Part shown: positions 1 through 52,538 of the stretch, in pieces | How the letters are laid out: each line of letters begins with the position of its first letter | Position numbering within the stretch: position 1 is the first letter of the stretch | Source: Prevotella sp. | GTDB lineage: Bacteria > Bacteroidota > Bacteroidia > Bacteroidales > Bacteroidaceae | DNA: 52,538 nucleotides | NCBI GenBank assembly: GCA_017960525.1 | Contig: JAGCZA010000025.1 | Location: 1-52,538 of the forward strand | Direction of reading: 5' to 3' | Notes under the pieces: model-generated | Databases searched by the model: none | What the model was told of the DNA's origin: nothing | Seen by the model: the letters and a program-made list of their open reading frames with translations, nothing else | Program-made: the position numbers and the translations under genes

Positions 1-1
1 A

Positions 2-229
2 AAGTACATTGGCTATGCCCACAGCGGCGAGGACGTGATACTGAAATCGCGGGCCGGCAACGTCAGGCTCATACCCGTCGATAAGAGTGAAGAAACAGCG
101 CAAGGGAGAAACAAAGTATATATAGAGGATGGGGAGGTGAAGGTAGACATAGAAACAGAAACTATGGAGCCCGAGGAGTTGAGGGTATTGCTGCACAAAA
201 TGGTTGATTTGGAATATTCGCTACCATGA
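2..229 (+). CDS. Antitoxin of a Phd/YefM-like TA pair, 5' end cut by window
   Basis: The frame is open from base 2, so the start lies outside the window. The first residues (KYIGYAHSGEDVILKSRAGN) nearly match residues 14-33 of the complete antitoxin at 1150-1404, which suggests a Phd/YefM-type DNA-binding N-terminus. After about residue 30 the two diverge completely; here the tail is acidic (DGEVKVDIETETMEPEEL), as expected for a toxin-binding segment. The stop overlaps the next start (ATGA), so it is translationally coupled to the toxin-like gene. Family assignment rests on length, layout and similarity to the sibling copy. It probably autorepresses its operon. Confidence 0.7.
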   Translation, partial: KYIGYAHSGEDVILKSRAGNVRLIPVDKSEETAQGRNKVYIEDGEVKVDIETETMEPEELRVLLHKMVDLEYSLP

Positions 230-522
230 AATACAAGGCAAAGAAACGATGCTCAAATAATATTGTGAAGTTCTATCTGAATGTGTCGAGGAAATATAAA
301 CACACATATTCAAATGCTCTGATGCATAAGAACATTGATGATGCCATCGACGCAATGTTTCTCATAGAAAAGACGCTACAGCGGCGCAAGCCGACAATAA
401 CCAGGTGGCAAAACCACGGATGGCACATGGCTAACACCGACAAATGGTACTACGCATACACCATCGACGGCGACACGATAACAATACAAGACGCCTGCCA
501 CGCGCAGAACATACACGAATAG
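226..522 (+). CDS. Putative RelE/ParE-type toxin, 98 aa
   Basis: A small basic protein whose start overlaps the antitoxin stop by ATGA, the classic TA arrangement. The C-terminal half has alternating strands (WHMANTDKWYYAYTIDGDTI) ending in DACHAQNIHE, which resembles the last strands of RelE/ParE-fold toxins (kWyyay.i..d.i.i.da.h.qn). No signal peptide or membrane segment is present. If the family is right it would be an mRNA interferase or gyrase poison neutralised by the upstream protein. I do not recognise the exact subfamily. The toxin call depends partly on gene context. Confidence 0.55.
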   Translation: MKYKAKKRCSNNIVKFYLNVSRKYKHTYSNALMHKNIDDAIDAMFLIEKTLQRRKPTITRWQNHGWHMANTDKWYYAYTIDGDTITIQDACHAQNIHE

Positions 523-529
523 GCTTATG

Positions 530-810
530 CTTGCGCTTTGCAAAGTGACGCAGCCGGCTGTGCTAAAACGTGTTAAAAGTTTTGGCGGTCTCGGAAATAA
601 CACATACCTTTGCAAGCTGCAAGAAAGCATATTGCACGGAAGACGAACAGATACAAAATGACGGCTATACAACTGAACGCTGAAATCTATCGCACTATGA
701 GTGTGATAGCAGAGGACGAGGGACTGCTCAAGCAGGCCCTGAAATACTTGAAGAAACTGGCCACCAAAAAGCAGGACGACACCCTGATGACCAAGGAGGA
801 GTTCTTCGCA
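530..810 (+). repeat. 281-bp near-identical direct repeat, copy A
   Basis: Bases 530-810 match 1845-2125 with only scattered differences and the same length. The repeat contains a decayed leader/signal-peptide fragment (CTTGCGCTTTGCAAAGTGAC...), the promoter and the first 51 codons of the antitoxin. It stops where the antitoxin switches from the conserved N-terminus to a cassette-specific C-terminus. Confidence 0.9.
580..612 (+). promoter_or_regulatory. Bacteroidota-type promoter of TA cassette 2
   Basis: TTTTGG at 580-585 (-33 element) and TACCTTTG at 605-612 (-7 element) match the Bacteroidota sigma-ABfr consensus. The promoter is identical in the copy at 1895-1927. Confidence 0.75.
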
Positions 811-906
811 CGAGTGGACAAGGCAAAGCAGGGAAAGGCTGTGGCTATGTTGCCAAATGAAAACCTCACAGATTTTCTTAGAAGACAAGGCAATGCTGTG
901 GGTTGA
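658..906 (+). CDS. TA antitoxin, 82 aa, toxin partner deleted
   Basis: Starts at ATG 658 (MTAIQLNAEIYRTMSVIAED). An upstream TTG at 610 lies inside the -7 promoter element and cannot be the start. The first 51 residues are almost identical to the antitoxin at 1973-2218 (LLKQALKYLKKLATKK). The tail then differs: here it is MLPNENLTDFLRRQG, there FSNLDDMHAWLNSL. The N-terminal part would be the DNA-binding or dimerisation region and the tail the toxin-binding region, by analogy with other small antitoxins. Downstream only the last 24 codons of a toxin remain, so this antitoxin appears orphaned. Confidence 0.75.
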   Translation: MTAIQLNAEIYRTMSVIAEDEGLLKQALKYLKKLATKKQDDTLMTKEEFFARVDKAKQGKAVAMLPNENLTDFLRRQGNAVG

Positions 907-977
907 TATACGAAATACATGACAAGGAGGTCTTAGTCGTCGTACTTACTGCCTACGGACACTACAACGATAAATAA
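903..977 (+). pseudogene. C-terminal remnant of a Txe/YoeB-like toxin
   Basis: In the frame ending with TAA at 975-977 the sequence reads IYEIHDKEVLVVVLTAYGHYNDK. This closely parallels the end of the intact toxin at 2261-2494 (VYRIFETEVHVELLSAYGHYNDK). The N-terminal three quarters, including the start, are missing, and the remnant begins right at the antitoxin stop. This implies an internal deletion that removed the toxin body while keeping the antitoxin. Confidence 0.8.
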
Positions 978-1017
978 ACAGAAACGACAATAAACCCTTT
1001 TTTTACTAACTAATTTT

Positions 1018-1077
1018 ATGAGAAAACTAAAACTTTTACTCGCACTCTGCATGGTGGCAATTGCCAACGTGTGCTAA
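1018..1077 (+). pseudogene. Truncated signal-peptide leader, copy of the 2543 gene start
   Basis: A 19-codon frame MRKLKLLLALCMVAIANVC ends at TAA 1075-1077. Its start and the T-rich upstream stretch (TTTACTAACTAA) match the start of the secreted-protein gene at 2543 (MRKLKLLIAAAALLVGG). It lies exactly between two TA cassettes. It looks like a relic of the same gene's 5' end, cut by insertion of the following cassette, rather than a functional peptide. Confidence 0.65.
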
Positions 1078-1090
1078 ATCGTGTTAAAAG

Positions 1091-1123
1091 TTTTGGCGGT
1101 ATAAGGAATAAGGAGTAATTTTG
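1091..1123 (+). promoter_or_regulatory. Promoter of TA cassette 3
   Basis: TTTTGG at 1091-1096 and TAATTTTG at 1116-1123, with the correct spacing, 27 bp before the antitoxin ATG at 1150. The upstream flank (CGTGTTAAAAGTTTTGGCGG) is shared with the other two TA promoters; the spacer and -7 differ. Confidence 0.7.
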
Positions 1124-1149
1124 CAAACGCACATATAAGTTTTAGAGGC

Positions 1150-1404
1150 ATGATAGTAACAGGCAGGGACTTCAGGGCAAACCAGTCGAGGTACATAGGC
1201 ATTGCCCACAGCGGCGAGGACGTGATACTGAAATCGCGAGCCGGAAGCGTCAGGCTGATACCCGTAGACACGAGCAAGAAAAATGCAGGACGCAGAGACC
1301 TGGCTGTAGAACTGCGCAGTGCGCTTTCCGACGTGAAAGAGTCTATGCAGGGGAAAAAGAAACTCTTAAGCTGGGAGGAACTGCTTGATGAACTGGACGA
1401 TTGA
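1150..1404 (+). CDS. Phd/YefM-like antitoxin, 84 aa
   Basis: MIVTGRDFRANQSRYIGIAH resembles the N-terminus of Phd/YefM antitoxins (short beta strand, then a helix with an RxN/Q pattern), followed by SGEDVILKSRAGSVRLIPVD, the equivalent of the G..v.iks.r....l.p core. The C-terminal third (LRSALSDVKESMQGKKKLLSWEELLDELDD) is helical and acidic at the end, fitting a toxin-binding tail. The gene overlaps the toxin start at 1385 by 20 bp. Its N-terminus is nearly identical to the partial antitoxin at base 2, whose C-terminus is unrelated. Confidence 0.8.
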   Translation: MIVTGRDFRANQSRYIGIAHSGEDVILKSRAGSVRLIPVDTSKKNAGRRDLAVELRSALSDVKESMQGKKKLLSWEELLDELDD

Positions 1405-1780
1405 GTTTACGCCCGACTTTTCCAAAGGAGCTAAAATCCTTTCTAAACGATACAAAAGTTTCAAGGATGACCTTAAGGATTTCAAAGACAGCATCATAAA
1501 GAATCCTTTCCAAGGAGCAGAATTATATCCTGGCATAAGGAAAATAAGAATGCCTATTGCCGCAAAAGGGAAAGGAAAAGCAGGCGGGGCAAGGGTCATC
1601 ACATTGACATTTTATGTGTCAGAAGAAGATGGAACTGTGAAGTTCTTGATTATATACGACAAGTCGGATGCAGACACGGTTGATGTGAGAGTCGTGAAAA
1701 GCATCGTAAAAGACTTAGGGTTGAACCTCGAAAGTCTTCAGAAAGAAGGAAGGCTGCAAAACAAAGAGGATGACAAATAA
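1385..1780 (+). CDS. RelE/ParE-family toxin, about 130 aa
   Basis: MNWTIEFTPDFSKGAKILSK begins a RelE-like fold with the two-helix hairpin (YKSFKDDLKDFKDSIIKNPF). The GIRKIRM and KGKGKAGGARVITLTF segments are the recognisable core of a RelE subgroup common in Bacteroidota, followed by LLIIYDK-type strand VKFLIIYDKSDADTVDV. Expected role is ribosome-dependent mRNA cleavage, held in check by the antitoxin that overlaps its 5' end. Two in-frame ATG codons (1385, 1388) are possible starts. Length is normal and the frame is intact, so this looks like the best-preserved pair in the array. Confidence 0.82.
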   Translation: MMNWTIEFTPDFSKGAKILSKRYKSFKDDLKDFKDSIIKNPFQGAELYPGIRKIRMPIAAKGKGKAGGARVITLTFYVSEEDGTVKFLIIYDKSDADTVDVRVVKSIVKDLGLNLESLQKEGRLQNKEDDK

Positions 1781-1823
1781 CAGAGAGAATAATTCACTTT
1801 TTTACTAACTAAATTGAATTATT

Positions 1824-1880
1824 ATAAGAAGACTAAAACCTTTACTTGCGCTTTGCAAAGTGACGCAGCCGGCTGTGCTA
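1824..1880 (+). pseudogene. Second decayed leader copy
   Basis: ATAAGAAGACTAAAACCTTT at 1824-1843 corresponds to ATGAGAAAACTAAAACTTTT at 1018, but the start codon is mutated to ATA. It is preceded by the same T-rich TTTACTAACTAA stretch and continues into the CTTGCGCTTTGCAAAGTGAC fragment that begins the 281-bp repeat. It is a relic of the 2543 gene's 5' end lying between TA cassettes 3 and 4. Confidence 0.6.
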
Positions 1881-2125
1881 AAACGTGTTAAAAGTTTTGG
1901 CGGTCTCGGAAATAACACATACCTTTGCAAGCTGCAAGAAAGCAGATAGAACGGAAGACGAACATATACAAAATGACGGCAATACAACTGAACGCTGAAA
2001 TCTATCGCGCCTTGAGTGAGATAGCAGAGGACGAGGGTCTGCTCAAGCAGGCCCTGAAATACTTGAAGAAACTGGCCACCAAAAAGCTGGACGAGACACT
2101 CATGACCAAGGAGGAGTTCTTCGCA
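1845..2125 (+). repeat. 281-bp near-identical direct repeat, copy B
   Basis: Partner of the repeat at 530-810, same length. It covers leader relic, promoter (1895-1927) and antitoxin N-terminus, ending at GAGTTCTTCGCA in both copies. The copies are close enough to allow homologous recombination that would delete the 1.3 kb between them. Confidence 0.9.
1895..1927 (+). promoter_or_regulatory. Promoter of TA cassette 4 and probably of the 2543 operon
   Basis: TTTTGG at 1895-1900 and TACCTTTG at 1920-1927. No other TAnnTTTG element is visible between here and the secreted-protein start at 2543, so this is the nearest candidate promoter for the genes up to the terminator at 6828-6866. Confidence 0.65.
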
Positions 2126-2218
2126 AAACTTGACAGGGCAGAGAAAGACATTGCAGAAGGGAAGGGAATAAGATTCTCTAATCTTGACGATATGCACGCT
2201 TGGCTTAATTCTTTGTAG
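1973..2218 (+). CDS. TA antitoxin, 81 aa, paired with Txe-like toxin
   Basis: ATG 1973 begins MTAIQLNAEIYRALSEIAED, the same N-terminus as the antitoxin at 658. The C-terminus (GKGIRFSNLDDMHAWLNSL) is specific to this copy. It is followed after a few bases by a Txe/YoeB-like toxin. Because its putative DNA-binding part and promoter match those of cassette 2, the two cassettes may cross-regulate, while neutralisation would stay toxin-specific. Confidence 0.78.
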   Translation: MTAIQLNAEIYRALSEIAEDEGLLKQALKYLKKLATKKLDETLMTKEEFFAKLDRAEKDIAEGKGIRFSNLDDMHAWLNSL

Positions 2219-2260
2219 GGCTATGTACAACAAATTTACTCGCCAGACGCAAAACTTGAT

Positions 2261-2494
2261 TTGGCAAAGCTCAAAAAGGACGAACCGGCCAATTTCAAGA
2301 AAGCAGTAAATCTGTTAGACGAAATAGCCTTCCACCCTAAAACAGGAACAGGACATCCAGAACCGTTAAAGGGAAAGCCAGAAGGCCGATGGAGCAGACA
2401 GATTACGAAAAAGCACAGATTGGTCTATCGGATTTTTGAAACAGAGGTACATGTGGAACTCCTCTCTGCCTACGGGCACTACAACGATAAATAA
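2261..2494 (+). CDS. Txe/YoeB-like toxin, start codon doubtful
   Basis: The protein carries the Txe/YoeB signature: HPKTGTGHPEPLKG, then RWSRQITKKHRLVYRI and the terminal LLSAYGHYNDK. Such toxins cleave mRNA at the ribosome A site. The reading frame actually extends upstream to the antitoxin stop (GYVQQIYSPDAKLDLAKLK), which is where the normal N-terminus should be, but that stretch has no ATG in frame. The ATG at 2223 is in another frame. Either translation starts at TTG 2261, losing the first strand and part of a helix, or a 1-bp frameshift has crippled the toxin. Function is therefore uncertain. Confidence 0.7.
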   Translation: MAKLKKDEPANFKKAVNLLDEIAFHPKTGTGHPEPLKGKPEGRWSRQITKKHRLVYRIFETEVHVELLSAYGHYNDK

Positions 2495-2542
2495 ACAGAA
2501 ACGAAAACAAACCCTTTTTTTATTAACTAAATTTATTATCTT

Positions 2543-5500
2543 ATGAGAAAATTAAAACTTTTAATCGCGGCCGCTGCACTGCTCGTTGGTGGTGCCTTGA
2601 CTGCAAATGCCTACACAACGTCAGATTTGACGAGTGCGGGGTGGACGCAAGTTACTGAAAGTTCCATTACCGGAGTTAGTGACAATTATTATGTGTTGGT
2701 TGATGCAAATTCTTCCGCTTATGTAATGTCAAACGACGCTTCACATTTCCGTCCCTGTTACAAAACAATTGCTGACCCTGTAGCAAATCCTTCTTTCGTT
2801 TGGATGCTTGAAGGAAGTAACAACAAATTTTATCTGAAGAGTGCCTCCACCGGTGCATATTTCAAGCAGGCAAGTGGCTGGAACACTTCTGTAGGCTACC
2901 CACGTGACAGCCGCAACAAAGCTACTATTGAGTTTACTGCAAGCGACGGAAAGTACAGCTTGAAGTGTATTGAATCTAACGCATTGGTTGGCCACTGGAA
3001 TGATAATGGTGCTGCTGTAGAATCGGATGGTGAGAATATAGCAGCAAACAAGGCAGAGAAAGATGCTCCAGGCTTTTATCTTTATTCCATATCTAAAGCC
3101 ACTTTCGACGCAGCTTTAGTTTCCTCACGCTTGTCTGCTGTTTCTGCTGCTACTAAGGCATCGCCTGTAGAAATTACATCATGGATTCAGAATGCCGACT
3201 GGAGTGGTGACTGGGGAGGTTGGGAATGTACATTAACTTCTTCCGGTAATATGCAATGGGGACAACACACTCTTGAATCATGGAGTGCTAACAACGTTGT
3301 TGTGAAGCAGGAGTTGATAGGCGTTCCCAACGGTCTTTACAGGTTTGTTGGTGACGTAATCTCCGGCCCTGGTGCAGCCAAGGCTGCCTACGTTTTTGCT
3401 ACTGGTGACGAAAAGGTAAGCAGTACGGTTGTTTCTGCTGAGGCTAGTGAAAACAACTATACCACCATGTCGAATGAGGTCGCAGGCAAAACGCTGACAG
3501 CTGACAATGTATATGTATCCAACAATGAAATTACAGTTGGACTGGACCAGTCAACAGGTTGGGTAGTAGTAGACAACTTCAAACTCTTCTATTATGGACC
3601 AACAATCAAAGGTAATGCCGTAGAGTTCACTACTGGCAACGCGGTTGCTGTTGACCAATGGTATTATTTTGACGTTGCTGCTACTGGTGACTATGCTATT
3701 ACTTCGACTGGCGACTTGACAGATATCGTTTATACAACAGATGGGACTATCTTGATTGAAGACGAAGCCACTGTCACCGCTAATCCTACTGCTGTAACTG
3801 CTTTGACCGTAGGACGCATCTATTTCAAAGCCGCTAATGTAGCTACTATTACTATAGCTCCTGACACATATTCCTATGAAGTAAATGCCCCGACTGCAAG
3901 TATTGCTGACGCTTCATATATCAAGGCTCTTACAACCATCAGCTTCGACTTCACGACTTCCGCTTCCACCAATGACCCCGCCGCAACATTTGCTCTGCTG
4001 AACAGCTCTGCAACTGCCTCTTTGAAACTTGCTGGTGCAGAAGTGGCAACAGGTGCTCTTTCGCTGGATGGGAAAGTCTTGACTGCAACTTTCTCTGGAG
4101 TCTCACTTTCGCTGGGATCTACTTATACCGTTGAGATTGCTGCTGATGTCGTTGGTTATGAAAGCCAAGCCACCAATGCTGCTATTTCCACTTCATTTAA
4201 GACTGGAACTATTGCTGAAGGTGTTTACTATTTCAAGAAGAAGGACGCTGACCTCTACATTACTCGTGGTGGATGGTACGGAACTGAAGGTGTCGTAGAC
4301 AACTTTGGCCTGTCATTCGAAGCCGCTTTGCAGAGCGATGGTACATATACGTTGAAGAATGTTGACCATTCATTAGCAGCAAACGCTGATAAGTTCCTGA
4401 ATGGTAGCGGTTCAACCTATACAGACCAGGGTGCCTTCAACTGGATAATCGAGGCTACTGAAGGAGGTTATTACCTGCGTCCCAGCAATACGGAGTATAT
4501 GGTTTCCACACCTCACGGTGAATATCCTTATAGCTATTTGTCGAAGACAACTGATGTAAGTGCTGCCTACGTATGGAATTTGCTCAACAAGAGCGAATAT
4601 GCTACTGCTCTTGCAGCCGCCAAGAATAAGCAAGCTGCTGCCATTGCCGCTGCTGCTGGCGTTTCCGCAACAACGGTCGCTGAGTTGGAGTCGACTCTGG
4701 CTTCTGATTTCGGTGCTACTGATATGACCTCAAATATCACCAACGCTGCCTTGACTAAAAATATGGATGGTTGGACTCAGGTTAAGTATAATGGTGTAAC
4801 ATATAAAGATGCCGATGCCAATGGTACTACTGCTGAGATTTGGAACTCTACTGGTGGCGTAAAACAGGAAGTCACCGGTCTGCCAAAGGGTCTTTACAAG
4901 GTTACTGTTGTCGCTACTTGGCGTCCTGGTAACATGGCTACAGCAACACGTGTAGGTGCTGAGGCTAATACAACTGCTTGGATGTATGCAAATACTGCCA
5001 CAGAGACAAATATTACACAGTTGAAGAGCTGGTATGAAGGTGGCGCTTCTATCAATAGCCGTGCTGACCTTGTCACCAATAAGGCAAATTACATAAATAC
5101 GACTTATGTGTATGTTGCAGATGGTGAGTCTTTGACAATTGGATTGGCTTCTCCGAGCTTCTGTGTAGAGCCTTGGTTCCCGTTCTTTGATTGGAAGCTC
5201 ACACGCTACGAGGCTAAGCCTACTGCTGCAGAGAAACAAGCACTTGAAGATGCAATCACCGCTGCTGAGGCTAACACTCTCGGTTTTGAGACTGGTGAGT
5301 ATGCTCCCTACAATAACATTGCTGCCCTTGAAGCTCTTACTGCAGCAAAGGCTCTCGACACTGATGCAGCTTCTGGTGCTGCTGTTGTAGAAGCAACTAC
5401 TGCTTTGACTGGTGCTACTTGGACTGCCAACACTGCTGAGGTGAATGCAATCTACTGGAAGACTGACTATACTGCTGGCGACAAAGCTTCTGATGGCTAT

Positions 5501-6562
5501 GTGCATCCTATCGGCTGGACAAATACTGGATATAACACCCGCATCATGTGCGCAGCCAACGATGCAACAGCCAATCCTGCTATGACAACCATCGGCACAG
5601 CTGTGTTCTCCAAGTTTAACACTACGTATGGTGAGACTACTGGATATACAATGCCGCTGAAGGCTGGTAAGATTTACAAGATTACATTCAAATATTGCGG
5701 ATGGGGTAATAACCCGACAACGAATGTTGTATTGACTGACCCTGAATCAAATGCTATATCTTTGGCTCCTGGCTTCAAGCCGGAAACAAACGATGGAAAT
5801 ACAAATGCTGATCATTGGTATGATTATACGGGTTACTTTGTTTCTACAGCCGCTGGCAATTATGTGCTTGCTCTGAACAAGGTTGATAACGGTCAGCAGC
5901 AGATTGCATGGGCTGATATGCAGCTTGTTTCTGCAACAGAAATCGAGTTCGCCGATGGCTCAGTTCCCACTTACGCTCCCGGCACCTATCCTACTGTGAA
6001 GATTTCTCGCTCACTGACAGCTGGCAAGTGGGCTACCGCTATCTATCCATTCGAAGTGAGTGGTGTGGATGGTCTGACCATTGCTAACCTTAACAGCTAC
6101 AATGGTGGTACTCTTGACTTCTCGACCGCTACTGCCAGTGAGGCTAATAAGCCATTCCTGATGAAGGCTGCTGCTGATAAGGCTGAAATTAGCGTGAGCG
6201 ATGTGGCTGTGGCTGCTGCCGCCGCTACCGATGTCACTGCTGGCGACGCTTCGCTGAAGGGTGTCTATGCATCGACCGACATTGATAATAGCAAGACGAA
6301 CTATGTGATGAGCAGCAACTCCCTTTATCCTGTTGGAACAGCCGGTGCTACTATTCCTGCTTACCGCGCTTACATCCAGCTGGCAGAGGCTGCACCCGCT
6401 CGTCTGAGCTTTGCTATCGACGGTCAGGAGACTACTGGCATCGAAGGTATCAGCGTGGTTGAGAGCGAGAACGGTGTGGTTTACAATCTGCAGGGCCAGC
6501 GTGTTATGAGTGCCCAGAAGGGCCTCTACATCAAGGATGGCAAGAAGGTTGTCCGCAAGTAA
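2543..6562 (+). CDS. Large secreted surface protein, 1339 aa, with C-terminal sorting-like tail
   Basis: A signal peptide is clear (MRKLKLLIAAAALLVGGALTANA). The mature protein is Ala/Thr/Ser-rich and beta-rich, with no enzymatic motif that I recognise. Two jelly-roll-like segments share the pattern KQE..G.P.GLY: residues about 205-355 and 730-890. Between them is an Ig-like stretch (about 450-560); a short helical FIVAR-like segment follows (about 895-960), then another carbohydrate-binding-like segment. The last 28 residues (VYNLQGQRVMSAQKG...DGKKVVRK) match the terminal tail of other secreted proteins in this window. It is co-directional with TA cassette 4 and the 62-aa gene. Likely a cell-surface adhesin or glycan binder; function is not established. 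Confidence 0.75.
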   Translation: MRKLKLLIAAAALLVGGALTANAYTTSDLTSAGWTQVTESSITGVSDNYYVLVDANSSAYVMSNDASHFRPCYKTIADPVANPSFVWMLEGSNNKFYLKSASTGAYFKQASGWNTSVGYPRDSRNKATIEFTASDGKYSLKCIESNALVGHWNDNGAAVESDGENIAANKAEKDAPGFYLYSISKATFDAALVSSRLSAVSAATKASPVEITSWIQNADWSGDWGGWECTLTSSGNMQWGQHTLESWSANNVVVKQELIGVPNGLYRFVGDVISGPGAAKAAYVFATGDEKVSSTVVSAEASENNYTTMSNEVAGKTLTADNVYVSNNEITVGLDQSTGWVVVDNFKLFYYGPTIKGNAVEFTTGNAVAVDQWYYFDVAATGDYAITSTGDLTDIVYTTDGTILIEDEATVTANPTAVTALTVGRIYFKAANVATITIAPDTYSYEVNAPTASIADASYIKALTTISFDFTTSASTNDPAATFALLNSSATASLKLAGAEVATGALSLDGKVLTATFSGVSLSLGSTYTVEIAADVVGYESQATNAAISTSFKTGTIAEGVYYFKKKDADLYITRGGWYGTEGVVDNFGLSFEAALQSDGTYTLKNVDHSLAANADKFLNGSGSTYTDQGAFNWIIEATEGGYYLRPSNTEYMVSTPHGEYPYSYLSKTTDVSAAYVWNLLNKSEYATALAAAKNKQAAAIAAAAGVSATTVAELESTLASDFGATDMTSNITNAALTKNMDGWTQVKYNGVTYKDADANGTTAEIWNSTGGVKQEVTGLPKGLYKVTVVATWRPGNMATATRVGAEANTTAWMYANTATETNITQLKSWYEGGASINSRADLVTNKANYINTTYVYVADGESLTIGLASPSFCVEPWFPFFDWKLTRYEAKPTAAEKQALEDAITAAEANTLGFETGEYAPYNNIAALEALTAAKALDTDAASGAAVVEATTALTGATWTANTAEVNAIYWKTDYTAGDKASDGYVHPIGWTNTGYNTRIMCAANDATANPAMTTIGTAVFSKFNTTYGETTGYTMPLKAGKIYKITFKYCGWGNNPTTNVVLTDPESNAISLAPGFKPETNDGNTNADHWYDYTGYFVSTAAGNYVLALNKVDNGQQQIAWADMQLVSATEIEFADGSVPTYAPGTYPTVKISRSLTAGKWATAIYPFEVSGVDGLTIANLNSYNGGTLDFSTATASEANKPFLMKAAADKAEISVSDVAVAAAAATDVTAGDASLKGVYASTDIDNSKTNYVMSSNSLYPVGTAGATIPAYRAYIQLAEAAPARLSFAIDGQETTGIEGISVVESENGVVYNLQGQRVMSAQKGLYIKDGKKVVRK

Positions 6563-6601
6563 GATTGATATTATTTATAAACTTAAAAAACGAATATAAC
6601 A

Positions 6602-6790
6602 ATGAAAACATATATCAAACCGACAACGGAAGAAATCTTGGTCAAGGTTCAGCCGCTTATGAATGCCTCACCAGTAAATAAAGTGACTGGCTTGGGAGAT
6701 GATGTGTCAGTAAGCACGACTGAATTTGACCCCAATACTCAAACAGTTGAATCCCGTCGCCTGGACCTTTGGGGTGATGACGAAGAATAA
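6602..6790 (+). CDS. Small protein of 62 aa, MKTYIKPTTEEI type
   Basis: Starts MKTYIKPTTEEILVKVQPLM and ends in an acidic, tryptophan-containing tail (RRLDLWGDDEE). There is a serine-proline step (NASPVNK) and a GLGDDV stretch in the middle. I recall similar short proteins beginning MKk.Y.kP..E in many Bacteroidales, usually annotated hypothetical. It sits 39 bp after the large secreted protein and before a strong terminator, so it is probably co-transcribed. No signal peptide, cysteine or transmembrane segment is seen. Function unknown. Confidence 0.6.
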   Translation: MKTYIKPTTEEILVKVQPLMNASPVNKVTGLGDDVSVSTTEFDPNTQTVESRRLDLWGDDEE

Positions 6791-6827
6791 AAAAGCTTAG
6801 CCTAACATAAGTTTTAATTAGAAAAAG

Positions 6828-6866
6828 GCCCTGCACGTTACTGAAAAGCAACTTGCAGGGCTTTTT
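6828..6866 (+). terminator. Rho-independent terminator
   Basis: GCCCTGCA at 6828-6835 pairs with TGCAGGGC at 6854-6861, followed by five T. It closes the operon ending with the 62-aa gene. Its sequence closely resembles the terminator at 8161-8196. Confidence 0.88.
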
Positions 6867-6947
6867 GTGCATCGCATAGCGGACTGCGCCCTGAACTGTG
6901 TTTTCCTGCCGAAGGATTTTTGGAATAATATTAAAATTTCCAAAACG

Positions 6948-6979
6948 TTTGGCGGTTCGTCGATTATTGCGTAATTTTG
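6948..6979 (+). promoter_or_regulatory. Promoter of the 6987 gene
   Basis: TTTGG at 6948-6952 and TAATTTTG at 6972-6979. The start codon at 6987 lies only 8 bp after the -7 element, so either the mRNA has almost no leader or translation begins at the second ATG (6999). Confidence 0.7.
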
Positions 6980-6986
6980 CATCACA

Positions 6987-7928
6987 ATGGAACAAGTTAT
7001 GTCTCAGGATCAGGCTTATGCAGAACTGCGCCAAGCTTTAGAGGCCGCTGTCGGCAGGAAGATGAGGTCGCCGCGTGACTTTGATTTCCTTGCTAATGCT
7101 ATATTGGAGAAGATCCACCAGTCTGTCAGCACATCCACGCTGAAACGCTTTTGGGGTTATCTGCCACAGTATGCGTCTATACGCTTATCCACACTTGACC
7201 TGCTCACACAGTTTCTCGACTACAAGGACTGGGAAGACTTTATCCATTCGCGTGAATCACAGTTGCCCTTGCCCGACACTGATGCGGATGTGCAGACTCC
7301 TCTCTCCGACGGGGACACACCCTCTCCGAAAGCGCGATACCGCTGGGGGATGGTGGCCCTGTTTGCTCTTGTGCTTCTCGGCGGTGCCGTCTTGCTTTGG
7401 TCGGGTGTCTTTAAGGAGAATGAGGAGGGGCTGCCTGTCAGCAAGGGACAGTACATCCTCAAGCGCGGACAGATTTTCGAGACCAGCAGCGACTACCTAC
7501 GTCTTTTTGGCATCACCACCACTGAGCGATATTGGGACCAGCCCGTTCCTCATCACGAGGGCATTGTCATCTGGGGGCCGGAGTATCACCACCCGCAGTG
7601 GCACAACGAGGGGCTGCGCGACAGCCTCATGCCCACCATCACCGAATGGTGGACGCCCGCCGACAGCAGCCAGTCGGCCTCTCCCGCCTCTGAGGCTGAA
7701 CGGCAATTGCTGTCAGCTGAAAAGAATGAGAATCTTTACTTCACCGTGATGCGTACCAACGAGCTGCGCATCACTTTTATGAAAAACCTTATTGATACGG
7801 GCTTCGTCTTCCTCGGTGTCTATCGTGCCGACCTTCTGCGGTCTGACAGCACCCACGTGGTCTGGGAGCGCGTAGCTGACGAGTGCGACCTCAACAATTT
7901 GACCTACTTGCAGCAGTTGCGACATTAG
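6987..7928 (+). CDS. Single-TM protein with conserved N-terminal helical domain, unknown function
   Basis: Residues 1-90 form a helical domain (DFDFLANAILEK, STSTLKRFWGYL, STLDLLTQFLDYKDWEDF) of a type I associate with Prevotella/Bacteroides proteins of unknown function; the STLKRFWGYL segment looks like a recognition-helix or docking element. A proline-rich linker leads to one membrane helix at about 120-141 (GMVALFALVLLGGAVLLWSG). The C-terminal half (about 150-313) would lie outside the cytoplasm and is rich in aromatic residues. The layout suggests a membrane-anchored sensor or one-component regulator. It stands alone with its own promoter. Confidence 0.6.
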   Translation: MEQVMSQDQAYAELRQALEAAVGRKMRSPRDFDFLANAILEKIHQSVSTSTLKRFWGYLPQYASIRLSTLDLLTQFLDYKDWEDFIHSRESQLPLPDTDADVQTPLSDGDTPSPKARYRWGMVALFALVLLGGAVLLWSGVFKENEEGLPVSKGQYILKRGQIFETSSDYLRLFGITTTERYWDQPVPHHEGIVIWGPEYHHPQWHNEGLRDSLMPTITEWWTPADSSQSASPASEAERQLLSAEKNENLYFTVMRTNELRITFMKNLIDTGFVFLGVYRADLLRSDSTHVVWERVADECDLNNLTYLQQLRH

Positions 7929-8021
7929 TGTCAGGTCAGTAGGTTTCTTTCAAAAAACGCCCATTCCATCGAAGGACGTGTGGAAAAGAACCAATAAGAA
8001 CCAAATAAGATACGAAAAGGA

Positions 8022-8053
8022 TTTGGCGCGTTCGGACATTATGCCTAATTTTG
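8022..8053 (+). promoter_or_regulatory. Promoter with no following ORF, drives a putative small RNA
   Basis: TTTGG at 8022-8026 and TAATTTTG at 8046-8053. The only thing between it and a terminator at 8161-8196 is a structured, non-coding stretch. Confidence 0.6.
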
Positions 8054-8059
8054 CTGCGT

Positions 8060-8196
8060 CGTAGTTGTCCGCCGTATGTCCTTCGGATGGTGTGTTATAC
8101 CTCATAGGGCAATTTAGCGGACAGCCTACGCAATAATAAAATAATAAATTTAGTTAGGAGCCTGCACGTTGCTGAGAAGCAAGTAGCAGGTTTTTT
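8060..8196 (+). ncRNA. Putative structured small RNA, about 137 nt
   Basis: Predicted from promoter 8022-8053 and terminator 8161-8196. The 5' end GTAGTTGTCCGC (8061-8072) pairs with GCGGACAGCCTAC (8117-8129) through a two-base bulge, enclosing a CTTCGG tetraloop hairpin near 8078-8086. The only ORF is 13 codons (MSFGWCVIPHRAI). The arrangement of promoter, closing stem and terminator fits an independent sRNA. I cannot assign it to a known family. Confidence 0.5.
8161..8196 (+). terminator. Rho-independent terminator of the putative sRNA
   Basis: CCTGC (8161-8165) and GCAGG (8186-8190) enclose a second stem TTGCT/AGCAA with a GAGA loop, followed by six T. It is near-identical in design to 6828-6866. 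Confidence 0.85.
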
Positions 8197-8238
8197 CTTG
8201 CCCGTCGCAAGCGCCGAAGAATGTTTTTCCACAAAACA

Positions 8239-8270
8239 TTTGGCGGAACGGATATTAATGTGTACCTTTG
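8239..8270 (+). promoter_or_regulatory. Promoter of the Rpn-type nuclease gene
   Basis: TTTGG at 8239-8243 and TACCTTTG at 8263-8270. The whole core is the same as at 9180-9211 except for one base. Confidence 0.75.
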
Positions 8271-8287
8271 CAGCAAATAATCACATA

Positions 8288-9160
8288 ATGGCAAGAATCA
8301 TGGGGAAGTTCATCAATCCTTTTACTGACATTGGCTTCAAGATTATCTTTGGACAGGAGTTTTCTAAGCCGCGTCTGCTTGATTTCCTGAACGCGCTTCT
8401 TGTGGGCGAACGTATTATTACCGACCTGCGGTTTCTTGACAAACAGATGCCTGCAATATACGATGGCGACCGCTCGCCCATCTACGACATTCTCTGCGAG
8501 ACTGCCAGCGGTGAGAAGATCATCGTTGAGATGCAGAACCGGGAACACCCGAACTTCAAGGAGCGCATGCTCTATTATTCAGCTGAAGCTATTGTCCGTC
8601 AGGGGGAGAAGGGTATTGTATGGGGCTACGAAATTAAGGCTGTTTATATGGTGGCATTCACTAATTTCGTCCTTACAGGGTATGACGGCAGACTGCGTAT
8701 TGACGTGGGACTTGCCGACATGCAGAAGAACGAGCTGTTCACCGACAAGATGCGCCTGATATGCCTTCAGATGCCGTGCTTCACCAAGGAGGCGGAGGAG
8801 TGTGAGAATCATTTTGAGCGTTGGATATATATACTGAAGAATATGGATATACTTGACAGGATGCCGTGGGCTGCTCAGAACGCAGTATTCCAACGGCTGG
8901 CAGAAGTTGCCGAAGTAAGCAAGCTGACGAAGAAGGAGCGTATCGAGTACGACCAAGCCTTGAAGCGTTACCGCGACACTCTCAACGCCATTGCCGGTGC
9001 GGAGCAGAAAGGACGTGCTGAAGGACGTGCTGAAGGACGTGCTGAAGGACGTGCTGAAGAGGCTCTGAATATTGCCCGCAACCTGAAGAACATGAACCTT
9101 TCTATTGAGGACATCATGAAGGCTACCCGTCTTTCTGCCGAAGAGATAGAAAGACTTTGA
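8288..9160 (+). CDS. Rpn-family PD-(D/E)XK nuclease / putative transposase
   Basis: Start chosen at ATG 8288 (MARIMGKFINPFTDIGFKII), just after the promoter; a longer frame from 8198 would run through the promoter. FINPFTDIGFKIIFG and the catalytic segment SPIYDILCETASGEKIIVEMQ-type (Asp, then Glu-x-Gln) are hallmarks of the PDDEXK_2 family related to RpnA-E recombination-promoting nucleases. The C-terminus has four exact GRAE repeats encoded by a 12-bp tandem repeat at 9011-9058, then a helical tail (NMNLSIEDIMKATRLSAEEI). Some Rpn proteins act in phage defence. Length, about 290 aa, is normal for the family. Confidence 0.85.
   Translation: MARIMGKFINPFTDIGFKIIFGQEFSKPRLLDFLNALLVGERIITDLRFLDKQMPAIYDGDRSPIYDILCETASGEKIIVEMQNREHPNFKERMLYYSAEAIVRQGEKGIVWGYEIKAVYMVAFTNFVLTGYDGRLRIDVGLADMQKNELFTDKMRLICLQMPCFTKEAEECENHFERWIYILKNMDILDRMPWAAQNAVFQRLAEVAEVSKLTKKERIEYDQALKRYRDTLNAIAGAEQKGRAEGRAEGRAEGRAEEALNIARNLKNMNLSIEDIMKATRLSAEEIERL
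9011..9058 (+). repeat. 12-bp tandem repeat x4 inside the Rpn gene
   Basis: GGACGTGCTGAA is repeated four times without error, encoding GRAE x4. Copy-number changes would keep the frame and alter only the linker length before the C-terminal helix. Confidence 0.95.
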
Positions 9161-9179
9161 GGCGTATTTTCAAAAAAGA

Positions 9180-9211
9180 TTTGGCGGAACGGATATTAAT
9201 GCGTACCTTTG
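9180..9211 (+). promoter_or_regulatory. Promoter of the MNT nucleotidyltransferase gene
   Basis: TTTGG at 9180-9184 and TACCTTTG at 9204-9211, 14 bp before ATG 9225. Confidence 0.75.
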
Positions 9212-9224
9212 CAGCAAACAAAAG

Positions 9225-9527
9225 ATGGATTGTATGTCAAGAAAGGATTGCTTGGAACTGTTGAGAACCTGTAGTGATACTCTAAGGAGTGAATATGGGA
9301 TTACGTCATTGTGTCTTTTTGGCTCAACAGCAAGAGACGAACAAAAGGAGGACAGTGATGCGGATGTGTTTGTTGAAACGTTGACTCCCAATCCTTTCTT
9401 GCTGATGGAAGCCAAAGATTTTCTCGAGAAATCAACAGGGCGTCCGTTTGATATTGTCCGCAATCATCGTAACTTAAATCCGCGACTGAGAAAACGTATA
9501 GAAAGGGATGGAATCACTGTCTTTTGA
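9225..9527 (+). CDS. MNT-type nucleotidyltransferase domain protein, 100 aa
   Basis: The signature LCLFGSTARDEQKEDSDADVFVE contains the GS-x10-DxD pattern of minimal nucleotidyltransferases (G-S...S-D-A-D). Such MntA proteins usually act as antitoxins that AMPylate a HEPN toxin. Here no HEPN gene with the RxxxxH motif follows; the next complete gene belongs to a VapBC-like pair with its own promoter. The protein may therefore be an orphan. An alternative start is ATG 9234 (MSRKD). Confidence 0.8.
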   Translation: MDCMSRKDCLELLRTCSDTLRSEYGITSLCLFGSTARDEQKEDSDADVFVETLTPNPFLLMEAKDFLEKSTGRPFDIVRNHRNLNPRLRKRIERDGITVF

Positions 9528-9595
9528 AAGCAAGAGCCTTGCACTTGATATTAGAGAAAGAATGTGAATCTTGTTGAAAACATTTGTCCGAATCG

Positions 9596-9627
9596 CTTGG
9601 CGGTTCGGATTTTTGTTCGTACCTTTG
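9596..9627 (+). promoter_or_regulatory. Promoter of the VapBC-like pair
   Basis: CTTGG at 9596-9600 and TACCTTTG at 9620-9627. It is identical to the typA promoter (11623-11654) from -33 through -7, spacer included. Confidence 0.75.
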
Positions 9628-9657
9628 CAGCAGATAATCACATAAGCAGATAGAATT

Positions 9658-9885
9658 ATGGAAACAAGAACCATTAATGTTTCGGTCAGGATTCCCAAGT
9701 CCTATCGTGTTGATTTGCTGGAACAGCAACTCACCGCATACGCCAAGCAGCTTATTGACTCGGCACAACCCACGAGGAAAACTAAGCATCACTATTGCCA
9801 CGAAACCCTCTGCGGCATATTCACCTCTGGGGCATCGGAAGAGGAACTCCTTGATGACTACTTGAAGGAGAAGTACAACCTCTAA
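9658..9885 (+). CDS. VapB-like antitoxin, 75 aa
   Basis: METRTINVSVRIPKSYRVDLLEQQLTAYAKQL has a beta strand followed by two helices, as in ribbon-helix-helix antitoxins (VSVRIP then a helix). The tail (ASEEELLDDYLKEKYNL) is acidic and helical, fitting binding to a PIN toxin. A gap of 15 bp separates it from the PIN-domain gene. It should bind its own promoter and neutralise the toxin. The fold is inferred from sequence pattern and context. Confidence 0.7.
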   Translation: METRTINVSVRIPKSYRVDLLEQQLTAYAKQLIDSAQPTRKTKHHYCHETLCGIFTSGASEEELLDDYLKEKYNL

Positions 9886-9900
9886 TACTTCACAAGCGTC

Positions 9901-10356
9901 ATGAAAGTATTCCTTGACACAAATATTTTCCTTGAGTACTTCAAGCGTCGGCGACAGCATGAAGCCGTTGGCCAGTTGTTGAATGCCATTGAGGATGGAC
10001 AAGTGCGGGCAGTCGTCTCAGTTGGTTGCATTTATACACTGGCCTATCTCGTCCGTATGGAGTTGAAGCGGCAGGGCATCCATCGACCAGAACAGACTGA
10101 GCGGCTGCGTAAGACGTTGAACATTGTGCTGTCAATGGCTACCGTGGCTGGCATCAGCCACAAGCGAATGAGCATAGGCACTAACGATACCGCTTTCGAC
10201 GATGTGGAGGATGGTTTTCAGTACCAGTGTGCCTTACAGAACAAGTGTGACGCGTTCGTCACCATCAACCTTCGCGACTATCGGGGAGTAGACATTCAGA
10301 AAATAGAAGTGTATTCTCCTGTAGAGTTTGTTAACAAGGTACTCCATCAAGACTAA
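9901..10356 (+). CDS. PIN-domain toxin, VapC-like, 151 aa
   Basis: MKVFLDTNIFLEYF gives the first PIN aspartate (D6) in the usual strand. The middle acidic cluster is DTAFDDVEDGFQYQCA, and CDAFVTINLRDY supplies the last acidic/polar residues (D117, T121, N123, D126). Such enzymes are Mg-dependent RNases, often cleaving tRNA or 23S rRNA. It follows the small antitoxin within one operon. The frame is intact and the length normal for Bacteroidales PIN toxins. Confidence 0.82.
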   Translation: MKVFLDTNIFLEYFKRRRQHEAVGQLLNAIEDGQVRAVVSVGCIYTLAYLVRMELKRQGIHRPEQTERLRKTLNIVLSMATVAGISHKRMSIGTNDTAFDDVEDGFQYQCALQNKCDAFVTINLRDYRGVDIQKIEVYSPVEFVNKVLHQD

Positions 10357-10412
10357 CCATTCTCGGTTCAACAAAGGAAATGCAGCATTTCTCTGTTTTC
10401 CCTGCTCCAATA

Positions 10413-10444
10413 TTTGGCGGAATCGGAATTAATGCGTACCTTTG
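10413..10444 (+). promoter_or_regulatory. Promoter of the AAA ATPase gene
   Basis: TTTGG at 10413-10417 and TACCTTTG at 10437-10444. The 5' UTR contains a perfect 15-bp tandem duplication (CGAAAAAAGTCGTAA at 10456-10470 and 10471-10485) right before the ATG. Confidence 0.75.
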
Positions 10445-10486
10445 CAAAGTGATTACGAAAAAAGTCGTAACGAAAAAAGTCGTAAT

Positions 10487-11551
10487 ATGGAAAACCCTTT
10501 TAAATTCGGCACCATCGTAGAGGCTGAGTACTTCACAGACAGAGTAAACGAGGTGGCTTACATCAGCCAATTTGTGAATAGCGCAAACCACTTGATTCTT
10601 ATCAGTCCACGTCGCTTCGGGAAGAGTAGCGTTGTGGCTAAGGCGGTTAAGAAGAGCGGTCGTAAATATATGACGGTGAACCTGCAGCAAGTGACGTCGG
10701 TAGCCGACTTGTCAGCCAAGTTGCTCAAGGAGTTCTTCAAGATTCACCCTTTGGAGCGCGTCCGCCACTTGATAACGCACTTCCGCGTCATACCAACGAT
10801 ATCGACAAATGCGGTTACAGGGTCGATGGATGTGTCGTTCCAGCCTGGTACAGACGGTGCCGTTCTATTAGAAGATGTGCTGACGCTGATAGAAAAGGCA
10901 CATACGGAACAGGATCGCATCATTGTGGTATTGGATGAGTTTCAGGAGATTCGAGACATCGCTCCCAAACTGGACAGGCAGATGCGCGCTATCATGCAGC
11001 AGCAAAAGCACATCAACTATATCTTGCTCGGCAGCCAGGAAAGTATGATGACAGACATTTTTGAAAACAAGAAGTCGCCTTTCTACCATTTTGGCGAGTT
11101 GATGCGCCTGGGCAAACTGCCAAGGGAGGACTTTCATCGTTATCTGACAGAACGGTTGGCCAGCTGTTTCCCTGACAGCCATGATGAAATGGCCGGCAGG
11201 ATACTGGATTATACCGCCTGCCATCCCTACTACTCACAGCAGTTGGCTGCCAATGTGTGGCAGATTAGCGTGTTGCAACCAGAAACAGAGGACGCGATGA
11301 CGGCGGCCATCGACCAAATAGTGTTGGCTCATGGCCTTGACTATGAACGACTGTGGATGAACTTTAATCGCACTAACAAGTGGATTCTTCAGCGCCTGGC
11401 AGCAGAGAAGCCACTACAGTCGGGTGAGCATCGCACCAGCACTATCTATAGCGCGTTGAAACGGCTACAGAAGGATGGTTACGTGATATACTCTGACCGA
11501 TACGAACTGGAAGACCCGTTTTTCAAGGCGTGGCTGCTGGCTAACGGATAG
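10487..11551 (+). CDS. AAA-type ATPase with C-terminal winged helix
   Basis: ATG 10487 is chosen because an upstream in-frame TTG (10442) lies in the promoter. MENPFKFGTIVEAEYFTDRVNE is the usual start of the archaeal-type ATPase group found in Bacteroidales. Walker A is SPRRFGKSS (about 40-48), Walker B IIVVLDEFQEI (about 145-155), sensor region YILLGSQESMM. The C-terminal 80 residues form a winged-helix-like domain (TSTIYSALKRLQKDGYVIY). Its role is unknown; related ATPases are linked to mobile or defence regions. It sits alone between TA genes and typA. Confidence 0.78.
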   Translation: MENPFKFGTIVEAEYFTDRVNEVAYISQFVNSANHLILISPRRFGKSSVVAKAVKKSGRKYMTVNLQQVTSVADLSAKLLKEFFKIHPLERVRHLITHFRVIPTISTNAVTGSMDVSFQPGTDGAVLLEDVLTLIEKAHTEQDRIIVVLDEFQEIRDIAPKLDRQMRAIMQQQKHINYILLGSQESMMTDIFENKKSPFYHFGELMRLGKLPREDFHRYLTERLASCFPDSHDEMAGRILDYTACHPYYSQQLAANVWQISVLQPETEDAMTAAIDQIVLAHGLDYERLWMNFNRTNKWILQRLAAEKPLQSGEHRTSTIYSALKRLQKDGYVIYSDRYELEDPFFKAWLLANG

Positions 11552-11622
11552 TCTGCCTCTCCCTGCATCCTGCCCCGCGCCACCAGCACTTTTCGGGCGG
11601 AAGGAAGAAAAAGGCTGAATCG

Positions 11623-11654
11623 CTTGGCGGTTCGGATTTTTGTTCGTACCTTTG
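11623..11654 (+). promoter_or_regulatory. typA promoter
   Basis: CTTGG at 11623-11627 and TACCTTTG at 11647-11654, the same sequence as upstream of the VapBC-like pair. Confidence 0.75.
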
Positions 11655-11681
11655 CACCCTCAAAATAAGGTAAAAGATAAT

Positions 11682-13556
11682 ATGCAAGACATCAGGAACA
11701 TCGCTATCATAGCGCACGTAGACCACGGTAAGACCACGCTCGTAGATAAAATGATGCTGGCCGGCAACCTGTTCCGCGAGGGGCAGAACCTCTCCAATCA
11801 GGTGCTCGACGCCAACGACCTGGAGCGTGAGCGCGGCATCACCATTCTTTCGAAAAACGTCAGCATCAACTGGAAGGGCACGAAAATCAACATCATCGAC
11901 ACACCGGGCCACTCCGACTTCGGCGGCGAGGTGGAGCGCGTGCTCAATATGGCTGACGGCTGTCTGCTGCTGGTCGATGCCTTTGAAGGTCCGATGCCCC
12001 AGACCCGCTTCGTGCTTCAGAAGGCTCTGCAAATAGGCCTGAAGCCCATTGTGGTGGTGAACAAGGTGGACAAGCCCAACTGCCGTCCCGAAGAGGTCTA
12101 TGAGATGGTGTTCGACCTGATGTTCTCGCTCAATGCCACCGAGGACCAACTGGATTTCCCCGTGGTCTATGGCTCGGCCAAGAATGGTTGGATGGGGCCT
12201 GACTACAACAAGCCCACCACCGACATCACCTATCTGCTCGACAAGATTGTGGAGGTGATTCCCGCCCCGCAGCAGATTGAGGGCACACCGCAGATGCTCA
12301 TCACCAGCCTCGACTTCTCAAGTTATACGGGACGAATCGCTGTGGGCCGCGTTCACCGTGGCCATCTGACCGACGGCCAGCAAGTGACCATCGCCCACCG
12401 CGACGGTTCGCAGGAGAAGACGAAAATCAAGGAACTGCACACCTTCGACGGTATGGGCCACCACCGCACCGACAGCGTGGACTGCGGTGACATCTGCGCC
12501 GTCATCGGCTTGGAGAAATTCGAGATTGGCGACACCATCTGCGACCTGGAGAACCCCGAGCCACTGCCGCCTATCGCCATCGACGAGCCGACCATGTCGA
12601 TGCTCTTCACCATCAACGACTCACCGTTCTTCGGCCGTGAGGGCAAGTTTGTCACCAGCCGTCACATCAACGACCGCCTGATGCGTGAGTTGGAAAAGAA
12701 CCTGGCCCTGCGTGTGGAGCAGTTTGAGGACTCTACCGACAAGTGGATTGTCTCTGGCCGTGGTGTGCTGCACCTGAGCGTGCTCATCGAGACCATGCGC
12801 CGCGAGGGCTACGAACTGCAAGTGGGGCAGCCGCAGGTGATATTCAAGTATGGAGGTGAGGGGCAAGAGGTGAGAGGTGAGAGGTCAGACTTGCAGCAAT
12901 CTCTCACCCCTCACCCCTCACCCCTCACCCCCCAAAAATATGAACCCATCGAGGAACTCACCATCAATGTGCCGGAGGAATTCGCCTCGAAGATGATTGA
13001 CATGGTGACGCGCCGCAAGGGCGACCTTATCTCGATGGAGAGCCAGGGAGACCGCACCAATATGGCTTTCGAGATTCCCTCGAGGGGCATTATCGGCCTG
13101 CGCACCAACATCCTCACAGCCAGTCAGGGCGAGGCCATCATGGCCCACCGCTTCAAGGAGTACCAGCCCTACAAGGGCGACATCGAAAGGCGCGTGAACG
13201 GCTCGATGATTGCGCTGGAGACGGGCACGGCCTACGCCTACGCCATTGACAAACTGCAGGACCGTGGCAAGTTCTTCATCGACCCGGGCGAGGAGGTTTA
13301 CTTCGGCCAGGTGGTTGGCGAGCACGTCCACGACAACGACTTGGTCATCAACGTCTGCAAGGCCAAGCAGCTGACCAATGTGCGTGCCTCTGGCAGCGAC
13401 GAGAAGGCCCGCGTCATCCCGAAGGTCATTATGTCGCTCGAAGAGTGTCTTGAGTATATCAAGGAAGACGAACTGGTGGAGGTCACGCCAAAGTCGATGC
13501 GCATGCGCAAGTCCATACTTGACCACGACCAGCGTAAGAAAGCCAGCAGGGCCTGA
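11682..13556 (+). CDS. typA: Ribosome-associated GTPase TypA/BipA with a 30-residue palindrome-encoded insert
   Basis: ATG 11682 starts [20 protein letters not shown] (G1 motif AHVDHGKT), then ERGITI (G2), [13 protein letters not shown] (G3) and NKVDKP (G4). The translation-factor beta barrel, EF-G III/V-like domains and the TypA-specific C-terminus ([33 protein letters not shown]) are complete. TypA assists ribosome assembly and stress growth. The protein is 624 aa. About 30 residues (after position 390, [23 protein letters not shown]) are foreign low-complexity sequence encoded by a 90-bp palindromic element; without it FKYEPIEEL would be continuous. Confidence 0.95.
12853..12942 (+). repeat. 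90-bp palindromic element inserted in frame in typA
   Basis: GA-rich direct motifs (GAGGTGAG, GAGGTGAGAG) in the left half face CTCACCCCTCACCCC in the right half around a short spacer. TATG occurs at both borders (12849-12852 and 12939-12942), consistent with a 4-bp target duplication. Net length of 90 bp is a multiple of three. Confidence 0.85.
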
Positions 13557-13566
13557 ACGTTTTCAA

Positions 13567-13654
13567 TTTAGAATTTAGAGTTAAGAATTAAGAGGTACTT
13601 TATAATCGCAGCGAAGCGAGAATACTTCTTACTTCTAAACTCTAAACTCTTACT
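13567..13654. repeat. AT-rich inverted repeat between convergent typA and esterase genes
   Basis: TTTAGAATTTAGAGTTAAG and its imperfect complement CTTCTAAACTCTAAACTCTT flank about 25 bp. It could serve as a bidirectional terminator, although its arms are only about 75-80% matched and it looks like an interspersed repeat family. Confidence 0.6.
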
Positions 13655-15338
13655 TCTTGAGGTATTTCGCCAGTTCTGAGCCATTCTGGCGCAGACCCTT
13701 GGCAAAACTCTGGGCGTTCATCTGGGCGCCCAGTTTTGATGCGTGGGTATGGTCTTTCTTGAAATACTTGCCGGCCTTTTCCTTGATGGCAGCCACCTTT
13801 TCCTTGGCTTTCTCCTTGTCGTCAGGCAGTTTGGAGGCAAACTTGCGGTCAAGGAAGTCGGCTGAAATGTTGTGCATATCTACGAACTCCACGCCGGTCT
13901 CCTGCACCACCTCGCGGTACCATTTGCCGTAGGAGCCGTCGCGGCGCTCAATCTTGCCGCCAGGCCACTCGTTGCGCGGCGTCAGGCTGACGAGAATGGG
14001 CGTGGCTCCCTTTTCGCGCACGTCGTCAATCATCTTCTTCAGATACCAGCCAAAAGAGTAAACCACCTCGTAGATGCCGTTGTCCAGATGGAAGACGTGC
14101 AGGGTGTCCTTCGTGCCGGGAATGACGCCACGCGCCTTCTGGTCGGTGATGGGGCAGATGTCGTTGTGGCCGAACTGGATGGTGACGAAATCGCCGGGCT
14201 GCAGCGAGTTGTAGACCTTGTCCCACAGCCCCTCGCGGACGAATGAGCGCGTGCTGCGTCCGGCACGTGCGGCATTGACAAGCGTAATCTTCGACTCATC
14301 GAAAATGGTTTGAGCCTGCGAGGCCCAGCCCCACATACCGTCGTCCTCCTTGTCGGCGTTCTTTACCGTCGAGTCGCCCGTGAAGAAGACCACAGGCTTG
14401 CCGCCGGTACGGTCTGCTTGATAGACAGGACATTCGACGTTGGCCATTTTCTCCTTCAGGGGCTTCAACTGCGGGTTGTGGCTCTCCCAGATGCCCTTGG
14501 CGGCACAATAGGCGTTCAGTTCGGCTCCGAACTTCGAGGTGTGGATCTTGTCGCCCAGGAAGTGGTAGTGCTGCTTCCAGGAACTGTAGGAATCGAGCAC
14601 ACTGCCCGACAGTTCGTTCAAGTCGACGAATGGCACGCCCTCGATGGCGGCTACGTATGCGGCCCATTCCGTTTGCGGCTTACGGACAATCTTGCCCGTC
14701 TTCTCGTCGCGGGCGTCGCGGGGCGTCAGCGACATCAGGATGGGGTTGGCGCCCTTGGCCCGAATCTCGCTGATGTAATGGCGCAGATAAGTGCCGTAAC
14801 TGTAGACGGTGTCCTGGCGCTGCGTGCGCTGGTTGAAGCCTATGTAGCACGTGTCAGGGTTCACGCCCGGGATGACGGCACGGGCGCGTTTCTGGTCGAA
14901 GAACTCGCCGTTGTCGTTGTGGCCGATAGAGACGATGACCCAGTCGCCGGGCTTCAGGGCCTGGCGCACGGCGGGCCACAGGTCGGTGTAGAACGTGCGG
15001 GTGGACATGCCGCCCAAACCCTGGTTCTCCACAGTGATTTGCTTTTCGTCGAAGTATTTGTTGGCATAGTAGCCCCAGCCCCACTGTCCGTTGGAGCCGT
15101 TGCCCTTGGTGCCGTTGCGCATGGTCGAGTTGCCGATGAGGAAGAGCACAGGGTTCTGACCCTTTCGGGTGCTGCCCGGCGCGGGGCGGGATGTGAGTGC
15201 AAGGGCAATGGAGTCGGGCGTATTGTCCACCACTTTGTTGACGTCCTCGATGGGGTCGGGCAGATTGTCGAAGTCCTGGGCCAGCACGGGTGTGAGTGCC
15301 ATGCCTGTGAGTGCAAGTGCTGTAAGCAGTCTTTTCAT
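13650..15338 (-). CDS. Secreted tandem SGNH (CE12-like) rhamnogalacturonan acetylesterase
   Basis: A signal peptide (MKRLLTALALTGMALTPVLAQ) is followed by two SGNH-hydrolase domains. Domain 1 has the catalytic serine in LIGNSTMRNG, SIGHND (block III) and HTSKFGA near its end. Domain 2 repeats this with FTGDSTVKNAD, QFGHNDICP and HTHASKLGA. CE12 enzymes remove acetyl groups from rhamnogalacturonan or xylan. Both domains keep Ser, Asn and His. It ends facing typA across a hairpin. The GSCFA gene lies just upstream on the same strand, 32 bp away. Confidence 0.85.
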   Translation of the reverse strand: MKRLLTALALTGMALTPVLAQDFDNLPDPIEDVNKVVDNTPDSIALALTSRPAPGSTRKGQNPVLFLIGNSTMRNGTKGNGSNGQWGWGYYANKYFDEKQITVENQGLGGMSTRTFYTDLWPAVRQALKPGDWVIVSIGHNDNGEFFDQKRARAVIPGVNPDTCYIGFNQRTQRQDTVYSYGTYLRHYISEIRAKGANPILMSLTPRDARDEKTGKIVRKPQTEWAAYVAAIEGVPFVDLNELSGSVLDSYSSWKQHYHFLGDKIHTSKFGAELNAYCAAKGIWESHNPQLKPLKEKMANVECPVYQADRTGGKPVVFFTGDSTVKNADKEDDGMWGWASQAQTIFDESKITLVNAARAGRSTRSFVREGLWDKVYNSLQPGDFVTIQFGHNDICPITDQKARGVIPGTKDTLHVFHLDNGIYEVVYSFGWYLKKMIDDVREKGATPILVSLTPRNEWPGGKIERRDGSYGKWYREVVQETGVEFVDMHNISADFLDRKFASKLPDDKEKAKEKVAAIKEKAGKYFKKDHTHASKLGAQMNAQSFAKGLRQNGSELAKYLKK

Positions 15339-15370
15339 AGTTTTGTTGGTGTAGTTATTGTTTAGTAGGG

Positions 15371-16165
15371 TTATTGTCGGTATCGCTCCAGCAGTTCCTG
15401 TTCCTTTCGCCTTGCGTCGGCAATGAACTGCTGGTATTCAGCGCTGTCGGGGTTGAAGGGCCGGTGGGCCAGTGCCTGCTTGATGGGCTGCCACTCGCTG
15501 AGGAACTGCTTGGTGCGGGGGGAGAACAGCGTCTCGGACAGCCGCTCCCAGATGTAGTCGACGGTCTGCTGCGACGGGTGGAGCATATCTGGCTGGTAGA
15601 AGCGGTAGTCACGCAGTTCGTCGAGCACAATCTCGTAGGCCGGAAAGTAGCTCACGCAGCCGGGGTATTTGTTCACCAAAGCCTCGGCAGCCATCAGGAG
15701 CGTGGCTTTCGAGAGCTGGCTGCCGTGGAAACCGTACTTGGCATAGCGGATGGGGCTGACGGTGACGACCACCCGCACATCGGCCCGACGCCCTCGCAAC
15801 AGTTCGACGGCCTGTGCCAAGAAATCAGTACACTCGTCCACCGACAACTGTTCCTCCAAGAATAGTCGCTGAGGCCGCTTCTGGCAGTTGTCTACTATCT
15901 CGCCCGTCTCCCGAAGGCGGTAGACGTGGTTTGTTCCAAGGGTGAAGAATGTGAGGCGTGGCACTTTCTCACACCGCTGCACGGTGTGGAGGATAGAGGC
16001 CGGGTTGTACATCACCCCGAAAGGATTCACCGTAGCCGGGAACCGCTCCTGGCGGAACCGCTGGCCAATGCTGTCGGCAAAGCAGGAACCCACGAAAAGC
16101 AGCTCTTCCATCGGCTCAATCTGGAAATCCGGATTGGCAACATCTACTATGGTGCGGAATTTCAT
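15371..16165 (-). CDS. GSCFA-domain protein
   Basis: Start chosen at MKFRTIVDVANPDF (16165) rather than six codons upstream. The family-defining motif GSCFADSIG appears at about residue 25, followed by NPFGVMYNPASI and, late in the protein, DMLHPSQQTVDYIWE (catalytic-like D..H). GSCFA proteins are SGNH-like predicted hydrolases of unknown substrate in Bacteroidota. No signal peptide is visible, so it is probably cytoplasmic. It is co-directional with the CE12-like esterase downstream. Confidence 0.88.
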   Translation of the reverse strand: MKFRTIVDVANPDFQIEPMEELLFVGSCFADSIGQRFRQERFPATVNPFGVMYNPASILHTVQRCEKVPRLTFFTLGTNHVYRLRETGEIVDNCQKRPQRLFLEEQLSVDECTDFLAQAVELLRGRRADVRVVVTVSPIRYAKYGFHGSQLSKATLLMAAEALVNKYPGCVSYFPAYEIVLDELRDYRFYQPDMLHPSQQTVDYIWERLSETLFSPRTKQFLSEWQPIKQALAHRPFNPDSAEYQQFIADARRKEQELLERYRQ

Positions 16166-16281
16166 GGCTGCAAAGTTACACAATTCTCACTTAACGGCAA
16201 AATAAAAAGCCAACTTTAGATTGCATAATAAATGATAAATAGCTATATAACCAAAGGTTTTTGCGAAAAACTTGCAGGAAG

Positions 16282-16313
16282 TTTTGGCGTTTCGGCTTTT
16301 TTGCGTAATTTTG
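16282..16313 (+). promoter_or_regulatory. Promoter of the queD-tcdA run
   Basis: TTTTGGCG at 16282-16289 and TAATTTTG at 16306-16313, 21 bp before the queD ATG. It is divergent from the GSCFA gene. Confidence 0.75.
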
Positions 16314-16334
16314 CAGTCGAACTTCAAAGTAAAA

Positions 16335-16667
16335 ATGTACTATATCAAGAAACAATTAGAGATTTCGGCAAGCCACCGGCTTGTGCTTGACTACGACAGC
16401 AAGTGCACGCAGCTGCATGGCCACAATTGGGTGATTGAGCTGTACTGCCGCTCGAAGGAGTTGGACAGGAACGGGATGGTGGTGGACTTTACCGATATAA
16501 AGCGGAAAATCAAGGATCGCCTGGACCATCAGGACCTGAACCAGGTGCTGCCCTTCAATCCTACGGCTGAGAACATTGCCCGCTGGTGTGCCGAGCAGAT
16601 AGACACCTGCTACAAGGTCACCATTCAGGAAAGCGCTGGCAACTGGGCCTGCTACGAGAAAGACTGA
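16335..16667 (+). CDS. queD: 6-carboxytetrahydropterin synthase-like protein (QueD/PTPS family)
   Basis: The 110-residue protein has Zn ligands H14, H28 and H30 (ASHRL, LHGHNW), the catalytic cysteine C24, the LDHQDLN motif (H65) and the terminal glutamate in TIQES. QueD makes 6-carboxy-5,6,7,8-tetrahydropterin from dihydroneopterin triphosphate, a step to queuosine. Start at ATG 16335 follows the promoter; a longer frame upstream would cover it. The next gene, tcdA, also acts in tRNA modification, only 6 bp away. A folate-type PTPS role cannot be excluded. Confidence 0.88.
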   Translation: MYYIKKQLEISASHRLVLDYDSKCTQLHGHNWVIELYCRSKELDRNGMVVDFTDIKRKIKDRLDHQDLNQVLPFNPTAENIARWCAEQIDTCYKVTIQESAGNWACYEKD

Positions 16668-16673
16668 CTGGCT

Positions 16674-17360
16674 ATGGAGCACAACATCTTCCATAGAGCT
16701 GAACTGTTGCTTGGCAGCAATGCCTTGGAGCGCATCGGCCAGCTGCGCGTCATCGTTTTCGGCGTTGGCGGCGTTGGCTCGTGGTGTGCCGAGGCGCTGG
16801 TGCGCACGGGCGTCTCCCACCTTACTGTTGTCGACAGCGACTGCGTAGATCCCACCAATGTGAATCGCCAGCTTATGGCTACTGCCAAGACCCTGGGTCA
16901 GCCAAAGGTGGAGGCGCTGTGCCAGCGGCTGCTCGACATCAATCCCGAGGCACACGTCACACCACTTCAAGCCACGTTCTGCGAAGAGACAGCTCCCCAG
17001 TTCCAGCTCGACAGCTACGACTACGTCATAGATGCCATCGACTCGCTCAAAGACAAGGCACAGCTCATCCTGACGGCCACGCAGACGCAGGCAAAGCTTT
17101 ACTCGTCGATGGGTGCAGCCAAGAAGACCGACCCTTCGCGCATACGCACCACCGAATTCTGGAAAGTGGAGGGCGACCCCCTCGCCAGGTCATTGCGCCG
17201 CCGGTTCAAGGCGATGGGCCGCTTTCCTGAGCAAAAGTTCCAATGCGTCTACTCCGACGAACCCCTCGCCGACAGTTCACCCTCTAAGGGGTCGCTGGTT
17301 CATATTACTGCCATCTTCGGCTTCACGCTGGCCAGCCTTGTCATCCGCGACGCAGCATAG
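16674..17360 (+). CDS. tcdA: tRNA threonylcarbamoyladenosine dehydratase
   Basis: An E1-like/ThiF fold: nucleotide-binding VIVFGVGGVGSWCAEAL, then VVDSDCVDPTNVNRQ (the R that contacts ATP) and DAIDSLKDKAQLI. TcdA cyclises t6A37 in tRNA to ct6A. The length (228 aa) and the C-terminal SLVHITAIFGFTLA match the family. It is in an operon with queD; both modify tRNA anticodon loops. Confidence 0.92.
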   Translation: MEHNIFHRAELLLGSNALERIGQLRVIVFGVGGVGSWCAEALVRTGVSHLTVVDSDCVDPTNVNRQLMATAKTLGQPKVEALCQRLLDINPEAHVTPLQATFCEETAPQFQLDSYDYVIDAIDSLKDKAQLILTATQTQAKLYSSMGAAKKTDPSRIRTTEFWKVEGDPLARSLRRRFKAMGRFPEQKFQCVYSDEPLADSSPSKGSLVHITAIFGFTLASLVIRDAA

Positions 17361-17384
17361 TAAGGTTTTTAGAATATCAAAGGC

Positions 17385-18494
17385 ATGAACGACATCAAGA
17401 AAATAGTACTCACGGGAGGGCCTTGCGCCGGAAAGACCACGGCCCTGGTACGCATCATCGAGCACTTCTCCAGCCGGGGCTTCAAGGTGTTCACCATCCC
17501 CGAGGTGCCCACGCTCTTCACCCAGGCGGGTATGAACTACCTGACTAAGAACCAGGCGTTCTTCTACGAGGGCGAAAAGGCCACCCTGGAGATTCAGTTG
17601 GCACTGGAAGACCGGTTCCTGCGTATGGCACAGGCCTGCACCACCCCCAGCATCATCGTGTGCGACAGGGGGGCTATGGACATTTCGGCCTATATGACGC
17701 CTGAGACCTGGGCCGACATCACCCGCGCCGTAGGCACCAACACGCTGGAGTTGCGCGAGCGCTACGATGCCGTGCTCCACCTCGTCTCGGCTGCCGACGG
17801 GGCCGAACAGTACTACACCACCGCCAACAACGCCCAGCGGCTGGAGGCTATGGACGAGGAAGGGCTGCGCATAGCACGCTCGCTCGACAAGAAGGTCATT
17901 CTCGCCTGGACGGGACATCCGCATCTGCGCGTTATCAATAACCACGATGACTTCGAGACCAAGATGCACCGCGTGTTGAAGGAAATCAGCCAGGTGCTCG
18001 GACTGCCGCAGCCCATCGAGGAGGAGCGCAAGTACGTGGTGCAGATTGTAGGGCCGATGCCCGACGACAGTACTGTCAGCGACATCCACCAACTTTACCT
18101 GAAGGGCTACGCTGGAGCCGAGGAGCGCCTGCGCCGCCGTTCCTGGGGCAAGAAGACCGTCTATGTGCACACCACGAAAAAGCAGACGGCAGAGAACGAG
18201 GAGCTGGTCACCGAGCGGCAGCTCAACCAGAACCTCTACGAGATGATGCTCCCCCTGGCCGACCCCGAGAGGGAGGCCATCCACAAGGTGCGCCACAGCT
18301 TCATCTGGAAGGGGCAGTACTTTGAGATTGACAGCTATCAAGGCTCCTTGGAGGGTCTCACCATACTCGAAACCAAGGGCATCGCCGAGGGCGAACCCGT
18401 CAAGTTCCCGCCCTTCGTCAAGGTGCTCAAGGACATCACGGGCAACAAGGACTACTACAACTACAATCTGGCAAAGAAGACAGGAAAAGAATAA
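17385..18494 (+). CDS. P-loop kinase-CYTH fusion protein (TTD14-like)
   Basis: The N-terminal half is a P-loop NTPase/kinase with Walker A LTGGPCAGKTTAL and an acid-arginine motif (IIVCDRGAMDISAY). The C-terminal half (about 205-365) carries CYTH-like features: EERKYVVQI, ERLRRRSW, TERQLN and FEIDSY, which are paired basic and acidic strands that bind polyphosphate or nucleotides. The combination resembles eukaryotic TTD14 and bacterial AAA_28 proteins. Its reaction is unknown. It lies 24 bp after tcdA and 37 bp before asd. Confidence 0.78.
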   Translation: MNDIKKIVLTGGPCAGKTTALVRIIEHFSSRGFKVFTIPEVPTLFTQAGMNYLTKNQAFFYEGEKATLEIQLALEDRFLRMAQACTTPSIIVCDRGAMDISAYMTPETWADITRAVGTNTLELRERYDAVLHLVSAADGAEQYYTTANNAQRLEAMDEEGLRIARSLDKKVILAWTGHPHLRVINNHDDFETKMHRVLKEISQVLGLPQPIEEERKYVVQIVGPMPDDSTVSDIHQLYLKGYAGAEERLRRRSWGKKTVYVHTTKKQTAENEELVTERQLNQNLYEMMLPLADPEREAIHKVRHSFIWKGQYFEIDSYQGSLEGLTILETKGIAEGEPVKFPPFVKVLKDITGNKDYYNYNLAKKTGKE

Positions 18495-18531
18495 ACATAC
18501 ATAATCAACACAGAATAATCAAAGAAAAAAG

Positions 18532-19554
18532 ATGAAAGTAGCAATTGTGGGCGCCAGCGGCGCCGTAGGCCAGGAGTTCCTGCGCCTTTTAGACGAGAGA
18601 AATTTCCCGATGGACGAGCTGGTGCTCTTCGGTTCAGAGCGTTCAGCAGGGCGCAAGTACACCTTCCGGGGCAAGGAATTGGAGGTGAAACTGCTCCAGC
18701 ACAATGACGACTTCCGCGACATCGACATCGCCTTCACTTCCGCCGGGGCCGGCACCAGCAAGGAGTTTGCCGAGACCATCACCAAGTATGGCTGCGTGAT
18801 GATTGACAACAGTTCGGCCTTCCGCATGGACGACGATGTACCCCTGGTGGTGCCTGAATGCAACGCCGAGGATGCCCTTAACCGTCCGCGTGGCATCATT
18901 GCCAACCCGAACTGCACCACCATTATGATGGTTGTCGTGCTTCAGCCGTTGGAACAGTTGAGCCACATCCGCCGCATCCACGTTGCTTCCTACCAGAGTG
19001 CATCGGGAGCCGGAGCCGCAGCAATGGCCGAACTTCAGCAGCAGTACAAGGAGATTGTGGAGACTGGCGAGGTGAAGACCGTCAGCAAGTTCCCCCACCA
19101 ACTGGCCTACAACGTCATTCCGCAGATTGACGTGTTCCAGCCCAATGGCTATACAAAGGAGGAAATGAAGATGTTCAACGAGACCCGCAAAATTATGCAT
19201 ACCGACGCCCGTTGCTCGGCCATGTGCGTGCGTGTCAGTTCGTTGCGCAGCCACTCAGAGAGTGTGTGGATTGAGACCGAGCGCCCCATCGGCGTGGAGG
19301 AAGCCCAGCAGGCCATCGCCAAGGCTCCTGGCTGCACGCTCGTCGACGACCCCGCCACGCTCACCTATCCCATGCCCCTCGAAACCGCCGGCAAGGACAA
19401 CATTTTCGTGGGTCGTGTGCGCAAAGATCTGTCCGACGACAACGGCCTCACCTTCTGGCTCTCTGGAGACCAAATCCGCAAGGGTGCCGCTCTCAACGCC
19501 GTGCAGATAGGCGAATACCTCATCAAGGCGGGAGACGTGGGGAAAGCAAAATAG
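18532..19554 (+). CDS. asd: Aspartate-semialdehyde dehydrogenase
   Basis: The NADP-binding start is [18 protein letters not shown], the active-site cysteine is in NPNCTT, and QSASGAG and the late HSESVW/ E..RPI region complete the substrate site. It reduces aspartyl phosphate to the semialdehyde for Lys, Met, Thr and diaminopimelate. Length 340 aa is typical. A purine-rich AAAGAAAAAAG leader precedes the ATG. Confidence 0.95.
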
Positions 19555-19578
19555 TTAAACCTCATAAATACACTTACT

Positions 19579-20577
19579 ATGGAAAAGAAAGATGATACAG
19601 TAGACCATATCAAAACCCGTGTCATCGGCATTGACATCCGCTTAGACAAGACTACCTACGGCGTAGTGGACATACGGGGTGATATTGTGGCTCAGGACTA
19701 TTTCGACACATCTGATTATGCTGATGTGAACGACTTCGTAGCCGTCCTCGCAGAGAAATTGCTGATACTGATGGAGGAGAATGGCGGACATGAGTCTATC
19801 CGCTCCATAGGCATCAGCGCCCCAAGTGCCAGTTCGGTAACGGGGTGCATCGAAAATGCGGCCAACCTCCCCTGGAAGGGGGTCATCCCCTTGGCTGCCA
19901 TGCTCCGCGACAGGGTTGGAATGGCCGTTGCACTGGCCAACGATGCCCACATCACCGCTCTGGGTGAGAAAGCATACGGCAGCGCACACGGCATGAAGGA
20001 TTTCGTGGTGGTGTCGATGAGTCATGGCGGTCTGGGCAGTTGCTTCTTCTCCAATGGTATGCCCCATCTGGGAGCACAAGGCTTTGCTGGCGAGGTGGGC
20101 CATACGTGTGTGAAGTTGAATGGCCGCCAGTGCGGCTGCGGCAACAAGGGCTGCTTGGAGACCTACTGCACAGAGAATGGCCTCATTAGGACCATCAATG
20201 AACTGATGGAAGAAAGCAAAGAGCCTACGCTGCTTTCCGAGTTGCAGGTGATGGACATCGCATCAATAGCCAAATGCTGTGACAAGGGCGACCAGATAGC
20301 CATTGAGGCCCTGCAGCGCACGGGTACAATGCTCGGCTTAGGACTGGCAAACTACGCCTCGGTGCTTAACCCGGAGGCTATTATCCTTACGGGAGACTTG
20401 ACGCAGGCCGGAAAGTGGCTGATGAAACCGATGAGGAAAGCTTTCGAGGAGCACGTCTTCCCCAACATCAGGCAGACAACCCGCATCCTTGTCTCCATCC
20501 TGAAAGAGGGCGAGCGCGACGTGCTGGGTGCCAGCGCACTTGCCTGGGATGTGAAGGAGTACTCGTTGTTTACGTAG
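19579..20577 (+). CDS. ROK-family sugar kinase or regulator
   Basis: IGIDIRLDKTTYGVVDIRGD is the ATP-binding phosphate-1 motif, and the ROK zinc site is GRQCGCGNKGCLETYC with the upstream GEVGHTCV histidine. ANDAHITALGE supplies the catalytic aspartate region. There is no N-terminal helix-turn-helix, so a glucokinase- or N-acetylhexosamine-kinase-like activity is more likely than repression. SMSHGGLGS replaces the common T.GTGIG motif. It ends 2 bp from the stop of the opposing gene. Confidence 0.85.
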   Translation: MEKKDDTVDHIKTRVIGIDIRLDKTTYGVVDIRGDIVAQDYFDTSDYADVNDFVAVLAEKLLILMEENGGHESIRSIGISAPSASSVTGCIENAANLPWKGVIPLAAMLRDRVGMAVALANDAHITALGEKAYGSAHGMKDFVVVSMSHGGLGSCFFSNGMPHLGAQGFAGEVGHTCVKLNGRQCGCGNKGCLETYCTENGLIRTINELMEESKEPTLLSELQVMDIASIAKCCDKGDQIAIEALQRTGTMLGLGLANYASVLNPEAIILTGDLTQAGKWLMKPMRKAFEEHVFPNIRQTTRILVSILKEGERDVLGASALAWDVKEYSLFT

Positions 20578-20579
20578 GA

Positions 20580-21587
20580 TTACTGTCCGCCGAGACGCGA
20601 GAAATAGTCAATCACGTCGTCCCACGTCTTGAACGTGTCGCTGCCGAAGTCAATGGTGGTGGCCATCGCGTCCTTGGTGTCTTCTGCCTCGATGAGGTAG
20701 TCGCCGTAGAGCAGCCGACGCTGGTTGGTGAAGACGGTATGGCCCCATGCAGGCACGTTGATGTACTGCTCCAGCCACGTTGTGGCTTGGGCATAGAGCG
20801 ATGGAGCGGAGGTTGGCGCAGGGCAAACGAAATAAACCTGATAGTTTTCTATGAGCTGCCGCACGGCTTTCTGCGAGGAAGGGCGTGCGGCACTGTTTGT
20901 GCCGGGCTGCTGCCAAAGCGTCTCAATGCCAATATAGACGATGGGGCGCTCACGGCCCTCTTGGCGGTCGTCAATCCAGCGGATGACGGGCATCACGGAG
21001 TGCATATAGGAGCGGTCGTCCATGCGGTGCTCGCCGTGGAAACGGATGGCGTTGGGATATTGCTGGTGGAACATATCGAAGGTGTCCACCAAGTCGTCCT
21101 TGTCACCGAAGAGACCGAACACCCGCTGCTGCTCGTTGGCGGTGACGGCAGCGAAACGCTGCTCTGACACCTGGCGGTATTCCTTTACTAAGGCTTTGTC
21201 CACATAGAACTGCTGGACACCATCCAGACGAGGGTTCTGGAACGTTTGCGTGCCCGTCATACCGTGGGCCTGCATCGTGTCGGCCAACTGAAGGGCGGGG
21301 TTGATGCAAATGCGGTCGAAGCCGTAAAGTTGCTCGGTGTACATACCGCCCATCGAGGTTCCGACGATGAGTTGCGGACGCTCTTCCCGACAAAGCTTTT
21401 GCAGTAATTCCTGGGCCTCAATGGGGTGGATGGGCAGGTCTGGGGCAATCACCTTGGCATTTGGCAACACCGTGCGCAGACGGGTCACCGTGCCCGACTG
21501 TCCGCTGCTGCCAAAGCCGTGGACATAGAGCAAAGTCTTTCCCTCCATCAAGTGGGGGAATTGTTTCACATATTGGTTCTCATTCAT
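20580..21587 (-). CDS. YqiA-like alpha/beta hydrolase fused to a degenerate HAD/5'-nucleotidase-like domain
   Basis: Residues about 15-195 are a YqiA/YcfP-type hydrolase: LLYVHGFGSSG, nucleophile elbow VGTSMGGMY (Ser), and late FHGEHRMDD (His). Residues about 210-335 resemble 5'(3')-deoxyribonucleotidases, with WLEQYI, FTNQRRLLYGDYLIEAEDT and FGSDTFKTWDDVIDYF. But the HAD motif I DxD is absent (IVYIGIETLW) and the usual IDD is EAE. So the hydrolase half looks active and the second half looks like a binding remnant. Substrate unknown. It follows nhaD by 3 bp. Confidence 0.75.
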   Translation of the reverse strand: MNENQYVKQFPHLMEGKTLLYVHGFGSSGQSGTVTRLRTVLPNAKVIAPDLPIHPIEAQELLQKLCREERPQLIVGTSMGGMYTEQLYGFDRICINPALQLADTMQAHGMTGTQTFQNPRLDGVQQFYVDKALVKEYRQVSEQRFAAVTANEQQRVFGLFGDKDDLVDTFDMFHQQYPNAIRFHGEHRMDDRSYMHSVMPVIRWIDDRQEGRERPIVYIGIETLWQQPGTNSAARPSSQKAVRQLIENYQVYFVCPAPTSAPSLYAQATTWLEQYINVPAWGHTVFTNQRRLLYGDYLIEAEDTKDAMATTIDFGSDTFKTWDDVIDYFSRLGGQ

Positions 21588-21590
21588 CGT

Positions 21591-22961
21591 TTAGAAAAAG
21601 GTTACCTCTATGAAGAGGATGGCCAGTCCGGCCAGAAAGCCGACCAGCACCTTCGGTGTGATGTTCTTGACGTACCAGCCCAGCTTGATGTGCTCCATCT
21701 TCATCAGGGCCACGCCGCTGATGCAGCCCACGGAGAGAAGGCATCCGCCGACAGCGGTACAGTAGGCGATGACCTTCCAGTAAGCACCGTTCTGGGCATA
21801 GTCGCCAGCGTTCCACACGTCGTAGAACGAAATGTCGGTGACAGCGATGAGGAACGAGTCGACCACGCTGCCCAGCAGTCCCGACAGGATGCCGACGACC
21901 CACAGGTTGTCGATGGTCTTGTCAATCCAGTCGGCCACGTCGATGAGCACGCCTGTCTCGTAGGCCACGCCCATGCCAAGCATGACGCCCATCACGAAGA
22001 GCATCTGTTGCAGGGCCTGGTACTGGATGATGCGCGGCATGCGCCTGTTCAGCATCTGGTCGGCGTTATCGAGCTTGCGGTTGAAAGCCTCGTTCACCAC
22101 CCAGAGCACGGAGAGCACGCAAAGGGCGCCCAGGAAGGCCGGCAGGCGCGTGATGCTTAGGAAAGTCGGCACGAACCACAGGCCGCCAATGCCCACGACG
22201 AGCATGAGGATGCGCTGCCAGCGGTTCAGGCGTGTGTCGTCGCCCCTGTAGGGAGCCATTGCCCATTCGATTTCGATTCTGGGCGGCAATTGGCGGCTGA
22301 TAAGCACGGTGGGCAGCACCCAAGCCACAATGGCAGGCAGGGCCAGATAGGCCGAGAAATTGGTGGCCGTGACGGCTTCATTACCCCAGAGAATCAGTCC
22401 TGTCGGGTCACCAATCACGGTGAAGCATCCTCCGCAGACCGCCGCCAGCACCACAGCCGCCCCGATAAGTTTGCGCTGCGCACGATTCTTGACAATAGTG
22501 TGCATCGTGACGAGCATCAGGATAGTGGTGGTCAGGTTGTCGAGGTTTGCCGAGAGGATGAAGGTGGCCAGCGTGATGGTCCACAGCAGGCGGTTGGGGT
22601 TGCGCGTGTGAATCCACTCGTTGATGAAGTCGAAGCAGCCGTTGTTGTTGAGAATTTCGATAATCGACATCGTGGCCAGCAGATACATCACGATGGCGGC
22701 GGCCTTGCCCACATACTTCAGGAAGATGCCGTCGTAGATGAAGTTCTTGATGGTACTGCTGTTTGCCTCACGCCCATCCAGAAACTCTGCATATTGTCCG
22801 GGGTGAAGTCGCATCACGAAGTCTTCGCCCCAGCAGATGTACACCACCCATCCGATGGCGGCGAGAAACATGGCAATGGCTGCCTTGTTCACGCCTGTCA
22901 GGTGACCTGTTGCGATGAGCAGGTAACTGACAATGAGCATCAGGACGATGATGAGAGTCAT
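21591..22961 (-). CDS. nhaD: NhaD-type sodium/proton antiporter
   Basis: A polytopic protein with about 11-13 membrane segments. The arsB/NhaD-family motifs are present: FILSANLDNLTTTILML (conserved Asp/Asn/Thr), GGCFTVIGDPTGLILW and a second LLGSVVDSFLIAVT. It exchanges Na+ (or Li+) for H+. It is preceded by an OmpH gene with a palindrome between them, and followed directly by the YqiA-like gene. Confidence 0.88.
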   Translation of the reverse strand: MTLIIVLMLIVSYLLIATGHLTGVNKAAIAMFLAAIGWVVYICWGEDFVMRLHPGQYAEFLDGREANSSTIKNFIYDGIFLKYVGKAAAIVMYLLATMSIIEILNNNGCFDFINEWIHTRNPNRLLWTITLATFILSANLDNLTTTILMLVTMHTIVKNRAQRKLIGAAVVLAAVCGGCFTVIGDPTGLILWGNEAVTATNFSAYLALPAIVAWVLPTVLISRQLPPRIEIEWAMAPYRGDDTRLNRWQRILMLVVGIGGLWFVPTFLSITRLPAFLGALCVLSVLWVVNEAFNRKLDNADQMLNRRMPRIIQYQALQQMLFVMGVMLGMGVAYETGVLIDVADWIDKTIDNLWVVGILSGLLGSVVDSFLIAVTDISFYDVWNAGDYAQNGAYWKVIAYCTAVGGCLLSVGCISGVALMKMEHIKLGWYVKNITPKVLVGFLAGLAILFIEVTFF

Positions 22962-22990
22962 GCTTCTTCTCTTTTCAAAAATACGTTATC

Positions 22991-23010
22991 TCGTTATAAC
23001 GTTATAACGA
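22991..23010. promoter_or_regulatory. Perfect 20-bp palindrome upstream of nhaD
   Basis: TCGTTATAACGTTATAACGA is its own reverse complement and is built from two GTTATAAC-type half sites. It lies 30 bp before the nhaD start and after the OmpH stop. It could be an operator; no separate -7 element is evident. Confidence 0.45.
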
Positions 23011-23026
23011 CATCGTGACAACGATA

Positions 23027-23644
23027 TTATTTCGTCTTCGTGGTGTCGGTGGCAGCGGGGGCGGCACCCTTCTTGTAGCGGCGGTTCATACCGCTCACCA
23101 CCTCGTCGGTGATGTCGAGCAGACGGCTGGCGTGCAGGATGGCGGCCTTGTTCAGAATCAGGTCGTACTTCTTGTCGGCGTTATAGTCGGTCAGGAAATT
23201 GTTCAGGCTGTCCTGGAAAGCCTGCAGGAATTTTTGCTGCTCGTTGGCCAGTTCTGCCTCCAGGCGCTGCTGCAGGGCCATCAGATTGTTCTGCTCGCGC
23301 TGCAATGCCGACTGGGCGCCTTCTGCCTGCTCACGGCTGGTGAAGCCGTTGTTCTGAAGTTTCTGCTGGAAGTTGGCCACGTTCTTTTCCAACTGCTGCG
23401 ACTTGCTTTGGATGGTGTTGCGGGCGTTGGTGCCTTTCTTCTCTAACTCCAACGTGGTCTGCTTGGCAAACTCATACTGGGCGGTGAGGGTGTCGATTTC
23501 GATGAAGGCGATGCGCATGCCGCCAGTCTGCCCTGCCTCGTCGGCCAGGGGCTGGTCGTCCATCTTGGGAGCCTGGTTGTTGCACGAGTTCATCACGGTG
23601 GCCAGTGCCACGAGCGCCAATGCGCGGAGAGTGTTCTTTTTCAT
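23027..23644 (-). CDS. OmpH/Skp-family lipoprotein
   Basis: The signal sequence MKKNTLRALALVALATVMNSC ends in a cysteine, as for a lipoprotein. IAFIEIDTLTAQYEFAKQ begins the Skp-like beta strand and a long coiled coil (about 60-150, rich in Q, E and N), and VDLILN-type strand KKYDLILNKAAILHAS closes the domain. OmpH/Skp proteins chaperone outer-membrane proteins in the periplasm. It is 205 aa with a charged C-terminal tail. It shares a transcript with the small membrane protein 10 bp upstream. Confidence 0.88.
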   Translation of the reverse strand: MKKNTLRALALVALATVMNSCNNQAPKMDDQPLADEAGQTGGMRIAFIEIDTLTAQYEFAKQTTLELEKKGTNARNTIQSKSQQLEKNVANFQQKLQNNGFTSREQAEGAQSALQREQNNLMALQQRLEAELANEQQKFLQAFQDSLNNFLTDYNADKKYDLILNKAAILHASRLLDITDEVVSGMNRRYKKGAAPAATDTTKTK

Positions 23645-23654
23645 TTCTTTGTTG

Positions 23655-23849
23655 TTAGTGTTTATTTGTTCTTGATCTTTGTTCGCGGTCTTGGTCTATC
23701 ACACAGTGTATGCCTCTTTCCTTCATTGCCTCAGAGTCGCCGACGTGCATAGATGTAAAGCTCCCGTTGCGCCTAAACAGCAGTTTAACGCACAAGAGAG
23801 CCATAGCCGCACCAATCAGCAGTATGCTGGCAACAAGAGGTTCTGTCAT
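23655..23849 (-). CDS. Small single-TM membrane protein, 64 aa
   Basis: Start is taken at MTEPLVASILLIGAAMALLC (23849), after the promoter at 23869-23906. One N-terminal membrane helix is followed by a conserved-looking tail: FTSMHVGDSEAMKERGIHCVIDQDRE. I recall similar short proteins (H...N.am...GI.C...Q) in Bacteroidales, all unnamed. It precedes the OmpH gene by 10 bp, hinting at an envelope role. Function unknown. Confidence 0.6.
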   Translation of the reverse strand: MTEPLVASILLIGAAMALLCVKLLFRRNGSFTSMHVGDSEAMKERGIHCVIDQDREQRSRTNKH

Positions 23850-23868
23850 CTGTCTCAATGTATTTCGC

Positions 23869-23906
23869 GTGCAAAGGTAATCATTAAAAACCAATCAGCG
23901 TACAAA
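23869..23906 (-). promoter_or_regulatory. Promoter of the small membrane protein-OmpH run
   Basis: On the minus strand TACCTTTG (near 23870-23877) is preceded by TTTG (near 23902-23905) at normal spacing. It lies between the pfkA stop and the start at 23849. Confidence 0.6.
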
Positions 23907-23934
23907 GGAACATTTAAAAATGAATAAAAGTGCA

Positions 23935-24912
23935 CTAAATGCTTAGTTCGTCGAGCACTTTGATGAGTTTTTTGTCGAAAGGCTTGTCGGTGCGAATACA
24001 TTCTGAGAAGGGCACGTAGACGATTTCGTTGTTGCGGATGCCCACCATCACGTTGCGCTGCCCCTGGCGGATTGCCTCGATGGCCCCCACGCCGGTTCGG
24101 CTGGCCAGGATGCGGTCGTGGGCCGACGGCGAGCCGCCGCGCTGGAGGTGTCCGAGGATGGAAACGCGGACATCGAACTCCGGGAACTCCTTCTTCACGC
24201 GGTCGGCGTAGTAGAGGGCGCCGCACTTGGGACTCTCTGAGACGATGACGATGCACGACTTCTTCGACTTGCGTATGCCGCGTCCCATGAACTGCGCCAA
24301 CTGGTCCTCGTCGGTCATCTCCTCGGGGATGATGGCGGCCTCGGCGCCACAGGCGATGGCTGAGTTCTGGGCCAGGAAGCCAGCGTCGCGGCCCATCACC
24401 TCGACAAAGAAGATGCGCTCGTGCGAGTTGGCGGTGTCGCGGATGCGGTCCACGCAATCCATAATGGTGTTCATCGTGGTGTCGTAGCCGATGGTGGAGT
24501 CGGTACCGTAGAGGTCGTTGTCGATGGTGCCAGGCAGGCCGATGACAGGGAAGTCGAACTCCATGCCGAAGTTGCGAGCGCCGGTCAGCGAGCCGTTGCC
24601 GCCGATGACCACCAACGCGTCGATTTCCTCGCGTTGGCAGGTCTCGTAGGCTTTCTGCATACCCTCAGGGGTCATGAACTCCTTTGAACGTGCGGTCTTC
24701 AGAATAGTACCGCCACGGGTGATGATGCCGCTGACGTTCTCGGTGGTGAACTGCTTGACTTCGCCCTTGATGAGGCCGTCATAGCCACGATAGATGCCTT
24801 TGATGTTGAAACCGTTGTAGATGCCGGCACGGGTGACGGCACGTATGGCGGCGTTCATACCAGGGGCGTCGCCGCCGGAGGTCAGTATACCGATGGTCTT
24901 GATTCTTGTCAT
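23935..24912 (-). CDS. pfkA: ATP-dependent 6-phosphofructokinase
   Basis: Start [20 protein letters not shown], with the ATP loop [13 protein letters not shown], the glycine-rich GGNGSL, the active-site GTIDND and the substrate site VEVMGRD. It commits fructose-6-phosphate to glycolysis. At 325 aa it is full length. Gly after GGNGS (not Asp) favours ATP over PPi as donor. It lies 10 bp after a secreted-protein gene, an odd companion. Confidence 0.94.
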
Positions 24913-24922
24913 AGTGGAGTGT

Positions 24923-27097
24923 TTATTTGATGAATAGTTTCTTGCCGTTGCTGATATAGATGCCGGGACGGCCCTGGTTGGCGGCCGGACGGCCCTGCAA
25001 GTCGTAGAGGGTGGTACTGTTGGCAGGCTCACGCTCCACGGTCTGGATGCCTGTGGTGGTGGGGTCTTCATAGTCTATGCTGCGCAGTGTGGCCGTGGCG
25101 GCAGTTCCGCCCACAGTGATGTTGAAGACAAAGTAGGCATTGGCGTAGGCCGACGGATTCTTGCGGTAGCGCAGGGCCTGGCGGATGGTGTAGGTCTTGC
25201 CCACGGTGCAGCGACCAGGGTACTGGCCCAGACTGAAGGTGAGCAGCGAGGGGTAGAACTCTGAGAAGACATAGCCGGAACTGTATGCGCAGACGTTGCC
25301 CTGGGAGTTGAACCAGTGGCCATAGCCGTTGGCCGTCGAGCCGCTGCTGGCCAGTAAACCATTAGGATTGACGGCATAGAGCATGATGCGGCCATTGGCG
25401 GGGCCTTGCGACGACCAGGTCTGCATCTTGGTGTTGATGCTTGTCAGTTCCATCTGGAAGGCGGTGGCCAGCGTGGCGCCAGCCTTTCCGCCCAGGGTGA
25501 TGGTGGTGCCGCTGTAGCCGGAATTGTCGCGTGGGATGGTGATGTCGTAGGTGAAGGTGCAGTCGGCAACGTCGCGCCCGTCGAGCGTGGGCTTCACATA
25601 GACCAAGGCATTATTGCCGATGTCGGTACCCTCCAGCGAGAAGCGGTAGGGCCACATGTCGTCCTTGTCGATGGTGTCGTCCCAACGGTGGGTGACATAG
25701 GTTTTCAGGGCAGGCGAGACGACGAGCCACAAGTTTGTGACCCCCTCGGGTACGGTCATCGTGTAGTCGGCAGAAGCCTGCTGGGCACCCTGGCAATAGA
25801 CGCTGTCCTCGGAGAAATACTGGCGCGAGCCGTCCTCCATCAGGGCCACGTAGCCCATACGGAAGCCGCGTGAGGCACGCGGGCCACCGTTGATGTAGCG
25901 GCGCAGTTCTGACTTCTCAAAGACGGAGTTGCCGTTGTAGAACTCGCCCGGGTCGTCGTCCAGCAGCGGTGCGCCCACCACGAGGCCCGTCAGCGTGGTC
26001 TTGATTTCCGTTCCGGCGGCAGGCACTTGCAGGGGAATTACATTGAAGCCGGTGCCCTGCGGACAACTGGCCATCGCCACCTGATAAGTGGGAAGTTCCT
26101 CGTCCTGGACGAGCACGCAGCGGTAGTCAAAGTCGCCAATGAAGGCAGTACGGTAGGGCACGGCGGCCTCGAGATCCCACGTGGCGCAACGGCAGGCGTA
26201 CTCGAAATAGAGTTTGTAGAGGTCGCGCACAGAGAGACCCTTCAGGGCCATCAGGGCCTGGTTGAAGTCGCTGGCGGTGCGGTCGGTCTGGCCCTTCATA
26301 GGCTGGTTCCACACCTTGGCCACGGTCTGGATGTCGTCGTAGTACTGGTTGATGAAATAGTGGAACCAGTAACTCTGGTAGCGGTGCCACTCGTGGGAGA
26401 AGGCATAGTTGTGGGTGTAGCGGAAGATGGGGTAACTCTCGTTGAACATCAGGTTGGGGTACGACTGAGCCGCCTGCCACTGTGCCGTCTGCTCCCAGAT
26501 GGCCTGGCCGTTGCCGCAAGCCAGATGGAAGCCCGTATTGTCGGTGGACGAGCCCCAGTGGTTGTGGCCGCAAGCCTCGGCAAAGCACATATAGTGGAAC
26601 GAGTGGCCCACCTCGTGGGCGACGCTAAAGCCAACGGGCTTGCACGTGGCGGGATTGAGCCAGAGGGCAGAGACCTCGAAGTCGTAGCCGCCGCCGTAGC
26701 AGGTCCACGTGTCGGTGTGGTTCATCAGCACCATCACCTTGTATTTGTTCAGGTTGGAGTTCTGCGGGTCGACAAATCCCAACTGGTTGATTTCCAAGTC
26801 GAAGAAACTCTCGCACTTGTTCAGCAAGTCGGGAATGTCCACGTAGTAGAAGTTGTTCCTGGACAGGTCTTGCGGCTTGGTGTTGCCATAGAACTTGTCC
26901 CAGAAGATGATGACGTTGTCGCTTTCCACGGAGCGCGTCTTCGACCAGGTGTATTTGCAGTCGGGGTCGCTCTCCTTGTAGAGCAGCGTGTCGGTGCGGT
27001 TCTGCCGCCACTCATCGGGGATGTACACGGTCTTTTGTGCCACTGCCTGTGAGGTCAGGCCCAGCAAGAGGGCAGCAAGGGTAAAGATTCGTTTCAT
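24923..27097 (-). CDS. Secreted DUF6055-like protein with HExxH motif and sorting-like tail
   Basis: Start [20 protein letters not shown], a signal peptide. The central domain (about 30-330) has [14 protein letters not shown], a zinc-protease HExxH, in a DUF6055-like context ([34 protein letters not shown]). A later domain (about 535-700) resembles DUF4859 ([30 protein letters not shown]). The last residues are [11 protein letters not shown]...[10 protein letters not shown], the same tail as at 6562. It may act on host or plant glycoproteins; the substrate is unknown. Codons upstream to TTG at 27136 are unlikely to be used. Confidence 0.75.
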
Positions 27098-27140
27098 AGT
27101 CTGTCTATTTTTAATTAGTTGATTTATATTCAACAAGTTG

Positions 27141-27274
27141 AAGGGAGTGAAAGGGGAGTGAAGGGGGAGTGAAAGGGAAGTGAAGGGGACGATAGTTCAA
27201 ATGCATGGACTATTGTCACTTTCACTCCCGCCGACGACAGTCGGCTCACTCCCCTTTCACTCCTTGTCACTCCT
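27141..27274. repeat. G-rich/C-rich inverted repeat between secreted genes
   Basis: Several repeats of GGGAGTGAA on the left (27144-27188) face TCACTCCC/TTCACTCC on the right (27220-27274), around GACGATAGTTCAAATGCATG. The palindrome lies between the 27097 and 27292 genes. Confidence 0.75.
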
Positions 27275-27291
27275 AACATTCAGAAATTTAA

Positions 27292-29169
27292 TTAGTTGAT
27301 TGTAAATTTTACGCTGACGTTCACCTTCAGCAGCGTGCCCTCGTGGGGATACTGATACTGCATGGTGACGGTGTGCTCCGAGTCCCAGCAATTCCATTGG
27401 TAGAGGCCGCAACTCCAGTTCCACAGGTCTTGGAACACTTCTATGTAGACGTGGCCGTCGGCATACTGGCCGGGATTGTTTTCTCCGTCGAACCAGCCTC
27501 CGAAGACGCCGTTGGTGCCGTTAATGCCCTCGGAGCCGTCGGTGCAGAGAGGCACGATGGTCACTTTGGATTCGTCGAAATCGGCCGTGCTGACACCCAT
27601 CAGGTTGAGCACACGCTGCTTGCCCACCTTTACCTTGTTGGCCTGAGAGTAGCCCGCGTTCCAGTCCATCGAGGTACTGACATTGACGGTGCCGCAGAAG
27701 CGGCCACCGGTATTGGGGGCGTCGGGCACGGGTATGTTGGCGATGAGGTCGCTCATAAAGGTGGCGCGGTTTTTCAGCCATTGCAGCATTTTCGCCAGTT
27801 CCGTCTCGAAACTCTTGCCGTTCAGGGGCCAGCGGGCGGCCTCGCGTTCCAGGGCGCCGCAGTACCTCATATAGCGTACATACTTGATGCACTCCTGCCA
27901 GCAGTGGCTCACAATAGTGTCTTTCACCTGTGCCCATTGCGCCTTGTACTGCTCAACGAACTCAGGACAGCCGAAGAGGTCGGTGAAGAACTGCGGCACG
28001 TAGTTGTACTGGCCGTTGCGCTTCAGCGGATTGGTGCCCATCACGGTCTCGTGGTAATCGGTGAAGAAGGTGTGGCCCGTGTACATATTGCTCCAGTCGA
28101 AATCGTAACCGGCATCGAAGTCCCATAGCGGCCCCATCACCCAGGGGCCGTCGCCGTCCTTGTGCATAAAGATGGAGCGCGGGGCCGACAGCTCCACGTT
28201 GTAGACGAACTCCTGTATCTGCAAGTACTTGATAAACGAAGGAATGTCCAACAATTGCTTCACCTGGTCGTAGTCCTTGTCCTTGATGGCCTGCTCCAGG
28301 ATGGAAAAAACGGCCTTCACCGAGTCCACGGTATTGGACGTAAAGTACTCGTCGTCAGGGAATTTCACGCAGGCGGGCATACGGTAGACCTTGGTGAAGA
28401 AATTGTCGCCGGCGCCAGGATTCTCCGACGGGCCGTCGTCCACGTCGAGCGACAAGAGTATGCCCCTGCTGGTGCTGATGTTCACACGGTTCTTGTTCTG
28501 CTGGACTTGCTCAGTGAGTTGGTAGAGGCCACGGTAGTCGCCATTGACGAACAGTTCCACGTAGCGCGTATGGTTGGTGTAGGGCAGGCCGAGGGCGTGG
28601 CCCATCTCGAAGACGAAGGTGTTCATCAGGTCGGTCACATCGCGATAGTTGGCCAGCAGCACCCAACTCTTGGCCTTTTCCAGTCCCAGCACCTTGTGCT
28701 TCTGGTCCAGTTTCAGGCGGTAGGGCTTCTTGTCGTACCAGAGGAACGAACTGTTGCCGCGCCCGCGAATCTGCCCGTTGGCCGAGAAACTGGTGAAGGC
28801 GCCGTCGGCATTCAGGGCGATGTGACAGTCCTTGTACTCGTCGCGTGAGGTGATATCCTGTCCGTCGTTGGTGGTCACGTAGAGTTGGAACACCTTGTAC
28901 TGGTTCTTCGTCTCCACGTCAGGCTCCTTCTCGAAGGCCACGCTGTCGATATTCGCTATGGCGAAAGGCACAGTAGCGCCGCCCGTCACATTCACCAGCA
29001 GCTCGCGGTGGTCGTCGCCGATGGTCATATCCATCACGCTGTCGGTCACTACGGGGAAATTCCAGTGGCCCCCCAACTGGTTCATATACACGTGGGCACG
29101 CCACTGTCCGCTGGCAGGCAGACAGTAAAGCAGAACGGTCAGAAATGCCAAATGCAAGATTCGCATCAT
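27292..29169 (-). CDS. Secreted CotH-family protein
   Basis: Signal peptide MMRILHLAFLTVLLYCLPASG. The CotH core runs from about residue 90 to 430: QIRGRGNSSFLWYDKKPYRL, LLANYRDVTDLMN, YVELFVNGDYRGLYQLTEQV, and the metal/catalytic GPLWDFDAGYDF. CotH proteins are atypical secreted protein kinases. A C-terminal beta domain (about 490-625), perhaps DUF4859-like, follows. No LQGR tail is present. The neighbour downstream is another secreted protein. Confidence 0.85.
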   Translation of the reverse strand: MMRILHLAFLTVLLYCLPASGQWRAHVYMNQLGGHWNFPVVTDSVMDMTIGDDHRELLVNVTGGATVPFAIANIDSVAFEKEPDVETKNQYKVFQLYVTTNDGQDITSRDEYKDCHIALNADGAFTSFSANGQIRGRGNSSFLWYDKKPYRLKLDQKHKVLGLEKAKSWVLLANYRDVTDLMNTFVFEMGHALGLPYTNHTRYVELFVNGDYRGLYQLTEQVQQNKNRVNISTSRGILLSLDVDDGPSENPGAGDNFFTKVYRMPACVKFPDDEYFTSNTVDSVKAVFSILEQAIKDKDYDQVKQLLDIPSFIKYLQIQEFVYNVELSAPRSIFMHKDGDGPWVMGPLWDFDAGYDFDWSNMYTGHTFFTDYHETVMGTNPLKRNGQYNYVPQFFTDLFGCPEFVEQYKAQWAQVKDTIVSHCWQECIKYVRYMRYCGALEREAARWPLNGKSFETELAKMLQWLKNRATFMSDLIANIPVPDAPNTGGRFCGTVNVSTSMDWNAGYSQANKVKVGKQRVLNLMGVSTADFDESKVTIVPLCTDGSEGINGTNGVFGGWFDGENNPGQYADGHVYIEVFQDLWNWSCGLYQWNCWDSEHTVTMQYQYPHEGTLLKVNVSVKFTIN

Positions 29170-29392
29170 CGCTTGTTATAGTAGTTTTAGGTTCGCAGAG
29201 GAGCCGGACTCCCCTTACGACGGTGCAAAGTTAGAGAAATTTTGCCAACGAACCAAAAGTTTTGTCCTATTTCTGCTATTTTAGTGTCTCGTCGGAACAA
29301 AAACTTAAATTACGCCGACCCATTAAGTTTTGCTCCGGCCACCCCTATAAATATAATAAGGTGTAAGCCCTTTTTTGACCCCACCCTTGAAA

Positions 29393-29430
29393 CATCAAGA
29401 GGGCCACCTATGCGGGCAGCCCTCTTGATG
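29393..29430 (-). terminator. Hairpin after the giant surface-protein gene
   Basis: CATCAAGAGGGC (29393-29404) and GCCCTCTTGATG (29419-29430) form a perfect 12-bp stem, just after the minus-strand stop at 29449. There is no long T run directly after it. Confidence 0.6.
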
Positions 29431-29448
29431 AATATAAGGAAGTGACAA

Positions 29449-32400
29449 TTACTTCAGCACGACCTTTTTGCCGTTCACGATGTACAGGCCCTTGCCAGGC
29501 TTGTCGATGCGGCGGCCCTGCAGGTCGAAGATGACGGTCTGCTGGTTGTCAGCCTTCACACCGGCGATGCCAGTAACAACTTCCCAGTACTCCTCAACGT
29601 TGAACCAAACGATGTTGGACTTGTTGGTCTCGCCACCACCGTAGTAGATGCTCTGGAGACCAAGCTTCTTCCAGCTCTGCAGCTCTTCTTCACTCTGATT
29701 CAGGTAAATGTGGTCGTTATAGATGTCCCAGTCGTCAGAGAAAGTATAAGGAATCTCGCTCATATCCTCGTCCAGTTCCTTATAGAGGTCGGTGGTCAGC
29801 ACGAGTGCCTCTTCACCCTCACCCTTGTCGATGAAGAACTGGTAAGCCACTTTGCTCGACAAGAGCGGGTTGCCGTCGACATCCTCGAGAGGAATGTTGA
29901 ACTTCACCTTCGGGAGGCTGCCAGTACCCACAAAGTCGGTGATCTCAGGATCGGCGGGCGTAGCAGCCACGTCGTTCAGCTTGGTCAGCACAACATTGCT
30001 GTACTCGTCCATCCAGTACTCATCCTCAGGTGTCTCGTAGCTGACAAAGCCATCCTCGGAAGTGAAGGTCTGAGCCTCGGAGTCGTAAACGAAGGTTGCG
30101 CCGGAGAAGAACACCTCAGAGTCGCCAAACCAGCTCTCGTAGATACCCAGATAGGTCTCGGGGATAGTGAGGGTGTTGCCCTCAAGGGTACCAACCACCC
30201 AAGCGTCCTCAACATAGCCGCTCAGACCCTGGATGTAAACCTGGTTCTCGCCATAGAAGCCAACCTGTACCTCGCCAGTAACATCCTCCTTATAGTAGGT
30301 GTCGTAGCCCTTGAACTGGTAAGCCTCGGTGACCAGATCCTCGGGAGCCACGATAGCTTCGGGAACTTCGGGCTTCTCCTTCGAGATGACCACGTCGTAG
30401 TAGTAGTCGTATACGCTAAATTCGTCCTGTTTGCCATTGAGGACAATCCACTGGTCGGTGGTCATGACATTATTCTCCTTGTCGAGGGTGAACACCACAT
30501 CGGCGATATCCTCTGTGTCGCTGTCATAGCCGACGAAGAAGAGTCTGTACTGATCATTATAGACGCCATAGAACTGGCCGGAAGCGAATGTAACGGTCTG
30601 GTTCTCCTGGTCGATGGTACCCTTCACCCAAGCTTCGGGCAGATAGGTGCAGATACCCTGGATGTACATATCGGTGCCATCAATACCAATCTGAACCTCG
30701 TTGGCGCGAACTGCCTTGTCATCAGAATCCTTTGCAGCGAGATACCAAGTCTCGGTCTCCAGACCCTCGGGAGCCTCAACAACGTCGGGCAGTACGTAAG
30801 CACCCGGTGTGTAGGTGGCTTCCTCGAAGTAATCCCACAGGCTCTGCGAGTCCTTGGTGCTAGACTCACCATAATAGGAACCCTCAGCGAGAGAAATCAC
30901 GCCACTCTCGGCATCATAGTCGAACACGATGTTTTCAGCATCTATGAAATAGCCTTCCTCGTCCACGCCGAGAGCAACGATATACTCTACACCGTACTCA
31001 TCTTCACCAACGAACCGGCCAGAAGGAACAACAATCTGGTTGTCGGCTGTCAGTTCACCCTTCACGTATGCATCGGGGAAGTAGTAGGCCAGACCCTGCA
31101 GATAGACGTCGGTGCCGTCGAAGGCCACGAGTTTGGTGTCCTCAATGTCAATATCGCTTTGGCTGGTGGCACCAGCTGCCGTCAGCGTGTACTCAATAGG
31201 TGTAACACCCTCGGGCAGCTCAACGAGCACATCAGGCTCTTCAATTGTGTAGTTGAAGGACAGGTCGATAGGTTCGTTGTCGGCATTTGTCACGCCAGTA
31301 ACGATGAGGGTGTACTTACCCGGCTCGGTGGTCTCTTCAAAGTTAATGGTCAGCGTGTTGTTTTCGACTGCAACAGTTGTTGTCTGGACAGTACCGCTAG
31401 TGTTTGTCAGGGTAGCGCCAGCATCAGCCGTAAGCACAACATCATACTTGTTGAAGGTGATGGTGAACTCTCCAAGACTCTCTACAACGCCCTCTTCAGG
31501 AACAATCTCGTATTCGGGTTTTCCGAAACTGATGTCGTCAACGATGATATAGAAGTTGTCGGTGCAGTCGAAGTGACGGATTGCCACATAACCTTCCTGG
31601 CCTTCGTATGCGCTCATATCAACTGTGTACTTATACCAGTTGCCTTGAACCTTCTTGGGTCCACGGAAGACGCCAGGAGCGTTGAACTTGGCTCCGTTGC
31701 CGCGTGCTGCGGTCAGTGTCCACTCGTCAACCATCTCGAAGTCTTCAACCTTCTTGCCAGTCGTCGAAACGAATACGCCGAAGTGCTCAGCGGGATAAGA
31801 GGCATCCTGTGCAACAGCATAGAATGAGAATTCGCTGCCGAGTTTAACCTTCGGAGAAACGAGGTAATTGTCGGGAGTCAGAGGACCAACATTATTATCA
31901 TAACTCTGTGAGAACACTGCATTATCACTGCCGTTGTGAGCGATGAGGGCGTTACTTGTAGCAGATGTATTCATCCAAGTATAACCGTCGCCATCAGCGT
32001 CGATGGTAGTCCAGTCGCCCAGCAGACCGTCGTCGAAGGTGTAGGTGATGCCATCGGGATCGATAGCCTCCGAAACTTCGCTGCCTTCAGCCTTCAGGGT
32101 GACATCGATGCTGTTAATCTGGGTGTTGCCAGCAATGGTGAGATAAACGCTCATTCTGCCGACAGCATAATCGCTGGTCCATGTAGCAGCCTTAGCATTA
32201 GCATCGTTTACCAATTCTCCATGTTCAGGAGTGTTTCCGTCGTTCCACTTAGCATAGTTGAAAACAACCTTGGTAATATTGTAGCCGCTGGGAGCGGTGA
32301 TGCCCAGAGCGCCGCTGTACATACGCAACTGCGGGCCTGCTGTGGTATCCCAGAAGCGGTTCTCGGTGGTAGCGTCCTCCGTCTTCGGAGAAATATAAAG

Positions 32401-34407
32401 CACGGTGCCACTTACCTCGTCTACGATAAACCTCTCGCTGGTGATGTCGCCATCGGTACTTTCGTTGCTCGATGTGGCTTCGTCCATAGCGTTGAAGTTG
32501 AAGGTGACACCCAAATTCTCAGAAACAGTGTAGTCCTTGATGTGGTACCACTGAATCTCAGTAGAATTGGTCTCACCACCACCGTAGTAGATGCTCTGGA
32601 TACCCAGGTTGTTCCAGTCGGCAGAATAGAGGCCGTTCAGGTAAATCTGAGTGTCGTAGAAGTCATACTGCTCTGTGAATCCGTAAGGAATCTCAGTCAG
32701 ATCCTCAGTCAGATATGTATGAGTAGCCGGCGTGAAGGTCAGCGGAGCAATCTCGCCCTCAATGTCGGTGTAAATCATGTACGACAACTTTGAGGTAGAG
32801 AGACCCTCACCATTGACATCTACTACAGGCACATTGAAGTTGAAATACCAACCGTATTGGCCGTTAGTCAGAGCGGTTATAGATGGGTCAGCAGGCATAA
32901 CAGCCTTCTCAACGACCTTCTTAATCACTGGGTTGAAATAGTGGCCATCGTAGTACTGATCACCTAAAACGCCAAAGATTTCACCCTCAGCGGTGTATGT
33001 GTCGGCCTCTGCATCGTAGGTGAATACGGCCTCGCCATTATAGAAAGCGTATGACTCATAGTCATAGTATTCACCAACATACTGCATTTCAGGGAATGTC
33101 ACGGTGTTGCCGTCCTTCGTACCCTTCACCCAAGCCTCTGGGATGTAATAGCTGAAGCCCTGGACATAGACATCGTTGCCATCGACAGCCACATGAACAG
33201 TAACGGCACCCGTATCGCCATTTTCATCTTCATAGAACATGCTGTATTCGTCAGCCTCCACGCCTTCTGGCAGCTCAACCACTGTGAGCGGCTCGACGGG
33301 AGTGAATGTGCTGCCCTCTACATAGTAGGGAGTCAGGCTGTAGCCATCGTACTGACCACCTGAAAGGACTCTGCAAAGCCAAGGATAGATGGAAATGGTG
33401 CCAACTTCTACATTTACAATACCGTAGATGTCGTCATAATACCATCCGGCTTCATACTGTTCGTCGCCCTCATAATAGAACAGGCCATAAAGGACATAGT
33501 CACCATACGAGGATGTTCCGGCAAGCTGTCCACCATCAATCACAAAGTAGTCTCCGTCCTCGTCGTTATACAAAGTACCCTTGAGGTCTTTTGTAAACAT
33601 GCCCGAAATGACGATTGGCTCGCCAACGGCTTCTTCAGCACCTTCGACGCTATAAGCCACTTCAATGCTGTTGATCTGGCTGTTTGCAGCGATAGCAACG
33701 ACCACCTGCTTTGCTTCACCAGTCCAAGTGGCAACCTTGGCCTCGGCATCGTTAGCAATAGCATCTTCGCCTACGGTGTTAGCTCCCCACTTTCCGTTGT
33801 GGTTGAACACAATCTGGGTCATCACAAAGCCCTCAGGAACCTCGAAGGTCAGCGTGCCGCTGTAGACGCGCAACTGGGGACCGGCAGTAGTGCTCCAGAA
33901 ACGGTTGGGGCTGCTCACACCTTCATCCTTCGGCGAAATGGTCAGAGCCACACCGCCTTCGGTAAGGGTCTCTTCCTGAGTAATGTCACCGTCATTAGTG
34001 GCATTAGTTGATGTAGGCACATCCATCTCGTTGAAGTCGAATGTGGCTTCAAACTCTGTGGGCTCTGCCTCACCGAGAGCGATGGTGACATGGGCTGAAC
34101 CTGCGGTTGTCGTGAGCGACTCAAGGTCTGTTGATGTCTCACTTGCCTGCTCAAAATCCCACTGGTAGTCACCCACCAGGTCGGCGGCTGTAATTGCCTT
34201 CTTCGGGGCGCGAGCCTTTGCTTTTGCACCCTTCAGGGCTTGCTTGGCCAAACCAGCAGGAGCCTGCTTGGCATTGAACTGCTTCCCCATCTGCACACTG
34301 GCCTGTTTAGGCGCGAAAGGCAGCGGAGTGAATTGCTTCTTCGGCCCGGCGGCGAATGTCACCACGGCGCATAGAAGAGCAATCAACAAGAATGTAACTT
34401 TCTTCAT
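29449..34407 (-). CDS. Giant modular secreted surface protein, 1652 aa
   Basis: Signal peptide MKKVTFLLIALLCAVVTFAA, then a basic Ala/Lys linker. Internal repeats are clear. Module A is at about 122 and 636 (FN.MD..TS.N...DGDIT ... FW.TTAGPQLR.YSG). Module B is at about 377, 1067, 1214 and 1352 (P.g.....Y ... dVYlQG..YY.P.AWVKGT). Module C is at about 504 and 1486 (PADP.IT, YGGGETN). A choice-of-anchor-J/cleaved-adhesin domain lies at about 779-962 (NYLVSPKV, WYKYTVDMS, IIVDDISFG), then an Ig-like stretch. The tail IFDLQGRRIDKPGKG...NGKKVVLK matches other secreted proteins here. Probable adhesin; no enzymatic site seen. Confidence 0.82.
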   Translation of the reverse strand: MKKVTFLLIALLCAVVTFAAGPKKQFTPLPFAPKQASVQMGKQFNAKQAPAGLAKQALKGAKAKARAPKKAITAADLVGDYQWDFEQASETSTDLESLTTTAGSAHVTIALGEAEPTEFEATFDFNEMDVPTSTNATNDGDITQEETLTEGGVALTISPKDEGVSSPNRFWSTTAGPQLRVYSGTLTFEVPEGFVMTQIVFNHNGKWGANTVGEDAIANDAEAKVATWTGEAKQVVVAIAANSQINSIEVAYSVEGAEEAVGEPIVISGMFTKDLKGTLYNDEDGDYFVIDGGQLAGTSSYGDYVLYGLFYYEGDEQYEAGWYYDDIYGIVNVEVGTISIYPWLCRVLSGGQYDGYSLTPYYVEGSTFTPVEPLTVVELPEGVEADEYSMFYEDENGDTGAVTVHVAVDGNDVYVQGFSYYIPEAWVKGTKDGNTVTFPEMQYVGEYYDYESYAFYNGEAVFTYDAEADTYTAEGEIFGVLGDQYYDGHYFNPVIKKVVEKAVMPADPSITALTNGQYGWYFNFNVPVVDVNGEGLSTSKLSYMIYTDIEGEIAPLTFTPATHTYLTEDLTEIPYGFTEQYDFYDTQIYLNGLYSADWNNLGIQSIYYGGGETNSTEIQWYHIKDYTVSENLGVTFNFNAMDEATSSNESTDGDITSERFIVDEVSGTVLYISPKTEDATTENRFWDTTAGPQLRMYSGALGITAPSGYNITKVVFNYAKWNDGNTPEHGELVNDANAKAATWTSDYAVGRMSVYLTIAGNTQINSIDVTLKAEGSEVSEAIDPDGITYTFDDGLLGDWTTIDADGDGYTWMNTSATSNALIAHNGSDNAVFSQSYDNNVGPLTPDNYLVSPKVKLGSEFSFYAVAQDASYPAEHFGVFVSTTGKKVEDFEMVDEWTLTAARGNGAKFNAPGVFRGPKKVQGNWYKYTVDMSAYEGQEGYVAIRHFDCTDNFYIIVDDISFGKPEYEIVPEEGVVESLGEFTITFNKYDVVLTADAGATLTNTSGTVQTTTVAVENNTLTINFEETTEPGKYTLIVTGVTNADNEPIDLSFNYTIEEPDVLVELPEGVTPIEYTLTAAGATSQSDIDIEDTKLVAFDGTDVYLQGLAYYFPDAYVKGELTADNQIVVPSGRFVGEDEYGVEYIVALGVDEEGYFIDAENIVFDYDAESGVISLAEGSYYGESSTKDSQSLWDYFEEATYTPGAYVLPDVVEAPEGLETETWYLAAKDSDDKAVRANEVQIGIDGTDMYIQGICTYLPEAWVKGTIDQENQTVTFASGQFYGVYNDQYRLFFVGYDSDTEDIADVVFTLDKENNVMTTDQWIVLNGKQDEFSVYDYYYDVVISKEKPEVPEAIVAPEDLVTEAYQFKGYDTYYKEDVTGEVQVGFYGENQVYIQGLSGYVEDAWVVGTLEGNTLTIPETYLGIYESWFGDSEVFFSGATFVYDSEAQTFTSEDGFVSYETPEDEYWMDEYSNVVLTKLNDVAATPADPEITDFVGTGSLPKVKFNIPLEDVDGNPLLSSKVAYQFFIDKGEGEEALVLTTDLYKELDEDMSEIPYTFSDDWDIYNDHIYLNQSEEELQSWKKLGLQSIYYGGGETNKSNIVWFNVEEYWEVVTGIAGVKADNQQTVIFDLQGRRIDKPGKGLYIVNGKKVVLK

Positions 34408-34534
34408 AAGCTAAAAATTTAATTGTTAATAAAAGGGTTGAAAATTTCTTTCTTCGTCGAAATATTCTGCAAAGATACAGAAAATCCGCGTTATGGGAAC
34501 TGCGGATTACGTTAAAAAAGCAAAAAACGGCCTT

Positions 34535-35188
34535 TTAAAGGAAGAAAATGGCCTCTGGACCCATGTTTAGCAGGAGGTCAAGAATGGAAAGATTGGGCAG
34601 GAAGCCGTGCTTTAGGGCATAAACCTGATAGTAGGTTTGCGGCTGAAATGAGGGGTCTGGCAAGGGGTGTTTGGGGTTGATGGCCTCGCGGAAGTCGTCG
34701 GCTGGGGAGCCGTCGGCCAGCGGCACCGCCGGCACCGAAAGGGGGACGGGACTGACGGTGGCGGGACGATGGAAGTCGGTGGTACGTTGCACGCTGGGCT
34801 GAATGTCGAGCAACTCGCACATCTTCAGGCAGATGGCCTCGTTGAAGTCGATGAGCCGCTCCCACCGCCGCTCTGTGAAGAAGGGGCGGAGGTCATCCTC
34901 ATAATAGTCGAAGAAGGGCGACTCGCCGTAGGCCGACTGCAAGGCCTGCCAATGGTGGTGCCGCCAATTACCGTGGTCGCTCAGCCGCACCTCGCCAATG
35001 GCCGGGTTTGAAGTGTCAATAGGAACGGTGAGCGCCTGCAGTCCTTGGGTGGTGGCGATGATGCAGCGGTTGCGGAAGGTCTGTTTGCGGAACGACTCGT
35101 GTTGGTCGATGAGCACGCGGTCGTAGCGGTACAGTTTCTGATACCACTGCACAGGCCCGAAATAAGTGGTCGCCAGGAGTGCAGTCAT
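34535..35188 (-). CDS. WbqC-family protein
   Basis: Start at MTALLATTYFGPVQWYQKLY (35188); an upstream TTG would place the start inside the hairpin. WbqC proteins share FGPVQWY..LY, RN.C.I....G.Q.LTVP(I/V) and W...H...L...Y..SP.F..Y, all present (FRNRCIIATTQGLQALTVPI, HWQALQSAYGESPFFDYY). Some members act in O-antigen sugar aminotransfer or acyl transfer. The function here is unproven. Length (217 aa) is normal. Confidence 0.85.
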   Translation of the reverse strand: MTALLATTYFGPVQWYQKLYRYDRVLIDQHESFRKQTFRNRCIIATTQGLQALTVPIDTSNPAIGEVRLSDHGNWRHHHWQALQSAYGESPFFDYYEDDLRPFFTERRWERLIDFNEAICLKMCELLDIQPSVQRTTDFHRPATVSPVPLSVPAVPLADGSPADDFREAINPKHPLPDPSFQPQTYYQVYALKHGFLPNLSILDLLLNMGPEAIFFL

Positions 35189-35200
35189 GCTAATACGAGG

Positions 35201-35250
35201 AAACAAATTCCCGTAATTCACGTGAGAATGACAATTACGGGAATTTGTTT
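35201..35250 (-). terminator. Perfect 18-bp hairpin between GH51 and wbqC
   Basis: AAACAAATTCCCGTAATT (35201-35218) pairs exactly with AATTACGGGAATTTGTTT (35233-35250). It follows the stop of the GH51 gene on the minus strand and has terminal T residues both ways. Confidence 0.75.
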
Positions 35251-35260
35251 CAGACAACAA

Positions 35261-37273
35261 TTACTTCTTGATTCTGTAGAGGCGGAAGGTCATAGGCGGC
35301 AACTGGTCGGTGAGTGTGGCCGCCTTCTTGCCAGCCTCAACCTTGGCAGAGCCTGACTTTGGCGTAATTTTTTCGGGCTGGTCGAGCGTGTTCTCGTCGT
35401 CCATAGAGCCGTTGTGGCTGAGGGTGAGCGTGGTGGCAGTGCGGTCGCCCTTGATGCCCACGAGGTTGAGGGTGACAGGCTGCGGCTGCTTCGACGTGTT
35501 CACCACTTTGACCACAATTTCGTCGGCATCCTTGTCGAAGACGCCGGAGGCGAAGAGGCCGTCCTGGCCCTCCTGCCCGGCCACGGGCTTGCCGTTCATA
35601 GTGAGTTGGAGCACGTTGGTACCTCGGTTCATAGCGAACATCTGCTGCACGTAGTAACTGACGGAGCGGAAGGAGCGCAGATTGTCGTACCAAATGGCAT
35701 CGGGACGCCACTGCCAGCCCTCAACGTGGGCGAAGAGCGGGGCGTAGGTGGCCATGTGGACGAGGTCGGCATTGCGCTCAATGCCCGTCATGTGGGCGGC
35801 CTCGTAGAGCGAGGTCTCGAAGTGGTTCCACTTCTTGCCCTTCCCGTGGCAGGCATATTCGCCGGCAAAGACGCGGGGCCCCTTGCGGTCGTAGGAGTCG
35901 TAGCGCAGGCCGTGGCTGAGGAACCACTCCTCGTTGCGGTAGTAGTGCTCGTCGTAGAGGTCGACCTTCAGTTCCTTCATACGCGGCTGCAGAAGGTCGA
36001 AGTCCCAGCCCTCAGAGTTCGGGCCTGTGGTGCCGATGAGTTTCAGCGTGGGGTATTTGGCGCGCAGGGCATCGTTGAACTTCTTCAGGCGCTCGGTGAA
36101 GACGGGGCCATAGCCGCCGTGCTTCTCGTCGTAGTCCCACTGCTCGTTGCCCACGCCGAGGAACTTCAGGTTGAAGGGCTGCGGGTGGCCCATATCGGCA
36201 CGCACCTTGCCCCATTTCGTAGTCACGTCGCCATTAGCAAACTCCACCAGGTCGAGAGCGTCCTGAATATAACTGTCGAGTTGGTCAACAGGTACGTGCA
36301 CGCCAGCCTGAGTGGGGTCGGGGTTCTGGAACTGGCACGAGAGACCGCACGAAATGACAGGCAGAGGCTCGCAGCCGAAGTCCTCGCAGAGTTGGAAGAA
36401 CTCGTAGAAGCCGAGGCCATACGACTGGTAATAATCGGGGAAGTAGCGGCTGGTGAAGGTGTAGTGCCAGCGGTTCTCGTTCAGCGGGCGGTTCTCCACC
36501 GGGCCAACGCTGTTCTTCCACTGGTAGCGGGTCTCCAGGTCGGTACCCTCGACAATGCAGCCGCCAGGGAAACGGAACACGCCGGGATGCATATCGAAGA
36601 GGGCCTGTGCCAGGTCGCGGCGCATACCGTTCTCACGGCCTTTCCACGTATCGGTGGGGAAGAGCGAGACGTGCTCCAAGTCGGTCGTCACCTGGCTGTC
36701 GCCCCACACGCGGAGGTGGGCCTTGTCAAAAGTGCGGCGGGGCTTGATGATGGCCGTGTATTTCTTCCATTCCTTGCCGCTGATGTCGACGCTGGTGTTG
36801 CCCAGTTTCTGGTCGTCGCTCATGGTGGCGTTGTCCACCAGGTCTATCCACAGTTTGGCCTTGCCGCCGTCGGGCACACGCGCCCAGACTGAGAAACGGT
36901 ATTCCTGGCCGCCCTTCACGCCGATGCCGAAGAAACCGTGGTTTTCAATCATCGTGTGCTTGTCGCGATGGCCGGCCGGGGCCAGGCGCACATAGTGCGG
37001 GTTGCGGTCGAAGGGGCCGTCGTCCTTCAGCGTCACTTTGCCCGAAATGTCCCATCCTGCGAAGTGGTTGGGAAATTCGAAGGAGCGGTTCATTACCAGT
37101 TCGGCATAGAGTCCGCCGTCGGCGGCGTAGTTGATGTCTTCAAAGAAGATGCCGTACATGGTGCTCTGGACGGGTGCGCCCAACTTCTTCGTCTGCACGT
37201 CCATCACGTGCTGTGCGTTGGCGGAAAGCGTGGCTGCCAATGCAAAAGCAAGGGAAAAGAGAGTTGTTTTCAT
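35261..37273 (-). CDS. Secreted alpha-L-arabinofuranosidase, GH51
   Basis: Signal peptide MKTTLFSLAFALAATLSANA. A carbohydrate-binding-like beta domain (FAGWDISGKVTL...) precedes the GH51 barrel with FRFPGGCIVEGTDLE, the acid/base glutamate in GVGNEQWDYDEKHGG and the nucleophile in VFAGEYACHG. A C-terminal all-beta domain follows (FDKDADEIVVKVVN). It releases arabinose from arabinan or arabinoxylan in the periplasm or outside. Residues are intact. Confidence 0.93.
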   Translation of the reverse strand: MKTTLFSLAFALAATLSANAQHVMDVQTKKLGAPVQSTMYGIFFEDINYAADGGLYAELVMNRSFEFPNHFAGWDISGKVTLKDDGPFDRNPHYVRLAPAGHRDKHTMIENHGFFGIGVKGGQEYRFSVWARVPDGGKAKLWIDLVDNATMSDDQKLGNTSVDISGKEWKKYTAIIKPRRTFDKAHLRVWGDSQVTTDLEHVSLFPTDTWKGRENGMRRDLAQALFDMHPGVFRFPGGCIVEGTDLETRYQWKNSVGPVENRPLNENRWHYTFTSRYFPDYYQSYGLGFYEFFQLCEDFGCEPLPVISCGLSCQFQNPDPTQAGVHVPVDQLDSYIQDALDLVEFANGDVTTKWGKVRADMGHPQPFNLKFLGVGNEQWDYDEKHGGYGPVFTERLKKFNDALRAKYPTLKLIGTTGPNSEGWDFDLLQPRMKELKVDLYDEHYYRNEEWFLSHGLRYDSYDRKGPRVFAGEYACHGKGKKWNHFETSLYEAAHMTGIERNADLVHMATYAPLFAHVEGWQWRPDAIWYDNLRSFRSVSYYVQQMFAMNRGTNVLQLTMNGKPVAGQEGQDGLFASGVFDKDADEIVVKVVNTSKQPQPVTLNLVGIKGDRTATTLTLSHNGSMDDENTLDQPEKITPKSGSAKVEAGKKAATLTDQLPPMTFRLYRIKK

Positions 37274-37406
37274 TGTTCAGATTTACTAATGTTTTAAGTC
37301 TACACGTGCAAAATTAGTTAAAACTTTGTAAATGTGCAAAACTATATGGGGGAAAACCATTACTTTTGTAACTCTTTAACGAATTTTCCTCTAAAACTTC
37401 GCGTCA

Positions 37407-38798
37407 ATGGAAACCATCAACGACTTTTTCATGCTATTCAGTTCCCTGCTTTGGGGCTGGCCAATGGTTGTACTGCTGCTGGGCACTCACGTCTTTCTGA
37501 CGTTCCGCTTGGGCGTGCCGCAGCGTAAGCTGCTGACGGGCATCCGCCTCTCCATAAAGCGCGACGACGGTGCCAGCGGCGACGTGAGCCAGTTTGGCGC
37601 CTTGGCCACGGCTCTGGCCGCCACCATCGGCACGGGCAACATCGTGGGAGTGGCTACGGCGGTGGCCCTTGGCGGTCCGGGAGCGGTGCTGTGGTGCTGG
37701 CTGACGGGCATCTTCGGTATGGCCACCAAATATGCCGAGGGGCTGCTGGCAGTGAAGTACCGTGTGAAAGGCCGTGACGGACGCACATACGGCGGCCCGA
37801 TGTATGCCTTGGAGCGTGGCTTGGGTATGAAGTGGTTGGCAATACTTTTCGCCGTATTCACGGCCTTGGCCTCGTTTGGCATCGGCTGCACCGTTCAGGC
37901 CAACAGCATCGCTCTGCTGGCCAACGAGACCTTCGGCATCCCCACCTGGGTCGTGGGCATCTTCGTCTGCCTGCTCACAGCAGTGGTCATCCTGGGGGGG
38001 GTGAAGTCGATTGCCCGCGTGTGTACGTTTTTGGTGCCCTTTATGGCTTTTTTCTATGTGATAGGTTGCATTGTCATTCTGGTGATGAACGCCCCCTTTG
38101 TCTGGCCGGCACTGAAACTCATTGTCACCTCGGCCTTCAACCCCTCTGCTGCCGGCGGCGGTTTTGTGGGCGCGACGGTGATGATGGCCGCCCGTTATGG
38201 CATTGCACGAGGGCTTTTCAGCAACGAGAGTGGTATGGGTTCGGCACCCATCGTGGCCGCCGCCGCACAGACGCGCAATCCCGTGAGGCAGGCGCTCGTC
38301 TCGGCCACAGGCACCTTCTGGGACACGGTCATCATCTGTGCGATGACGGGCCTTGTGCTGGTGAGCAGCATCATGGCCTATCCCGACATCAGTTACAGCG
38401 ACGGGGCAGCTCTGACCAAAGTGGCCTTCTCAAAGATTCCCGTTGTGGGTGCGCCGCTGCTCACCTTCGGCATACTCACCTTCGCCTTCAGCACCATCTT
38501 GGGCTGGAGTTACTATGGCGAAAGTGCCGTGAACTACATCGAGCGCCAGCGGGCCAACCGCTTCTACCGCGTGCTCTTCATCGTGGCTCTCTTCTTCGGT
38601 TGCATCATCAGCCTCGACATCATCTGGAACATCGCCGACTGCATGAACGCCTTAATGGCCATTCCCAATCTGGTGGCCCTGTTGCTGCTCAGTGGCGTGG
38701 CCGCCCGCGAAACCCGCAAATACCTATGGAACGGCAGTCTGGACGACGAAATGCCGGAGGAGGAAATGGAAGCCCAAAATAAGGGGGTCAGTCGATAA
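37407..38798 (+). CDS. Sodium:alanine/glycine symporter (AGCS family)
   Basis: A transporter with about 11 membrane segments. The family signature is GDVSQFGALATALAATIGTGNIVGVATA, followed by GGPMYALERGLGMKWLA and RGLFSNESGMGSAPIVAAAA. It takes up alanine, glycine or related amino acids with Na+. The last few codons (GVSR) and the stop lie inside a repeat that starts at 38785, so the original C-terminus may have been overwritten. A run of eight G at 37994-38001 is a potential slippage site. Confidence 0.92.
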   Translation: METINDFFMLFSSLLWGWPMVVLLLGTHVFLTFRLGVPQRKLLTGIRLSIKRDDGASGDVSQFGALATALAATIGTGNIVGVATAVALGGPGAVLWCWLTGIFGMATKYAEGLLAVKYRVKGRDGRTYGGPMYALERGLGMKWLAILFAVFTALASFGIGCTVQANSIALLANETFGIPTWVVGIFVCLLTAVVILGGVKSIARVCTFLVPFMAFFYVIGCIVILVMNAPFVWPALKLIVTSAFNPSAAGGGFVGATVMMAARYGIARGLFSNESGMGSAPIVAAAAQTRNPVRQALVSATGTFWDTVIICAMTGLVLVSSIMAYPDISYSDGAALTKVAFSKIPVVGAPLLTFGILTFAFSTILGWSYYGESAVNYIERQRANRFYRVLFIVALFFGCIISLDIIWNIADCMNALMAIPNLVALLLLSGVAARETRKYLWNGSLDDEMPEEEMEAQNKGVSR

Positions 38799-38875
38799 TT
38801 CTGGTACCTATTGCCTAAATTGTGCGCAGCCATTCCCCTCCCATCAAGGGGAGGGGCAGGGGTGGGGTCTGTAAT
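38785..38875 (+). repeat. 91-bp repeat with hairpin and G-quadruplex motif, copy 1
   Basis: GGGTCAGTCGATAATT begins a segment that recurs at 51890-51979. It contains the hairpin CCCCTCCC...GGGGAGGGG, then GGGGAGGGGCAGGGGTGGGG (38848-38867), four runs of four G. It starts inside the AGCS symporter gene. Confidence 0.88.
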
Positions 38876-38900
38876 TTCTTGTCAGCCAAAAAGATACTGA

Positions 38901-38936
38901 CCCCACCCCCAACCCCTCCCCTTCAGGGGCGGGGAG
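38901..38936 (-). repeat. Inverted partner of the hairpin/G-run repeat
   Basis: Read on the minus strand it shows a hairpin (CCCCGCCCCTGAAGGGG) and then G-runs GGGGAGGGGTTGGGGGTGGGG-type at 38901-38921. It faces copy 1 across about 30 bp. Confidence 0.8.
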
Positions 38937-38976
38937 CTGTTGCGCCGTGATGCACCGAAGGAAACGACTGACCCAA

Positions 38977-39039
38977 AGTTTGGACGAACCAAACTATGAG
39001 TTTGCTCCGTCCAAACTCCCAGTTTGGTTCGTCCAAACT
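38977..39039. repeat. Inverted repeat pair upstream of the GH115 gene
   Basis: AGTTTGGACGAACCAAACT (38977-38995) is exactly complementary to AGTTTGGTTCGTCCAAACT (39021-39039), with further TTTG/CAAA partial copies between them. Each arm is also partly self-complementary. Confidence 0.85.
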
Positions 39040-39174
39040 TTTCCTTTCTTTTCAGAGGCTTCGGCTTTTGGTTGTTTCTGCCCGTTTGGTCGCTTTTTTT
39101 GAACTATTTGAAACGTGGGCAAAAGCCATTGTCGCCAATATCGGCTATTTTTGCAGAAAAATACCGATATTGAT

Positions 39175-41661
39175 ATGAAGCGACTTGTCCTTTCCCTGTT
39201 TGCCCTTGCGCAAATAGCATTGCTCTCCGCCGCAGAGCAGTTCATCAGTTTTTCCCAACAGCCAGGGGCCATCAGCCTGGCCAAGGCCACCATCGGCTAT
39301 AATGACAACGACGACGAGGGCGTGAAAATCGCCATTCGTAACTTGCAGGCCGATATGGAGCGGGTGTTGGGGAAAGCCAAAGCCCCTCTCCTTGTCTCAC
39401 CTGAGGCGAAGGCGCCCACCATCCTCATCGGCACGCTTGGCCGGAATCCGGCTGTGGATGCCCTGAAACTGGCCGGTCTGAAGGGCAAGCGGGAGAAGTT
39501 CATCATCACCAACGCCGACGGCAAGATGGTCATTGCGGGCAGCGACCGTCGCGGCACCATCTACGGCGTCTACGAGTTGTCGCGCCAGTTGGGCGTCTCG
39601 CCCTGGTACTGGTGGGCCGACGCTCCTGTGGCGAAACATGACGAGGCTTGGTTCCTGCCCGGCACCTACACCGACGGCGAGCCTGCCGTGGAGTTCCGTG
39701 GCCTGTTCCTCAACGACGAGGCCCCTTGCCTCACATCGTGGGTGAAAAACACCTGGGGCACCAACTATGGCGACCACCGTTTCTATGAGAAAGTGTTTGA
39801 ACTCATCCTGCGACTGAAGGGCAACTTTCTCTGGCCCGCCATGTGGGGATGGGCCTTCTATGCCGACGACCCGGAAAACGGCAAGACTGCCGACAGAATG
39901 GGCGTGATGATGGGCACCAGCCACCACGAACCGATGGCCCGCAACCATCAGGAGTACGCCCGCAACCGCAAGGAGTGGGGCGCCTGGAACTACCAGACGA
40001 ACCAGGCGAAACTCGACCAGTTCTTCCGCGAGGGCATTGAGCGGATGAAAGGCACCGAGGATGTTGTCACCATCGGCATGCGCGGCGACGGCGACGAGGC
40101 GATGAGCGAGAACGCCGACACGAAACTGATGGAACGTATCGTCGGCAACCAGCGCAAGATTATCAAGGAGGTGACGGGCAAGGCACCCGAGAAAACCACA
40201 CAGGTGTGGGCGCTCTACAAAGAGGTGCAGGACTATTATGATGCCGGTTTCCGTGTGCCCGACGACGTCATTATGCTCGTCTGCGACGACAACTGGGGCA
40301 ACATTCGCCGTGTGCCCATCGACGACAAGGAGCGCAGCCGCAAGGGTGGCTGGGGCATCTACTACCACGTGGACTACGTGGGCGCACCGCGTAACACGAA
40401 GTGGCTGAATGTCACGCAGACGCAGCAGATGTTCGAGCAACTGTCGCTGGCCTACGACTTCGGCATCCAGCGCATGTGGATTCTCAACGTGGGCGACCTC
40501 AAGCCGATGGAGTACCCCATCCAACTCTTTATGGATATGGCATGGAACCCGAAAGAATACACCCAGCAGACCGTCACCGACCACACCCTCCGCTTCTTCC
40601 GTTCCGTTTGTGGCGATGCCATCGCCACCGAAGCCGCCGACATCTACAACCAGAACTGCCAGTATATGGCCCGCGTCACCCCCGAAATGCTCGACGCCCG
40701 CACCTACAACGTCAAGAACGGCGAGTGGCGCCAGGTGGCCGACGACTACCAGCGACTCGAACTGCGTGCCCTGCGGCTTTACGAACAGGTGCCCGCCGAG
40801 ACCCGCGACTTCTACCGCCAACTGCTGCTCTTCCCCGTGCAGGCAATGGCCAATCTCTACGATATGTACTACGCCCAGGCTATGAACCAGCAACTGGCCA
40901 CGCAGGGCAGTCCCGACATCAACCTCTGGGCCGCTCGTGTGGCCCAGTGCTTCCGTCGCGACTCCGTGCTCTGCGCCGCCTACAACCACGATATTGCCGG
41001 CGGCAAATGGAACGGCATGATGACCCAGAAGCACATAGGCTACCGCTCGTGGAACGACAATTTCCGCCATGACATGCTGCCCGAGACAAGAACTATTGAG
41101 AATGTGGCTGCAGGCGGCTATGCCTTTAACCACTCTAACGGCTATGTGGCCATGGAGGCCGAGCACTTCTACAGCCAACAGGCACCACAGGGAACCGAGT
41201 GGAGCATCTACCCCCACTACGGCCGCACACGCAGCGCCGTGGCACTCACGCCATACACCCAGCCGACAGGCGATGCCAAGGTGAACTACCGCTTCACGCT
41301 GCCAGAAGGTGTCTCAAAAGTGAAAGTGCACGTCATCGTGAAATCGACACTCGACTTTCTCAACGTGGGCGGACATGAATACACCGTCAGCCTGGACGGC
41401 TCGGAGCCGCAGACGGTGAACTTCAACAAGACACTTGTGGACCGCCAGCCCTATATGTACTCTGAGTATTATCCTGCCGTGGCCCGCCGCATTGTGGAGA
41501 AGACGGTAGAGCTGCCTGTAGGCGCCGTTGGCGATGGCAGCCACGAACTCACCCTCCACCCCTGCCATCCCGGCATTGTCTTCGAGAAAATCGTTGTCGA
41601 CTTCGGCGGCTACCAGCCCTCTTATCTCTTCATGGACGAGTCGCCCTACAGCAAGCGCTAA
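39175..41661 (+). CDS. Secreted glycoside hydrolase GH115 (xylan alpha-1,2-glucuronidase-like)
   Basis: Start at MKRLVLSLFALAQIALLSAA (39175), a signal peptide. The GH115 core shows RRGTIYGVYELSRQLGVSPWYWWADAPV, FRGLFLNDEAPCLTSW, LKGNFLWPAMWGWAFY and LVCDDNWGNIRR. GH115 removes glucuronic or methylglucuronic acid from xylan. A C-terminal beta domain (about 660-828) is present. The length of 828 aa is normal. The stop overlaps the opposing GT2 gene by 4 bp. Confidence 0.92.
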   Translation: MKRLVLSLFALAQIALLSAAEQFISFSQQPGAISLAKATIGYNDNDDEGVKIAIRNLQADMERVLGKAKAPLLVSPEAKAPTILIGTLGRNPAVDALKLAGLKGKREKFIITNADGKMVIAGSDRRGTIYGVYELSRQLGVSPWYWWADAPVAKHDEAWFLPGTYTDGEPAVEFRGLFLNDEAPCLTSWVKNTWGTNYGDHRFYEKVFELILRLKGNFLWPAMWGWAFYADDPENGKTADRMGVMMGTSHHEPMARNHQEYARNRKEWGAWNYQTNQAKLDQFFREGIERMKGTEDVVTIGMRGDGDEAMSENADTKLMERIVGNQRKIIKEVTGKAPEKTTQVWALYKEVQDYYDAGFRVPDDVIMLVCDDNWGNIRRVPIDDKERSRKGGWGIYYHVDYVGAPRNTKWLNVTQTQQMFEQLSLAYDFGIQRMWILNVGDLKPMEYPIQLFMDMAWNPKEYTQQTVTDHTLRFFRSVCGDAIATEAADIYNQNCQYMARVTPEMLDARTYNVKNGEWRQVADDYQRLELRALRLYEQVPAETRDFYRQLLLFPVQAMANLYDMYYAQAMNQQLATQGSPDINLWAARVAQCFRRDSVLCAAYNHDIAGGKWNGMMTQKHIGYRSWNDNFRHDMLPETRTIENVAAGGYAFNHSNGYVAMEAEHFYSQQAPQGTEWSIYPHYGRTRSAVALTPYTQPTGDAKVNYRFTLPEGVSKVKVHVIVKSTLDFLNVGGHEYTVSLDGSEPQTVNFNKTLVDRQPYMYSEYYPAVARRIVEKTVELPVGAVGDGSHELTLHPCHPGIVFEKIVVDFGGYQPSYLFMDESPYSKR

Positions 41662-42536
41662 GTCAGCGACAAATAATAGCCTAATTTGTAGAGGGCGAAA
41701 ACCTTCAAGTTAGGATGGCTGCCGCACAGGTTGCGGCGCTCCAGCGGGCCGAACAGCCAGTGCCACAGACGGATGGCCCAGCGTACTGGGGGCAGGTGGA
41801 TATTCTCCACAAAAGTAATCAACTGCGAATAGCCACGCAAGTCGTTCCTAAACTTATAGAGTGTGCGCAGTCCCTCTTCAGTCTTTGCTACAAAATGGGG
41901 GTTATCTTCAAATGTGAAAAAGCCCGCAGGATTATCCACGTGGTCTATTTTTACACCTGCACTGCGGAGTTGCTTCCCCCAAAGCACGTCCTCATAACCG
42001 TAGTGTCGGAAACGTTCATCAAATGGATGAGCAAGCATCACCTCCCGTTGTACCAGAAAATTGCAAGTGTGGAAATGCATAAATGGTCTTTTTCGCCGTT
42101 GTTCCACACTGTGCTGGAGTAGGTTCTTTTTCTCGTAGAGATACCGCAAGTTAGAGCTTTCTCCATTTCCAATCAGGTAGCCCCCGTAGGCAATTTGGGC
42201 AAAGTCGCCCTCCAAATATCGCCTAAGGAACCAGTCATTGGGAATGGCCATATCACAGTCCATGAACAGCAGCCATTCACGTTGGGCCTCACGGGCCAGG
42301 AAGTTGCGGATGGCCGAGCGGCCCACGTTCTCCTTGCGGGCGATGAACCGGTAGTGCGGCAACCGCTCCACCTCGCGGCATAGCGCCACACAAGTGGCAT
42401 CGGTGGAACCATCGTCGGCCACGATGATTTCATAATCCAGCCCCTCTATGGCCTGCGCTTGGCGGCTCAGTTCCTTGACCTGCTGGCGGCAGTCACCATT
42501 ATAGACGGGTATCAGTATGGACAGCTCTTTCTTCAT
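41658..42536 (-). CDS. Family 2 glycosyltransferase
   Basis: MKKELSILIPVYNGDCRQQV opens a GT-A fold; the UDP-sugar site ADDGSTDATCVAL and the metal motif FMDCDMAIPNDW follow, then FERYGYEDVLWG-like RFRHYGYEDVLWGKQL. It is probably cytoplasmic and builds a surface polysaccharide or glycoprotein. It is the last gene of a minus-strand run whose other members break sugars down, so the context is odd. Acceptor unknown. Confidence 0.88.
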   Translation of the reverse strand: MKKELSILIPVYNGDCRQQVKELSRQAQAIEGLDYEIIVADDGSTDATCVALCREVERLPHYRFIARKENVGRSAIRNFLAREAQREWLLFMDCDMAIPNDWFLRRYLEGDFAQIAYGGYLIGNGESSNLRYLYEKKNLLQHSVEQRRKRPFMHFHTCNFLVQREVMLAHPFDERFRHYGYEDVLWGKQLRSAGVKIDHVDNPAGFFTFEDNPHFVAKTEEGLRTLYKFRNDLRGYSQLITFVENIHLPPVRWAIRLWHWLFGPLERRNLCGSHPNLKVFALYKLGYYLSLT

Positions 42537-42548
42537 TTGGCAGAATGG

Positions 42549-44972
42549 CTAATAGGTCAGAAACACAGATTCACAGGGTTGCAGCGACAGGATGAAGGTG
42601 TCGTTGGGCTGGCTTTTCAGCGAAGTACGTCGGCCAGAGAGATTGTGCCACACCGTCACCTTCGTCGGGTGGTCCTGCAACCGGAAGCGGACTTTGGCGG
42701 CATAGTTTTCAAGGTTTGCCAAATAGAATAGTTCAGTCACCCTTTTAGGGGATTCAGACCATCGTCTGTGTGTGTGAACCACATTGACGCTTTGAGTCAG
42801 AATTTCCAGGGGGCGCCCGATGGCCTCGCCCGAACGGAGAACGGGCACGCCCGCATTGCGAAAAGCATTAATCCGGGCCTTCGTCTCAGCACTGGCATAG
42901 GCCTTATCGGCCATCAGCAGGGCCTTGTACACCACGCCGTCGGGCGTCACCAGTTGACCGTTCCTTGCCGTCAGGCGGTGCAACAAGGCGTCGCCCGTGC
43001 ACACATCCCAGTCCAGACCCTTGATGCCTGCGGGCAGTCGGCTGGTGATGGTCTTGATGGGCACGTCGTCGCCCAGGAATATCAGCACGTCGGGAGCGGC
43101 CTTGCCCTGGCGGAGCATCACCATCGAGCGGGCGGCCTGGAGCCACACAGGCTTCATCTGCTGCCAGAAGGGATTGCTGCGGTTGATGGCGTATTCGCGT
43201 CCTGCGATGTAGGGCTGGCCGACCTCGGCCATTGGGATATGCGGTGTGGCACAGACCACGAACTCCTGCGCACCCATCGAGAAGGCGATGCTGGCCACAC
43301 GGTGCAAGTCGGCTGGTGTATGACGGTACTCACAGTCGGTCATCGCCTCTGCCGAAGCGATGGGCTTGCCGTAAAGGTGTGCAGCACTCGAACAGTCCTT
43401 CACGTCGTAGGCGCCGTGTTGCTGATAGGCCCAGAACTCACCCTGCGGCTTGTCCACCGCCTGCTTCACGCTGATGGCATCGCCCGTGATGCAGAGCGCA
43501 TTGCCAATGGCCTGTGCCGTGAACGTGAGGCCAAGCGCAGAGGCGCGTTGCTGGAAAGTGCCGAAATAACAATCCCGGATGAGCGAGGCAATGGTCTGAC
43601 GGTAGTCGTAAAGCACTTGGGCGGTCTTTTCTGCCGACTCCACGACATAGCCGGCCAACGTGGGCAGATAGGGAGCGAAGTCGTAGCCCTGCCGCTGGCG
43701 GAATTCATCGAGCATGCGTGGTGTCCAGTTCTGCGAACCACCCTCGTGAGAGTCCATCGTAATGCCGCTGACGGTGCCTTGTGGCAGCGAGTCAAGCAGC
43801 ACCTGCACATAGCTGTCCCAATGCAGATTGGCGGCCTCCGCCGACAGTTTGTCGCACTCATAGCCCAGCAGGTTCTGCCGCCCGTGCTTCGACTTGGCGC
43901 CCGTCAGGACCGCAGCCAGTCGAAGGATGCGCCATTTTTCACAATCTGCACCCTCGGGCACAATAGAGGCAGGATTCCGGCAGACATCCTCTGACGGAGA
44001 GAGACGGATAATACATTCCCGTGGGTCTATCGTCTCCTGACGTGCATAGTCTGGCGTGTCGTCGCCCTCGGCAAAGTCGCTGTGCAAGGCGGCACGCTCT
44101 TCCCAGCGGTCGAGCATAGCCTCACTGCCCACATGCCATTCCTTCAGCCGCTCCTTGCCCGTATAGTGTATGCGCCAGAAGCGGCCTTCGGTGGCAGGAA
44201 AGGCATTGGTGCGCACATAGTAGCCGCCCTGACTGCTGTACATAGGCTGCAGGCGCACCACGTCGCGCCACTGCACACTGTCGGCACTCACCTGAAGGAC
44301 ACCGATGTCTGGCAATGGCGTGAAGCCATAGCCCGTAAACTGGCCGTCACCCTCAAGGGGACCCTGCATCGCCCCGTTTCGGCCCTTGCCCCTGGCTCTG
44401 TAATCGGCCGTAATGTGCCGCATCTTCCCATCGTCGGTGCATGGCATGGCGATAAGGGCAATATCCCGGACATAACCTTCACGACCGGTGATGTCAAGCC
44501 GTCCGTCCACCGTAAGCCACTGCCCTTTCCCGTCTCTTGTGACGGTCATCTGGGCAGAGGCCACACGCTGCATGGCGTGTGCAGGGTCTATCCACCGCCC
44601 TCCGGCACAGTAGCCATTCGATATGTTCAATTCAAAACTCAGTCCAGCCCGCTTTGCCTCGCTGGCAGCCCGTCGCAGATGCCGCCACCATTCCGGGCTG
44701 AAGGCATCCTCGGCCTCTCCCTGTACCTTTGCATGATTCTGGTCGTAATAGACCACCCCACCAAAGCCGGCAGCGCTCAGTGCCTCTGCATCGGCAGCGA
44801 TGCCTTCGTCGTCAGTCCTCTCATAGCCAAAGAACCACCACGTCTTCATGCGGTAGTCTGCCGTAGGCTTCTGCCACAGCCTTTCAATGGCTTTCCATGG
44901 CTGTGCAGCGGCAATAGGCAGCACGCTGAACAAGGCTATCAGGCATACCCCAGACTGGCGGATTATCTTCAT
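42549..44972 (-). CDS. Secreted GH106-like glycoside hydrolase (alpha-L-rhamnosidase type)
   Basis: Signal peptide MKIIRQSGVCLIALFSVLPIAAA. The N-terminal stretch (MKTWWFFGYERTDDEGIAAD, GFGGVVYYDQNH, SFELNISNGYCAGGRWI) and the later GITMDSHEGGSQNWTP, RQGYDFAPYLP, IASAEAMTDCEYRHTP are typical of the GH106-related family. These enzymes act on rhamnose in pectin side chains. A C-terminal jelly roll follows. It lies 18 bp after the GH28 gene, consistent with joint action on rhamnogalacturonan. Exact substrate is uncertain. Confidence 0.75.
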   Translation of the reverse strand: MKIIRQSGVCLIALFSVLPIAAAQPWKAIERLWQKPTADYRMKTWWFFGYERTDDEGIAADAEALSAAGFGGVVYYDQNHAKVQGEAEDAFSPEWWRHLRRAASEAKRAGLSFELNISNGYCAGGRWIDPAHAMQRVASAQMTVTRDGKGQWLTVDGRLDITGREGYVRDIALIAMPCTDDGKMRHITADYRARGKGRNGAMQGPLEGDGQFTGYGFTPLPDIGVLQVSADSVQWRDVVRLQPMYSSQGGYYVRTNAFPATEGRFWRIHYTGKERLKEWHVGSEAMLDRWEERAALHSDFAEGDDTPDYARQETIDPRECIIRLSPSEDVCRNPASIVPEGADCEKWRILRLAAVLTGAKSKHGRQNLLGYECDKLSAEAANLHWDSYVQVLLDSLPQGTVSGITMDSHEGGSQNWTPRMLDEFRQRQGYDFAPYLPTLAGYVVESAEKTAQVLYDYRQTIASLIRDCYFGTFQQRASALGLTFTAQAIGNALCITGDAISVKQAVDKPQGEFWAYQQHGAYDVKDCSSAAHLYGKPIASAEAMTDCEYRHTPADLHRVASIAFSMGAQEFVVCATPHIPMAEVGQPYIAGREYAINRSNPFWQQMKPVWLQAARSMVMLRQGKAAPDVLIFLGDDVPIKTITSRLPAGIKGLDWDVCTGDALLHRLTARNGQLVTPDGVVYKALLMADKAYASAETKARINAFRNAGVPVLRSGEAIGRPLEILTQSVNVVHTHRRWSESPKRVTELFYLANLENYAAKVRFRLQDHPTKVTVWHNLSGRRTSLKSQPNDTFILSLQPCESVFLTY

Positions 44973-44990
44973 ATATATATTACGGTGTAG

Positions 44991-46334
44991 CTACTCCACA
45001 TCCACCCTGACGTATTCGGGACGGGCGTCGGGCTGGTCGGTGGTGATAATGATGTCGCGGAAAGTGATGTTGCGGGCGTGGCGGATGAAGAATCCCTTGG
45101 CGGGCAGCACACCCCACATGGTGGCTTCGGGATAGTCCTTCTCCTTCTCGTCGTCGGGCACGGCCACCTCCTTGCTGCCGCCCTGCTGGTGGATGGTGAT
45201 GTCCGTGAGCCAGACATCCTCCACGGGATGGCCGGGCAGGCCGGTGATGCTGCAGCCCGTGGGTCCGGCGCCGTTCACAGTAATATGCGACAGGTGGACG
45301 CCCTTGATGGTGCCGACCTTCGTCACTGGCACACCCTCGGCATAGCCACGGGCGCGATTGCCCAGACGGATGAAGATGGGCGACTCGGTGCCCTCGGCCA
45401 CGATGTTGCTCACGTGTACATTCTCCAATGTGCCGCCATCGACAATCTCGAGCGAGATGGCCGACGTGCCGCGCTTCGACGGGTCGCCGAAGAACTGTGT
45501 CGACTGATCCTCAGAGGGTCTGACCACACAATTGGAGATATTGATGTTGCGGAAGCCGCCGTTGGTCTCGGTGCCCAGCTTGATGGCGTTGCAATGGCTG
45601 CTGACGATGCAGTCGTGGATGACCACGTTCTCGCAGAGTCGCGGCGAGGTGGACTTCAGCGTGATGGCATCGTCGTCGCTGTCGGCCATCATTTCGCTCA
45701 CCACCACGTCGTGACAGCCGTCCAGGTCGAGCGCGTCATTGTTGTAGTTGTTGCGGTTGAACACCTTGATGCCCCTGATTTGCAGGCGGTCGCAGGCCAG
45801 ATAGTGCTGCATCCAGCAGCCACTGTTGCGCAGGGTCACGTCCTCGACGCAGATGTCTTGGCTCTGGATGAAGCGTAGCAGATGCGGACGGGTGATGCCC
45901 TCGTCGTTCCAACTGAGTTTCTTGAAAGCCGAGCCGCGCCCGTCGATGGTGCCGCTGCCGCTGATGCGCACATCCTGTACGCGGTCGGCAAAGATGAGTT
46001 GCACGGTCTCGTCCCATGTGCGCAGTGACACGTAGTCGGTTTTCATCGGGCGATAGTCGGCCAGGCGCGTGCTGCCGAAGAGTGTGGCGCCCGTCTCCAG
46101 GTGCAGATTTACGTGGCTCTTCAGCACCAGCGTGCCCGTTTTGTACATACCCGCAGGCACCACCACACGCCCGCCGCCCGCCGCCGAGCACTGGTCGATG
46201 GCTCGCTGGATGGCCGCAGTACTGAGCACGGTCGTGTCGTTTTTGGCTCCGAAGTCCACAATGTCATAGTCTTTGGCCGACGAGGCTGCGCATAGTATGC
46301 ACACCAGGCAAAAAGTAAGTGAAAGTCGTTTCAT
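44991..46334 (-). CDS. Secreted polygalacturonase-like enzyme, GH28
   Basis: Signal peptide MKRLSLTFCLVCILCAASSA. A right-handed beta helix begins with YDIVDFGAKNDTT and AIDQCSAAGGGRVVVPAGMY. Catalytic acids are in NNDALDLDG and SDDDAITLK; SSHCNAIKLG replaces the usual G-H-G, and RLG takes the place of R-x-K. GH28 enzymes cut polygalacturonan or rhamnogalacturonan, often exo-type in this subgroup. It is part of a tight minus-strand operon. Confidence 0.9.
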   Translation of the reverse strand: MKRLSLTFCLVCILCAASSAKDYDIVDFGAKNDTTVLSTAAIQRAIDQCSAAGGGRVVVPAGMYKTGTLVLKSHVNLHLETGATLFGSTRLADYRPMKTDYVSLRTWDETVQLIFADRVQDVRISGSGTIDGRGSAFKKLSWNDEGITRPHLLRFIQSQDICVEDVTLRNSGCWMQHYLACDRLQIRGIKVFNRNNYNNDALDLDGCHDVVVSEMMADSDDDAITLKSTSPRLCENVVIHDCIVSSHCNAIKLGTETNGGFRNINISNCVVRPSEDQSTQFFGDPSKRGTSAISLEIVDGGTLENVHVSNIVAEGTESPIFIRLGNRARGYAEGVPVTKVGTIKGVHLSHITVNGAGPTGCSITGLPGHPVEDVWLTDITIHQQGGSKEVAVPDDEKEKDYPEATMWGVLPAKGFFIRHARNITFRDIIITTDQPDARPEYVRVDVE

Positions 46335-46337
46335 AAT

Positions 46338-47549
46338 TCAGTATTTCTTCAGTAGTCGCTGGACAGCGCGGTCAAGCGTCTCTGTGGGTTCGATGATGTT
46401 GTAGTTTTCCCAGAAGGCGGGGTCGCGGAAATAGTCGACCTTGTCATAGAAAGCGTCGTGCTGGTCAAAGGAGTCGCGGCCGCGTATGGGTTGTGCCTCG
46501 CCCTCGTCCTTGCTCGTGACGACCATTTCGCAGAAAGCGGCAAATGAGGTGGCGAACAGACGGCGGCGCCAGTCGCAGTTGAAGCGGAAGGTGGTTCGAA
46601 GGTAGCTGATGCGCGTCTTTCCGTCGTCGCCCAGCTGGTAGTCGACAAGCAGCGACAGCTCCTTCGGGCGGAAACGCACGCCGGCGGGTTTCTTCACGAG
46701 CATCATTTCTGTGGCTTTCTGGCGGTTACTCATATCGAGGCTCAGTTCAGCGCGGGTGAAGGAGAACGTCTCTTGGTCGATGTAGAGACGGCCAAAGTAA
46801 AGAGGGTAGGGCATAATGCGGTGGGGCGCGATGCTGACGACGTACTGCATACGGTTGTTGATGCTTGTTGGCACTTCCATCTTAACGTCGTAGCAGTCCA
46901 GCTCCTCTTTGTTCAGGAGCAGCTCCCTGTTTTTCACCAGGTCGAGCACGATGGGCGTGACGGGGCCGCCGAGCACCTTCACGCTGAGTGTGTCGCCCTG
47001 CTTGGGGCTGATCAGCCGTCGGCCTTTGCTGATGGCCACACGGTCGCGCTCCGTTCCTTGCTGATAGTCGGTTTTGTACATGTCCACCACACCTTCTGCC
47101 ACACAGATGTAGTGCTGCCGCTTCATAGCTGTCTCACGGTAGAAGCATCTGAACAGCTCTGGTTGGCTGCTATAGTTGGAAGGGATGCGGCTGATGGCCA
47201 TATTGAGCAACATACGCGCATTGTCGGCCATAACCAGCACCTCGTCCAGTTGGATGGTGACGGGCCTGAGCCTGATACGCAGGGGACTGTTGTTCTGGGC
47301 GTCGACTTTTGCATGTTGTGTCTGGAAGCCCACGTGCGATATGGCGACTTCGGTAACGGCTCCGTCAGTCTTCAGGGTGAAGAATCCGTCATCATTGGTC
47401 ACCACAGACCACTTGCCAGCAGTCACGCTGGCTCCAGCCACGGCTTTTCCCGTGGTGGCATCGCTGACGGTTCCGCTGATGACGGCCTTCTGAGCCCACG
47501 CTGACACAACCATCAATGCTGAAATAATGAACAATAAAACCCTTTTCAT
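46338..47549 (-). CDS. Secreted protein with carboxypeptidase-regulatory-like domain
   Basis: Start MKRVLLFIISALMVVSAWAQ (47549), a signal peptide; a longer frame would run through the divergent promoter. Residues 22-95 form a CarboxypepD_reg-like beta domain (ISGTVSDATTGKAVAGASV, VTEVAISHVGFQT), as in TonB-dependent receptor N-termini. The remainder (about 100-404) is a beta-rich, probably periplasmic domain of unknown role (DEVLVMADNARMLL, YPLYFGRLYID). There is no plug or barrel, so it is not a SusC. It leads the GH28-GH106-GT2 run, 3 bp apart. Confidence 0.75.
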   Translation of the reverse strand: MKRVLLFIISALMVVSAWAQKAVISGTVSDATTGKAVAGASVTAGKWSVVTNDDGFFTLKTDGAVTEVAISHVGFQTQHAKVDAQNNSPLRIRLRPVTIQLDEVLVMADNARMLLNMAISRIPSNYSSQPELFRCFYRETAMKRQHYICVAEGVVDMYKTDYQQGTERDRVAISKGRRLISPKQGDTLSVKVLGGPVTPIVLDLVKNRELLLNKEELDCYDVKMEVPTSINNRMQYVVSIAPHRIMPYPLYFGRLYIDQETFSFTRAELSLDMSNRQKATEMMLVKKPAGVRFRPKELSLLVDYQLGDDGKTRISYLRTTFRFNCDWRRRLFATSFAAFCEMVVTSKDEGEAQPIRGRDSFDQHDAFYDKVDYFRDPAFWENYNIIEPTETLDRAVQRLLKKY

Positions 47550-47585
47550 CCTCCATTCATCTGTTATACCCTGCAAAATTACAAC

Positions 47586-47629
47586 TTTTATGCGAACAAA
47601 CCAAAATTTTTTGGTTTGTTCGCATAAAA
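47586..47629. promoter_or_regulatory. 44-bp palindrome in a symmetric divergent promoter
   Basis: TTTTATGCGAACAAACCAAA and its exact complement (21-bp arms, 2-bp centre) lie between divergent genes. The right arm's TTTG sits upstream of TAACTTTG (plus), and the left arm's mirrored TTTG upstream of TAATTTTG (minus). It may be both -33 element and operator for both directions. Confidence 0.7.
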
Positions 47630-47684
47630 ACATTAACTTTGCAGCCAACTTTTTGAATACGACGCAAACAATATAGAAGCAACT

Positions 47685-49121
47685 ATGACAAAGATTTTAA
47701 AACAGTTTCTTCTTTCTGCCCTCGCCCTGCTGCCCCTGCCGGCGCTGGCCGAGGTGCTCCTGCCCCAAGTGTTTGCTGACGGGATGGTGCTCCAACAACA
47801 GGCATCGGTGCGCCTGTGGGGCTGGTGCGACCGGTTCTATGGCGGCACACAGGGCAAAAAGGTGACCGTCACGACCTCGTGGAACGGCAAACGCTATGTT
47901 GCCACGAGCGATGCCGACGGACGGTTTGAGGTGACGGTGCCGACGCCACAGGCTGGCGGACCATACGAAGTGACATTCAACGACGGCTCCCGTCGCCGCC
48001 TGACAAACGTATTCATCGGCGAAGTGTGGCTGTGCTCAGGCCAGTCGAATATGGAGATGCTGATGAAAGGCTACAAGGCGCAGCCCGTGGAGGGAGCCGC
48101 CGAAGAGTTGTTGCAATGTGGCGACTCGCTGCTCCGTCTGTTCTATGCCAAGCAGAACGCCACCCTGGAACCGCAGCACGACGTGAAGGGCGGCCCCTGG
48201 CGGGCGGCCAATGTCGAGTCAGTACGCAATTTCTCGGCCACGGCCTATTTCTTCGGGCGTGCCCTCCGGCGGATGCTTGGCGTGCCCGTGGGCCTTATCT
48301 GCACGGCCTACGGCGGCTCGGCCTGCGAGGCGTGGATGAAGGCCGACTGGCTGAAAACGTTCCCGCAGGTGCAGCAGACCATCGGCCAGGACGATGTGAA
48401 GCGCCTGTTGCAGCGTTGCCCCACGGCCCTCTACAACGGCCAGTTGTCGCCGCTCATCGGCTATGGCATACGTGGCGCCATCTGGTATCAGGGCGAGGAC
48501 AATGTGCCGCGCTACAACTTCTACGCCCCATTGCTGAAGCGGATGGTGGAGGGCTGGCGCGAGGAGTGGCGGCAGGGCGACTTCCCCTTCTACTACTGCC
48601 AGATTGCGCCGTTTGACTATTCGGCCACCGACTGGGCGAAATACAACAGCGCCCTCCTGCGCGAACAGCAGTCGAAGGCTGAGACGATGATTGCCAATGC
48701 CCGTATGGCCGTGCTGATGGACACGGGACTGAAGGAGGTCATACATCCCCGCAAGAAGCGGCAGGCCGGCGAGCGACTGGCTCTGCTCGCCCTCGCCAAC
48801 ACCTACGGCGTGAAGGGAATGCCCGAGTTTGCCGTCTATAGCGGCGTAGAGTTCCGTGGCGACACCGCCGTTGTGGCCTTCGACCGCAGCAAGGAGTGGG
48901 TCTATTTCGAGCACGGTCCCACGAGCGACAACTTCGAGGTGGCCGGCCCCGACCGCGTGTTCCACTCCGCCGAAGCCTGGGTCAACCGCAACCGCGTTTA
49001 CGTGCACAGCAGAGACGTGAAGCACCCCATTGCCGTGCGCTATGCCTTCTCCGACTGGGCCGTGGGCGACCTGATGCACGACGGCCTGCCCGTCTCGTCG
49101 TTCCGAACCGATGACTGGTAA
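47685..49121 (+). CDS. Secreted sialate O-acetylesterase-like SGNH protein
   Basis: Signal peptide MTKILKQFLLSALALLPLPALA. A short beta domain (LLPQVFADGMVLQQQASVRLWG) precedes the SASA/SGNH domain with GEVWLCSGQSNMEM (nucleophile serine), AYGGSACEAWM and AIWYQGEDNVPRY; late VIHPRKKRQAGERLA supplies the Asp/His equivalent (here H in IHP). It removes acetyl groups from sialic acid or plant polysaccharides. It is followed by an MFS transporter after 27 bp. Confidence 0.85.
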   Translation: MTKILKQFLLSALALLPLPALAEVLLPQVFADGMVLQQQASVRLWGWCDRFYGGTQGKKVTVTTSWNGKRYVATSDADGRFEVTVPTPQAGGPYEVTFNDGSRRRLTNVFIGEVWLCSGQSNMEMLMKGYKAQPVEGAAEELLQCGDSLLRLFYAKQNATLEPQHDVKGGPWRAANVESVRNFSATAYFFGRALRRMLGVPVGLICTAYGGSACEAWMKADWLKTFPQVQQTIGQDDVKRLLQRCPTALYNGQLSPLIGYGIRGAIWYQGEDNVPRYNFYAPLLKRMVEGWREEWRQGDFPFYYCQIAPFDYSATDWAKYNSALLREQQSKAETMIANARMAVLMDTGLKEVIHPRKKRQAGERLALLALANTYGVKGMPEFAVYSGVEFRGDTAVVAFDRSKEWVYFEHGPTSDNFEVAGPDRVFHSAEAWVNRNRVYVHSRDVKHPIAVRYAFSDWAVGDLMHDGLPVSSFRTDDW

Positions 49122-49148
49122 TACACATCTTTATATATAATAGGGATT

Positions 49149-50510
49149 ATGAAGAAAAAAAGCAGCCTGAAAAGCACCATCGCGGTGTCGCTGACAAACT
49201 ATCTGGACGCTGGGGCCATCGTGGCGGGTGCCAGCGGCCTCACCTTGTGGAAAGACTATCTCGGACTGACCGAGGGGCACCTGGGCTGGCTCAATGCCAT
49301 CAGCGCCAACTGCCTTGGCGCAGCCATCGGCGCCATCATCGGCGGATTCCTGGCCGACAAATACGGGCGCAAAGCCATCTATACCTACAATATGCTGGTC
49401 TATATGGCGGGCGTGCTCTGCATCCTGCTGGCAACCAGTTTCGTGCAATTGCTGCTGGGATTCCTCATTACGGGCATCAGCGTCGGCGTGGGCGTGCCTG
49501 CCTCGTGGACGTACATCAGCGAAAGCAGCGAGGTGAAGAACCGTGGGCGCAATATCGGCATCTCGCAAATGGCGTGGGGCATCGGGCCGACGGTCATACT
49601 CATCCTCGGCACGCTCCTGGCTCCGCCCACTAGTGGTGCGGGCAGCGAGGGCTGGCTGTTCCCCCTGGTGCAGACGGTGGCGGCGGTCTTTGGCGTGACC
49701 GAAGGCGGCGCCCTCAACGTGTTCAGTTCGCGCATTGTCTTCGTCTCCCTCTTCGTTGTGGCACTCATCGCGTGGCTGTTGCAGCGGCAATTGGACGAGT
49801 CGAAAGAGTGGGAAAAGCTGAAATTAGAAATGAAAAATGAAAAATATGATGACTTTAACGATGGTAATCGTATTTCTCATTTCTCATTTTTCATTTCCAA
49901 GTTTGCAAAGACATTGCTCTTCTTGGCTGGTATGTACCTCACTTGGAACCTGGTGGCCTCGGTGATGGGCTTCTTCCAGCAGCACATCTACGAGACGGCG
50001 GGCGGACTTTCCAATGCCGCCGCCAACCTGCTGTCCGTCGGCCAATGGCTGGGCATCATCGCCACCACGTTTGTCTTCTCGATGATTGTCGACAAGGTCA
50101 ACCAGCGGTGGCTCTACTTCGTTGGCGTCAGTTTCGCCGTCCTTGCCTGGGCGATGGTGCTCACCGTGGGCATCACCAGTATGGCCGGACTGCTGCTGTT
50201 CACGCTGTTATGGGCTTTACAGGCGGGCATCTCCGTGCAGTCGTTCTACGCGCTGTGGGCCAGCGAACTCTTCCCCGCCCGCTATCGTGCCGCCGCCCAG
50301 GGCATCATGTTCTTCATCGTGCGCGGCCTGAGCGCGGCCTGGGGCCTCGGCTTCGTCTACATCTACGGCGAGCAGGGTGAGGGCTTCACCCGTGCCGCCT
50401 GGGTTATGCTCGCACTTCTCGTCATCTCGCTCGTCATCGGCACCGTCGGAGCGCCGAACACCCGAGGGAAATCATTGGAACAAATAACCCGTGAAAGATA
50501 CGGTTCTTAG
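49149..50510 (+). CDS. MFS sugar-type transporter with palindrome-encoded insert in the central loop
   Basis: About 12 membrane segments with the MFS sugar-porter motif GGFLADKYGRKAIY after TM2 and SELFPARYRAAAQG near TM10-11. The substrate is unknown; neighbours suggest a sugar acid or sialic-acid-like monomer. In the central cytoplasmic loop, between TM6 and TM7 (after about residue 223), roughly 25 residues (LEMKNEKYDDFNDGNRISH...) are encoded by a palindrome. The stop TAG shares its G with the repeat at 50510. Confidence 0.85.
   Translation: MKKKSSLKSTIAVSLTNYLDAGAIVAGASGLTLWKDYLGLTEGHLGWLNAISANCLGAAIGAIIGGFLADKYGRKAIYTYNMLVYMAGVLCILLATSFVQLLLGFLITGISVGVGVPASWTYISESSEVKNRGRNIGISQMAWGIGPTVILILGTLLAPPTSGAGSEGWLFPLVQTVAAVFGVTEGGALNVFSSRIVFVSLFVVALIAWLLQRQLDESKEWEKLKLEMKNEKYDDFNDGNRISHFSFFISKFAKTLLFLAGMYLTWNLVASVMGFFQQHIYETAGGLSNAAANLLSVGQWLGIIATTFVFSMIVDKVNQRWLYFVGVSFAVLAWAMVLTVGITSMAGLLLFTLLWALQAGISVQSFYALWASELFPARYRAAAQGIMFFIVRGLSAAWGLGFVYIYGEQGEGFTRAAWVMLALLVISLVIGTVGAPNTRGKSLEQITRERYGS
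49826..49897. repeat. AT-rich palindrome inside the MFS gene
   Basis: GAAATGAAAAATGAAAAAT (49827-49845) and ATTTCTCATTTTTCATTTC (49879-49897) are complementary with one mismatch, separated by 33 bp. The reading frame stays open through it. Confidence 0.85.
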
Positions 50511-50661
50511 CCCCCTAAGTTAGGGGGTTGGGGGTCTGACCAAACGCCCGTCTGCGCCTATGCACTACTCAAGCCGTCCTGTAACAACAATAAATTATTA
50601 ATATATGACAAGATTAAGCAACAATGCCTGTTCAGACCCCCAACCCCCTAACTTAGGGGGC
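50510..50661. repeat. 152-bp element with perfect 30-bp terminal inverted repeats
   Basis: Bases 50510-50539 (begins GCCCCCTAAGTTAGGGGG) are exactly complementary to 50632-50661. Each arm contains its own CCCCCTAA/TTAGGGGG palindrome, a GGGGG run and TCTGA. TTA flanks both outer ends. The 92-bp interior holds the start codon of the dapA-like gene; the right arm is translated. Confidence 0.88.
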
Positions 50662-51567
50662 TTATGCGGCATCATCCCGCCGCTCGTGACCCCTTTGAAA
50701 GACAATGAGACGCTCGACGTGGAGAGCCTCGAAAGGTTGATTGAACACCTGATAAGCGGCGGCGTCCACGGCCTGTTCATCCTCGGTACCACGGGCGAGG
50801 AACAGAGTCTGAGTTACGCCGTGCGCAAGGAGATGATTGTCCAGTCGTCGCGCATCAACCGGGGCCGCCTGCCGCTACTGGTTTGCGTCAGCGACACCTC
50901 CATCGTCGAGAGCATCCGCCTGGCCCGTGTGGCTGCCGACAACGGGGCCGACGGCGTGGTCTCCGCTCCGCCCTACTACTTTGCCACAGGCCAGCCCGAA
51001 CTGGCGCAGTTCTACGAGGAACTGGTGCCGCAACTGCCGTTGCCCGTTTTCCTCTACAATATGCCCTCGCACGTCAAGGTGAGTTTCGCCCCTGATACCG
51101 TGCAGCGCATCGCCCAACTGCCGCAAGTGGTGGGTTTCAAGGACTCCAGCGCCAATGCCGTCTATTTCCAGTCGGTGATGTTCAAGATGCGCTGCCGCCC
51201 CGATTTCGCCATGCTCGTCGGCCCCGAAGAAATGACCGCCGAAATGGTGCTGCTGGGCGCGCACGGCGGCATCAATGGCGGCGCAAACATGTTCCCCCAA
51301 CTCTATGTGGCGATGTACGAGGCCGCCAGCGCAGGTAATCTCGCTCGTGTCCGCCAACTCCAGCAGTTCATCATGCAAATCTCCAGCACCATCTACACCG
51401 TAGGCCGCCACGGCTCCAGTTACCTGAAAGGCCTGAAGTGCGCCCTCTCCCTCCTCGGCATTATCAACGACGACTTCGTCGCCTCCCCCTTCTACAAGTT
51501 CAACACCCCCGAGCGGGAAAAGATTCGCCAAGCCCTCGAAGAACTGCCCCAAAATCAGATTTTTTGA
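50605..51567 (+). CDS. DapA-family (dihydrodipicolinate synthase/N-acetylneuraminate lyase) protein
   Basis: The class I aldolase barrel begins at GIIPPLVTPL and shows LGTTGEEQSLSYAVRKEM, LYNMPSH (Tyr), Schiff-base lysine in VVGFKDSSAN, and GAHGGINGGANM. The first ~20 residues (MTRLSNNACSDPQPPNLGGL) are not family-like: residues 10-19 come from the translated arm of the 30-bp repeat. True lysine synthesis is possible, but the operon with an esterase and an MFS transporter favours a sugar-acid lyase. Substrate not certain. Confidence 0.85.
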   Translation: MTRLSNNACSDPQPPNLGGLCGIIPPLVTPLKDNETLDVESLERLIEHLISGGVHGLFILGTTGEEQSLSYAVRKEMIVQSSRINRGRLPLLVCVSDTSIVESIRLARVAADNGADGVVSAPPYYFATGQPELAQFYEELVPQLPLPVFLYNMPSHVKVSFAPDTVQRIAQLPQVVGFKDSSANAVYFQSVMFKMRCRPDFAMLVGPEEMTAEMVLLGAHGGINGGANMFPQLYVAMYEAASAGNLARVRQLQQFIMQISSTIYTVGRHGSSYLKGLKCALSLLGIINDDFVASPFYKFNTPEREKIRQALEELPQNQIF

Positions 51568-51584
51568 AAAAAGTCAGGAAAATA

Positions 51585-51616
51585 TTTGGCTGTTTCAAAA
51601 AATGTCCGTACCTTTG
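51585..51616 (+). promoter_or_regulatory. tRNA-Arg promoter
   Basis: TTTGG at 51585-51589 and TACCTTTG at 51609-51616, 25 bp before the tRNA. Confidence 0.75.
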
Positions 51617-51640
51617 CACCCGCAAAAGCAAAAGACGGAT

Positions 51641-51714
51641 GGCTCCCTAGCTCAACTGAATAGAGCATCTGACTACGGATCAGAAGGTTGTGGGTTTGAA
51701 TCCCGCGGGAGTCA
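51641..51714 (+). tRNA. tRNA-Arg (anticodon ACG)
   Basis: Acceptor GGCTCCC pairs with GGGAGTC (one G-T pair); anticodon stem TCTGA/TCAGA holds loop CTACGGA, anticodon ACG; T arm GTGGG-TTTGAAT-CCCGC. The CCA is not encoded. ACG (wobble inosine after TadA) reads CGN arginine codons. Confidence 0.95.
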
Positions 51715-51725
51715 CTTGAAAGGTA

Positions 51726-51757
51726 AAAAGTGGAAAGTCTTACGACTTCCCACTTTT
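51726..51757 (+). terminator. tRNA terminator
   Basis: AAAAGTGGAAAGTC (51726-51739) and GACTTCCCACTTTT (51744-51757) pair with one mismatch around TTAC. Confidence 0.75.
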
Positions 51758-51789
51758 GCGTTCAAATAGGCCAGTTGGCGCACCGTTTC

Positions 51790-51879
51790 GGTTTGTAGCG
51801 GGCGGGGAAAACATTAGCAGCGCCCGCTGCTGATGTCCGCAGCGGGCGCTGCTAATGTTTGCAGCGCCCGCTACAAACC
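51790..51879. repeat. Large double hairpin built from GCAGCGCCCGCT units
   Basis: Outer arms GGTTTGTAGCGGGCG (51790-51804) and CGCCCGCTACAAACC (51865-51879) enclose an inner palindrome of about 22 bp per arm (AAACATTAGCAGCGCCCGCT ... and its complement, 51809-51860). This is a very stable structure in an intergenic space. Confidence 0.9.
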
Positions 51880-51889
51880 AAAATTTATA

Positions 51890-51979
51890 GGGTCAGTCGA
51901 TAATTCCGGTGCATATAGCCTAAATCGTGCGCAGTCATTTCCTCCCATCAAGGGGAGGGGAAGGGGTGGGGTCTGTAAT
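51890..51979 (+). repeat. Hairpin plus G-quadruplex repeat, copy 2
   Basis: This matches 38785-38875 over its length (GGTCAGTCGATAATTC, CCCATCAAGGGGAGGGG). It contains GGGGAGGGGAAGGGGTGGGG at 51952-51971. The following 52000-52200 is AT-rich; I see no gene or clear motif there. Confidence 0.88.
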
Positions 51980-52213
51980 CTATCTGCGTAGTGCGTATGA
52001 GTTACTCTATTTTTCTCTTTCTTTTTGGGGAGTGTTTTCCTCGACCTTGGATTTGAGACAAGCGGGCAATTTTGCTTTGTCAGGACGGTTGGCGTTTTCA
52101 AAGGAAAATGCAAAAACGGTGCCTATATATATAATATATTATGGTGTATTTTTGATATTTTGTAAACTAATCGGAAAACTTTTCGTTCTTTTTAAAAAAA
52201 AGGCATAAAATGT

Positions 52214-52244
52214 TTTGCTGGTTAGCCTAAAACTTGTACCTTTG
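52214..52244 (+). promoter_or_regulatory. rRNA operon promoter
   Basis: TTTG at 52214-52217 and TACCTTTG at 52237-52244, followed by a leader of about 260 nt. Confidence 0.75.
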
Positions 52245-52249
52245 CACCC

Positions 52250-52507
52250 GCTAAACAGGCAAGCGGCCTGATTTCGGCACAAGAAAGAGAGTTCTTTGAA
52301 ACGCTTACATAGACAGATGAAATAAGTAGTACAAGAAGCGGCGGCGTGAATTTTTTATGCCGCCGGGTAGAGGAAAAGGAACCGTCAATATTTTTATTAG
52401 GTGCTTTTTGGCTCGATAGATGATTGGATGTCCTGCCAGGCCTTCAGACAGACTTTGGCCGCGCCCCGTTTTCTGGGGTCCGCGACGCCATAACACATTA
52501 ATTTTTT
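52250..52507 (+). other. 16S rRNA leader
   Basis: A non-coding leader typical of a rrn operon. Hairpins include GGCGGC...GCCGCC (near 52341-52367) and CGCGCCCC...GGGGTCCGCG (near 52462-52486). They may serve antitermination and RNase III processing. Confidence 0.6.
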
Positions 52508-52538
52508 ACAATGGAGAGTTTGATCCTGGCTCAGGATG
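52508..52538 (+). rRNA. 16S rRNA, 5' end only (partial)
   Basis: AGAGTTTGATCCTGGCTCAG is the universal 16S 5' sequence (primer 27F site). The gene runs off the window end; its first base is placed by alignment to E. coli numbering. Confidence 0.95.

Follow-up and report, generated by a model that had tools for sequence, protein, structure and literature searches.

The typA gene of a rumen Prevotella sp. carries, in place of the four-codon EIDG loop of its relatives, a palindromic insert that is probably (at odds of about 60%) a copy of a dispersed, non-autonomous, hairpin-forming heptamer repeat, the translation of which would add ~28 residues to the protein; numerous families of such repeats would have spread in the lineage and would persist in permissive loops of proteins. 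The DNA analyzed, referred to here as the window, is a stretch of 52,538 nucleotides, a single contig of a draft genome of 146 contigs.

Anatomy and Folding of the typA Insert

The features of the locus are as follows:
11682..13556, + strand: typA/bipA, a translational GTPase of 624 aa, identified from its translation, which matches the BipA structures 4zcm, 5a9v, and 4zci
12849..12932, + strand: 28-codon insert at the site of the relatives' 4-codon EIDG loop
12852..12883, + strand: left G-rich arm of GGTGAGA heptamers
12884..12900, + strand: hairpin loop
12901..12932, + strand: right C-rich arm of CTCACCC heptamers, read as 11 residues
12939..12942, + strand: right TATG, i.e., TAT-GAA (Tyr-Glu), at the ancestral codon position KC-E

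The arms of the insert (12852-12883 and 12901-12932) are 84% complementary, and both are tandem 7-nt arrays (GGTGAGA and TCTCACC). None of 200 shuffles equaled the 7-nt periodicity (z 7.2) or folded as well as the hairpin, taken either as DNA (z -5.19) or as RNA (z -6.53), showing that the palindrome which the original prediction placed between two copies of TATG is real. The TATG copies themselves are present at 12849-12852 and 12939-12942. The open reading frame continues through the palindrome without a stop, and the two in-frame TGA positions of the G-rich side read CAA and TCA, the latter lying just outside the left arm (12884 onward). A scan of the window against Rfam at the gathering score gave one tRNA and no other match.

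Replacement of the EIDG Loop

At the insert site, the TypA proteins of relatives read K-EIDG-xKC-EP, and the window reads K-[28 codons]-QKY. As the QKY of the window pairs with the QKC of the relatives, the foreign stretch corresponds to 12849-12932, and 28 codons stand in place of 4. Comparison with the BipA structure 5a9v placed 28 residues of the window protein P0001 (404-431) against 4 residues of the chain (391-394), and the length of the protein is 624 aa as against 598-603 aa in most of the insert-free relatives. The event at typA is hence a loop replacement and not a clean insertion. The earlier count of exactly 30 added codons was right in that the stretch is in frame and stop-free, but 28 codons replaced 4, a net gain of 24. 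Similarly, FKYEPIEEL is indeed left when the element and one TATG are excised, but it is not the expected sequence, as the relatives read KEIDGxKCEP.

The proposal that TATG is a target duplication was ruled out by comparison with empty and differently filled sites. In the sister locus L141 (98% TypA identity, tree support of 1.0), the site is empty and TATG is absent, and three other inserts (L065, L067, and L146) have the right end TAT-GAA as in the window with no TATG on the left.

Inserts in the TypA Loop of Relatives

The site was read in 219 TypA loci, comprising the best 80 of one similarity search and further loci that included 80 additional places from the genus, a sampling that favours close relatives. 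A TypA match was obtained in 369 of 398 genus genomes, most of those beyond the sample not being read, and some genomes are doubly represented (six identical pairs among 140 TypA sequences). The nearest named typA relatives come from Prevotella and Prevotellaceae, and many of these genomes are rumen MAGs. The left motif was found in 213 of the 219 loci and was missing in 6. It is separated from E-P by 8 codons (K-EIDG-xKC and variants) in 193 of the 213 and by 14-43 codons, representing inserts, in the other 20.

The 20 inserts correspond to 17 distinct sequences from several unrelated families, which include the GGTGAGA palindrome, CCCCGAGGGG-type palindromes in several versions, GGAGAAT and GGAAAAT heptamer palindromes, GAGAAAT and GCAATTA-like heptamers, and TCCGGA-rich and other stretches. 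The reading frame is kept in all 20, the 17 distinct sequences are free of stops, and no frame-shifted site (left motif without the right one) was observed among the 213 loci. Folding beyond that of shuffled sequences (at most 2 of 200 as good) was seen in 9 of the 17 distinct inserts and 7-nt periodicity at the same cut-off in 5. A hairpin, a 7-nt period, or both are present in 12, with none of 17 control flanks passing. Since the remaining 5 have neither, some of the variation in this loop may have arisen in a different way. Parsimony on a TypA tree of 134 tips required 14 changes against a shuffled mean of 17.1, with 6 of 500 shuffles as low, which indicates that the inserts are scattered and slightly clustered. 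The alignment of close relatives suggested in the original prediction thus gave an empty site in the nearest relative, and the 30 residues are not shared by the relatives; the prediction even understated the case, as in other species this TypA loop is occupied by different repeats.

Recent transfer at the same site between two species was considered for the insert of L033 and L253 (97/97 identical) and rejected, as flanking windows reach up to 95/97 and another identical run extends over 84 nt. The TypA of genome G005 (L044) has a loop of 23 codons instead of 8 at the same site, with neither a palindrome nor a 7-nt period; it is perhaps an old, decayed insert.

Copies in the Genome and Hairpin Architecture

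The pattern GGTGRGRGGTGRG gave 49 matches in the own genome, which were grouped by reading into 17 places, and the reversed pattern, used as control, gave 0; the search for further copies called for in the original prediction was thus positive. By reading, 13 of the 17 places lie in frame inside ORFs, 1 lies at the 3' end of a histidine-kinase-like ORF (L016), and 3 are intergenic (L005, L012, and L019). For 10 of the 13 genic places, matches were found on both sides of the insert in the same frame or spanning it, TypA through a structure sequence and nine through Pfam; L020, L030, and L356 are based on long open frames alone. The nine hosts (names other than the Pfam names being assigned by reading) are an SBD_N/NBD_C protein, a radical SAM/SPASM enzyme, B12-dependent methionine synthase, a CobT-like phosphoribosyltransferase, a SufS-like aminotransferase class V, GH43, RlmN, GH97, and CarA. 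Weaker copies were detected by BLAST in UvrB, an ABC-F-like protein, the exonuclease VII large subunit, an M16 peptidase, and an AcrB-type transporter.

The dispersed hairpins share one architecture. Eight full palindromes, from the window and seven from relatives, could be aligned with arms of 31 bp and loops of 14-25 nt, and 87.7% of the pair cells were paired in register as compared to 44-67% when the arms were slid. Column 14, in the altered heptamer, was unpaired most often (5/8), followed by columns 10, 13, and 17 (4/8 each). Covariation in the stems of these eight palindromes was seen at 3 pairs and did not exceed that of shuffles (275/500). Heptamer-armed hairpins numbered 26 in the loci examined, 17 of them spanned by ORFs, a share that is biased because loci were chosen around genes. 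L302 and L311, located in two genes of one genome, have near-identical loops, with much of the loop sequence in common. A GATTAC-like sequence was also noticed in the hairpin loops of different heptamer families (L293, L294, L303, L304, L325, and L330).

Strand Bias and Probable Translation

A 7-nt array has the same reading in all three frames. The C-rich strand is stop-free (SPLTSHL), and on the G-rich strand a TGA comes up once per 21 nt whichever frame is read. All 12 single-arm genic places have the C-rich strand in the sense orientation, for which the chance on random strands is 1 in 4096, with the reservation that 3 of the 12 are known from open frames only, which favours C-rich sense. 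The G-rich-sense set comprised 13 ORFs from this genome and relatives, including a few single chance heptamers. TGA was retained in 0 of 35 in-phase heptamers of this set, a value partly forced because open frames were chosen, versus 62 of 69 off-phase ones. CAA was the replacement in 11 of the 35 in-phase heptamers versus 1 of 176 in the C-rich-sense copies. The restriction of the changes to in-phase heptamers, together with their being often identical (CAA), supports translation, and the sequence evidence strongly implies that the inserted residues are translated.

The recurrent CAA hints that an already open 21-nt unit may be what gets copied; it could alternatively reflect shared descent of a few arrays, above all that of L302. 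A bolder reading, put forward tentatively, would have the repeat adapted to proteins, with an open 21-nt EVRGERQ unit (two GGTGAGA heptamers and one whose in-frame TGA is replaced by CAA or a different sense codon) spreading between genes by copying, translated loops as a main habitat, and several families in competition over the same housekeeping-protein loops.

Different Repeats in the Same Loops of Other Proteins

Recurrent takeover of a loop by different repeats was also observed in other proteins. ArgS, GcpE, SufS, and CarA genes were compared in six genomes, with repeats assigned by reading. The argS loop preceding KEIELIQKM holds a GGTGAGA palindrome in G398, a CCCCCGAGGGGG palindrome in G395, a GAAGAAT palindrome in G359, 9-nt repeats in G203, and a short other sequence in G000 and G328. 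Repeats of two kinds occur in gcpE and of three kinds in sufS, each in 4 of 6 genomes, and carA has different heptamers in 2 of 5, the sixth genome being without a match. The SufS arrays of sister genomes are 11 and 25 residues long. Among 21 additional near-complete genomes, the argS loop was by reading ordinary in 17 and short in 4, and clear repeats were present in two of the short ones, G281 (CTCACCC-type) and G182 (9-nt units). This loop of argS is thus inherently variable, and its takeover is concentrated in the part of the genus to which the window belongs.

With unrelated repeats occupying one loop in different species, nature has in effect run a replicated experiment in the housekeeping genes of gut Prevotella, bearing on the conversion of selfish DNA into protein sequence and on which loops of TypA, ArgS, GcpE, SufS, and CarA tolerate it. 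The findings suggest that selfish DNA keeps reshaping housekeeping proteins, and an insertion confined to one lineage in such a protein may represent parasitic DNA and not adaptation.

Comparison With Known Repeats

The most familiar protein-coding palindromes are those of Rickettsia, for which genome decay offers a ready explanation. The Rickettsia palindromic elements (RPEs), as described in the available part of the source, lie in frame within unrelated conserved genes and are tolerated by the protein (PMC10969869). The original prediction, a mobile RPE-like palindrome tolerated within the frame of a conserved GTPase gene, is borne out in that a dispersed palindromic element is supported. 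A palindrome in frame inside unrelated genes is common to both, as far as the RPE source is available; the Prevotella repeats differ in having heptamer-built arms, in occurring in Bacteroidota, in the several unrelated families per site, and in the replacement of the loop at typA. Intragenic REPs of the GTAG and CGTC families are, in the accessible text, short ORF hairpins that mostly encode 20-30 residues as dimers or groups, and the presence of distinct REPs at nearly the same recB position in two species of Xanthomonas provides a precedent for recurrence (PMC3733652). Neither tetramer is found in 12849-12942 of the + strand. REPs are, in the text available, mostly intergenic, whereas the Prevotella repeat is genic by reading at 13 of 17 places and is absent near the four Y1_Tnp loci examined. 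By analogy, the Prevotella repeats appear to work like RPEs and intragenic REPs; they are assigned to neither group, the REP tag being absent and the likeness to RPEs being one of mode.

The G-rich heptamers of Xanthomonas and Nostoc and the TAACTGA repeats are 7-nt tandem units with a patchy distribution between species, and TAACTGA arrays are present in five Bacteroidetes, according to the portions available (PMC4692102, PMC4679880). The 7-nt period is common to these bacterial repeats and the Prevotella insert, but the known arrays are mainly intergenic in those accounts, unlike the in-frame palindromes in conserved genes described here. Coxiella QMITEs are small mobile palindromic repeats that lengthen some proteins (PMC5896051); in the accessible text they mostly change gene ends and heptamer arms are not described, whereas the Prevotella inserts are heptamer-armed. 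In Nematomorpha mitochondria, inverted repeats are gained and lost in translated genes (PMC6649704); both arms there encode conserved gene residues, in the part available, in contrast to the foreign dispersed repeat of Prevotella. A literature search, with subscription papers mostly beyond reach, found no report of coding palindromes in Prevotella or other Bacteroidota.

Proposed Mechanism and Alternatives

The loss of target codons, the ragged ends, and the absence of a target duplication make template switching or repair-associated copying the most likely way in which a copy would be written into a new site. The length of the array may then drift by slippage (compare the SufS arrays of sister genomes). 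Copies that shift the frame or bear stops would be purged, in keeping with the observed pattern, in which the surviving copies are either C-rich sense or G-rich sense with every in-frame TGA altered. The protein with its enlarged loop would presumably still work. With many repeat families surviving at sites where their copies fall in frame in permissive loops, the same loops would be taken over repeatedly. The data are explicable without any function, and none is claimed.

Movement in trans of a MITE- or REP-like element by a transposase (e.g., RAYT/Y1), with target duplication, is an unlikely alternative that draws, as the preferred reading also does, on the palindromic and dispersed nature of the element and on its patchy copy number. 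A 16-mer was found in 42 of 120 genus genomes, the own included, at up to 40 copies, as compared to 13 of 120 for the reversed control 16-mer, which is itself a heptamer repeat; the nearest relative had 121 heptamer matches, as against 0-57 in each of ten others. Y1_Tnp domains, the sole transposase family searched, were matched in 7 of 10 genomes (6 above the cut-off), the own genome among them. Yet the heptamers were absent at the four Y1_Tnp loci examined (L288-L291), on which ground a RAYT origin was rejected, the ends and arm lengths vary between copies, and typA lost its target codons with no duplication. Carriage by phages or plasmids was likewise rejected, with 0 matches in phages and one weak match, of 41% query coverage, in plasmids. 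Equally improbable is the absence of any movement, in which case slippage and intra-hairpin template switching would build heptamer arrays and quasi-palindromes on site in permissive loops. Loops variable by nature, as in ArgS, the many heptamer types at one site, and the unequal SufS arrays of sisters would fit such local generation, but it does not account for the recurrence of one heptamer and one hairpin architecture in unrelated genes of the lineage or for L302 and L311, which lie in two genes of a single genome and have nearly identical loops.

That the insert escapes translation, through ribosome bypass as in the mobile bypassing elements of Magnusiomyces mitochondria or through removal from the mRNA, is very improbable. 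A stable hairpin between matching TAT codons is present in the window and in L033, but most other inserts lack matching end codons, and a bypassed stretch would need neither the frame kept in 20/20 inserts, nor the freedom from stops of the 17/17 distinct ones, nor the alteration of in-frame TGA positions. An assembly artefact, conceivable for a 146-contig draft whose named typA relatives are mostly MAGs, can be given almost no weight, as the in-frame inserts occur at one codon position in many assemblies and argS repeats are also found in G281, a genome of 2 contigs, and in G182. The copying of a dispersed heptamer repeat into the loop is preferred.

Other Repeats in the Window

Two further heptamer-armed hairpins were observed in the window:
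49819..49898, + strand: another heptamer palindrome kept in frame, of a different family (GAAAAAT type), midway along the ORF of an MFS-type transporter (49122-50507)
13565..13655, no strand assigned: third heptamer-armed hairpin, with no ORF across it, between typA and a convergent gene

Repeats of other kinds were also noted. A palindrome of 11-nt GGGAGTGAAAG units lies at 27143-27275 in the intergenic region of two minus-strand genes, and a long C-rich/G-rich palindrome outside large ORFs (38824-38945) resembles the CCCC-type TypA inserts of relatives. Long inverted repeats with short loops and arms 86-93% complementary are located at 38975-39041, 47571-47644, and 51786-51883. At 9009-9059, a 12-nt unit is repeated 4.2 times with zero mismatches, in frame in an ORF (KGRAEGRAEGRAE).
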